Shown in pieces: positions 1-36,263 of a stretch of 36,263 nt of DNA. The first letter of the stretch is position 1. Each line of letters begins with the position of its first letter. The notes under the pieces were generated by a model. It did not search any database, was not told the origin of the DNA, and worked only from the letters and a program-made list of their open reading frames with translations. The stretch is from Lachnospiraceae bacterium (GTDB lineage: Bacteria; Bacillota; Clostridia; Lachnospirales; Lachnospiraceae), in the NCBI GenBank assembly GCA_022791755.1, contig JAAVZR010000020.1:1-36263 (forward strand), read 5' to 3'. A program made the translations under genes and the position numbers.

Positions 1-142
1 ACGTGCCCTTAGCGAGAGCGAGCCGAAGGCGAAGTCTCGAGCTTAGTGCGAACTTACTTCGCTCCCGAAGCGGAGTGAAGGGAGAGAAGTTACACGTGCC
101 CTTAGCGAGAGCGAGCCGAAGGCGAAGTCTCGCGCTTAGTGC
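1..142. repeat. 49-bp direct repeat pair with GAA-loop hairpins upstream of tpiA
   Basis: Positions 1-49 recur at 94-142 with one mismatch (a40 against c133), a period of 93 bp. Each copy holds GCC-GAA-GGC (22-30 and 115-123) inside a longer imperfect stem. The spacer has another stem, 57-65 with 72-80 (CTTCGCTCC against GGAGTGAAG), around a CGAAGC loop, enclosed by AACTT/AAGTT. The unit ends about 30 bases before the tpiA ribosome binding site, so it is probably transcribed as an intergenic or leader segment. The left edge is cut by the window, so more copies may lie upstream. Confidence 0.8.
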
Positions 143-189
143 CGCGAGATAAAAAGAACAAGATTATGACGATGGAGGATATACCAATT

Positions 190-939
190 ATGGCAAGAAA
201 GAAAATCATTGCCGGCAACTGGAAGATGAACATGACTCCCAGTGAGGCCGTAACCCTGATCAAGACCCTGAAACCCCTGGTGGCCACGGAGGATGCCGAT
301 GTGGTATTCTGCGTACCGGCCATTGATATCATTCCGGCCATGGAGGCGGCGAAGGGATCCAATATCTGCATCGGTGCGGAGAATATGTATTTCGAGGAGA
401 AGGGCGCCTACACTGGTGAGATTTCCCCGAATATGCTGGTGGATGCCGGTGTGAAGTATGTGATCATCGGCCATTCCGAGCGCCGTCAGTATTTCGCCGA
501 GACCGATGAGACGGTAAACAAGAAGGTTCTGAAGGCTTTTGAGCATGGTATCACCCCGATCATCTGCTGCGGCGAGACGCTGACGCAGAGAGAGCAGGGT
601 GTGACCATCGACTTTATCCGTCAGCAGGTGAAGATCGCCCTTCTGGGCGTGAGCGCCGAACAGGCTGCCACGGCTGTCATCGCCTATGAGCCCATCTGGG
701 CCATCGGCACCGGCAAGGTGGCCACCACGGAGCAGGCTCAGGAGGTCTGCGCGGCGATCCGCGTCTGCGTGGGTGAGATCTATGATGAGGCTACGGCGGC
801 GGCGATTCGTATCCAGTATGGCGGAAGCGTATCGGCTTCCAGCGCCCCGGAACTGTTTGCCCAGCCTGATATCGACGGCGGCCTGGTAGGCGGAGCTGCC
901 CTGAAGCCGGATTTTGGAAAGATTGTCAATTATAAGTAA
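190..939 (+). CDS. tpiA: Triose-phosphate isomerase
   Basis: This enzyme interconverts dihydroxyacetone phosphate and glyceraldehyde 3-phosphate in cytoplasmic glycolysis. The protein is 249 aa, the normal family length. It carries N10 and K12 in NWKMN, the catalytic H95 in IIGHSERR, the catalytic base E167 in [12 protein letters not shown], the YGGSV phosphate-binding segment and the C-terminal GGLVGGAAL. The ATG at 190 is preferred over the in-frame ATG at 139 because GGAGG lies at about 173-178 and the family begins with a short M-x-R-K-x-I-I-A-G-N-W-K. The upstream extension would read through the repeat element. gpmI follows after 83 bases, so the two are probably co-transcribed, perhaps with gap/pgk outside the window. 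Confidence 0.98.
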
Positions 940-959
940 GACAGAAAAGGCATCATAAA

Positions 960-996
960 CCGGACGGGGGCAGGTACTATCTGCCCTCGTTTCCGG
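960..996. other. Intercistronic hairpin between tpiA and gpmI
   Basis: Positions 965-973 pair with 981-989 (nine pairs, one G-T wobble, seven-base loop), and an outer CCGGA (960-964) pairs with TCCGG (992-996). No T-run follows: the next bases lead into the gpmI ribosome binding site. It therefore looks like an mRNA processing or stabilising hairpin, or a leaky attenuator, rather than a standard terminator. Confidence 0.7.
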
Positions 997-1022
997 TATG
1001 CATTGCAAAAAGGAGACAAAAT

Positions 1023-2558
1023 ATGAGCAAGAAACCTACGGTTTTGATGATCCTGGACGGCTATGGTCTGAACGCGAAAGAGAAGGGCAATGCAGTCAGG
1101 GAAGCGAAGACGCCGGTCATGGACCGCCTGATGGCGGAGTGCCCTTTTGTGGAAGGAAATGCCAGCGGTCTGTCGGTGGGACTGCCGGATGGCCAGATGG
1201 GGAATTCCGAAGTGGGCCATATGAATATGGGCGCCGGCCGCATCGTCTACCAGGATCTGACCCGGATCACCAAGGAGATTGAGGACGGCGTATTCTTTGA
1301 AAATAAGGCTTTGCTGGCTGCGGTGGAGAACTGCAAGAAAAACGATTCCTCTCTGCACATGTACGGCCTGGTATCCGACGGCGGCGTACACAGCCATAAT
1401 ACGCATATCTACGGACTTCTGGAGCTGGCAAAGCGTCATGGGCTTACGAAAGTATATGTACACTGCTTTCTGGACGGCCGCGATACGCCTCCTGCTTCCG
1501 GCGCGGACTATGTGCAGGAGCTGTGCGATAAGATGAAGGAGATCGGTGTGGGCAAGGTGGGAGTGGTCAGCGGCCGCTACTATGCCATGGACCGGGATAA
1601 CCGCTGGGATCGCGTGGAGAAGGCGTTCCGCGCCCTGACTCTGGGCGAGGGGGTAATGGCCGCGGACCCTGTACAGGCAATCCGGGATTCCTATGCCTCC
1701 GATGTTACGGACGAGTTTGTATTGCCCACGGTCATCACGGAGAACGGTAAGCCGGTGGCCACGATTCAGGATAAGGATTCCATTATCTTCTTTAATTTCC
1801 GCCCGGACCGCGCCAGGGAGCTGACCCGCGCCTTCTGTGCCGATGAGTTCGACGGCTTTGACAGAGGAGAGAAGAAAGAGCTGACCTACGTGTGCTTCAC
1901 CGAGTATGATGTGACGATTCCCAATAAGATAGTGGCGTTTGAGAAGATCAAGCTGACCAATACTTTCGGCCAGTTCCTGGCGGCGAACGGCAGGACCCAG
2001 GCCCGTATCGCCGAGACGGAAAAGTATGCCCATGTGACATTTTTCTTCAATGGCGGCGTGGAGGAGCCCAACGAAGGCGAGGACCGTATTCTGGTGAAAT
2101 CGCCCAAGGTGGCCACCTATGACTTGCAGCCGGAGATGAGCGCTCCCCAGGTCTGCGATAAGCTGGTGGAGGCCATCGGCAGCGGAAAATACGATGTCAT
2201 CATCATCAATTTTGCCAATCCCGATATGGTGGGCCATACCGGCGTGGAAGCTGCTGCCATCCAGGCGGTGGAAGCGGTGGATGCCTGCGTGGGCAGGGCG
2301 GTGGAAGCTCTCAAAAAGGCGGGTGGCGTGATGTTCCTCTGCGCTGACCACGGCAATGCGGAACAGCTGATCGATTATGAGACCGGCGCGCCCTTTACGG
2401 CCCATACCACGAATCCGGTTCCGTTTATTCTGATCAATGACAAAGAAGGGCATAAGCTCAGAGAGGGCGGCTGCCTGGCGGATATCGCTCCGACCCTGCT
2501 CGAACTGATGGGAATGGAGCAGCCGGCAGAGATGACCGGTAAGAGTCTGCTGATATAG
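1023..2558 (+). CDS. gpmI: 2,3-bisphosphoglycerate-independent phosphoglycerate mutase
   Basis: This Mn-dependent enzyme of the alkaline phosphatase superfamily interconverts 3- and 2-phosphoglycerate in glycolysis without a bisphosphoglycerate cofactor. At 511 aa it has the usual full length. The N-terminal metal site is visible in LMILDGYG (D12). The phospho-acceptor S62 sits in GQMGNSEVGHMNMGAGR, and the second metal site is near the C-terminus in CADHGNAEQ and FTAHTTNPVPF. AAAAGGAG lies seven bases before the ATG. It follows tpiA with a hairpin in the gap and is followed 44 bases later by the AAA+ gene. The long open frame on the opposite strand (about 930-2615) is a coding shadow. Confidence 0.98.
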   Translation: MSKKPTVLMILDGYGLNAKEKGNAVREAKTPVMDRLMAECPFVEGNASGLSVGLPDGQMGNSEVGHMNMGAGRIVYQDLTRITKEIEDGVFFENKALLAAVENCKKNDSSLHMYGLVSDGGVHSHNTHIYGLLELAKRHGLTKVYVHCFLDGRDTPPASGADYVQELCDKMKEIGVGKVGVVSGRYYAMDRDNRWDRVEKAFRALTLGEGVMAADPVQAIRDSYASDVTDEFVLPTVITENGKPVATIQDKDSIIFFNFRPDRARELTRAFCADEFDGFDRGEKKELTYVCFTEYDVTIPNKIVAFEKIKLTNTFGQFLAANGRTQARIAETEKYAHVTFFFNGGVEEPNEGEDRILVKSPKVATYDLQPEMSAPQVCDKLVEAIGSGKYDVIIINFANPDMVGHTGVEAAAIQAVEAVDACVGRAVEALKKAGGVMFLCADHGNAEQLIDYETGAPFTAHTTNPVPFILINDKEGHKLREGGCLADIAPTLLELMGMEQPAEMTGKSLLI

Positions 2559-2602
2559 GACAATGAAGAAGATTGCCCCTGGGGCAGTGCGGAGGAAAAA
2601 AG

Positions 2603-4081
2603 ATGGAACAGACATTGCCCCAGCTGATGAATCTGTGTAAAAAATACTGCAATATGCTGGACCGGGCCGGGATCGGCTCCAGGGATAAGAGCCTGTCCAT
2701 GTGGCAGATCTGCAAGGTGGATCTCTTACAGTTCCTGGCCTATCTGGCCAGCGGGGACGGGGGAGTCTGCTTTCGGGAGACTCTTTTTATCCGGGACCAT
2801 CTGGGGTTTCATTTTACGCCGGATAAGCTGACCATGTTTAAATATGAGAGAAATCTGGAGAGCGAAGCCTTTGCGAACCGGATTCCCACCTCAGTGACAT
2901 ACTTTGCCAATGCGGACGTCAATGCTGCGGATAAGCTGCCCGGCGTGAAGACGGCTATCACCAGGACGCTGGTGGCGGCCTTCCGTCAGATGGGCCAGGA
3001 GTTCATTGCCTGCAACAATCAGGTCAGTGAACGGGAGATGGAGGATTTTACCCGGTATATGGCCCTTTTAGACGGCTACATAAAGCTGAAAGGTATCCGG
3101 GATCATGGTGACAGCCCGGCGGGGCCGCACAAAAATCCCGGCGTCAATGTCCAAAATAACGGAAGCTCCTCAGGCACAGGAGGCGGAACGGCAGGCAGAG
3201 AGCGGGCCGGGCAGGAGCGCGATAAGGAGACGCTGGGGCAGACGGTGAAGGAGGCAGAGAGCGAGAAGACGGTGGAGGACTACCTGGCAGAACTGAATGC
3301 GCTCACCGGTCTGTATGCGGTAAAGCAGGAGGTAAACGCCTTAGTCAACCTGATTAAGGTGCGCAGGATGCGCCAGGAGATGGAGCTGAAGGCGCCGTCG
3401 GTGTCTTTACATCTGGTCTTTTCAGGAAACCCGGGAACCGGCAAGACCACGGTGGCCAGACTTCTGTCCGGTATCTATAAGTCGCTGGGGCTTCTCTCCA
3501 GAGGTCATCTGGTGGAAGTGGATCGCTCCGGCCTGGTCAGCGGCTATATCGGCCAGACGGCCACCAAGGTACAGGAAGTGGTCAGTCAGGCTCTGGGCGG
3601 CGTTCTCTTCATCGACGAAGCCTATGCTCTGACGGCGGGGAAGGGAGAGGGCGATTTCGGTCAGGAGGCGGTGGATACCCTTCTGAAATCCATGGAGGAC
3701 CACCGGGATGAGCTGGTGGTGATCGTGGCAGGGTATCCGGACCTGATGAACGATTTCCTGAATTCCAATCCGGGTCTGCGCTCCCGCTTTAACAAGTTTC
3801 TGTATTTTGAAGATTACAAAGCCGGAGAGCTCACGGAGATTCTGGAAGGCATGTGCAAAAAGGCGGATTACCGTCTGAGCCCGGAGGCCAGAGCCTATGC
3901 CATGGAGTATTTTGAAAAGTGTACGGCGAATAAAGGGCCGAATTTTGCCAATGCCAGAGACGCCAGGAACTTTTTTGAGAAGGCTGTGGCCAGTCAGGCC
4001 GGCCGGATCGTGACACTGGATAAAGTGGACGAGACGGTTCTGCAAATTTTACAAATTGAAGATTTACAAAACATTAAATAA
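2603..4081 (+). CDS. AAA+ ATPase of the CbxX/SpoVK type with a TerB-like N-terminal region
   Basis: The protein is about 492 aa. The C-terminal half is a clear AAA+ module of the CbxX/CfxQ/SpoVK group: Walker A GNPGTGKTT at residues 275-283, Walker B VLFIDEAY with D338/E339, the sensor-1 segment VIVAGY and the arginine-finger region NPGLRSRF. The first 180 residues are different. The stretch around FLAYLASGDGGVCFRETLFI resembles the metal-binding repeat of TerB-like domains; this is inference. Residues about 185-235 form a low-complexity Gly/Glu/Lys linker. The start at 2603 follows CGGAGGAAAAAAG; an in-frame ATG at 2573 has no ribosome binding site. Its substrate is unknown. Its position behind gpmI suggests cotranscription, not a shared pathway. 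Confidence 0.88.
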   Translation: MEQTLPQLMNLCKKYCNMLDRAGIGSRDKSLSMWQICKVDLLQFLAYLASGDGGVCFRETLFIRDHLGFHFTPDKLTMFKYERNLESEAFANRIPTSVTYFANADVNAADKLPGVKTAITRTLVAAFRQMGQEFIACNNQVSEREMEDFTRYMALLDGYIKLKGIRDHGDSPAGPHKNPGVNVQNNGSSSGTGGGTAGRERAGQERDKETLGQTVKEAESEKTVEDYLAELNALTGLYAVKQEVNALVNLIKVRRMRQEMELKAPSVSLHLVFSGNPGTGKTTVARLLSGIYKSLGLLSRGHLVEVDRSGLVSGYIGQTATKVQEVVSQALGGVLFIDEAYALTAGKGEGDFGQEAVDTLLKSMEDHRDELVVIVAGYPDLMNDFLNSNPGLRSRFNKFLYFEDYKAGELTEILEGMCKKADYRLSPEARAYAMEYFEKCTANKGPNFANARDARNFFEKAVASQAGRIVTLDKVDETVLQILQIEDLQNIK

Positions 4082-4091
4082 TCGCTATAAT
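4063..4091 (+). promoter_or_regulatory. Sigma-A type promoter for the lipoprotein gene
   Basis: TTTACA (4063-4068), a 17-base spacer and a perfect TATAAT (4086-4091). The -35 lies inside the end of the AAA+ gene. It would separate the lipoprotein/zinc-ribbon pair from the glycolytic transcript. Confidence 0.75.
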
Positions 4092-4172
4092 ATAAAGGAT
4101 AAATGATACCTGCTTGCCTGTGCGCGGCGGAGATATCATAAATATTCTAAAAGGAAAAAGGAGAATGATGTT

Positions 4173-4856
4173 ATGAAAAGAAGAATCGCGTTTCTGATGG
4201 CACTGTTGATGGCTGTGGGATTGCTGGGAGGCTGCAACTCTTTCTCAAAGTTTAGTGACAACAGCAAGGATTACGGTCCCTATGTGAAGAGCCTTCTGGA
4301 TATGGCCTATAAGAACGATACGACGAAGTATCTGGAGCTGGTGGATGACACGAAGACTTCGGCGGATCAGACCTATGAGGAGAACATGGAGTACTGGGGC
4401 CTGTATCTGGGCTACAGCTTTGAGATCGAGACAGAGTATCTGAACGACAGCGCGATCAATGACCGCCTGACCAAGCTGGCCAAGGATATCTTTGCCAAGG
4501 CAAAGTATGAGACAGCCGACGCGGTGAAGACAGACGATTACTATACGGTTAAGGTGACGATCGAGCCGATCCTTTTTATTGATACCGCTTACGATGAGGC
4601 GGAGGCCTATGTGACCGATATGGTGGCGAAGGCGGAGAACGGCGATTTCGGCGATCTTCAGAATGATGAGAACGCCTACTACGACTGGGAAATGGAATAT
4701 GCAAAGGGAATGCTGGATATTCTGGAGAGCTATGTGGATAAGATCGAATACGGTACGGCGATCTCCAAGATCGTTGAGATCGAAGTCGATGAGGATGAAA
4801 TGTATGGCATCAGCGATGATTCCATGATTGAATTGCAGAATGCGCTGCTTCAGTAA
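4173..4856 (+). CDS. Putative lipoprotein of unknown function
   Basis: The 227-residue protein starts with a lipoprotein signal peptide (MKRR, a hydrophobic core, lipobox LLGGC with the lipidated cysteine at residue 21), so the mature form should be anchored to the outer face of the membrane. The mature part is acidic and rich in Asp, Glu and Tyr, with no enzyme motif I recognise. AAAGGAG lies before the ATG and a sigma-A promoter lies about 80 bases upstream. The next gene begins 14 bases after the stop, so the two proteins are probably made together. No family name is proposed. Confidence 0.85.
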   Translation: MKRRIAFLMALLMAVGLLGGCNSFSKFSDNSKDYGPYVKSLLDMAYKNDTTKYLELVDDTKTSADQTYEENMEYWGLYLGYSFEIETEYLNDSAINDRLTKLAKDIFAKAKYETADAVKTDDYYTVKVTIEPILFIDTAYDEAEAYVTDMVAKAENGDFGDLQNDENAYYDWEMEYAKGMLDILESYVDKIEYGTAISKIVEIEVDEDEMYGISDDSMIELQNALLQ

Positions 4857-4870
4857 TAGCAGGAGTGCTT

Positions 4871-5818
4871 ATGACGTATGATGAATACATAAACGAGACC
4901 ATGGCGCTGGGCTTTTTGCAGAAAGGGCAGAAGGCTTACGGAGAATACGAGGGACTTCCCCTGTTCTGTGTGTTTAACGGAAGCTCCAGTGCCAAGGTGG
5001 TGACCGTGACGGTTACCTTCAATAAAAATGGCGGCAGAGGTTTTATCAAGGAGCTGAATAAGGCGGTCAAGAGGCTGGGAGGCGCATCCTACAGTACGCT
5101 GAATGCAGATGCGGTGCTTCTGGCATTGAAGACGAAAGATGGCTTTACGGCGTGCTTTCGTGAGGCGATGGACATCCTGAAAGGGCTTGCCTATAAATAC
5201 GGGCTGGAAGCGCCCGGCCGCTGCCCTCTGTGCGGCCGGGGGACCTGTGACGGCTATGCGCTGATTAAAAACGTCTATATGCCGGCGCACAGAAGCTGTC
5301 TGGAGCAGGTGTACCGCGGGACCAGCGAAAGGGCGCAGCAGAATCTGCGGGAGGGAAGCTATCTCTCCGGTATCTGCGGCGGTCTGGCCGGCGGTATTAT
5401 TGCCACGGTTCCTTCGATTTTAAGCATCTGGTTTGCACAGAGAATCTTTGCTGTTCTGATGCTATTGATCCCTCTGGGAGCTTCTTTCGGCTATACGAAG
5501 TGCAACGGCAAGCGCAGCCGGATGGCGGGGCCGATTCTGATCGTAGTGTCGCTTTTGAGTATGTACGCCATGGAGTATGTGTTCTGGCTGCTCAGCTTTG
5601 TGACTTCCGGGTACTATACCTTTGGGCAGGCACTGACCACGACGCTGCCGTTTTTGCTGGATCCCAGCTTTTGGGTGGAGATGACGAAGAATGCTGCAAC
5701 GGAGCTGGTATTCCTGGCGCTGGCCATCGCCATGTCCTGGAAAGAACTCACAAAGACGGCGGGCAGTGACGCTTCCAACGTGAGCGCCAGCATGGATACC
5801 TATACGGAGCGTTCGTAA
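4871..5818 (+). CDS. Membrane protein with an N-terminal zinc-ribbon-like region, function unknown
   Basis: The protein is about 315 aa. Residues 1-110 are a soluble alpha/beta-looking region. Next comes a Cys/His cluster, CPLCGRGTC followed by HRSC, which could bind zinc. From about residue 160 there are four or five hydrophobic segments (beginning SGICGGLAGGIIATVPSIL and ending LVFLALAIAM). The ATG at 4871 is chosen because AGGAG ends five bases before it; a GTG at 4865 is in frame but overlaps that site. It is coupled to the upstream lipoprotein gene. I do not recognise the family. A sensing or envelope role is only a guess from the soluble metal-site plus membrane layout. Confidence 0.8.
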   Translation: MTYDEYINETMALGFLQKGQKAYGEYEGLPLFCVFNGSSSAKVVTVTVTFNKNGGRGFIKELNKAVKRLGGASYSTLNADAVLLALKTKDGFTACFREAMDILKGLAYKYGLEAPGRCPLCGRGTCDGYALIKNVYMPAHRSCLEQVYRGTSERAQQNLREGSYLSGICGGLAGGIIATVPSILSIWFAQRIFAVLMLLIPLGASFGYTKCNGKRSRMAGPILIVVSLLSMYAMEYVFWLLSFVTSGYYTFGQALTTTLPFLLDPSFWVEMTKNAATELVFLALAIAMSWKELTKTAGSDASNVSASMDTYTERS

Positions 5819-5874
5819 AGGTTTGTTTTCTGTGAAAAAAATGCTGGACTATTTTGTCGGGATATGAGAGAATA

Positions 5875-5910
5875 GGGGGACAGGAAATCATCTGTTGCTT
5901 TTGTCCCCCC
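5875..5910 (+). terminator. Hairpin after the zinc-ribbon gene, possible terminator
   Basis: GGGGGACA (5875-5882) pairs perfectly with TGTCCCCC (5902-5909) around a 19-base loop. Only a short T-rich stretch (TGATTTTC) follows. It could end the upstream transcript or act as a leader hairpin for the scaffold/GGGtGRT operon 60 bases further on. Confidence 0.5.
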
Positions 5911-5971
5911 TGATTTTCATCCGGGCAGGGCAGACAGCGGTGATTTATCACTTAACGAAAGGAGTTTTATC

Positions 5972-6664
5972 ATGATTTATTCACATGAGGTTGAGAAAAT
6001 GTGCGCCGTAGCTCAGGGCGTAGGCCATGGCGCTGCTCCCATTCCCGAAGAAGCGAAGTGGGTGAAGGCGAAAGAGATCAAGGATATCTCCGGCCTGACC
6101 CATGGTATCGGCTGGTGCGCACCTCAGCAGGGCGCCTGCAAGCTGACGCTGAATGTAAAAGAGGGTATCATCCAGGAGGCGCTGGTGGAGACCATCGGCT
6201 GTTCCGGTATGACCCATTCGGCGGCCATGGCCTCAGAGATCCTGCCGGGCCGCACTCTTTTGGAGGCGCTGAACACCGACCTGGTGTGTGATGCGATTAA
6301 TACAGCCATGAGAGAACTGTTCCTTCAGATCGTATATGGCCGTACTCAGAGTGCGTTCTCCGAGGATGGTCTGCCTATCGGCGCCGGTCTGGAAGATCTG
6401 GGCAAGGGCCTGCGTTCCCAGGTGGGTACGATGTACGGCACGCTGAAGAAGGGCCCCCGCTATCTGGAGATGGCCGAAGGCTATGTGACAGGTATCGCTC
6501 TGGATGCCGACGATCAGATCATCGGCTACCAGTTCGTATCCCTGGGCAAGATGACCGACTTCATCAAGAAGGGCGACGACCCCAACACGGCCTGGGAGAA
6601 GGCCAAGGGTCAGTATGGCCGCGTAGCAGATGCTGTCAAGATCATCGATCCCCGGATGGAATAA
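5972..6664 (+). CDS. IscU/NifU-like iron-sulfur scaffold protein paired with GGGtGRT
   Basis: The protein is 230 aa. Its central region ETIGCSGMTHSAAMASEIL resembles the IscU/NifU segment that carries the second cluster-ligand cysteine (C77 here). C49 and C56 in GWCAPQQGAC are candidates for other ligands. It is longer than IscU (about 130 aa), with an extra C-terminal part of unknown role. The GAAAGGAG site fits the ATG at 5972. The GGGtGRT gene follows 13 bases later; this order is a known conserved pair in clostridia, and databases commonly call the first member an iron-sulfur assembly scaffold. No cysteine desulfurase or other Isc/Suf gene is nearby, so its client is unknown. Confidence 0.85.
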   Translation: MIYSHEVEKMCAVAQGVGHGAAPIPEEAKWVKAKEIKDISGLTHGIGWCAPQQGACKLTLNVKEGIIQEALVETIGCSGMTHSAAMASEILPGRTLLEALNTDLVCDAINTAMRELFLQIVYGRTQSAFSEDGLPIGAGLEDLGKGLRSQVGTMYGTLKKGPRYLEMAEGYVTGIALDADDQIIGYQFVSLGKMTDFIKKGDDPNTAWEKAKGQYGRVADAVKIIDPRME

Positions 6665-6677
6665 GGAGGACTAAGAA

Positions 6678-7688
6678 ATGGCTTTATTTGAATCCTATGA
6701 GAGAAGAATTGATAAAATCAATGGCGTACTGAACGGCTACGGCATCGCTTCCATCGAGGAGGCCGAGAAGATTACAAAGGACGCCGGTCTGGATGTATAT
6801 CATATGGTGGAGAAGATCCAGCCGATCTGTTTTGAAAATGCGAAGTGGGCGTACACCGTGGGCGCTGCCATCGCGATCAAGAAGGATTGCCGCAAGGCTG
6901 CGGACGCTGCCGCCGCCATCGGCGAGGGCCTGCAGGCCTTCTGCATTCCCGGTTCTGTGGCAGATCAGCGCAAGGTGGGCCTGGGCCATGGCAACCTGGG
7001 CAAGATGCTCTTAGAGGAGAGCACGGATTGCTTCTGCTTCCTGGCCGGTCATGAGTCCTTTGCGGCGGCAGAGGGAGCCATCGGCATTGCGGAGAAGGCG
7101 AACCGTGTCCGTCAGAAACCTCTGCGTGTTATCTTAAACGGTCTGGGTAAGGACGCCGCACAGGTGATCGCCAGAATCAACGGCTTTACCTTTGTGGAGA
7201 CGGAGATGGACTACTACACCGGCGAGGTGAAGGAAGTATACAGAAAAGCTTACTCCGACGGCCCCCGGGCGAAGGTAAACTGCTACGGCGCCAATGATGT
7301 GACGGAAGGTGTGGCGATCATGTGGAAGGAAGGCGTGGACGTGTCCATCACCGGCAATTCCACCAACCCCACCAGATTCCAGCATCCGGTGGCCGGTACA
7401 TATAAGAAGGAGTGCGTGGAGAAGGGCAAGAAGTATTTCTCCGTGGCCTCCGGCGGCGGCACAGGTCGTACGCTGCATCCCGATAACATGGCGGCGGGTC
7501 CTGCCTCCTACGGTATGACTGATACCATGGGACGTATGCACTCCGACGCTCAGTTCGCAGGTTCCTCCTCCGTTCCCGCCCATGTGGAGATGATGGGTCT
7601 GATCGGCGCAGGAAATAACCCCATGGTCGGTATGACCGTGTCGGTGGCAGTGGCCATTGAGGAAGCAGCGAAGGCCGGGAAATTCTGA
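6678..7688 (+). CDS. GGGtGRT family protein, function unknown
   Basis: The 336-residue protein carries the family signature SGGGTGRTLHPDN, with GGGTGRT at residues 259-265. The Gly-rich C-terminal region continues with GPASYGMTDTMGRMHSD and GAGNNPMVGMTVSVAVAIEEA. No signal peptide or membrane segment is seen, so it should be cytoplasmic. AAGGAGG lies 10 bases before the ATG. It is in an operon with the IscU-like protein upstream, which suggests it either receives or helps build an iron-sulfur cluster (inference). Its biochemical activity is not established to my knowledge. The transcript likely ends at the palindrome at 7725-7785. Confidence 0.92.
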   Translation: MALFESYERRIDKINGVLNGYGIASIEEAEKITKDAGLDVYHMVEKIQPICFENAKWAYTVGAAIAIKKDCRKAADAAAAIGEGLQAFCIPGSVADQRKVGLGHGNLGKMLLEESTDCFCFLAGHESFAAAEGAIGIAEKANRVRQKPLRVILNGLGKDAAQVIARINGFTFVETEMDYYTGEVKEVYRKAYSDGPRAKVNCYGANDVTEGVAIMWKEGVDVSITGNSTNPTRFQHPVAGTYKKECVEKGKKYFSVASGGGTGRTLHPDNMAAGPASYGMTDTMGRMHSDAQFAGSSSVPAHVEMMGLIGAGNNPMVGMTVSVAVAIEEAAKAGKF

Positions 7689-7724
7689 CTGACTTCATAC
7701 AGTTGATTTTCTGAAACATGCTAA

Positions 7725-7785
7725 ATATGGGAGTAGTGTGGAGAGATGTATATAATTTATACATGCTCCTGCACTGCTCCCATAT
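7725..7785. repeat. Long imperfect palindrome between convergent genes
   Basis: Positions 7725-7752 pair with about 7757-7785 (ATATGGGAG..., ending CTCCCATAT) with few mismatches and a very short AT-rich loop. It lies between the convergent GGGtGRT and merR genes. It may be a bidirectional terminator, although neither side has a good T-run. A small palindromic mobile element is an alternative. Confidence 0.75.
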
Positions 7786-7872
7786 CTGTATTTCCGTACC
7801 GAAAAAAGGTTATACCCGCAATGTGGGGAAAACGCCGGACTCAGGCCGTCTTATACCCTCTCCCCGGATTCA

Positions 7873-8262
7873 TTAAGAATGTTCACTGCAAACAGGTATC
7901 AGTCCTTTGGCTTTCATGGTCTCTTCATATCTGGCGATCTTATCATTCAGCCGCTCCATCGTGGCAAGGATCTGCGCCTGCTGTTCCTTAAGCACTTCCC
8001 GCTGCCGTCGCAGAAGGTCCAGGCGTTCGGTCAGGGTGGAATCACCCAGCTGAGTGAGCCGCACATATTCCGTGATTCCCTCCACAGGCAGTCCGGCGCT
8101 TCTCATACAGAGAGCCAGTTCCACCCATCGCAGATCCTCCTCCTGATAGCAGCGTGTCCCTCCTGCCGTGCGTGAGACCGGAGGAATCATGCCTGACCGT
8201 TCATAGTAGCGCAATGTGCTCGACGTGATACCATATCGCTGGCTGACTTCGTTGATAGTCAT
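7873..8262 (-). CDS. MerR-family transcriptional regulator
   Basis: The protein is 129 aa. The N-terminal winged helix-turn-helix is typical: TINEVSQRYGITSSTLRYYE, then SGMIPPVSRTAGGTRCY and a second helix pair WVELALCMRSAGLP. A coiled-coil dimerisation helix occupies about residues 78-115 (LDLLRRQREVLKEQQAQILA region). The tail GLIPVCSEHS has a single Cys, so it is not a classical metal sensor; small MerR proteins of the aldehyde/thiol-stress type look similar. The start at 8262 gives the normal MTINEV opening; an in-frame ATG at 8286 would add eight residues. It is divergent from the MATE exporter, a likely target, and its own promoter has a 19-base spacer typical of MerR control. Confidence 0.92.
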   Translation of the reverse strand: MTINEVSQRYGITSSTLRYYERSGMIPPVSRTAGGTRCYQEEDLRWVELALCMRSAGLPVEGITEYVRLTQLGDSTLTERLDLLRRQREVLKEQQAQILATMERLNDKIARYEETMKAKGLIPVCSEHS

Positions 8263-8297
8263 GATTATTACCGCCCTTCTCATCATCTCTTTGCTCT

Positions 8298-8328
8298 ATT
8301 ATAATATTTGAAGCGTACTGTAAGTCAA
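8298..8328 (-). promoter_or_regulatory. merR promoter with 19-bp spacer
   Basis: On the minus strand TTGACT (8323-8328) and TATAAT (8298-8303) are separated by 19 bases. Over-long 19-20 base spacers are a hallmark of promoters twisted into shape by MerR activators, so this is probably an autoregulated site. An alternative -10, TATTAT at 8301-8306, would give a 16-base spacer. Confidence 0.65.
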
Positions 8329-8416
8329 GGGAAAATTGAAAAATGTGGCAGGAGATATGATCTGCGGAGATTAGGGAGGGGGCGGAAGCGGCGCCGGATT
8401 TCTTGCTATGCTCTGC

Positions 8417-8445
8417 TTGTGGAATCCTTTCGCTGGTGCTATAAT
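8417..8445 (+). promoter_or_regulatory. Promoter for the MATE exporter
   Basis: TTGTGG (8417-8422), a 17-base spacer and an extended -10, TGC-TATAAT (8437-8445), 54 bases before the MATE start. The spacing is normal, so unlike the merR promoter it does not need MerR untwisting. Confidence 0.7.
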
Positions 8446-8498
8446 GTACGGGCAGTAAGACAAACGGGCACAAAAGAGACTTACGGGAGGACACAGGC

Positions 8499-9854
8499 AT
8501 GAAAACCAATACGAAAGATCAGACCACAGGCGTAATCTGGCAGCAGATTCTTTTTTTCTTTTTTCCGATTTTGCTGGGGACCTTTTTTCAGCAGCTGTAT
8601 AATACGGCGGATGCCATGATCGTGGGGAATGTGCTGGGCAAGGAGGCGCTGTCGGCGGTGGGCGGCACCACAGGCACGCTGATTAATCTGATGGTGGGTT
8701 TTTTCGTGGGTCTCTCCTCCGGGGCTTCCGTGGTCATCTCCCAGTATTATGGGGCCGGTAAACCGGAACAGGTGAGCAACGCAGTACATACGGCTCTGGC
8801 TTTGGCTCTATGCGGAGGAGCGGTTCTGATGGTGCTGGGACTGACCTTTGCACCGGCGGCCCTTCGCTGGATGCGCACGCCGGAGGATGTGATGCCTTAT
8901 TCCCTTACCTATATCCGGATCTATTTCTGCGGCGTCATAGGAAATCTGGTTTATAATATGGGGGCGGCGACGCTTCGGGCCATCGGAGACTCCAAGCGGC
9001 CGCTCTATTTTCTGATCGTCTGCTGTTTCGTGAATATTGTGCTGGATCTTTTGTTTGTGGCGGTATTTTCCTGGGGGATTTTTGGGGCGGCTCTGGCGAC
9101 GATCCTGTCTCAGCTGGTCAGCGCGGCCCTGGTCATGGCTGTATTGATGCGGACGCGGGAAAGCTATCGGGTGTCCTTGAGAAAGATTGGCTTTGACCCG
9201 GTGATTATCCGCCATATATTCCACATCGGGCTGCCGGCCGGCTTCCAGTCGGCCATGTATTCCATATCCAACGTACTGATCCAGGCCAGTGTCAATTCTT
9301 TTGGGACGGATACGGTGGCGGCCTGGTCCGCCTACGGCAAGATCGACGGCCTGTTCTGGATGATGGTGGGCGCTTTCGGCATTTCCATCACCACCTTCGT
9401 GGGGCAGAACTACGGAGCCAGGCAATATGGCCGGATCCGACGCGGAATCCGGGAGTGTATGGCCATGACGCTGGGGACATCGGCAGTCATGAGCGCGCTT
9501 TTGTATTTTTTCGGCGGCAGGCTGTATTTTCTGTTCATCAATGATCCTGTGGTTTTGCACAAGGGAGAGATGATCCTGAAATTTTTTGCTCCTACCTATA
9601 TCACCTATGTGTGTATTGAAATACTCTCCGGCGCTCTGCGGGGGGTGGGGGATTCCGTGATTCCGACTCTGATGACCTGTGCAGGCGTCTGCGTTCTGCG
9701 AACGCTTTGGAATTTCGTTATGCTGCCGCGCTATCCCAGGCTGGAAACCGTGATGATCAGCTATCCCATCAGCTGGGTGCTGACCTCCGTGCTCTTTATC
9801 CTGTACTATCTGAGATTCAGCCGGATGAGAAAACTGCGGGAGCAGGACAGATAA
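8499..9854 (+). CDS. MATE-family multidrug/cation antiporter
   Basis: The 451-residue protein has about 12 hydrophobic segments and the MATE opening (ILFFFFPILLGTFFQQLYNT, then DAMIVGNVLGKEALSAVGG), followed by GLSSGASVVISQYYGAG. The second half repeats the pattern (GLPAGFQSAMYSISNVLIQ, then FVGQNYGARQYGRIRRG). These proteins export drugs or organic cations in exchange for Na+ or H+ across the cytoplasmic membrane. GGGAGG precedes the ATG. It is divergent from merR with a 236-base shared control region, which suggests regulated efflux. The substrate cannot be read from sequence. Confidence 0.95.
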   Translation: MKTNTKDQTTGVIWQQILFFFFPILLGTFFQQLYNTADAMIVGNVLGKEALSAVGGTTGTLINLMVGFFVGLSSGASVVISQYYGAGKPEQVSNAVHTALALALCGGAVLMVLGLTFAPAALRWMRTPEDVMPYSLTYIRIYFCGVIGNLVYNMGAATLRAIGDSKRPLYFLIVCCFVNIVLDLLFVAVFSWGIFGAALATILSQLVSAALVMAVLMRTRESYRVSLRKIGFDPVIIRHIFHIGLPAGFQSAMYSISNVLIQASVNSFGTDTVAAWSAYGKIDGLFWMMVGAFGISITTFVGQNYGARQYGRIRRGIRECMAMTLGTSAVMSALLYFFGGRLYFLFINDPVVLHKGEMILKFFAPTYITYVCIEILSGALRGVGDSVIPTLMTCAGVCVLRTLWNFVMLPRYPRLETVMISYPISWVLTSVLFILYYLRFSRMRKLREQDR

Positions 9855-10009
9855 GCGATATTCAGATACATCCCTGCTATGCGCCGGATTTTTTGGTTCA
9901 TGTCAGAGTCTTTGGTGGGACAACCGGCACAAGATCAGAATAATTCCGGTGTACTGAGGATAAGCGGCTTTAGAAACGGAACAGACATCTGCTTTTTATA
10001 CATTCAAAA

Positions 10010-10038
10010 TAGACACAAAATAGTATTTCTGTTATACT
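10010..10038 (+). promoter_or_regulatory. Promoter for the mscS/WG-repeat operon
   Basis: TAGACA (10010-10015), a 17-base spacer and TATACT (10033-10038), 82 bases before the start. The rest of the 266-base gap after the MATE gene (9855-10120) shows no gene and no clear terminator. Confidence 0.65.
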
Positions 10039-10120
10039 GAAAATGTAACAGGAATTCCCCTTTTTCATTTCTTATGAAGGATGGGGATGATTGATATTTA
10101 CAAAATACACAGGAGGAATG

Positions 10121-11044
10121 ATGGAAAAAATGGAAAAAACAGAAAAAGTAAAAGACGATTTATCAAAACAATTAGTGAAAAGCGGGATCTATCTGGTGGC
10201 TTTGCTGGCGATCAGCGGAATTTCCGTAGGAGTGGGACTCTTTGAAGACATGGAGGACGTAACCTCAATGCTGAGGTTAAATTTGTCTTCGGTTATACGT
10301 GTAGTGATTATGGTTTGCTTTGTTATGGCGGCAGCGGGTTTTGTCCGCTATGGCCTTAAACGCGTAAAACCGAAACACAAGAGAACCGCTACGGTAGTTA
10401 CCATTGCTGCCAGTCTGACACAGTATGCGGCGGCAATTATTATGATTTGCTGGGGGCTGACTCTTCTGGGAGTTAATGTCGGCACGATTTTTGCCAGCAT
10501 CGGATTAGTAGCGCTGATTGTAGGCTTTGGTGCGGAAAGTCTGATTGCAGATGTGATCACAGGCGTTTTCATGCTTTTTGAGAATCAGTATAATGTGGAC
10601 GATATCATCGAAGTAAATGGGTTTCGCGGTACGGTGACGCGTATCGGTATTCGTATCACAGCGATTTCGGACAGTGGCGGCAATATTAAGATCATCAATA
10701 ATTCCGCTATGGTAAACATTCTGAATCGCTCAACGGTAGGTTCCAAAGCGGTATGTGACATCGGAATTCCATATGAGGCAGATCTGGAGGCAGTGGAAGG
10801 TATGCTGCCGGAGATTCTACAGAATATTTATGAGAATCATCGAGATGCCATGCTGGATTCCCCCCGATATGAGGGTGTGCAGGAGTTGGGAGAGTCTGCC
10901 GTCATCTTGCGGGTGGTGGCAAGTGTGAATGAGAAGGATCTTTTTAGAGTAACCCGTATCCTGAACCGGGAGCTGTATCTGGCATTAAAGAAAAATAAAG
11001 TGGAGATTCCGTATAAGCAGATAGACATTCACGCAAAGAACTGA
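10121..11044 (+). CDS. Small-conductance mechanosensitive channel, MscS family
   Basis: The protein is about 307 aa. It has three membrane segments (about residues 20-38, 58-80 and 100-145), the last being the pore helix and beta-domain entry: TIFASIGLVALIVGFGAESL followed by ADVITGVFMLFENQYNVDD. The MscS beta domain then follows (EVNGFRGTVTRIGIR, NNSAMVNILNRST). The channel opens under membrane tension and releases solutes during osmotic down-shock. AGGAGG at 10111-10116 points to the ATG at 10121; an ATG at 10118 and a TTG at 10091 are also in frame but badly spaced. The WG-repeat-like gene begins 10 bases after the stop, so the two are co-transcribed. Confidence 0.93.
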   Translation: MEKMEKTEKVKDDLSKQLVKSGIYLVALLAISGISVGVGLFEDMEDVTSMLRLNLSSVIRVVIMVCFVMAAAGFVRYGLKRVKPKHKRTATVVTIAASLTQYAAAIIMICWGLTLLGVNVGTIFASIGLVALIVGFGAESLIADVITGVFMLFENQYNVDDIIEVNGFRGTVTRIGIRITAISDSGGNIKIINNSAMVNILNRSTVGSKAVCDIGIPYEADLEAVEGMLPEILQNIYENHRDAMLDSPRYEGVQELGESAVILRVVASVNEKDLFRVTRILNRELYLALKKNKVEIPYKQIDIHAKN

Positions 11045-11054
11045 GGACAGCCCT

Positions 11055-12878
11055 ATGGAAGACAATAAAAATCGGGAATACGCCGGGGCTCAGGAGTATG
11101 CATCGCCTGGACAAGAATATACGTCGCCTCTGGAAGAAATCCACACGGACGGGAAAGAGAACTCGGAAGAAACGCCGGAGAAAAGTACCGAATCAGGACA
11201 GGGAGGCAGGCTGCTGCGCCGGTTTTTTCTTGTAGGCGCCGTAATGCTATCCATTACCAGTGCGTTCGTTTATTTTCCTTCTCAGCCGGGGAGTCAGGAT
11301 GCTTTCAATATAACGGCTCCGCCCCAGACTACGGCTCCCGCGATATCGACGCTGGAGACAGAGGAATCGGCTCCGCCCCAGACACTGCCCCGGGAGACGG
11401 AGTCCATACCGGCAGAGACGGATGAAATCACACCGGAGATTTCTGAGACCTCAGAGGCGGTGGGAGATGAGACAGGTCCGATTGCCGTGTTGGAGAATGT
11501 TTCGGCCGTCTTTTCCTGGGACAGATACGGCAATGGCGCCGGAAATGTGATTCCGGTCATGAAGAATGATCTGTGGGGAGCGGTGGACTATGAAGGCAAT
11601 GAGATCGTACCCTGTGAATACCCTGGTTTTTACTTAGCGCCCAATGACCACGGCTATTTTATCCTGACAGATAAGGAGGGGATGAATTGTATCTTTTCGC
11701 CGGAAGGAGAATTGACGTACCGGACAGGGCGCGATGTGACTATCTCCGGCAGCAGAAATTATATTCTGGAGATCTATGAATACGAAGACGAAGACAGATG
11801 GGAATATGAATATCGCTATCTGGATGCAAGCGGAAGAGAACTGTTTACAACAGGGCTTTGCGTGTTTGCTTCCCGGTATGATACGGAGTTTTCAGCCTGG
11901 GCCAGACAGAGGGCAGAACAGTACGGCCTTAATATAGAAGAAAATGATCAGACATCTTCTGGCGGCAATGGGGACGGCGAATTGATCGGTAACGGCGGTT
12001 CGGCATTCGTATCCATATATGATGTGCCGAGAACAGGAGCCGTACCATACAATGGGGATACCGCTTTGGTCAGTGACGGGATCCTTCTCTATAAACTGGG
12101 AGAGAATGGAGAGATTCTGTCGGTAGAGATTACGCCCTATACGATTCAGGGTGATTTGTACTGGTATGGCGGTACTAACTATTATATGATGAGCGGGGCA
12201 GCCGGCTTTACTCTCTTTGATCAGCCTCTCAGCCGTAACGGTTCCGGCGAGGGCGGTGATATGAGCTATTATAATGTGGCGAATGCTGTGCTGAAAGCTT
12301 ATTTTGGCCGGACAGATTCCGTGGATTCCGACGATTTTGAAAATTCAGACGGGGTCCTGGAAGAGGAGGCCTATAACTCGTCCTGGCAGGATTTTTTTCA
12401 GGACGGTTACTATCGCTATATGGACGGCAGCCGGATGATGTGCGACGTGGTCCATGACGAAGCAGTGGTAAAAAGTGTCCTGTATGATGCATGGCAGATG
12501 CAGCGGGCTTACGATAATGGTTTGATAGACGGTTATAATGACAATCTGGAAAATGCGGATTTTTCGGCCTGCATACTGGCCATATATGACAGGATATGGT
12601 TTGACAATACAGCCTATATGGCGGCAAGAGAAGGAGATAAGTACTTCTTTATTGATGCGGATGGTGTCCGGGTAAGTACGGATTATGAAGATGCCAGCCG
12701 GTTTACGACGCAAGGATATGCTTTGGTGGTGACCGGCGGCGAAGCAGTGCTCATCAACGACCGGTTTGAATCCGTGGCCACGTATGGTCCGGCGGACAGA
12801 GTATATACGAAAGGACAGCTACTGGTATATGAACACGGAGATATTGAAAACCTGATTATCATTTCGCCGGAAAAATAA
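11055..12878 (+). CDS. Membrane-anchored WG-repeat-like protein
   Basis: The protein has 607 aa in four parts: a hydrophilic N-terminal tail (1-52), one membrane segment (about 56-74), a Pro/Thr/Glu-rich stalk (about 82-140, with APPQT twice), and a large outer domain. The outer domain has WG-like beta repeats, for example NDLWGAVDYEGNEIVPCEY near its start and DKYFFIDADGVRVSTDYED near its end. Such repeats often form surface-exposed beta-propeller-like modules of uncertain function. The topology should place the repeats outside the cell. It is co-transcribed with an MscS channel. The central region has no catalytic motif I recognise. Confidence 0.82.
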   Translation: MEDNKNREYAGAQEYASPGQEYTSPLEEIHTDGKENSEETPEKSTESGQGGRLLRRFFLVGAVMLSITSAFVYFPSQPGSQDAFNITAPPQTTAPAISTLETEESAPPQTLPRETESIPAETDEITPEISETSEAVGDETGPIAVLENVSAVFSWDRYGNGAGNVIPVMKNDLWGAVDYEGNEIVPCEYPGFYLAPNDHGYFILTDKEGMNCIFSPEGELTYRTGRDVTISGSRNYILEIYEYEDEDRWEYEYRYLDASGRELFTTGLCVFASRYDTEFSAWARQRAEQYGLNIEENDQTSSGGNGDGELIGNGGSAFVSIYDVPRTGAVPYNGDTALVSDGILLYKLGENGEILSVEITPYTIQGDLYWYGGTNYYMMSGAAGFTLFDQPLSRNGSGEGGDMSYYNVANAVLKAYFGRTDSVDSDDFENSDGVLEEEAYNSSWQDFFQDGYYRYMDGSRMMCDVVHDEAVVKSVLYDAWQMQRAYDNGLIDGYNDNLENADFSACILAIYDRIWFDNTAYMAAREGDKYFFIDADGVRVSTDYEDASRFTTQGYALVVTGGEAVLINDRFESVATYGPADRVYTKGQLLVYEHGDIENLIIISPEK

Positions 12879-12945
12879 CAAAAGTCTCAAAAGATCAGGT
12901 TTCGGAAACTTCCCGGGCTTTAGAAAAATGTAATAACCTTATCCA

Positions 12946-12974
12946 TTTACAACATGCCTTCCCTGTGTTACAAT
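12946..12974 (+). promoter_or_regulatory. Promoter of the pyrH-polC cluster
   Basis: TTTACA (12946-12951), a 17-base spacer and TACAAT (12969-12974), 78 bases before pyrH. It supplies the promoter that rpsB-tsf would give in the usual Firmicutes order. Confidence 0.72.
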
Positions 12975-13052
12975 ATTGTAAGAAATACGCCGTTGAGGCA
13001 TCCCTTTGCAGGGCTGCCGGGAGTGTGAAAAAGAGAATATGAGGTAATCAGG

Positions 13053-13757
13053 ATGGAAAAAGCGAGACGTGTGCTGCTGAAACTAAGCGGCGAAGCGCTG
13101 GCCGGTGAAAGCAGGACAGGCTTTGACCTGCCCACCGTGCAAAACGTGGCCAGACAGGTGAGAGAAGCTGTGGATGCCGGTGTGCGGGTAGGCATCGTCA
13201 TCGGCGGCGGGAATTTCTGGCGCGGCCGCACAGGCAATGAGATCGACCGCACGAAATCGGACCAGATCGGTATGCTGGCCACGGTGATGAACGCGATCTA
13301 TGTGTCGGAGGTGTTCCGGACGGAGGGAATGCAGACGCAAGTGCTGACTCCCTTTGCATGCGGCAGCATGACAAAGCTGTATTCCAAGGACCGCGCGAAT
13401 CAATACTGGGATCGCGGCATGGTGGTTTTCTTCGCCGGAGGGACGGGCCATCCCTATTTTTCCACGGATACGGGCGTGGCGCTTCGCGCCGTCGAGATGG
13501 AGGCGGATGTGATCCTCTTAGCCAAGGCTGTGGACGGCGTATATGACAGCGATCCCCGTATTCATCCTGAGGCGAAGAAGTACGATACAGTGACGATCCA
13601 GGAAGTGATCGATAAAAAGCTGGCGGTGGTGGATCTGACAGCCTCTATTATGTGTATGGAAAATCATATGCCCATGGCGGTGTTCGGCCTCAATGAGGAG
13701 AACAGCATAGCCAACGCCATGAAAGGGAAAATAAACGGCACCGTCGTGACCGTGTAG
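13053..13757 (+). CDS. pyrH: Uridylate kinase (UMP kinase)
   Basis: This enzyme phosphorylates UMP to UDP in pyrimidine nucleotide synthesis, as a hexamer of the amino-acid kinase fold. The 234-residue protein has the nucleotide/phosphate loops LLKLSGEAL and IVIGGGNFWRG, the UMP-binding FACGSMTKLY region, FAGGTGHPYFSTDT and the ATP-site segment KAVDGVYDSDPR. GAGGT precedes the ATG at 13053. frr follows after 12 bases. In most Firmicutes tsf would be the upstream neighbour; here it is not. Confidence 0.98.
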   Translation: MEKARRVLLKLSGEALAGESRTGFDLPTVQNVARQVREAVDAGVRVGIVIGGGNFWRGRTGNEIDRTKSDQIGMLATVMNAIYVSEVFRTEGMQTQVLTPFACGSMTKLYSKDRANQYWDRGMVVFFAGGTGHPYFSTDTGVALRAVEMEADVILLAKAVDGVYDSDPRIHPEAKKYDTVTIQEVIDKKLAVVDLTASIMCMENHMPMAVFGLNEENSIANAMKGKINGTVVTV

Positions 13758-13769
13758 GAGGATAAGCGT

Positions 13770-14324
13770 ATGGAAGAGAAAATCATGATGTATGAGGAGA
13801 AGATGGAGAAGACTCTGAGCACCCTGAAGGAGGATTTCGGCTCTATCCGCGCAGGCCGTGCCAATCCGAAGGTGCTTGACAGGATTCGTGTGGATTATTA
13901 TGGCACACCCAGCACGATTCAGCAGGTGGCCAATGTGTCGGTTCCCGAGCCGCGGATGATACAGATCCAGCCCTGGGAGAAGAATCTGATCCGTGAGATC
14001 GAGAAGGCGATCAATCTGTCCGACCTGGGGATCAATCCCACCAATGACGGTCGTGTGATCCGCCTGGTCTTTCCGGAGCTGACGGAGGAGCGCCGTAAGG
14101 ATCTGTCCAAAGATGTGAAGAAGAAGGGGGAAGCCGCCAAGGTGGCGATCCGCAATATCCGCCGGGATGCCAACGATACCTTTAAGAAGATGAATAAGGC
14201 CAATGAGCTGACGGAGGACGATCAGAAGCTGGGCGAGGAGAAGATCCAGAAGTTGACGGACAAGTTCATCGAGAGGGTGGACAAGGAAGTCGAGATGAAG
14301 ACAAAGGAAATTATGACGGTATAG
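13770..14324 (+). CDS. frr: Ribosome recycling factor
   Basis: RRF splits the post-termination ribosome together with EF-G. The 184-residue length is standard. Visible family features are the N-terminal helix, [15 protein letters not shown] and [20 protein letters not shown] of the hinge and beta domain, and the Arg/Lys-rich [18 protein letters not shown] helix. GGAGG sits eight bases before the ATG. It lies between pyrH and uppS in the conserved order. Confidence 0.98.
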
Positions 14325-14451
14325 AGTCCGGATCTATGCCTGCAATATGGAGGAAGGCGAAGGAGCGTATCCTGTGTCAGAGAGCGCAGGCGCATTTACA
14401 AACAGGGGGCAGGAGGAGACTACCTGCCTTCCCGTATGTCTGGAGGATCTT

Positions 14452-15162
14452 ATGGAAGATGGAAAGATACCGGCCCATGTGGCGATTATCATGGATGGAA
14501 ACGGGCGCTGGGCCAGGAAACGGGGCCTGCCCCGCAAGATGGGCCATGTGGAGGGCTGCAAGGTGGTGGAGAGGACCGTGGAGGATGCGGCCCGGCTGGG
14601 AATCCGCTATCTGACAGTCTATGCGTTTTCGACGGAAAACTGGAAGCGTTCGGAGGATGAGGTGGAAGCGCTGATGCAGCTGTTTCGCTACTATGCCAAA
14701 CGCCTTTTAAAGATTGCAAATGAGAATAACGTGCGGGTGAAAATGATCGGAGAGAGAAGCCGTTTCGCTCCGGATATCATAAAGGCGATCAACTCGCTGG
14801 AGGATACGACGGCAGGTAACACAGGGCTTACCTTTGTCATTGCCGTGAATTACGGAAGCCGTGACGAGCTGCGAAGAGGTGTGACGCGCATGCTTCGCGA
14901 TTGTGAGGAGGGACACATAACGCCGGATCAGGTGACGGAAGAAACGATCGCTTCCTACCTGGATACGGCAAAGATTCCTGACCCTGACCTTTTGATCCGC
15001 ACCAGCGGCGAGGAGAGGTTGTCCAACTTTATGCTGTGGCAGCTGGCCTATTCGGAGCTGTATTTCTGCGATGTGCTGTGGCCGGATTTTACAAAAGAGG
15101 AATTGGTAAAAGCCATCGGGGAGTATAATAGGAGAGAACGCCGGTTCGGCGATGCCGGATAG
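14452..15162 (+). CDS. uppS: Isoprenyl transferase, probable undecaprenyl diphosphate synthase
   Basis: This cis-prenyltransferase extends farnesyl diphosphate with isopentenyl diphosphate to make the lipid carrier for cell wall synthesis. The 236-residue protein shows the signature [16 protein letters not shown] (catalytic D15), [11 protein letters not shown], and the C-terminal [20 protein letters not shown]. The start at 14452 has GGAGG five bases upstream and begins directly before the conserved [11 protein letters not shown]. An in-frame ATG at 14347 would add 35 non-conserved residues and has no ribosome binding site. Confidence 0.97.
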
Positions 15163-15190
15163 GGACAATGGCGTCGGAAGGAGGGCAGAT

Positions 15191-16006
15191 ATGTTCTGGA
15201 TTCGACTAAGAAGCAGTGTGTTGATCGTGATCGTGGCCGTTTTGATTCTGTGGCCTGGCGGGCCGGTGACCATGGCGGGGCTGTGCCTCATCTCGCTGAC
15301 CGGTCTTTATGAGCTGAATCGGGTGGCAGGGATAGAGCGGCAGCTGCCGGGGATGGTATCCTATCTTTTTACCATATTTTATTATGTAATGTCTTATGTG
15401 GATCCCGGACAGGAGAATATGCTCTTTGTGACCGGCTATCTGACGGTGCTTCTGACCGTCTATGTGCTGTCTTTTCCCAGATATCGTTTTGAGCAGATGT
15501 CGACGGCCTTTTTCGGGTTGTTCTATGTGACGGTGATGCTTTCCTATGTGGTGAGGATCCGCAATGTGGGAAACGGTCTTCTGACCCTTCTGATTTTTAT
15601 CAGCTCCTGGGGGTGCGATACCTGTGCCTACTGTGTGGGGATGCTGTGCGGCCGTCATAAGATGACGCCGAAGCTGAGCCCGAAGAAATCCATTGAGGGG
15701 GCAGTGGGGGGCATGACCGGGGCCGCTCTTTTGGGCGCTCTGTTTGGCGTCTTGTTCGGGAACAGGCTTGGACTGGCAGCACAGGATTTTTCACCGGTGT
15801 GGGGCTGCGCTCTGATTTGCCTGGCGGGGTCGGTGGGCTCTCAGATCGGCGATCTGGCAGCTTCCGCCATCAAGAGAAATTTTGATATAAAAGACTATGG
15901 CACGTTGATTCCGGGCCATGGCGGGATTCTGGACCGGTTTGACAGCGTGATCTTCGTCGCGCCGGCCATCTTTGCCGTGATCCGTGTGATCGGACTGACA
16001 GCCTGA
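15191..16006 (+). CDS. cdsA: Phosphatidate cytidylyltransferase
   Basis: CdsA activates phosphatidic acid with CTP to CDP-diacylglycerol, the precursor of the main membrane phospholipids. The 271-residue integral membrane protein has about eight hydrophobic segments. It ends with the family signature, visible as [20 protein letters not shown] followed by [26 protein letters not shown] six bases before 15191 marks the start; an in-frame ATG at 15152 would overlap uppS and has a poor site. Confidence 0.97.
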
Positions 16007-16052
16007 TAAAGTTTGCCGGTGTGAGATACGGCAGAAAAGAGGACAGAATTAT

Positions 16053-17198
16053 ATGAGAAAAACGATCTCCATACTGGGATCTACTGGCTCGGTGGGAATG
16101 CAGACACTGGATGTGGTGAGAAGCTGCGGCGATATGCGTATCACCGGCCTGGCAGCCGGAAGAAATGTGGACCGCATGGTGGCGCAGATACGGGAGTTTA
16201 AACCTCGTATCGCCTGTATGTGGGATGAGGAACGGGCCAAGGAGCTGAAAGTCCGTGTGGCGGATACCAGGACCAAGGTGGTGACGGGCATGGATGGGCT
16301 CATCGAGGTGGCTACAGAGGAGAACGCGGAGATTGTCGTGACCGCAGTGGTGGGTATGATCGGTCTGCGCCCTACGATCGCGGCCATGGAAGCCGGTAAG
16401 GATATTGCGCTGGCAAACAAGGAGACCTTTGTGACGGCCGGTCATCTCATCATGAAAAAGGCCAAGATGATCAACACCCGCATTCTGCCGGTGGACAGCG
16501 AGCACAGCGCCATTTTTCAGTGCTTAAACGGCGAGAGCCCCAAGCGGATCAGCCGGATCCTTCTGACGGCTTCCGGCGGTCCCTTCCGGGGAATGACCAG
16601 GCGGCAGATGGAAAAGATCACAGTACAGCAGGCGCTGCGTCATCCCAACTGGTCCATGGGCCATAAAATCACCATCGACTGCTCGACCATGGTCAATAAG
16701 GGACTGGAGGTCATAGAGGCCAAATGGCTTTTTAATGTGGAGATGGGACAGATCGAGGTGGTGGTGCAGCCGGAGAGTATCATTCACTCCATGGTAGAGT
16801 TCAAGGACGGCTCCGTGATTGCTCAGATGGGAGTGCCGGATATGCGCCTGCCGATTCACTATGCCCTTAATTATCCTCAGAGGATGCCTTTTCAGGGCGG
16901 ACGACTGGATTTTAAGAAATTGAGCACACTACATTTTGAAGAGCCGGATATGGAGAATTTTCGCGGACTGAAGCTGGCCTATGAGGCGGGCGAGACCGGC
17001 GGTACGATGCCCACGGTGCTCAATGCGGCCAATGAGTGGGCTGTAAGCCGTTTTCTCAACGGGAAGCTGCGCTATCTGGAGATTGTGGATGTCATCGAGG
17101 ATGCCATGCGGGCGCACAAGGTAAAATGGAATCCGTCGCTGGAAAAGATCCTGGAGACGGAGAGGGAGACATATGCTTATATTGAAAGCAGGTGGTAG
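16053..17198 (+). CDS. dxr: 1-deoxy-D-xylulose 5-phosphate reductoisomerase
   Basis: Dxr carries out the NADPH-dependent committed step of the MEP isoprenoid pathway, making 2-C-methyl-D-erythritol 4-phosphate. The 381-residue protein has the nucleotide-binding GSTGSVG (residues 9-15), LANKETFVTAG, and the metal ligands D148 and E150 in PVDSEHSAIFQC, followed by LTASGGPFRG and a His-rich substrate loop (ALRHPNWSMGHKIT). It lies upstream of rseP, ispG and polC. ispG serves the same pathway and uppS uses its product. Confidence 0.98.
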   Translation: MRKTISILGSTGSVGMQTLDVVRSCGDMRITGLAAGRNVDRMVAQIREFKPRIACMWDEERAKELKVRVADTRTKVVTGMDGLIEVATEENAEIVVTAVVGMIGLRPTIAAMEAGKDIALANKETFVTAGHLIMKKAKMINTRILPVDSEHSAIFQCLNGESPKRISRILLTASGGPFRGMTRRQMEKITVQQALRHPNWSMGHKITIDCSTMVNKGLEVIEAKWLFNVEMGQIEVVVQPESIIHSMVEFKDGSVIAQMGVPDMRLPIHYALNYPQRMPFQGGRLDFKKLSTLHFEEPDMENFRGLKLAYEAGETGGTMPTVLNAANEWAVSRFLNGKLRYLEIVDVIEDAMRAHKVKWNPSLEKILETERETYAYIESRW

Positions 17199-17201
17199 AA
17201 A

Positions 17202-18239
17202 TTGAGTATCCTTTTGGCGGTTTTGGTATTCAGCCTACTGATCTTTTCCCATGAGCTGGGGCATTTTCTGTTGGCGAAGAAGAACGGAATCGGCGTGACG
17301 GAGTTTGCCATCGGCATGGGCCCCACGCTGATGCATTTTGATAAGAAGGAGACCCGCTACTCTCTGAAGCTGATCCCCTTTGGCGGTTTCTGCCAGATGG
17401 TGGGAGAGCTGGAGGACGACAGTGAGAATATGGCGGAAAACTCTTTTAACAGCAAGGGCCCCTGGGCCAGGCTGTCCGTGATTCTGGCCGGACCGGTCTT
17501 TAACTTTATCTTCGCCGGAATTCTGTCGCTGATTGTGATCGGCAGCGTGGGAATCGACCATCCGGTGATCTCCGGCGTCATCGAAGGGCTGCCTTGCAGT
17601 GAGGCAGGTCTGGAGGCAGGGGACCGGATTGTGAAGATCAACGGAAAGAATATCGTGGTGCTGCGGGATTTGCAGCTTTATATGGCGCTTCACAAAGGAG
17701 AGCATCTGGATATCGTCTATGAGAGAGACGGAGAGCGCCACGCCATATCGGTGGATCCGGTATATGCGCAGGATCAGGGCTATATGATCGGGATCCAGTA
17801 CCAGAACCGGCGCACGCCCACAGGAGTGCTGGACACCATAAAATACAGTATCTATGAGGTGAAATACTGGATCAGTTATACGCTGACCTCCCTGCGGATG
17901 CTGGTGAGCGGCCAGGTGGGAGTCAACGATGTCTCAGGAGCCGTGGGAATCGTGGATACTCTTGATACCATCGTGGATGAGACGAAGGAATACGGCGTTT
18001 ATCCGGTATTTCTGGAGCTGGCTAATTTCTGTATTCTCTTAAGCGCTAATCTGGGCGTGATTAATCTGCTGCCCATACCGGCCATGGACGGAGGGCGTGC
18101 CCTGTTTATTCTGCTGGAGATCGTGCGGGGCAAACCGGTGGACCGGGAAAAGGAGGGCCTGGTGCATACCATCGGCCTGGTATGCCTGATGGTTTTGATG
18201 GTATTTTTACTTTTTAACGATGTGAGAAAACTTCTCTGA
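17202..18239 (+). CDS. rseP: Site-2 intramembrane zinc metalloprotease (RseP/RasP)
   Basis: This M50 family protease cuts membrane proteins such as anti-sigma factors and signal peptide remnants within the membrane. The 345-residue protein has the zinc motif HELGH at residues 17-21 (H17, E18, H21), a central PDZ domain (about 125-200, with GLEAGDRIVKINGK), and the third ligand region NLLPIPAMDGGRAL near the C-terminus, with four hydrophobic segments. Translation starts at TTG 17202, three bases after the dxr stop, with AGGTGG upstream; the protease motif lies too close to the N-terminus for a later start. Confidence 0.97.
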   Translation: MSILLAVLVFSLLIFSHELGHFLLAKKNGIGVTEFAIGMGPTLMHFDKKETRYSLKLIPFGGFCQMVGELEDDSENMAENSFNSKGPWARLSVILAGPVFNFIFAGILSLIVIGSVGIDHPVISGVIEGLPCSEAGLEAGDRIVKINGKNIVVLRDLQLYMALHKGEHLDIVYERDGERHAISVDPVYAQDQGYMIGIQYQNRRTPTGVLDTIKYSIYEVKYWISYTLTSLRMLVSGQVGVNDVSGAVGIVDTLDTIVDETKEYGVYPVFLELANFCILLSANLGVINLLPIPAMDGGRALFILLEIVRGKPVDREKEGLVHTIGLVCLMVLMVFLLFNDVRKLL

Positions 18240-18267
18240 TGAGAGACGGAAGCCGGGAAGGAACAAT

Positions 18268-19326
18268 ATGTACCGAGAGCATACGAAAAAGATCCGGATC
18301 GGATCGGTGACGGTGGGCGGCGGCGCCCCCGTGGCGATCCAGTCCATGACCAATACAAAGACCCAGGACGTGACGGCGACGGTGGAGCAGATTCATCGTC
18401 TGGAGGATGCCGGGTGTGAGATCGTCCGCTGTGCGGTGCCGGATATGGAGGCGGCTGCGGCACTTCGTCAGATCCGCAGCCATATTCATATTCCGCTGGT
18501 GGCGGACATTCATTTTGACTATAAGCTGGCGATTGCAGCCATGGAGAACGGGGCCGATAAGATCCGAATCAATCCGGGCAATATCGGAGGTCCCGATAAG
18601 GTGCGGGCTGTGGTGGAGAGCGCAAAACGGTTTCATGTGCCGGTGCGGGTGGGGGTCAACAGCGGTTCTCTGGAGAGAGAGCTTCTGAAAAAGTACGGCG
18701 GGGTCACGGCGGAGGGCCTGGTGGAGAGTGCGCTGGAAAAGGTGCGGATGCTGGAGGCCTGTGATTTTTACGATATTGTAATCAGCATCAAGTCTTCGGA
18801 TGTCCTGATGTCTGTCCGGGCCCATGAGCTTTTGGCCCGTGAGAGCCGGTATCCGGTTCATGTGGGAATCACCGAGGCGGGGACAGTCCTTACCGGCACG
18901 GTGAAATCCGCCGTGGGACTGGGGATTATACTGTATCAGGGCATCGGCGATACGATTCGCGTATCTCTGACCGGGGATCCGGTGGAGGAGGTGCGGGCGG
19001 CGAAGAGGATTCTGGGCTGTCTGGGGCTTCGCAAGACCGGTGTGGAGGTGGTGTCCTGTCCCACCTGCGGGCGGACACAGATCGACCTCATCGGTCTGGC
19101 CGGCCAGGTGGAGTCGCTGGTATCCGGCTATGATCTGGACCTGAAGGTGGCGGTCATGGGATGCGCCGTCAATGGCCCGGGGGAGGCCAGGGAGGCGGAT
19201 CTGGGGATCGCGGGAGGTCACGGAGAAGGGCTGATTTTCCGGAAGGGCCAGATTTTGCGCAAGCTGCCGGAGGATGCGCTTTTGGGAGCGCTGAAGGAAG
19301 AACTGGATCATTGGAAACAGGGGTGA
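18268..19326 (+). CDS. ispG: 4-hydroxy-3-methylbut-2-en-1-yl diphosphate synthase
   Basis: IspG is the [4Fe-4S] enzyme that makes HMBPP late in the MEP pathway. At 352 aa it is the short bacterial form. It opens with the typical IRIGSVTVGGGAPVAIQSMT. The cluster ligands are C264 and C267 in SCPTCGRTQ and C299 in GCAVNGPGE, with E306 also present. It stands between rseP and polC, as in many Firmicutes. lytB/ispH, the next step, is not in the window. Confidence 0.98.
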   Translation: MYREHTKKIRIGSVTVGGGAPVAIQSMTNTKTQDVTATVEQIHRLEDAGCEIVRCAVPDMEAAAALRQIRSHIHIPLVADIHFDYKLAIAAMENGADKIRINPGNIGGPDKVRAVVESAKRFHVPVRVGVNSGSLERELLKKYGGVTAEGLVESALEKVRMLEACDFYDIVISIKSSDVLMSVRAHELLARESRYPVHVGITEAGTVLTGTVKSAVGLGIILYQGIGDTIRVSLTGDPVEEVRAAKRILGCLGLRKTGVEVVSCPTCGRTQIDLIGLAGQVESLVSGYDLDLKVAVMGCAVNGPGEAREADLGIAGGHGEGLIFRKGQILRKLPEDALLGALKEELDHWKQG

Positions 19327-19332
19327 GGGGGA

Positions 19333-22300
19333 TTGGGAAAACCGTTTTTTGAAGCGATTCCGGGGTTAGAGGTGCCGGACGAGATGAGAGAGCTTTTGAA
19401 GCTGACCACAGTGGAGAAGGTGAAAATCTCCAAGGACCGAACCAATATCTGTATTTATCTTACCAGCCCCCGGCTGATTCAGAAGAAAAATATTTTTAAT
19501 CTGGAGGGACAGATCTGCCGCCAGCTCTTTCCCGACTACGGGATGACGGTGAAGATCATCGAGCGATATACGCTGTCGGCCCAGTATACGCCGGAAAAAT
19601 TCTGGGAGCTGTATTACGACAGTGCTTTACTGGAATTAAAGAGCTTCGGAAGGATACTGGGGAATCTCTTAAGGGACGCCCGGGTACGGTTCACCGGAGA
19701 GCATACCATGTCTCTGACGCTGCCGGACAATATCGTGACGAGAGACCGGGAGCGGGAGCTGAGGGAAATCCTCGAGAAGATTTTTAATGAGCGCTGCGGT
19801 TTCGGCGTGCAGGTGGACCTGGTCCACGAGGTCCGGCAGGAGGCGGAACCGCCAGCTGAGAATGAACGCATGATTGATGAGATGGCGAGGGAGATCGTAA
19901 GCCGCTCTTCCTTCGGCCAGGGCGCCGTACAGGGACGACAGAAGGAAGAGGCCGGCGGGAACGAAAGGGCCGGGAAGCAAAAGACCGGAGCCCAAAAAGG
20001 AGCTTCCTCACAGGGGGGCGGCACAGGAAAGGGAGCGGCAGAGAACGCGCCGGCAGGACCGAGAAGCGGCGGCGGGCCGGGAGGCCAGGGGAAGTCCGGT
20101 GAACGCAGAGATTTCTTTCGCCGCAAGCCCAGTAATCCGGACGTGCTTTGGGGCCGTGATTTCGATGACGAGGCTGTGGTTCTGAGTACGGTGATCGGTG
20201 AGATGGGAGAGATCGCCGTCAACGGCAAGGTGATCACCTTGGACAAGCGGGAGCTTCGCAGCGGCAATTATATGCTGATCTTTGATATGACGGACTTCAC
20301 CGATACCATTACGGTGAAGATGTTTATCCGTGCCGAAGCCATAGAAGAGCTGGAAGCGGTCATCCGGCCAGGGTCCTTTTTAAAGATCAAGGGAGTCACC
20401 AATACCGATAAGTTCGACGGGGAACTGGTGCTGTCCTCGGTGAGCGGAATCCGCAAAGGGGAGGAGAACGAGGATCCCCGCCGGGATCTGTCCGAGGTAA
20501 AGCGGGTGGAACTGCACTGTCATACCAAGATGAGCGATATGGACGGTGTGTCCACAGTGACGGATATCATAAAACAGGCCAAAAAGTTTGGTCACAAAGC
20601 TCTGGCTATCACGGATCATGGCTGCGTACAGGCGTTTACGGAAGCCAGCCATGCAGTGAAGCCGGACGAGGATTTCAAGCTGATTTACGGCGTGGAGGGG
20701 TATCTGGTGGATGACCTGCAGGAGATTGTGACGCGATGCGGGAGCCAGACACTGGAGGATACCTTTGTGGTGTTCGATATCGAGACCACAGGGCTCAGCG
20801 CTCTGAAGAATCAGATCATCGAGATCGGGGCGGTGAAGATACAGGGCGGCGAGATCCGGGATCGTTTCTCCACCTTTGTGAATCCTGGCGTACCGATTCC
20901 CTTTGAGATCGAGAAGCTGACCCATATCAATGACGCCATGGTGATGGGCAGTCCGTCCATCGAGGAGGCGCTGCCGCGCTTTCTGGAGTTTGCGAAGGAT
21001 GCGGTGATGGTGGCGCACAATGCTTCCTTTGATATGGGATTTATGGAACATAATGCCAGGCAGTTGGGCCGGGAATTTAAGAATACCTATGTGGATACGG
21101 TGGGGCTGGCCAGAGTCCTGCTGCCGCAGCTGTCCCGCTATAAGCTGGATACGGTGGCCAAGGCTTTGAATATTTCTCTGGAGCATCATCACCGGGCAGT
21201 GGACGATGCCGGGACGACAGCGGAGATCTTTCTGCATTTTCAGCAAAGGCTGGCACAGATGGAGATCCGTACCCTGGAGCAGATCAACGGCCTGAGCCAT
21301 TTAAGCGACGACGCGTTAAAGAAACTGAAGAGCTATCATATTATTATCCTGGCCAAGAATGATACCGGGCGGATCAATCTCTACCGGCTGGTATCCGCCT
21401 CGCATCTTCGTTACTTCGCCAGGCAGCCCCGGATTCCGAAGAGCCTGCTGGCCAGACACCGGGAGGGACTGATCATCGGTTCGGCCTGTGAGGCGGGGGA
21501 GCTGTTCCGGGCAGTGGCGGACGGAGCTTCTGACGAGGATCTGGCCAAGATTGTCCGGTTTTATGATTACCTGGAGGTCCAGCCGCTGGGAAATAACGAG
21601 TTTATGCTGCGGGATGAGAAGAGCAGCGCCTCCACCATGGAGGACCTGATGGAGTTTAACCGAAAGATCATCGGTCTGGGAGAGCAGTTTAAAAAACCGG
21701 TGGTGGCCACCGGGGATGTGCACTTTCTGAACCCGGAGGACGGGATTTACCGTCAGATTATCATGGCAGGCAAGGGATTTAAGGACACGGATAATCAGGC
21801 GCCCCTTTACTACCGCACCACCGAAGAGATGTTAAAGGAGTTTGAATATCTGGGCAGCGATAAGGCCTATGAGGTGGTGGTGGAGAATACGAACCGGATT
21901 GCCAATATGTGCGAACGAATTTCGCCGGTGAGACCGGATAAATGTCCTCCGGTGATCCCGGATTCGGACAAGCAGCTGCGGCAGATCTGCTACAACCGGG
22001 CCCACGAGATATACGGGGAAGAGCTGCCGCCCATCGTGTCAGAACGGCTGGAACGGGAGCTGAACTCCATTATCAGCAACGGATTTGCCGTGATGTATAT
22101 CATTGCCCAGAAGCTGGTGTGGAAATCCAACGAGGACGGGTATCTGGTGGGTTCCCGCGGCTCGGTGGGTTCCTCCTTTGTGGCTACCATGGCGGGGATC
22201 ACGGAGGTGAATCCGCTGAGTCCCCATTATTACTGTGCGGACTGCCACTATTATGACTTTGACTCAGAGGAAGTGAAGGCTTTCGCCGGAATGGCAGGCT

Positions 22301-23847
22301 GCGATATGCCGGACAAGGTATGTCCTGACTGTGGAAAACCTCTGAAGAAGGAAGGCTTTGATATTCCCTTTGAGACCTTTTTGGGCTTTAAGGGGAATAA
22401 GGAGCCGGATATCGACCTGAATTTTTCCGGGGAATACCAGCCCAAGGCTCATAAGTATACGGAGATCATCTTTGGCGCAGGCCAGACCTTCCGGGCCGGG
22501 ACCACGGGCACGCTGGCGGATAAGACGGCCTACGGGTTTGTGAAAAACTACTATGAGGAACGGGGACGGCGCAAGCGCAAATGCGAGATCAACCGGATTA
22601 CTCAGGGCTGTGTCGGCGTGCGCCGCACCACCGGCCAGCACCCCGGGGGGATTATTGTGCTGCCCTACGGAGAGGAGATCGATTCCTTTACGCCGGTACA
22701 GCATCCGGCCAACGATATGACGACGGATATCGTGACCACGCATTTTGACTATCATTCCATTGACCACAATCTTCTGAAGTTGGACATTCTGGGACACGAT
22801 GATCCCACCATGATCCGGATGCTGGAAAACATGGTTCCGACGTTTCGGGCTCAGGAGATCCCTCTGGACAGCAAGGAGGTCATGAGTCTGTTCATGAATA
22901 CGGAGGCTCTGGGAATCCGGCCGGAGGACATCAGCGGCTGCCAGCTGGGAGCGCTGGGAATTCCGGAGTTCGGCACCGATTTCGCCATGCAGATGCTGAT
23001 CGACGCCCAGCCCAGATATTTTTCCGATCTGGTCCGCATTGCCGGCCTGGCCCATGGGACCGACGTGTGGCTGGGAAACGCGCAGACGTTGATCAAGGAG
23101 GGGACCGCTACCATACGGACCGCCATCTGTACCCGTGACGATATCATGATCTATCTGATCTCCATGGGGATGGAGCCCAGCCTGTCCTTTGACATCATGG
23201 AAAAGGTGCGTAAGGGAAAGGGGCTTACCCCCGACTGGGAGAAAGCCATGCGGGAGAGTAATGTGCCCCAATGGTATATTGATTCCTGCAATAAGATCAA
23301 ATATATGTTCCCCAAGGCCCATGCGGCGGCCTATGTGATGATGGCGTGGCGCATCGCCTACTATAAGATTTATCATCCGCTGGCCTACTACGCGGCGTTT
23401 TTCAGCATCCGCGCCTCAGGCTTTTCCTATGAGCTGATGTGTCTGGGACAGGATAAGCTGAAATATCATCTGGCGGAGTACCGGGGCCGCCTGGATACCC
23501 TGACACCCAAGGAACAGTCCACGCTTCGTGACATGCGGATCGTGGAGGAGATGTACGCCAGAGGGTATGATTTCATGCCCATTGACCTGTTTCGGGCCAA
23601 AGCAAGAGATTTTCAGATCATCGACGGGAAGCTGATGCCGGCGTTAAACAGCATAGAAGGGCTGGGGGTTAAGGCGGCGGAGGCGATCGTGGAGGCGGCG
23701 AAGGATGGTCCGTTTTTGTCTTTGGAGGATTTTTACCAGAGAACGAAGGTGAACAAATCGATAATGGATCAGATGGCCGGCATGGGGATGTTCGGAGATA
23801 TCCCCAGAAGTAACCAGATTTCGCTGTTTGATTTGATGGAAGCATAG
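19333..23847 (+). CDS. polC: DNA polymerase III PolC-type alpha subunit with proofreading exonuclease
   Basis: PolC is the main replicative polymerase of low-GC Gram-positives. The 1504-residue protein has the expected domain order. An N-terminal domain (1-185) is followed by a low-complexity Gly/Lys/Ala linker (about 190-265) and an OB fold (about 290-375). A PHP domain follows with H395/H397 in LHCHTKMSDMDG. The 3'-5' exonuclease DEDD domain has D482/E484 in FDIETTG. The polymerase core has SRGSVGSSFVATM, a zinc module with two CxxC pairs, and catalytic D1026/D1028 in PDIDLNF. The start is TTG 19333, six bases after the ispG stop; GKPFF is the normal family opening, and a later ATG (19384) would cut into conserved sequence. 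Confidence 0.98.
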   Translation: MGKPFFEAIPGLEVPDEMRELLKLTTVEKVKISKDRTNICIYLTSPRLIQKKNIFNLEGQICRQLFPDYGMTVKIIERYTLSAQYTPEKFWELYYDSALLELKSFGRILGNLLRDARVRFTGEHTMSLTLPDNIVTRDRERELREILEKIFNERCGFGVQVDLVHEVRQEAEPPAENERMIDEMAREIVSRSSFGQGAVQGRQKEEAGGNERAGKQKTGAQKGASSQGGGTGKGAAENAPAGPRSGGGPGGQGKSGERRDFFRRKPSNPDVLWGRDFDDEAVVLSTVIGEMGEIAVNGKVITLDKRELRSGNYMLIFDMTDFTDTITVKMFIRAEAIEELEAVIRPGSFLKIKGVTNTDKFDGELVLSSVSGIRKGEENEDPRRDLSEVKRVELHCHTKMSDMDGVSTVTDIIKQAKKFGHKALAITDHGCVQAFTEASHAVKPDEDFKLIYGVEGYLVDDLQEIVTRCGSQTLEDTFVVFDIETTGLSALKNQIIEIGAVKIQGGEIRDRFSTFVNPGVPIPFEIEKLTHINDAMVMGSPSIEEALPRFLEFAKDAVMVAHNASFDMGFMEHNARQLGREFKNTYVDTVGLARVLLPQLSRYKLDTVAKALNISLEHHHRAVDDAGTTAEIFLHFQQRLAQMEIRTLEQINGLSHLSDDALKKLKSYHIIILAKNDTGRINLYRLVSASHLRYFARQPRIPKSLLARHREGLIIGSACEAGELFRAVADGASDEDLAKIVRFYDYLEVQPLGNNEFMLRDEKSSASTMEDLMEFNRKIIGLGEQFKKPVVATGDVHFLNPEDGIYRQIIMAGKGFKDTDNQAPLYYRTTEEMLKEFEYLGSDKAYEVVVENTNRIANMCERISPVRPDKCPPVIPDSDKQLRQICYNRAHEIYGEELPPIVSERLERELNSIISNGFAVMYIIAQKLVWKSNEDGYLVGSRGSVGSSFVATMAGITEVNPLSPHYYCADCHYYDFDSEEVKAFAGMAGCDMPDKVCPDCGKPLKKEGFDIPFETFLGFKGNKEPDIDLNFSGEYQPKAHKYTEIIFGAGQTFRAGTTGTLADKTAYGFVKNYYEERGRRKRKCEINRITQGCVGVRRTTGQHPGGIIVLPYGEEIDSFTPVQHPANDMTTDIVTTHFDYHSIDHNLLKLDILGHDDPTMIRMLENMVPTFRAQEIPLDSKEVMSLFMNTEALGIRPEDISGCQLGALGIPEFGTDFAMQMLIDAQPRYFSDLVRIAGLAHGTDVWLGNAQTLIKEGTATIRTAICTRDDIMIYLISMGMEPSLSFDIMEKVRKGKGLTPDWEKAMRESNVPQWYIDSCNKIKYMFPKAHAAAYVMMAWRIAYYKIYHPLAYYAAFFSIRASGFSYELMCLGQDKLKYHLAEYRGRLDTLTPKEQSTLRDMRIVEEMYARGYDFMPIDLFRAKARDFQIIDGKLMPALNSIEGLGVKAAEAIVEAAKDGPFLSLEDFYQRTKVNKSIMDQMAGMGMFGDIPRSNQISLFDLMEA

Positions 23848-23902
23848 AGAGCCAGGGGACATCTTACCTGCCTGGCCGCAAGAGAAAGGAGAGGCATCCG
23901 AT

Positions 23903-25318
23903 ATGAAATGTGACGTTGTGATTGTGGGGGCCGGACCGGCCGGTATCTTTACTGCCCTGGAGCTGGTGAGGAGGGGGAGCCGCCGGAAAATTGTGATTGT
24001 GGAGAAGGGGAGGGCTATTGAGAAGCGCAAATGTCCCAAAAGTCAGACTCAAAAATGCGTGAACTGTAAGCCTTACTGCCATATCACCACCGGATTTTCG
24101 GGGGCGGGCGCTTTTTCCGACGGCAAACTGTCTTTGAGCTACGAGGTGGGCGGGGAGCTGCCGGAGCTGATTGGAGAGGATTTTGCTCAGGAGATGATTG
24201 ATTATACCGACCGGATTTATCTGGAGTTCGGCGCGGACCCGAAGGTGGAGGGGATCTCGGACACGCAGAAGATCAAAGAGATCCGAAAGAGGGCGATCCA
24301 GGCCGGCCTGAAGCTGGTGGACTGTCCGATCCGTCATCTGGGAACGGAAAAGGCTCAGGAGATTTATTTTGCCATCGAGCAGTATCTGCTGGAGCAGGGA
24401 GTGGAAATTCTGTTTGACCATAACTGTGTCAATCTGCTGATGGAGGACGGCGTGTGCCGTGGCGTTAGGGTCGAGCCGGCGGGAGGACGCGGGGAGCCTG
24501 AGGAGATCCGGGCCGGACATACGGTGGTGGCCACAGGCCGCCGCGGTGCGGACTGGCTGGAGGCCCTGTGTGAGGAGCACGGAATTGCTCATCAGCCCGG
24601 TACGGTGGATATCGGCGTCCGGGTGGAGGTGCGCAACGAGATCATGGAGGATGTGAATAATGTGCTCTATGAGTCGAAGCTGATCGGCTATCCCCAGCCC
24701 TTTAAGAATAAGGTGCGCACCTTCTGCCAGAATCCCGGCGGCTTTGTGAGTCAGGAGAACTATGACAACGACCTGGCTGTGGTGAACGGCCATTCCTATA
24801 AGGAACGCAAATCCGGCAATACCAATCTGGCGATTCTGTGCTCCCACAATTTTACGGAGCCCTTTAATCAGCCCATCGCCTATGCCCAGAAGGTGGGGGA
24901 ACTGACCAACATGCTGGGCTCAGGGCACATACTGGTACAGCGCTTCGGCGATATTCTGGATGGAAAGCGCACCTGGCAGAAGGAGTTAAACCGTTCCAAT
25001 GTCCGTCCCACCCTGCCGGATGCGGTGGCCGGCGATATCACTGCCGCACTGCCGTACCGGGCCATGGTCAATATCATCGGCTTTATCCAGTCGGTGGAGC
25101 ATGTGGTGCCGGGATTTGCCAGTCCGGAGACGCTTCTGTACTCGCCTGAGCTGAAGTTTTACAGCAATCGTGTGAGGATGGATCGGCAGTTTACCACAAA
25201 TATTCCGGGCCTCCATGCGCTGGGAGATTCCAGCGGCTGGACCAGAGGGCTGATGATGGCTTCGGTCATGGGCGTGCTCATGGGACAGCAGCTGGCAAAG
25301 GAAGAAGAAAAGGCATGA
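23903..25318 (+). CDS. FAD-dependent oxidoreductase (COG2509-like)
   Basis: The 471-residue flavoprotein has a Rossmann dinucleotide site at the N-terminus (VVIVGAGPAGIF, G9-x-G11-x-x-G14), a second motif HTVVATGRRGADW, and the C-terminal FAD segment GLHALGDSSGWTRGLMMAS. A cysteine cluster (C44, C52, C55, C59 in KCPKSQTQKCVNCKPYC) is a possible Fe-S or redox site. Its substrate is unknown. The stop overlaps the mobB start by four bases (ATGA), so it is translationally coupled to molybdenum cofactor genes, which hints at a link but does not show one. Confidence 0.88.
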   Translation: MKCDVVIVGAGPAGIFTALELVRRGSRRKIVIVEKGRAIEKRKCPKSQTQKCVNCKPYCHITTGFSGAGAFSDGKLSLSYEVGGELPELIGEDFAQEMIDYTDRIYLEFGADPKVEGISDTQKIKEIRKRAIQAGLKLVDCPIRHLGTEKAQEIYFAIEQYLLEQGVEILFDHNCVNLLMEDGVCRGVRVEPAGGRGEPEEIRAGHTVVATGRRGADWLEALCEEHGIAHQPGTVDIGVRVEVRNEIMEDVNNVLYESKLIGYPQPFKNKVRTFCQNPGGFVSQENYDNDLAVVNGHSYKERKSGNTNLAILCSHNFTEPFNQPIAYAQKVGELTNMLGSGHILVQRFGDILDGKRTWQKELNRSNVRPTLPDAVAGDITAALPYRAMVNIIGFIQSVEHVVPGFASPETLLYSPELKFYSNRVRMDRQFTTNIPGLHALGDSSGWTRGLMMASVMGVLMGQQLAKEEEKA

Positions 25319-25887
25319 CGAAGGAGAGACAGAAGCTGCCGGAAAAATCCAAAAGGCCGGTGGCGGTGGCGGTCAGCGGCGTCAAAAACTCGGGGAAGAC
25401 CACTATGATCGCCGCTCTTTTACCCCGGCTGCGGGCATGGGGGTGGAAGGTGGCGGTGATCAAGCACGACGGACATGATTTTGAACCGGATGTGCCGGGA
25501 ACGGATACCTGGATCCACCGCCGGGCGGGAGCCTACGGCACGGCGATCTTTTCCGGACAGCGCATGATGATCGTCAAGGAGGCGCAGGTCACGGAGAGGG
25601 AGCTGTGGGAGGCTTTTCCGGAGGCAGACCTGATTCTGCTGGAGGGCATGAAGCACAGCCCCTATCCGAAGATTGAGCTGGTCCGCGAGGGAAACTCCGA
25701 AGCCTGTGTCTGTGATCCGGCTACGCTGCTGGCCGTGGCCACGAACCGGAGGGAGCGTGAGGGCCTGCCGGAGGGAATACCAGTGATGGACCTGGAAGAC
25801 TATGAGGGGATCGCAGTGCTGATCCGGGATTATGTAAAAGCCTGCTGTAAAGGGCAGCGCCAGGTGACGGCGGAGGCGCGGATATGA
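25315..25887 (+). CDS. mobB: Molybdopterin-guanine dinucleotide biosynthesis protein B
   Basis: MobB is a GTP-binding accessory of molybdenum cofactor maturation that assists MobA. The 190-residue protein has a P-loop SGVKNSGKTT at residues 21-30 and the typical KVAVIKHDGHDFEPDVPGTD and DTWIHRRAGA segments, followed by DLILLEGMKHSPYPKIE. It overlaps the preceding oxidoreductase gene and the following mobA gene by four bases each. No molybdoenzyme is seen in the window. Confidence 0.93.
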   Translation: MTKERQKLPEKSKRPVAVAVSGVKNSGKTTMIAALLPRLRAWGWKVAVIKHDGHDFEPDVPGTDTWIHRRAGAYGTAIFSGQRMMIVKEAQVTERELWEAFPEADLILLEGMKHSPYPKIELVREGNSEACVCDPATLLAVATNRREREGLPEGIPVMDLEDYEGIAVLIRDYVKACCKGQRQVTAEARI

Positions 25888-26486
25888 GAGACGGGGCGGA
25901 GACGGCGATGGTCCTTTTAATGGGGGGCAAAAGCAGCCGGATGGGGACATCCAAAGCCTACCTTACCTGGGAGGGGGAGCCTTTCTGGCAGCGGATCGCC
26001 AGAGAGATGGCTGGCTGCGGTCCTCTGTATCTGTCGGTGGCCGCCGACTTCGCTGATCCGGAGCTGTCCTCGTCGTACCGGCTGATTCGCGATGAGGTGG
26101 AGGCGGCGGGGCCCATGGGGGGGCTCCTGTCGGTCATGGGGAGCCTTTCGGAGGATGCCTTTTTTATCTGCGCCTGCGATATGCCTCTCATGAGCCGGGG
26201 GTATATCCGGCGCCTTCTTAGGCTGTGGCAGGAACGGCAGGGAGAGTGGGACGGTCTGATGGTGAAAAGCGCCGGAGGGAGGATCTATACGACGGCGGGG
26301 ATCTATCACAGGAGGCTCTTACCGGCAGTGCGAGAGCGGATCGCCGTGGGGAATTACCGGATGATGGCCCTGTTACGGGACAGCCGGATCTGGTATCTGC
26401 CGGAGGAAGAGCTGGGAGAAGATCAAAAGGCGCTGACGAATCTCAACACGATGGAAGAATACAGGGCGATTCACGGCATGGTTTGA
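25884..26486 (+). CDS. mobA: Molybdenum cofactor guanylyltransferase
   Basis: MobA transfers GMP from GTP to molybdopterin to form the bis-MGD type cofactor. The 200-residue protein keeps the nucleotidyltransferase opening LLMGGKSSRMGTSKAYL, where the family has LAGGxSxRMGxDK, then GPMGGLL and the metal-binding CDMPLMS, and ends with the typical LTNLNTMEEY. GGAGG lies before the ATG at 25884. Immediately after its stop the sequence changes to a truncated sensor kinase, so the operon end is a rearrangement point. Confidence 0.93.
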   Translation: MRDGAETAMVLLMGGKSSRMGTSKAYLTWEGEPFWQRIAREMAGCGPLYLSVAADFADPELSSSYRLIRDEVEAAGPMGGLLSVMGSLSEDAFFICACDMPLMSRGYIRRLLRLWQERQGEWDGLMVKSAGGRIYTTAGIYHRRLLPAVRERIAVGNYRMMALLRDSRIWYLPEEELGEDQKALTNLNTMEEYRAIHGMV

Positions 26487-26494
26487 GGTCGTAG

Positions 26495-27682
26495 GTTTTC
26501 ACACTCATGGCAGTCATAGCACTGACGAGCCACGCCTTGTTTTATTTTATGATGCCCATCGTCTGCACAAGTCAGAAGGAAAGCAAATTTCAGGCCATAA
26601 AAGAGCAGCTTATGGAGACGTTAAAAAACGCCTCTCCGAATGAGGTGGAACTCATTGTACGGCAGTATGCAATTCAGTACCATTTGGGCATTTTTGTAAA
26701 TTACGACGGGATCACATATAATTTTATGGCAGACAGCATATCCTCCGATGAAAAGAACGGCTCGCAGGAAACGGTAAGGACCCAATGGGGCGTTCCTTCA
26801 GAGGATGTCGATACGGATTTTCTGTATCTGTTCCAGGATTTCTATACCAAAACAGATTCTCAGCTGAATTTTGGCTCCCGTTTTACCGCCACAGATGGAA
26901 AGCCGTGTTATCTTTTTCTTTTGTCTGCGCTTCAGCCGGTCAGCGAAGCCAAAGAAGCCGTTATTGTATTTTTACCCCTTACATTACTGCTTTCTCTGCT
27001 GCTGTCTGTCCTATTCGCACTTCTCTATTCAGGTAAAATAACAAAGCCGCTGTCTGAAATCTCAAAAATGACAGAACGAATGAAAGCTCTCGATCCGTCG
27101 GCAGCCTGCCGTGCCGACACCCGGGATGAGCTGGGAATCCTTTCCGAGAATGTCAATATGCTTTATCAGAGCCTGCTCTCCACCATAGACAGTCTGCAAA
27201 AGGAAAATGTGCGGGCCGGCGAAGCGGAGGCGGCGAAAGTGGAGTTTTTGCGGGTAGCCTCCCATGAACTGAAAACGCCGGTTACAGCTTTGGGCGGTAT
27301 GATCGACAGTATGATTATGGGGATCGGGCGGTATAAAGACTGGGAAACCTATCTGCCGGTGTGCCGGGATTTGGTGTGAAAGTTCGATGTCATGATACAG
27401 GAGATATTAGATGCATCTAAGTTAAATTTTTCCTTTGAAAAGGAAGCACAGGACAAAATAATGATGGGGCCCTTTGTGGAAAAGGCGCTGTCTCCCTATG
27501 TGCCGATCGCAAAAACGAAAGGAGTCCGGCTGCATATGGATTTTTCCGCCGGTTTCTGTGCAGATATTTCGGTAAATGCGATGGAAAAGGCTCTGTCAAA
27601 CATCATCTCCAATGCGGTGAAATATACAAAATCTTCCGGCAGAGTGAACGTTTATCTCAACAACAGAAACAACCTGTATTGA
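26495..27682 (+). pseudogene. Broken sensor histidine kinase
   Basis: The reading frame encodes a membrane sensor kinase. A partial first membrane segment (MAVIALTSHALFYFMM) is followed by an extracytoplasmic part, a second segment near residues 150-172, a HAMP region (KITKPLSEISKMTERM) and the phospho-acceptor box FLRVASHELKTPVTAL. An in-frame TGA at 27377-27379 interrupts it after CRDLV, and the same frame continues with KFDVMIQEILDASKLNFS to an N-box (LSNIISNAVKYT). The G1/F/G2 ATP boxes are missing, because the frame runs into the ABC remnant and stops at 27680. The 5' end is also cut: homology-like sequence starts just after the mobA stop, with a TAG at 26492 in frame. No response regulator is present. 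Confidence 0.85.
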
Positions 27683-28247
27683 GGGATATCAATGCCAGGC
27701 TGGAAGATGGAAAAATGCTTTAAGCGGTCAGATTCTGTATCAGGGTGAGGATATTGCAAAGATCGGTCTTGCAAAATACCGGCAAAGCCATGTGGCGTTT
27801 ATCTTTCAGAGCTATAACCTGATCGACTATCTGACCCCGGAGGAAAACGTGGCTCTGACCTCCCGGCTGTCGCCTCTGCCGGTCCTGGAGCAGTTAGGCA
27901 TTACCAAAGAGGAGGCGAAGCGAAATGTGCTGAAGCTGTCCGGAGGACAGCAGCAGCGTGTGGCAATCGCCCGTGTCCTTGCCAGCGACGCACAGGTGAT
28001 TCTGGCAGATGAGCCCACCGGGAATTTGGACGAGGATACCGCTGCCGGAATTACGGCTATTCTGAAAGACAGCGCGCACAAGGCCGGAAAGTGCGTTGTG
28101 ATTGTGACCTACTCCCATGAACTGGCAAAGGAAGCCGACGCAATCTTCCGGCTTCGCAAAGGCAGATTACAGTTGGACATGGAGGAGGGCATGAAAGGAA
28201 AGGGGCATAAAAAAGAGAAAGGAATCTCCGGTTTTCCAGTTAAATAA
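27661..28247 (+). pseudogene. Broken ABC transporter ATPase (MacB/LolD type)
   Basis: Frame 1 from 27661 encodes an ATPase front end (QPVLRDINARLEDGKML) and stops at TAA 27721. The remainder resumes in another frame at about 27723 with SGQILYQGEDIAKIGLAKYR and [20 protein letters not shown], then signature [19 protein letters not shown], Walker [15 protein letters not shown] and the H-loop region [10 protein letters not shown]. The Walker A region (about 25-30 residues) is missing at the join, with a frame change, so an internal deletion is likely and the product cannot work as an ATPase. The permease partner is absent. The 151-residue open frame from 27792 may still be translated, but I regard it as a remnant. 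Confidence 0.85.
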
Positions 28248-28302
28248 GGAGTCTGTCCGTCGGGAGAAAATGCTGCTGGACAAAGCAGCCACGATCTGTA
28301 TT

Positions 28303-28338
28303 TGCAGCGGTTTTGAGGAATCAGAGCCGTTGCTTTTT
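28303..28338 (+). terminator. Rho-independent terminator before tetR
   Basis: GCAGCGG (28303-28309) pairs with CCGTTGC (28326-28332), with a small inner TTGA/TCA pairing, followed by six T (28333-28338). It closes off the decayed kinase/ABC region. The rest of the 240-base gap (28248-28487) holds only a small GCTGC/GCAGC hairpin and the tetR promoter. Confidence 0.75.
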
Positions 28339-28421
28339 TAGGCGACGGAGTCTGTATGCGCAAATAAGGGCGTATGAAGGCGCCAATCCGAGCGTGCAGA
28401 CTGAAAAAAGAAAAAGGGGTC

Positions 28422-28450
28422 TTCACGAAAAGGGTCAATGGAAATATAAT
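28422..28450 (+). promoter_or_regulatory. Promoter for the tetR-ABC exporter operon
   Basis: TTCACG (28422-28427), a 17-base spacer and a perfect TATAAT (28445-28450), 37 bases before tetR. A repressor site for the TetR protein is expected here, but I see no convincing long dyad. Confidence 0.6.
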
Positions 28451-28487
28451 CAGAGACAGGGAAGCGGAATCAGACGGAGGTAAGAGG

Positions 28488-29117
28488 ATGAACGAACGGT
28501 TTTATGAGCTGCCAGAGGAGAAGAGGAAAAGTATCATCGAGGCCGGATTTCGGGTGTTTTCAAAAAACAGCTATAAGAAAAGTCCCATGTGCGAGATCGC
28601 CGGCGCGGCCCATATCAGCAAATCTCTGCTGTTTCACTATTTTCATAATAAGAGGGAACTGTATCTGTTCCTCTGGGAAGAGGGGGCGAGGTTTACCATA
28701 GAGTATCTGAATCAATACGGCTGCTATGAACCGGCTGCCGGCCTCTTTGAGATGATGAAGAGAGGGATGGAGGCCAAGCTTGCCCTGATGAGACAGTATC
28801 CGGATATGACGGCTTTTGTGCTGCGGGCTTTCTTTGAGAGGGATCCGGAGGTGGCGGGAGAGATTGAAAAAAGCTATGAAAAGCATATCGGAGCCAGGGC
28901 CGCGGAAGTGCTTTTTCAGATAGATCCTGCAAAGCTTAAGCCGGGGCTTGACGTGGGGATGATGTATCAGGAGATGTATTGGGCATCAAAAGGGTATCTC
29001 TGGGAGGCGATGCAGCGGGAGAGTCTGGATGCGGACGGGCTGGAACAGGATTTTGAGAAGCTCTTTGCGTTCTGGAAGTCGGTCTATGGAAGAGAAAGGG
29101 CGGAGGAAGACGGATGA
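28488..29117 (+). CDS. TetR/AcrR-family transcriptional regulator
   Basis: The protein is 209 aa. The N-terminal helix-turn-helix runs from KRKSIIEAGFRVFSKNSYKK through MCEIAGAAHISKSLLFHYF to HNKRELYLFL, the normal TetR layout. The helical C-terminal domain would bind a ligand and form the dimer. GGAGG lies seven bases before the ATG at 28488; an in-frame ATG at 28374 would add 38 unlikely residues. The ABC ATPase gene starts inside its stop codon (ATGA overlap at 29114-29117), so it is coupled to, and very likely controls, the exporter. Confidence 0.93.
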   Translation: MNERFYELPEEKRKSIIEAGFRVFSKNSYKKSPMCEIAGAAHISKSLLFHYFHNKRELYLFLWEEGARFTIEYLNQYGCYEPAAGLFEMMKRGMEAKLALMRQYPDMTAFVLRAFFERDPEVAGEIEKSYEKHIGARAAEVLFQIDPAKLKPGLDVGMMYQEMYWASKGYLWEAMQRESLDADGLEQDFEKLFAFWKSVYGRERAEEDG

Positions 29118-30061
29118 ATATCATAGAGACAGAAAAGCTTACCAAATATTATACCAGAGCGGGGAGGCTCTACAGAACGGGACCGGCGAAGATCCGGGGA
29201 ATCGTGGATCTGGATCTGGCCGTACCGGAAGGGAGCTGCTTTGGTTTTATCGGACCCAACGGAGCGGGTAAGAGTACAACGATCCGCACGCTGCTGGGGC
29301 TTCTTAGGGCGACTTCGGGCAGAGCCCGGATCTTTGGGAAGGATTGTGCGAGCCGGCGGGAGGAGATACTGTCGGAGGTGGGCTTCATGCCTGCGGAAGC
29401 GTCCTTTTACAGTGGGATGCGGGTGGGAGAGCTGCTGCGCTTTTCGGCATCCCTGTACAAGAGAGACTGTGGAAAGAGGGCCGGGGAGCTCTGCGAACGC
29501 CTGCAGCTGGATCCTCTTCGCAAAATCGACCAGCTTTCTCTGGGAAACCGTAAAAAGGTGGGGATTGTGTGTGCTCTTCAGCACAGCCCCAGACTTTTGA
29601 TTCTGGATGAGCCCAGCTCCGGCCTGGATCCCCTGATGCAGCGGGAGTTTTTCAGTCTCCTGTCCGAGAGCCACAAAGAGGGGGCGACGATCTTTTTATC
29701 CTCCCATGTGCTGTCGGAAATTCAGCGCTTTTGCAGTCATGCAGCCATCATTCGCGAGGGACGTCTCGCCGCCTGCGGCGATGTGGCAAAACTGTCCCGG
29801 TCAAATGCCAAACGGGTTACGCTGTACGGGAAGGCGGATCTATCGCAGCTGGCGGGGATCCGCGACAGAAAAAAGACGGAACAGGGGGAGACCTTTCTGT
29901 ACAGCGGAGAGATCCGGCCGCTGATCGGGGCGCTGTCGCAGGCGGAGCTTACGGACATCACCATAGCGGAACCGGATCTGGAGGAGGTTTTTTTGCACTA
30001 TTATGGCGAAGAGGAAGGCGCTGGGAAAGGAGAGGGCGAGGATGACGGTATTCTGGCATGA
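29114..30061 (+). CDS. ABC-2 type exporter, ATP-binding protein
   Basis: The 315-residue ATPase has Walker A GPNGAGKST, a Q-loop region GFMPAEASFY where the usual Gln is replaced (common in this subfamily), signature LSLGNRKKVGIV, Walker B LLILDEPSSGLDP and the switch His in LSSHVLSE. A C-terminal extension of about 90 residues follows, ending in LEEVFLHYYG, a typical ABC-2 drug/antibiotic exporter tail. It drives the permease encoded next, which overlaps it by 20 bases. Substrate unknown. Confidence 0.94.
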   Translation: MNIIETEKLTKYYTRAGRLYRTGPAKIRGIVDLDLAVPEGSCFGFIGPNGAGKSTTIRTLLGLLRATSGRARIFGKDCASRREEILSEVGFMPAEASFYSGMRVGELLRFSASLYKRDCGKRAGELCERLQLDPLRKIDQLSLGNRKKVGIVCALQHSPRLLILDEPSSGLDPLMQREFFSLLSESHKEGATIFLSSHVLSEIQRFCSHAAIIREGRLAACGDVAKLSRSNAKRVTLYGKADLSQLAGIRDRKKTEQGETFLYSGEIRPLIGALSQAELTDITIAEPDLEEVFLHYYGEEEGAGKGEGEDDGILA

Positions 30062-30824
30062 GATAAAGAGGGGCAGGACGGCGTTTGCGGTATGGACGGC
30101 GGCCGTGGCTTTTCTGATGGTGGTCTGCGTATTTTTATTTCCGGAGATGAGAGGGGAGATGGAGCAGGCCGGGGATATGTTTTCTTCCATGGGAAGCTTT
30201 ACGGCAGCCTTTGGTATGGATCGTCTGAATTTCGGAGAGTTTCTGGGATTTTACAGCATCGAGTGCGGCAATATCCTGGGCCTGGGAGGCGCTCTGTTCG
30301 CGGCGCTGACCGGGGCCGGTATGCTGGCCAAGGAGCAGAAGGAGCATACGGCGGATTTTCTGCTGACGCATCCGGCAGGCCGTGGAAGGATCGTATCAGG
30401 GAAGCTGGCCGCGGTGGCGGTGCAGATTTTGATGTTGAATGGCATGGCGCTTTTGCTGGCGGCCGGGTCGGTGCTCCTGATCGGGGAGGAGGCGGCATGG
30501 GATAAATGGCTTTTGCTGCATCTGGCCTATCTTTTTGCCCAGCTGGAGATCGGGGCCGTATGCTTTGGGGTCTCGGCTTTTCTCAGCGGAAATTCCGCTG
30601 GCATAGGGCTGGGGCTGGCCATCCTCTGGTATTTTTGCAATATTATTGCCAACCTTACAGAAAAAGCAAGATTTCTGAAATATTTCACTCCCTTTGGCTA
30701 TGCGGAAGGGGCGGATATCGTAAACAGCGGGCGGCTGGACGGGGGGATGCTTCTGGCAGGAGCAGCCCTGGCGGCGGCCGGTATTCTGGCTGCGTATGTG
30801 CGGTACGGCAGAAAGGATATCTGA
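30042..30824 (+). CDS. ABC-2 type exporter, permease protein
   Basis: The protein is about 260 aa with six hydrophobic segments: TAFAVWTAAVAFLMVVCVFL at the N-terminus, ILGLGGALFAALTGAGML, a third around LAAVAVQILMLNGMALLLAA, and three more ending in MLLAGAALAAAGILAAYV. The cytoplasmic AKEQKEHTADFLLTHPAGRG segment between segments 2 and 3 is typical of ABC-2 permeases. The ATG at 30042 has AAGGAG nine bases upstream; an in-frame ATG at 30003 would add 13 charged residues. With the ATPase it makes an exporter under a TetR regulator. Confidence 0.9.
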   Translation: MTVFWHEIKRGRTAFAVWTAAVAFLMVVCVFLFPEMRGEMEQAGDMFSSMGSFTAAFGMDRLNFGEFLGFYSIECGNILGLGGALFAALTGAGMLAKEQKEHTADFLLTHPAGRGRIVSGKLAAVAVQILMLNGMALLLAAGSVLLIGEEAAWDKWLLLHLAYLFAQLEIGAVCFGVSAFLSGNSAGIGLGLAILWYFCNIIANLTEKARFLKYFTPFGYAEGADIVNSGRLDGGMLLAGAALAAAGILAAYVRYGRKDI

Positions 30825-30836
30825 CGGCGGACAGAT

Positions 30837-30883
30837 ATTTCTCCGGCAGTCTCCTGCGCGGATCGGGAGACTGCCGGAGAAAT
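30837..30883. terminator. 18-bp perfect stem between convergent genes
   Basis: Positions 30837-30854 pair perfectly with 30866-30883 around an 11-base loop. On the plus side a T-rich stretch follows with six T at about 30900-30905. It most likely ends the exporter transcript and perhaps also the facing ThyX-like one. Confidence 0.7.
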
Positions 30884-30902
30884 TTCCGTCCGTTTCCGTT
30901 TT

Positions 30903-31541
30903 TTATTGTGATACCGGCTCTGTGGAGTCGAAGGCGATCAGCTGGGAAGCATAGGGGAGCGATTCGATGAAATAGCAGAAGGTATGCCATTCCTCCAGCT
31001 TGTGGCCGCGTCTGGAATGGTAGATATTGGCCAGAGTCTCGTAATTCAGCGTGCAGGTGCGAAGCTGATTGTAGCTAGAGGGCAGAAGCTGGATCATATC
31101 ATACCAGAAAGCCTTGTCCTTCGTCTCGATATAGCGCAGGCGCACCTGCTCCAGATAGGCGACATAATCCTGAAAACGGGCGCGAGCTTCTTTTGTCATA
31201 TGGTCGTGGCTGAAATCGTCTGCGGTAAAGGGCTTGCTGTGGATCTTGTGCATGGTGGAGCAGGAGTTGGCCACCGTGGCCACTTTATAGGTATCATACT
31301 CTTTCCACCAGTAGAGCGGAGCGGTTACATCCACCGATACAAAAATCATGCGGATAAACTTGCGGTGATCGCTGCCGGCGCGGCAGAGCTTTTGCGCCAG
31401 CTGCAGGTCCTTCGGTCCCAGGATAAATTGTCCGTCATCGTCATAGGCACTGTCGCTTAGGTTCCAGCTGTTCATGGGATTGCGCGCTCCCCTCAGGGCG
31501 TTTTCCAGATTCATCACATCAAATCGTTCGATTCGCAGCAT
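30903..31541 (-). CDS. Divergent ThyX-like protein lacking the RHR signature
   Basis: The protein is 212 aa. By eye, VDVTAPLYWWKEYDTYKVAT followed by VANSCSTMHKI aligns with the flavin-dependent thymidylate synthase (ThyX) core, in which a hydrophobic strand, A-P and a tryptophan lead to RHR and then Ser. Here the RHR position reads T-Y-K. The later block QLRTCTLNYETLANIYHSRR, then GHKLEEWHTF, resembles the ThyX C-terminal Arg and Trp-Glu helices. The fold is probably ThyX-like, but standard dUMP methylation is doubtful. The ATG at 31541 has GGGAGAGG upstream; the in-frame ATG at 31586 overlaps the promoter. It stands alone, facing the ABC operon. Similar proteins occur in clostridia and phages as uncharacterised proteins (from memory). 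Confidence 0.7.
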   Translation of the reverse strand: MLRIERFDVMNLENALRGARNPMNSWNLSDSAYDDDGQFILGPKDLQLAQKLCRAGSDHRKFIRMIFVSVDVTAPLYWWKEYDTYKVATVANSCSTMHKIHSKPFTADDFSHDHMTKEARARFQDYVAYLEQVRLRYIETKDKAFWYDMIQLLPSSYNQLRTCTLNYETLANIYHSRRGHKLEEWHTFCYFIESLPYASQLIAFDSTEPVSQ

Positions 31542-31576
31542 AAAAGCCTCTCCCTTCCAAAATAAAAACTGAAAAT

Positions 31577-31605
31577 ATTGTACCATATCGGACGAAGTCC
31601 GTCTA
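31577..31605 (-). promoter_or_regulatory. Promoter of the ThyX-like gene with a palindrome in the spacer
   Basis: On the minus strand TAGACG (31600-31605), a 17-base spacer and TACAAT (31577-31582), 35 bases before the start. The CGGAC-GAA-GTCCG palindrome (31589-31601) fills most of the spacer, the position expected of a repressor operator. Confidence 0.6.
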
Positions 31606-31666
31606 CCCCGAAGGGGTGTGAGTTAGGGGGTCCCCGAAGGGGGATACCATATCGGACGAAGTCCGT
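31581..31666. repeat. Four GAA-loop hairpins in a row, including a 22-bp direct repeat
   Basis: A 22-base unit at 31581-31602 recurs exactly at 31645-31666 (64 bp apart), each with CGGAC-GAA-GTCCG. Between them are ACCCC-GAA-GGGGT (31605-31617) and TCCCC-GAA-GGGGG (31631-31643). All four loops are GAA. The array lies between the divergent ThyX-like gene and the BMP lipoprotein gene. It recalls the GAA-loop hairpins at 1-142. Confidence 0.85.
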
Positions 31667-31729
31667 TTGCCTCTTGTGGGAAAGGAGAAAAAACAGGAGA
31701 TTTTGGGGGGCTTTTGGACAAGTTTTTTG

Positions 31730-31758
31730 TTGAAAAAAATGCCAGTATGTGTTAGAGT
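31730..31758 (+). promoter_or_regulatory. Promoter of the BMP lipoprotein gene and its leader
   Basis: TTGAAA (31730-31735), a 17-base spacer and TAGAGT (31753-31758). The leader from about 31765 to 31805 can fold as CGTAAA/TTTACG around GTAT/ATAC. I could not match it to a known riboswitch. Confidence 0.6.
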
Positions 31759-31830
31759 AGTATCGTAAACGAAAAGCTGGTATTTTTGTATACTTTCTTT
31801 TACGTTTCACACAAAACAAGGAGGAAAAAG

Positions 31831-32892
31831 ATGAAGAAAAGAATTTTGGCACTAATGATGGTTGCTGTTATGCTTCTTTCTCTTGCAGCCTGCGGCGGTT
31901 CGCCTGCACAGGGCGAATCGGGAGAGAGCAAAACGGAGGGCGGAGATGATAAGGTGATCCGCGTTGGTATGGTTACAGACGTAGGCGGTATCAATGACCA
32001 CTCCTTTAACGAGACTTCCTGGAAGGGACTGCAGCAGGCAGAGACGGAGCTGGGTATCGAGACGAAGTATGTCCAGTCCAATCAGGACTCGGATTACAAC
32101 ACCAATATTCAGACGCTGCTGGATGACGGCTATGATTTAATTATCTGTGTGGGCTTTAAACTGGCGCAAGCGACCAGAGCCGCAGCCGAAGCGAATCCCG
32201 ATCAGAAGTTTGCCATTATTGATGATGCGAGCAATCAGGATCTGCCTAACGTGGCCTGCCTGATGTTTGAGCAGGCACAGGCATCCTATCTGGTAGGAGT
32301 GGTGGCAGGAATGATGACGGAGAAGAATAATGTGGGCTTTGTGATCGGCGAAAACACCGGCCCTATGAATCAGTTTGGTTATGGCTATCTGGCAGGTGTT
32401 TTGGATACCAATCCCAACGCTACAATTCAGCAGTATAATGCTAACAGTTTTACTGATGCCGGTAGTGGTAAGACAGCGGCTAAAGATATGATCACCAAAG
32501 GTGCGGACGTGATTTATCATGCTGCCGGTGCCGTAGGTGCCGGAGTAATCGAGGCCTGCAACGAGGAGAAGGTGTGGGCAATCGGCGTAGATACCGATCA
32601 GAGCTCCCTGGCCCCTGACGTGGTACTCACTTCCGCCATGAAGAGAGTGGACAATGCCAGCTATGATATTGCCAAGGCTGTTCTGGAAGGTACATTCTCT
32701 GCGGGTGTGCATGTCTATGGTATGGAGAACGGCGGTGTGGATATCGCTCCAACGACAACGCTGCTTCCTGAGGAAGTGCTGAGCGCTGTCGAGAAGGCAA
32801 AAGAGGATATCTTGGCCGGTAATATTGTGGTTCCTTCCGATCAGGCATCCTTTGAAGCCAAGTATGGCGATGTGTACAAGCTGGATGATTAA
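31831..32892 (+). CDS. BMP-family substrate-binding lipoprotein (probable nucleoside binder)
   Basis: The 353-residue protein has a lipoprotein signal (MKKRILALMMVAVMLLSLAAC, lipid cysteine C21), a short Gly/Ser/Glu linker, then the BMP/PnrA/TmpC periplasmic-binding fold. The latter shows in VGMVTDVGGINDHSFNETSW, IICVGFKLAQA, VGVVAGMMTEKNNVGFVIG and GVDTDQSSLAPDVVLTSAMK. Such proteins deliver purine nucleosides to ABC importers. AAGGAGG sits six bases before the ATG at 31831. No ATPase or permease follows, so its transporter must be encoded elsewhere. Confidence 0.95.
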   Translation: MKKRILALMMVAVMLLSLAACGGSPAQGESGESKTEGGDDKVIRVGMVTDVGGINDHSFNETSWKGLQQAETELGIETKYVQSNQDSDYNTNIQTLLDDGYDLIICVGFKLAQATRAAAEANPDQKFAIIDDASNQDLPNVACLMFEQAQASYLVGVVAGMMTEKNNVGFVIGENTGPMNQFGYGYLAGVLDTNPNATIQQYNANSFTDAGSGKTAAKDMITKGADVIYHAAGAVGAGVIEACNEEKVWAIGVDTDQSSLAPDVVLTSAMKRVDNASYDIAKAVLEGTFSAGVHVYGMENGGVDIAPTTTLLPEEVLSAVEKAKEDILAGNIVVPSDQASFEAKYGDVYKLDD

Positions 32893-32911
32893 TAGAATAA
32901 TGTGATAGCAG

Positions 32912-32933
32912 GCCGCCGGAGAGATCCGACGGC
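32912..32933 (+). terminator. Hairpin after the BMP gene
   Basis: GCCGCCGGA (32912-32920) pairs with TCCGACGGC (32925-32933) around GAGA with one C-A mismatch; TTGTTCG follows. It is a plausible but T-poor terminator. Confidence 0.6.
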
Positions 32934-32968
32934 TTGTTCGTGTGAAGGTATGCTATAAGACCCGGGCA

Positions 32969-33036
32969 TTTTGGCAAGCAGAAAAGACAGATGAGAAAAT
33001 TTTGAGGGGAAATTTTGTTGTGCCATCTTGCCAAAA
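32969..33036. repeat. Nested inverted repeat upstream of the rpsB promoter
   Basis: TTTTGGCAAG (32969-32978) and CTTGCCAAAA (33027-33036) are a perfect 10-bp pair enclosing AAAATTT/AAATTTT around TGAGGGG. It ends eight bases before the rpsB -35. It could be a protein-binding site or a tiny inverted-repeat element. The open frame across it (32942-33199) looks non-coding. Confidence 0.7.
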
Positions 33037-33043
33037 AACTACC

Positions 33044-33072
33044 TTGACAAAGGAAGATTCTCTTGTTATACT
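33044..33072 (+). promoter_or_regulatory. Strong sigma-A promoter of rpsB-tsf
   Basis: Perfect TTGACA (33044-33049), a 17-base spacer and TATACT (33067-33072), as expected for a highly expressed ribosomal operon. Confidence 0.88.
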
Positions 33073-33078
33073 GGAAAA

Positions 33079-33203
33079 TGCTGAAAATGCGCAGAAATCA
33101 CGCATGGGTCATACAGAGGCCGGTGCCGCATCCGTGAAAGAGCGGAAGCAGTCCCTTATGTTGAGAGCCCCTGCGGAAGAAAAAACCAAATGGAGGTAAG
33201 AAA
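33079..33203 (+). promoter_or_regulatory. rpsB 5' leader, possible autoregulatory region
   Basis: About 125 transcribed bases precede rpsB. Visible stems are ATGCG/CGCAT (33087-33105) and TCCG/CGGA (33131-33146). Ribosomal protein S2 represses its own leader in some bacteria; a link here is inference. GGAGG before 33204 is the rpsB site. Confidence 0.4.
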
Positions 33204-33965
33204 ATGAGCGTAATTTCCATGAAGCAGCTGTTGGAGGCCGGCGTCCACTTTGGACATCAGACCAGAAGGTGGAACCCTAAAATGGCTCCCTACATCTATA
33301 CCGAGAGAAACGGTATCTACATCATCGACTTGCAGAAGTCCGTCGGCAAGGTGGACGAGGCTTATAAGGCGGTGGCGGATATCGTGGCCGCAGGCGGCAC
33401 GATTCTGTTCGTCGGCACCAAGAAGCAGGCACAGGATGCAGTAAAGGCCGAGGCGGAGCGTTGCGGTATGTTTTATGTCAACGAGAGATGGCTGGGCGGC
33501 ATGCTGACCAACTTCAAGACGATCCGCAGCCGTGTGGCCAGACTGCGTCAGATTGAGCAGATGGCCGAGGACGGCACCTTTGATGTGCTGCCGAAGAAGG
33601 AAGTCATTGAGCTTCGTAAGGAATGGGATAAATTAGAGAAGAACCTGGGCGGTATCAAGAACATGGAGAGAATCCCAGACGCGATCTTTGTCGTAGATCC
33701 GAAGAAGGAGAGAATCTGTGTGCAGGAAGCCCATGCGCTGGGTGTTACCCTGATCGGTATTGCCGATACCAACTGCGATCCTGAAGAGCTGGATTATGTG
33801 ATCCCTGGCAACGACGACGCCATCCGTGCAGTAAAATTGATCGTTGGCAAGATGGCTGATGCCGTCATCGAGGCAAATCAGGGCGAAGCAGAGGAGCCTG
33901 TGGAGCTGACCGACGCAGACTATGCGGTAGAGTACAGCGAAGAGAAGGCTGAGGAGGTAGAATAA
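33204..33965 (+). CDS. rpsB: 30S ribosomal protein S2
   Basis: The 253-residue protein has the conserved opening [20 protein letters not shown] and [20 protein letters not shown], then FVGTKKQAQ and [15 protein letters not shown], followed by [18 protein letters not shown] and [10 protein letters not shown]. It has an acidic C-terminal tail. S2 joins the small subunit late and is needed for S1 binding where S1 exists. tsf begins two bases after the stop. The pair has its own strong promoter and leader. Confidence 0.99.
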
Positions 33966-33967
33966 TT

Positions 33968-34897
33968 ATGGCAGCAATTACAGCAACCATGGTAAAAGAG
34001 CTGAGAGAGAGTACCGGAGCCGGCATGATGGACTGCAAGAAGGCCCTGACGGCGGCCGATGGTGATATGGAGAAGGCCGTAGAGATCCTGAGAGAAAAAG
34101 GTCTGGCAGCTGCCACGAAGAAGGCAGGCCGGATTGCAGCTGAGGGTCTGGTTCATGCGATCGTTGAGGGCAATACGGCCGCCATCGTCGAAGTGAACAG
34201 TGAGACTGACTTTGTGGCAAAGAACGCAGATTTCCAGGCTTATGTGGCGGATGTTGCCAAGCAGGCCCTGCATTCGGATTCTGCTGATATCGAAGCGTTC
34301 CTGGCTGAGCCCTGGGCTGGTGAGCCCAGTCTGACGGTGGCTCAGGAGCTGTCCGAGAAGATCGCTGTAATCGGAGAAAACCTGATTATACGCCGTTTTG
34401 AGAAGATCGTTAATACCGATGGCTGTGTTGTTTCCTATATTCACGGCGGTGGCCGCATCGGTGTCCTGGTGGACGCGGCTTGCGACGTTGTGAATGATGA
34501 GGTAAAGGAAGCTCTGAAGAACATCGCCATGCAGGTGGCGGCTCTGAAGCCTCAGTATGTATGCCGGGATGAGATTTCCGCCGATTTTATTGCTAAGGAG
34601 AAGGAGATCCTCGTGGCAGCGGCCAAGAATGAGAAGCCGGATGCCAATGATAAGATCATCGAGGGCATGGTGGCCGGCCGCCTGAACAAGGAGCTGAAGG
34701 AGTTCTGTCTGGTGGATCAGGTCTATGTGAGAGCCGAGGACGGTAAGCAGACCGTGGCCAAGTATCTGGATGAGGTCAGCAAGGCTGTAGGCGCGAAGCT
34801 GACAGTGAAGCGTTTCGTTCGCTTTGAGACCGGCGAGGGCCTGGAGAAGAAGCAGGAGAACTTCGCGGAGGAAGTGGCAAAGCAGATGGGAATGTAA
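33968..34897 (+). CDS. tsf: Translation elongation factor Ts
   Basis: EF-Ts exchanges GDP for GTP on EF-Tu. The 309-residue protein shows VKELRESTGAGMMDCKKAL, then EKAVEILREKGLAAATKKAGR in the N-terminal domain, and the core NSETDFVAKN with YIHGGGRIGVLVD in the dimerisation part. GAGGT precedes the ATG. It is followed by a strong terminator, not by pyrH as in many Firmicutes. Confidence 0.99.
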   Translation: MAAITATMVKELRESTGAGMMDCKKALTAADGDMEKAVEILREKGLAAATKKAGRIAAEGLVHAIVEGNTAAIVEVNSETDFVAKNADFQAYVADVAKQALHSDSADIEAFLAEPWAGEPSLTVAQELSEKIAVIGENLIIRRFEKIVNTDGCVVSYIHGGGRIGVLVDAACDVVNDEVKEALKNIAMQVAALKPQYVCRDEISADFIAKEKEILVAAAKNEKPDANDKIIEGMVAGRLNKELKEFCLVDQVYVRAEDGKQTVAKYLDEVSKAVGAKLTVKRFVRFETGEGLEKKQENFAEEVAKQMGM

Positions 34898-34920
34898 TTC
34901 CAATTTCATAAGATGAAGCA

Positions 34921-34956
34921 AAACGCTGGAAACCCGACAGGTTGCCAGCGTTTTTT
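34921..34956 (+). terminator. Rho-independent terminator of rpsB-tsf
   Basis: ACGCTGG plus an inner AACC (from 34923) pair with GGTT and CCAGCGT, and six T follow (34951-34956). A textbook terminator. Confidence 0.93.
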
Positions 34957-35032
34957 GCGTTTCTGGGGTGTCATTTTGGGATGATGGAAATTAGAGAATT
35001 TTGCGGAAAAGTTGGCTGGAAAAAGGTGTGAA

Positions 35033-35322
35033 ATGAAAATGGACAGAGAAGAGATTTATGTGATGGTGATCCGGGAGATGACGGAGACAGCAGCGCGTGA
35101 ACGCAACGAGCATTCACCGGAGGATCAGGAACTGCAGGATAAGGTGCCAGGCTGAGCAAAGAGATGCAGGAAAAGACAAAGGACCTGCCGGAAGATGTGA
35201 AGAAGACTATCACGGATTATGTGGAGGTGACACTGCTGGCGGCGGACCATGACTGCCTGTATCTGTATGAGCAGGGAGCAAAGGACTACGTGGCGCTGCT
35301 GAAGAAGTTGGGCGTGCTGTAA
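35033..35322 (+). pseudogene. Small hypothetical gene broken by a frameshift
   Basis: The first part (35033-35155) reads MKMDREEIYVMVIREMTE and ends QDKVPG at TGA 35153. About four codons before that stop a second frame opens that continues RLSKEMQEKTKDLPEDV and then ITDYVEVTLLAADHDCLYLY to KKLGVL and TAA 35320. A one-base deletion near 35145-35151 would explain the break; restored, the protein would be about 96 aa. AAGGTG lies before the ATG. The short helical protein with a KKLGVL end resembles small clostridial proteins of unknown role. A sequencing error is possible. Confidence 0.6.
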
Positions 35323-35433
35323 CATAAGGGTGAAAATGCACAGTTAAGTCTTACGATGATGGTAAAATTGAAAATACAGGGAATGACTTTTCCAGTTTTT
35401 TATGATAGAATAAAATAAAAGAGGAGGTATGGG

Positions 35434-35937
35434 ATGCGGAAATTGAAGGTTTATCTGGACACCTCAGTGGTCAGCTATCTATATCAACAGGATACACCGG
35501 AAAAAATGAAAGATACGCTGGAACTGTGGGAGCTGTTCAGGCAGGGACGCTATGAAGTGTATATTTCTGATATCGTGCTCAATGAGATCAGCGGCTGCAG
35601 CCAGGAAAAGCTGGATATCCTTCTGGGCTATCTGAAACAGATCCAATACCAGCTGGTCCACACGGATGAAGACACAGTGGAACTGGCAGAGAAATTCATT
35701 GATTTTGGTATCCTGAAGAAAAAGAGCTTTGATGACTGCCAGCATATCGCAGCAGCGATCCTGGCGGGATGTGATATTATTACATCCTGGAATTTTAAAC
35801 ATATTGTAAATGTAAAAACAGTGCGAGGGGTAAAGACCATTACAACCCTGGAGGGTTACAAGGATCTGCTGATCTATCCACCCTCTGTACTTCTGGAAGG
35901 AGATGATGAGGACGATGACGAAACCGATAGTGAGTAA
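35434..35937 (+). CDS. PIN-domain protein, probable toxin nuclease
   Basis: The 167-residue protein has the PIN arrangement: D9 in VYLDTSVVSYL, E51 in SDIVLNEISG, D100/D101 in SFDDCQHIAAAI and D114 in GCDIITSWNFKHI. These acidic residues bind the Mg2+ used to cut RNA. VapC-type toxins are about 130-150 aa, so this is slightly long because of a very acidic tail (residues 155-167). GAGGAGG precedes the ATG. The last 23 bases overlap the small downstream gene, which suggests translational coupling. Its order, toxin before antitoxin, is opposite to most VapBC pairs. Confidence 0.87.
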   Translation: MRKLKVYLDTSVVSYLYQQDTPEKMKDTLELWELFRQGRYEVYISDIVLNEISGCSQEKLDILLGYLKQIQYQLVHTDEDTVELAEKFIDFGILKKKSFDDCQHIAAAILAGCDIITSWNFKHIVNVKTVRGVKTITTLEGYKDLLIYPPSVLLEGDDEDDDETDSE

Positions 35938-36088
35938 GGATTTTAATCTGGAGGACATCCGGAAGATCCGGGAATATAATTCCCTGCGCCATGTCCAGAT
36001 GACTCCCAGGGAGATTATTGAGGATACTCGAAAGGGAGCAGAGGTGGTCTTGGAGAGACTGCGGCAAAGTGAAAAAGTGAGTGTGTGA
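35915..36088 (+). CDS. Small protein downstream of the PIN gene, candidate antitoxin
   Basis: The 57-residue charged protein (MTKPIVSKDFNLEDIRKIRE..., ending VVLERLRQSEKVSV) has two predicted helices and no DNA-binding fold I can name. ATG 35915 is chosen by the family-like opening; ATG 35903 or 35906 are in frame, with AAGGAG immediately upstream. It overlaps the PIN gene by 23 bases, the typical coupling of a toxin and its inhibitor. Function is inferred from position only. Confidence 0.65.
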   Translation: MTKPIVSKDFNLEDIRKIREYNSLRHVQMTPREIIEDTRKGAEVVLERLRQSEKVSV

Positions 36089-36143
36089 TAATGAAAGAGC
36101 CAATGGTGAGGGGACGGGGGTGCGGACATTTTCTTGAACTGGC

Positions 36144-36263
36144 GGTAGTGTAAAAAAGTTTGTGTCTAAGGTAAAAAATGGCTCCTTTTTGGTAAGAATC
36201 AAGATATGGAAATTCTTATCGAAAAGGAGTATTTATATGCCAGTAGCAAAGGAACAGATTCGA
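36144..36263 (+). mobile_element. Left end of an IS256-type insertion sequence (cut by window end)
   Basis: GGTAGTGTAAAAAAGTTTGTG at about 36144 resembles IS256-family terminal repeats (recognised by eye). Within the element TAAGAAT (36193-36199) pairs with ATTCTTA (36212-36218) just before the ribosome binding site, a common way for insertion sequences to block translation from outside transcripts. The right end and target duplication are outside the window. Confidence 0.6.
36237..36263 (+). CDS. Transposase N-terminus (partial), probably IS256 family
   Basis: AAAAGGAG, a short spacer and ATG 36237 open a frame reading MPVAKEQIR to the window edge. Clostridial IS256 transposases often start MPxxKEQIR. 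Only nine codons are visible, so the family call depends mostly on the flanking terminal sequence. Confidence 0.55.

Follow-up and report, generated by a model that had tools for sequence, protein, structure and literature searches.

The window analysed here, a 36,263-nucleotide stretch of DNA from a Lachnospiraceae bacterium (contig JAAVZR010000020.1), contains a gene for an IscU-like protein followed closely by a gene for a GGGtGRT protein (PF14057), and the question it raises is what these two proteins do together. An earlier note had proposed that the first is a dedicated scaffold which loads an iron-sulfur (Fe-S) cluster on, or forms a complex with, the second. Both open reading frames are where that note placed them and the gap between them is indeed 13 bases. 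The features used in the argument below all lie on the forward (+) strand.

5845..5873, + strand: promoter-like element, TGGACT and then TATGAGAGAAT with an extended -10 (pattern search)
5875..5909, + strand: hairpin (G-run/C-run) between the promoter-like element and the first gene (folding energy)
5958..5964, + strand: ribosome-binding site AAAGGAG of the first gene (sequence)
5972..6664, + strand: gene for the IscU-fold protein, 230 aa, proposed cluster-holding subunit (open reading frame, profile match, predicted fold, conservation)
6083..6343, + strand: IscU-like domain, residues 38-124
6116..6118, + strand: Cys49, kept in 185 of 186 sequences
6197..6223, + strand: GCSGMTHSA block (residues 76-84) with Cys77, which is kept in 186 of 186
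6287..6289, + strand: Cys106, directly before a predicted helix (107-122), kept in 186 of 186
6663..6669, + strand: ribosome-binding site AAGGAGG of the second gene, overlapping the stop codon of the first (sequence)
6678..7688, + strand: gene for the GGGtGRT protein (PF14057), 336 aa, proposed substrate-binding subunit
7452..7487, + strand: GGGTGRTLHPDN motif, residues 259-270 (conservation)
7725..7785, + strand: strong hairpin 3' of the second gene, likely transcript end (folding energy)

The second gene encodes a full-length PF14057 protein, whose residues 4-330 match profile positions 1-327 of 327 with a score of 630.4 bits (cut-off 27). The relation of the first protein to IscU is real but weak in sequence. 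The protein stays below the curated cut-offs of the IscU/NifU N-terminal scaffold models, with 19.7 of 22 bits for PF01592 (NifU_N), 19.8 of 192.4 for TIGR01999 and 24.1 of 187.9 for TIGR03419. Its profile matches solved NifU/IscU chains at E 4.5e-5, and its predicted fold is the IscU fold. The GCSGMTHSA block reported previously is present at residues 76-84. To call the protein a scaffold goes beyond the evidence, since its likeness to IscU consists of the predicted fold and a short sequence block only. Its length, given before as nearly twice that of IscU, is 1.6 times that of the IscU of this genome (230 versus 145 aa), and a further C-terminal part of about 100 residues sets it apart from the IscU/NifU scaffolds. 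In a fused model of the two proteins, its first 33 and its middle residues (123-170) fell below pLDDT 50, and the interface was not readable.

The linkage of the two genes was surveyed in 299 genomes of the host phylum, drawn evenly and including the present one. A search with PF14057 detected 20 GGGtGRT copies in 19 genomes, and a search with a profile of the scaffold-like protein detected 20 full-length matches (403-457 bits) in the same 19. The genome co-occurrence corresponds to a hypergeometric p of about 2e-30 with relatedness ignored. The remaining 24 matches to the scaffold profile scored at most 34.1 bits over 45 to 70 profile residues, came from open frames of 121-187 codons, as expected for ordinary IscU or SufU. 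In each of the 20 pairs the two genes are neighbors on the same strand, separated by 3 to 97 bases. Among the best 80 genome loci, which are the closest relatives among the matches listed, the scaffold-like gene lies directly upstream in 78; in the two exceptions (L023 and L067) the contig begins at most 47 bases from the GGGtGRT gene. In some loci the scaffold-like gene is interrupted by a contig end. A plasmid/chromid collection held 10 records with GGGtGRT, and the eight that were fetched, from Bacteroidota, Actinomycetota (Collinsella), Subdoligranulum and Vibrio, all carry the pair in the same gene order; the two left out are further Vibrio records with a match score equal to that of the third Vibrio. 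Both proteins are at least 60% identical to those of the window in sequences sampled from several phyla, and their pairwise distances correlate at 0.93 (95 loci; no control gene). The two genes are not mostly found apart; they lay together at every locus where both sides were available. The dedicated pairing claimed in the earlier note proved stronger than claimed, being strict in both directions in the 299-genome sample.

Four IMG/VR contigs (L109-L112) also showed a scaffold-like gene followed by GGGtGRT, with L110 read at the GGGtGRT start only. The match starts at most 336 bases from the contig end in three of the four, and these contigs are probably bacterial flanks of proviruses, or misfiled. 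One genome (G207) contains two divergent copies of the pair (L094 and L100), each with its own partner, whose GGGtGRT proteins are 69% and 63% identical to that of the window. In the second copy the otherwise conserved histidines H267 and H288 are replaced by N and Y, respectively, which by sequence may mark a changed activity. In Parabacteroides distasonis an open reading frame of 63 aa, membrane-bound by eye, lies between the pair genes (L101:5800-5991). A natural gene fusion was considered as proof of contact and rejected: of nine longer database proteins inspected, eight were internal duplications and one was a truncated join (P0176), which suggests assembly errors.

The pair seems to form a unit of its own. 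The promoter-like pattern occurs upstream of the pair in its loose form in 37 of 97 loci and in its strict form in 14, with none in shuffled sequences; the element at 5845-5873 was not among the calls of a consensus promoter scan of the window. The leader hairpin (-21.9 kcal/mol for 5868-5925, z -2.0) was not obviously common to the leaders of relatives when these were printed and inspected by eye, and inspection likewise found AAAGGAG before the start in many relatives. The downstream hairpin has -40 kcal/mol for 7712-7800 (z -8.05) and no T-run, and it was not among the calls of a terminator scan of the window. Regulation by Fur was rejected because Fur-box scores upstream of the pair in the 97 loci were no better than those of shuffles (mean of the best match, 11.0 versus 11.1 of 19; maximum, 14 versus 13). 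Rfam at gathering scores gave no match in the whole window.

Neighboring genes did not point to functional partners, as the flanks vary over 106 loci and no pathway emerges. The commonest family in these flanks, nucleotidyltransferase-like by eye, was found in 24 loci and the second, topoisomerase-like by eye, in 23, nearly all in the closest relatives. Genome-wide associations were too weak to use: [FeFe]-hydrogenase was present in 19 of 19 pair genomes versus 31 of 40 controls (p 0.046, uncorrected) and COX1, as a mark of the terminal oxidase, in 1 of 19 versus 6 of 40 (p 0.41), the controls being the lowest-numbered pair-free genomes (G001 to G041), unmatched for kinship. Elsewhere in the window, positions 13053-23844 encode in a row an AA-kinase-family protein, ribosome recycling factor, undecaprenyl diphosphate synthase, a cytidylyltransferase, DXP reductoisomerase, an M50 peptidase, GcpE and a PolC-type polymerase, which looks like an ordinary housekeeping cluster without relation to the pair. 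MobB-like and MobA-like molybdenum cofactor genes adjoin each other after a gene for an FAD-dependent protein at 25315-26483.

The IscU-fold protein was compared with the ordinary scaffolds of the same genome, which has a NifS-IscU-MnmA locus and a SufS-SufU locus (NifS, SufS and MnmA named by eye from the open reading frames). In E. coli IscU, both the binding and the transfer of a cluster are described as depending critically on C37, D39, C63 and C106, and LPPVK is listed as the motif for the HscA chaperone (PMC7585200, available part); cluster release is described as dependent on LPPVK (PMC6205161, available part). CGD is present in both the IscU and the SufU of this genome and in none of 186 sequences of the IscU-fold partner. 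LPPVK is likewise found in 0 of 186; the genome's IscU has it and its SufU does not. The LPPVK result alone proves little, because the motif can occur where HscA is absent, according to the part of PMC7585200 available. SufU of this genome keeps CGD and adjoins a SufS-type gene, whereas the IscU-fold protein does neither.

The absence of a desulfurase nearby, stated in the earlier note, also holds among relatives. No match to the genome's NifS or SufS was detected in the window under E 0.2, and no desulfurase lies within the flanks in 111 of 112 related loci, 61 of which extend over at least 9 kb. The sole desulfurase beside a pair is found in Collinsella aerofaciens (L103), where a suf operon with sufB, sufD, SufS and SufU is located about 2 kb upstream and a transposase lies between. 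The gene neighborhood of the pair differs from that of ordinary IscU/NifU scaffolds, and the partner differs from that in the IscS-IscU complex of Archaeoglobus fulgidus, which is an IscS relative there and GGGtGRT here. A separate NifU_N protein of the IscU or SufU type scored above the cut-off in 18 of the 19 pair genomes; in the 19th (G270) no such protein scored at E 1e-6. We rejected on this basis the idea that the pair protein is the sole general Fe-S scaffold of the cell. Vibrio cholerae VC0749, annotated 'NifU-related', is encoded beside NifS and seems to be an IscU of the ordinary kind.

At the level of sequence, the asymmetry in cysteines between the two proteins is the main result. 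Partner conservation was counted over 186 unique sequences (from 84 of 120 database proteins, 100 of 106 loci and four viral-collection loci) and that of GGGtGRT over 329 unique sequences (from 224 of 240 database proteins and 106 of 108 loci); sequences outside the length range or cut were left out of both. In the partner, H44, C77 and C106 are kept in 186 of 186, C49 in 185 and C56 in 182. The extra cysteines named before (C49, C56 and C77) are all present, while C106 had been overlooked and C56 is not invariant. Cys77 falls opposite the FGC cysteine when aligned with the genome's own IscU (the C63 position of E. coli) and is the only one to match an IscU ligand by sequence, with C49 and C106 assigned by position. 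In GGGtGRT no cysteine is invariant: C89 is kept in 314 of the 329 sequences, C118 in 304, C202 in 284, C246 in 258 and C51 in 212. Most members have five to eight cysteines and none has zero, but six contain just one in their full length, and one member lacks every cysteine position of the window's protein. C51, C89, C118 and C202 are all missing from 11 members. Ten of these keep C246, which leaves our weighing of the readings unchanged because one cysteine cannot hold a canonical cluster. In three such loci (L096, L097 from Heliomicrobium, and L098) the partner keeps H44, C49, C56, C77 and C106. Judged by conservation, the first protein is the only one of the two in which a cluster on at least three cysteines could be common to the whole family.

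The GGGtGRT protein is conserved in other residues. H104, H125 and H302 are present in 329 of 329 sequences and H236, H267 and H288 in 328, and residues 261-270 of the GGGTGRTLHPDN motif are invariant at 10 of 10 positions in 70 sequences. The protein is predicted to begin with an N-terminal part made of helices only and to continue with a Rossmann-like alpha/beta domain. The motif block has the lowest model confidence within the protein, partly because invariant columns carry no covariation. Profile searches returned no solved relative, a single-sequence search returned two weak rows at chance level only, and Foldseek with the model had no match that reached E 0.001. In VIA-align the matches were tied among Rossmann-like folds, different kinds of which scored no more than 1 to 2 Z apart. 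Kinship to tubulin was considered since GGGTG also occurs in FtsZ, and it was not adopted: hhalign gave a probability of 0.4% to this genome's FtsZ, and none of 30 GGGtGRT sequences matched Tubulin in Pfam. A count of helices and strands by eye against the tubulin order would place the motif behind strand five and not strand four. There is no sequence support for kinship of GGGtGRT to the FtsZ/tubulin GTPase domain or, likewise, to UDP-GlcNAc 2-epimerase.

Published data tie the pair to iron. In B. thetaiotaomicron, BT0173-BT0174 (GGGtGRT and NifU) were 11 to 12.8-fold lower without iron (PMC10434189, Table 6), and in the portion of that paper available the genes for hydrogenase, Rnf and fumarate reductase fall too. 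In C. pasteurianum, GGGtGRT was 7.1-fold (early) and 2.2-fold (late) higher with iron (PMC5395762, Table 2). A NifU-related protein, taken as its partner by the neighboring locus number, rose with iron by 2.4 to 3.7-fold in the early phase and by 1.6 to 2.9-fold in the late one (PMC5395762). As far as the available parts of the two papers go, a drop in expression without iron is the behavior of iron-using enzymes in both (PMC10434189, PMC5395762). Excerpts of a second C. pasteurianum study give the NifU-related protein a value of -2.1 when two substrates are compared in one case, and list it together with ferritin and hydrogenase (PMC4916542). The accessible section of a C. difficile iron study lists only a NifU next to IscS (PMC6311696) and does not enter the argument. 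High expression of GGGtGRT is reported for several taxa of the chicken gut (PMC11204068, available part), and a rumen study lists the protein (PMC7035244, available part). GGGtGRT appears as a listed protein, with no dedicated study, in the available parts of PMC10434189, PMC5395762, PMC7035244 and PMC11204068, and searches of literature outside subscription journals yielded no work on what the pair does. Databases name the family, and we found no function for GGGtGRT or for the pair.

A complex between the two proteins, one part of the earlier interpretation, would fit the sequence data, and the dedicated pairing stands as described above. Its other part, loading of a cluster on GGGtGRT, fits poorly, both because that protein has no invariant cysteine and some members are single-cysteine, and because the partner has neither the aspartate linked to transfer nor the chaperone motif; we set aside loading through cysteines as the main reading. 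A dedicated scaffold or carrier, with the IscU-fold protein building or carrying a cluster for a GGGtGRT protein that is itself the Fe-S enzyme, would account for the IscU relation and predicted fold and for the strict pairing. It could also draw on the cysteines C89, C118 and C202, which are common though not invariant, on the presence of at least one cysteine in 329 of 329 members, and on the six conserved histidines as potential ligands. We regard it as unlikely in view of the cysteine counts of GGGtGRT (6 of 329 with one only), the lack of the CGD aspartate and of LPPVK, a desulfurase adjoining 1 of 112 loci and the IscU- or SufU-type protein already present in 18 of 19 pair genomes. Sulfur transfer as by SufU, in which the IscU-fold protein would hold zinc or a persulfide and pass sulfur to GGGtGRT for the thiolation of a small molecule, is quite unlikely: 1 of 112 loci has a desulfurase of the SufS type next to the pair, CGD is kept by the SufU of this genome and not by the pair family, and expression depends strongly on iron.

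A further reading is a store or sensor of iron or Fe-S clusters made when iron is plentiful. Expression tracks iron in two phyla, as does that of rubrerythrin in the available parts of both studies and of ferritin in one; high GGGtGRT expression is reported for anaerobes of the chicken gut (PMC11204068, available part); and the pair is a stand-alone two-gene unit with varying neighbors. The dense invariant polar residues of GGGtGRT look instead like an active site, and Pfam gave no ferritin-like or DNA-binding domain in 30 GGGtGRT or in 22 partner sequences, so that we hold a store or sensor to be improbable. The IscU-fold protein might also serve GGGtGRT as a structural or chaperone subunit without metal. 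The fold has perhaps been reused in other proteins without a cluster, the weak Foldseek matches including a chain from a lipoylation system (3r07_C), but C77, C106 and H44, invariant in 186 of 186, would not be needed for such a role, which we consider very improbable.

We propose, with a probability of about 0.4, that the pair is a dedicated two-subunit Fe-S enzyme in which a cluster sits permanently on the IscU-fold subunit through C49, C77 and C106 and GGGtGRT provides the substrate site. The proposal draws on the strict pairing, the conserved cysteines, the differences from ordinary scaffolds, the iron-dependent expression and the predicted folds. The cluster would be made by the general NifS-IscU or Suf machinery and would stay on the IscU-fold subunit instead of being handed on. 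Its open coordination site would face the conserved GGGtGRT loops GHES, GNSTNPxRFQHP, GGGTGRTLHPDN and AGSSSVPAHV, and these loops might shut on an anionic substrate and supply the histidine, arginine and serine that complete the site. Several points speak against such an enzyme. C77 alone aligns to an IscU ligand, and every GGGtGRT member has at least one cysteine. The six conserved GGGtGRT histidines could be metal ligands, with transfer by way of histidine and one cysteine, and the iron-dependent expression also fits a storage or regulatory role.

These results narrow the question from a scaffold plus something to whether an IscU-fold protein holds a cluster permanently as part of an enzyme. 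If it does, the finding would represent a new use of the IscU fold and would give PF14057 an activity. In its fullest form, which is possible yet doubtful, a former scaffold of the IscU fold may now serve a new class of Fe-S enzyme as its permanent subunit for the catalytic cofactor. Its three-cysteine cluster with one open site would work within GGGtGRT, a new alpha/beta enzyme with a nucleotide or phosphate-bearing substrate. Gut anaerobes would make this enzyme in quantity when iron allows.
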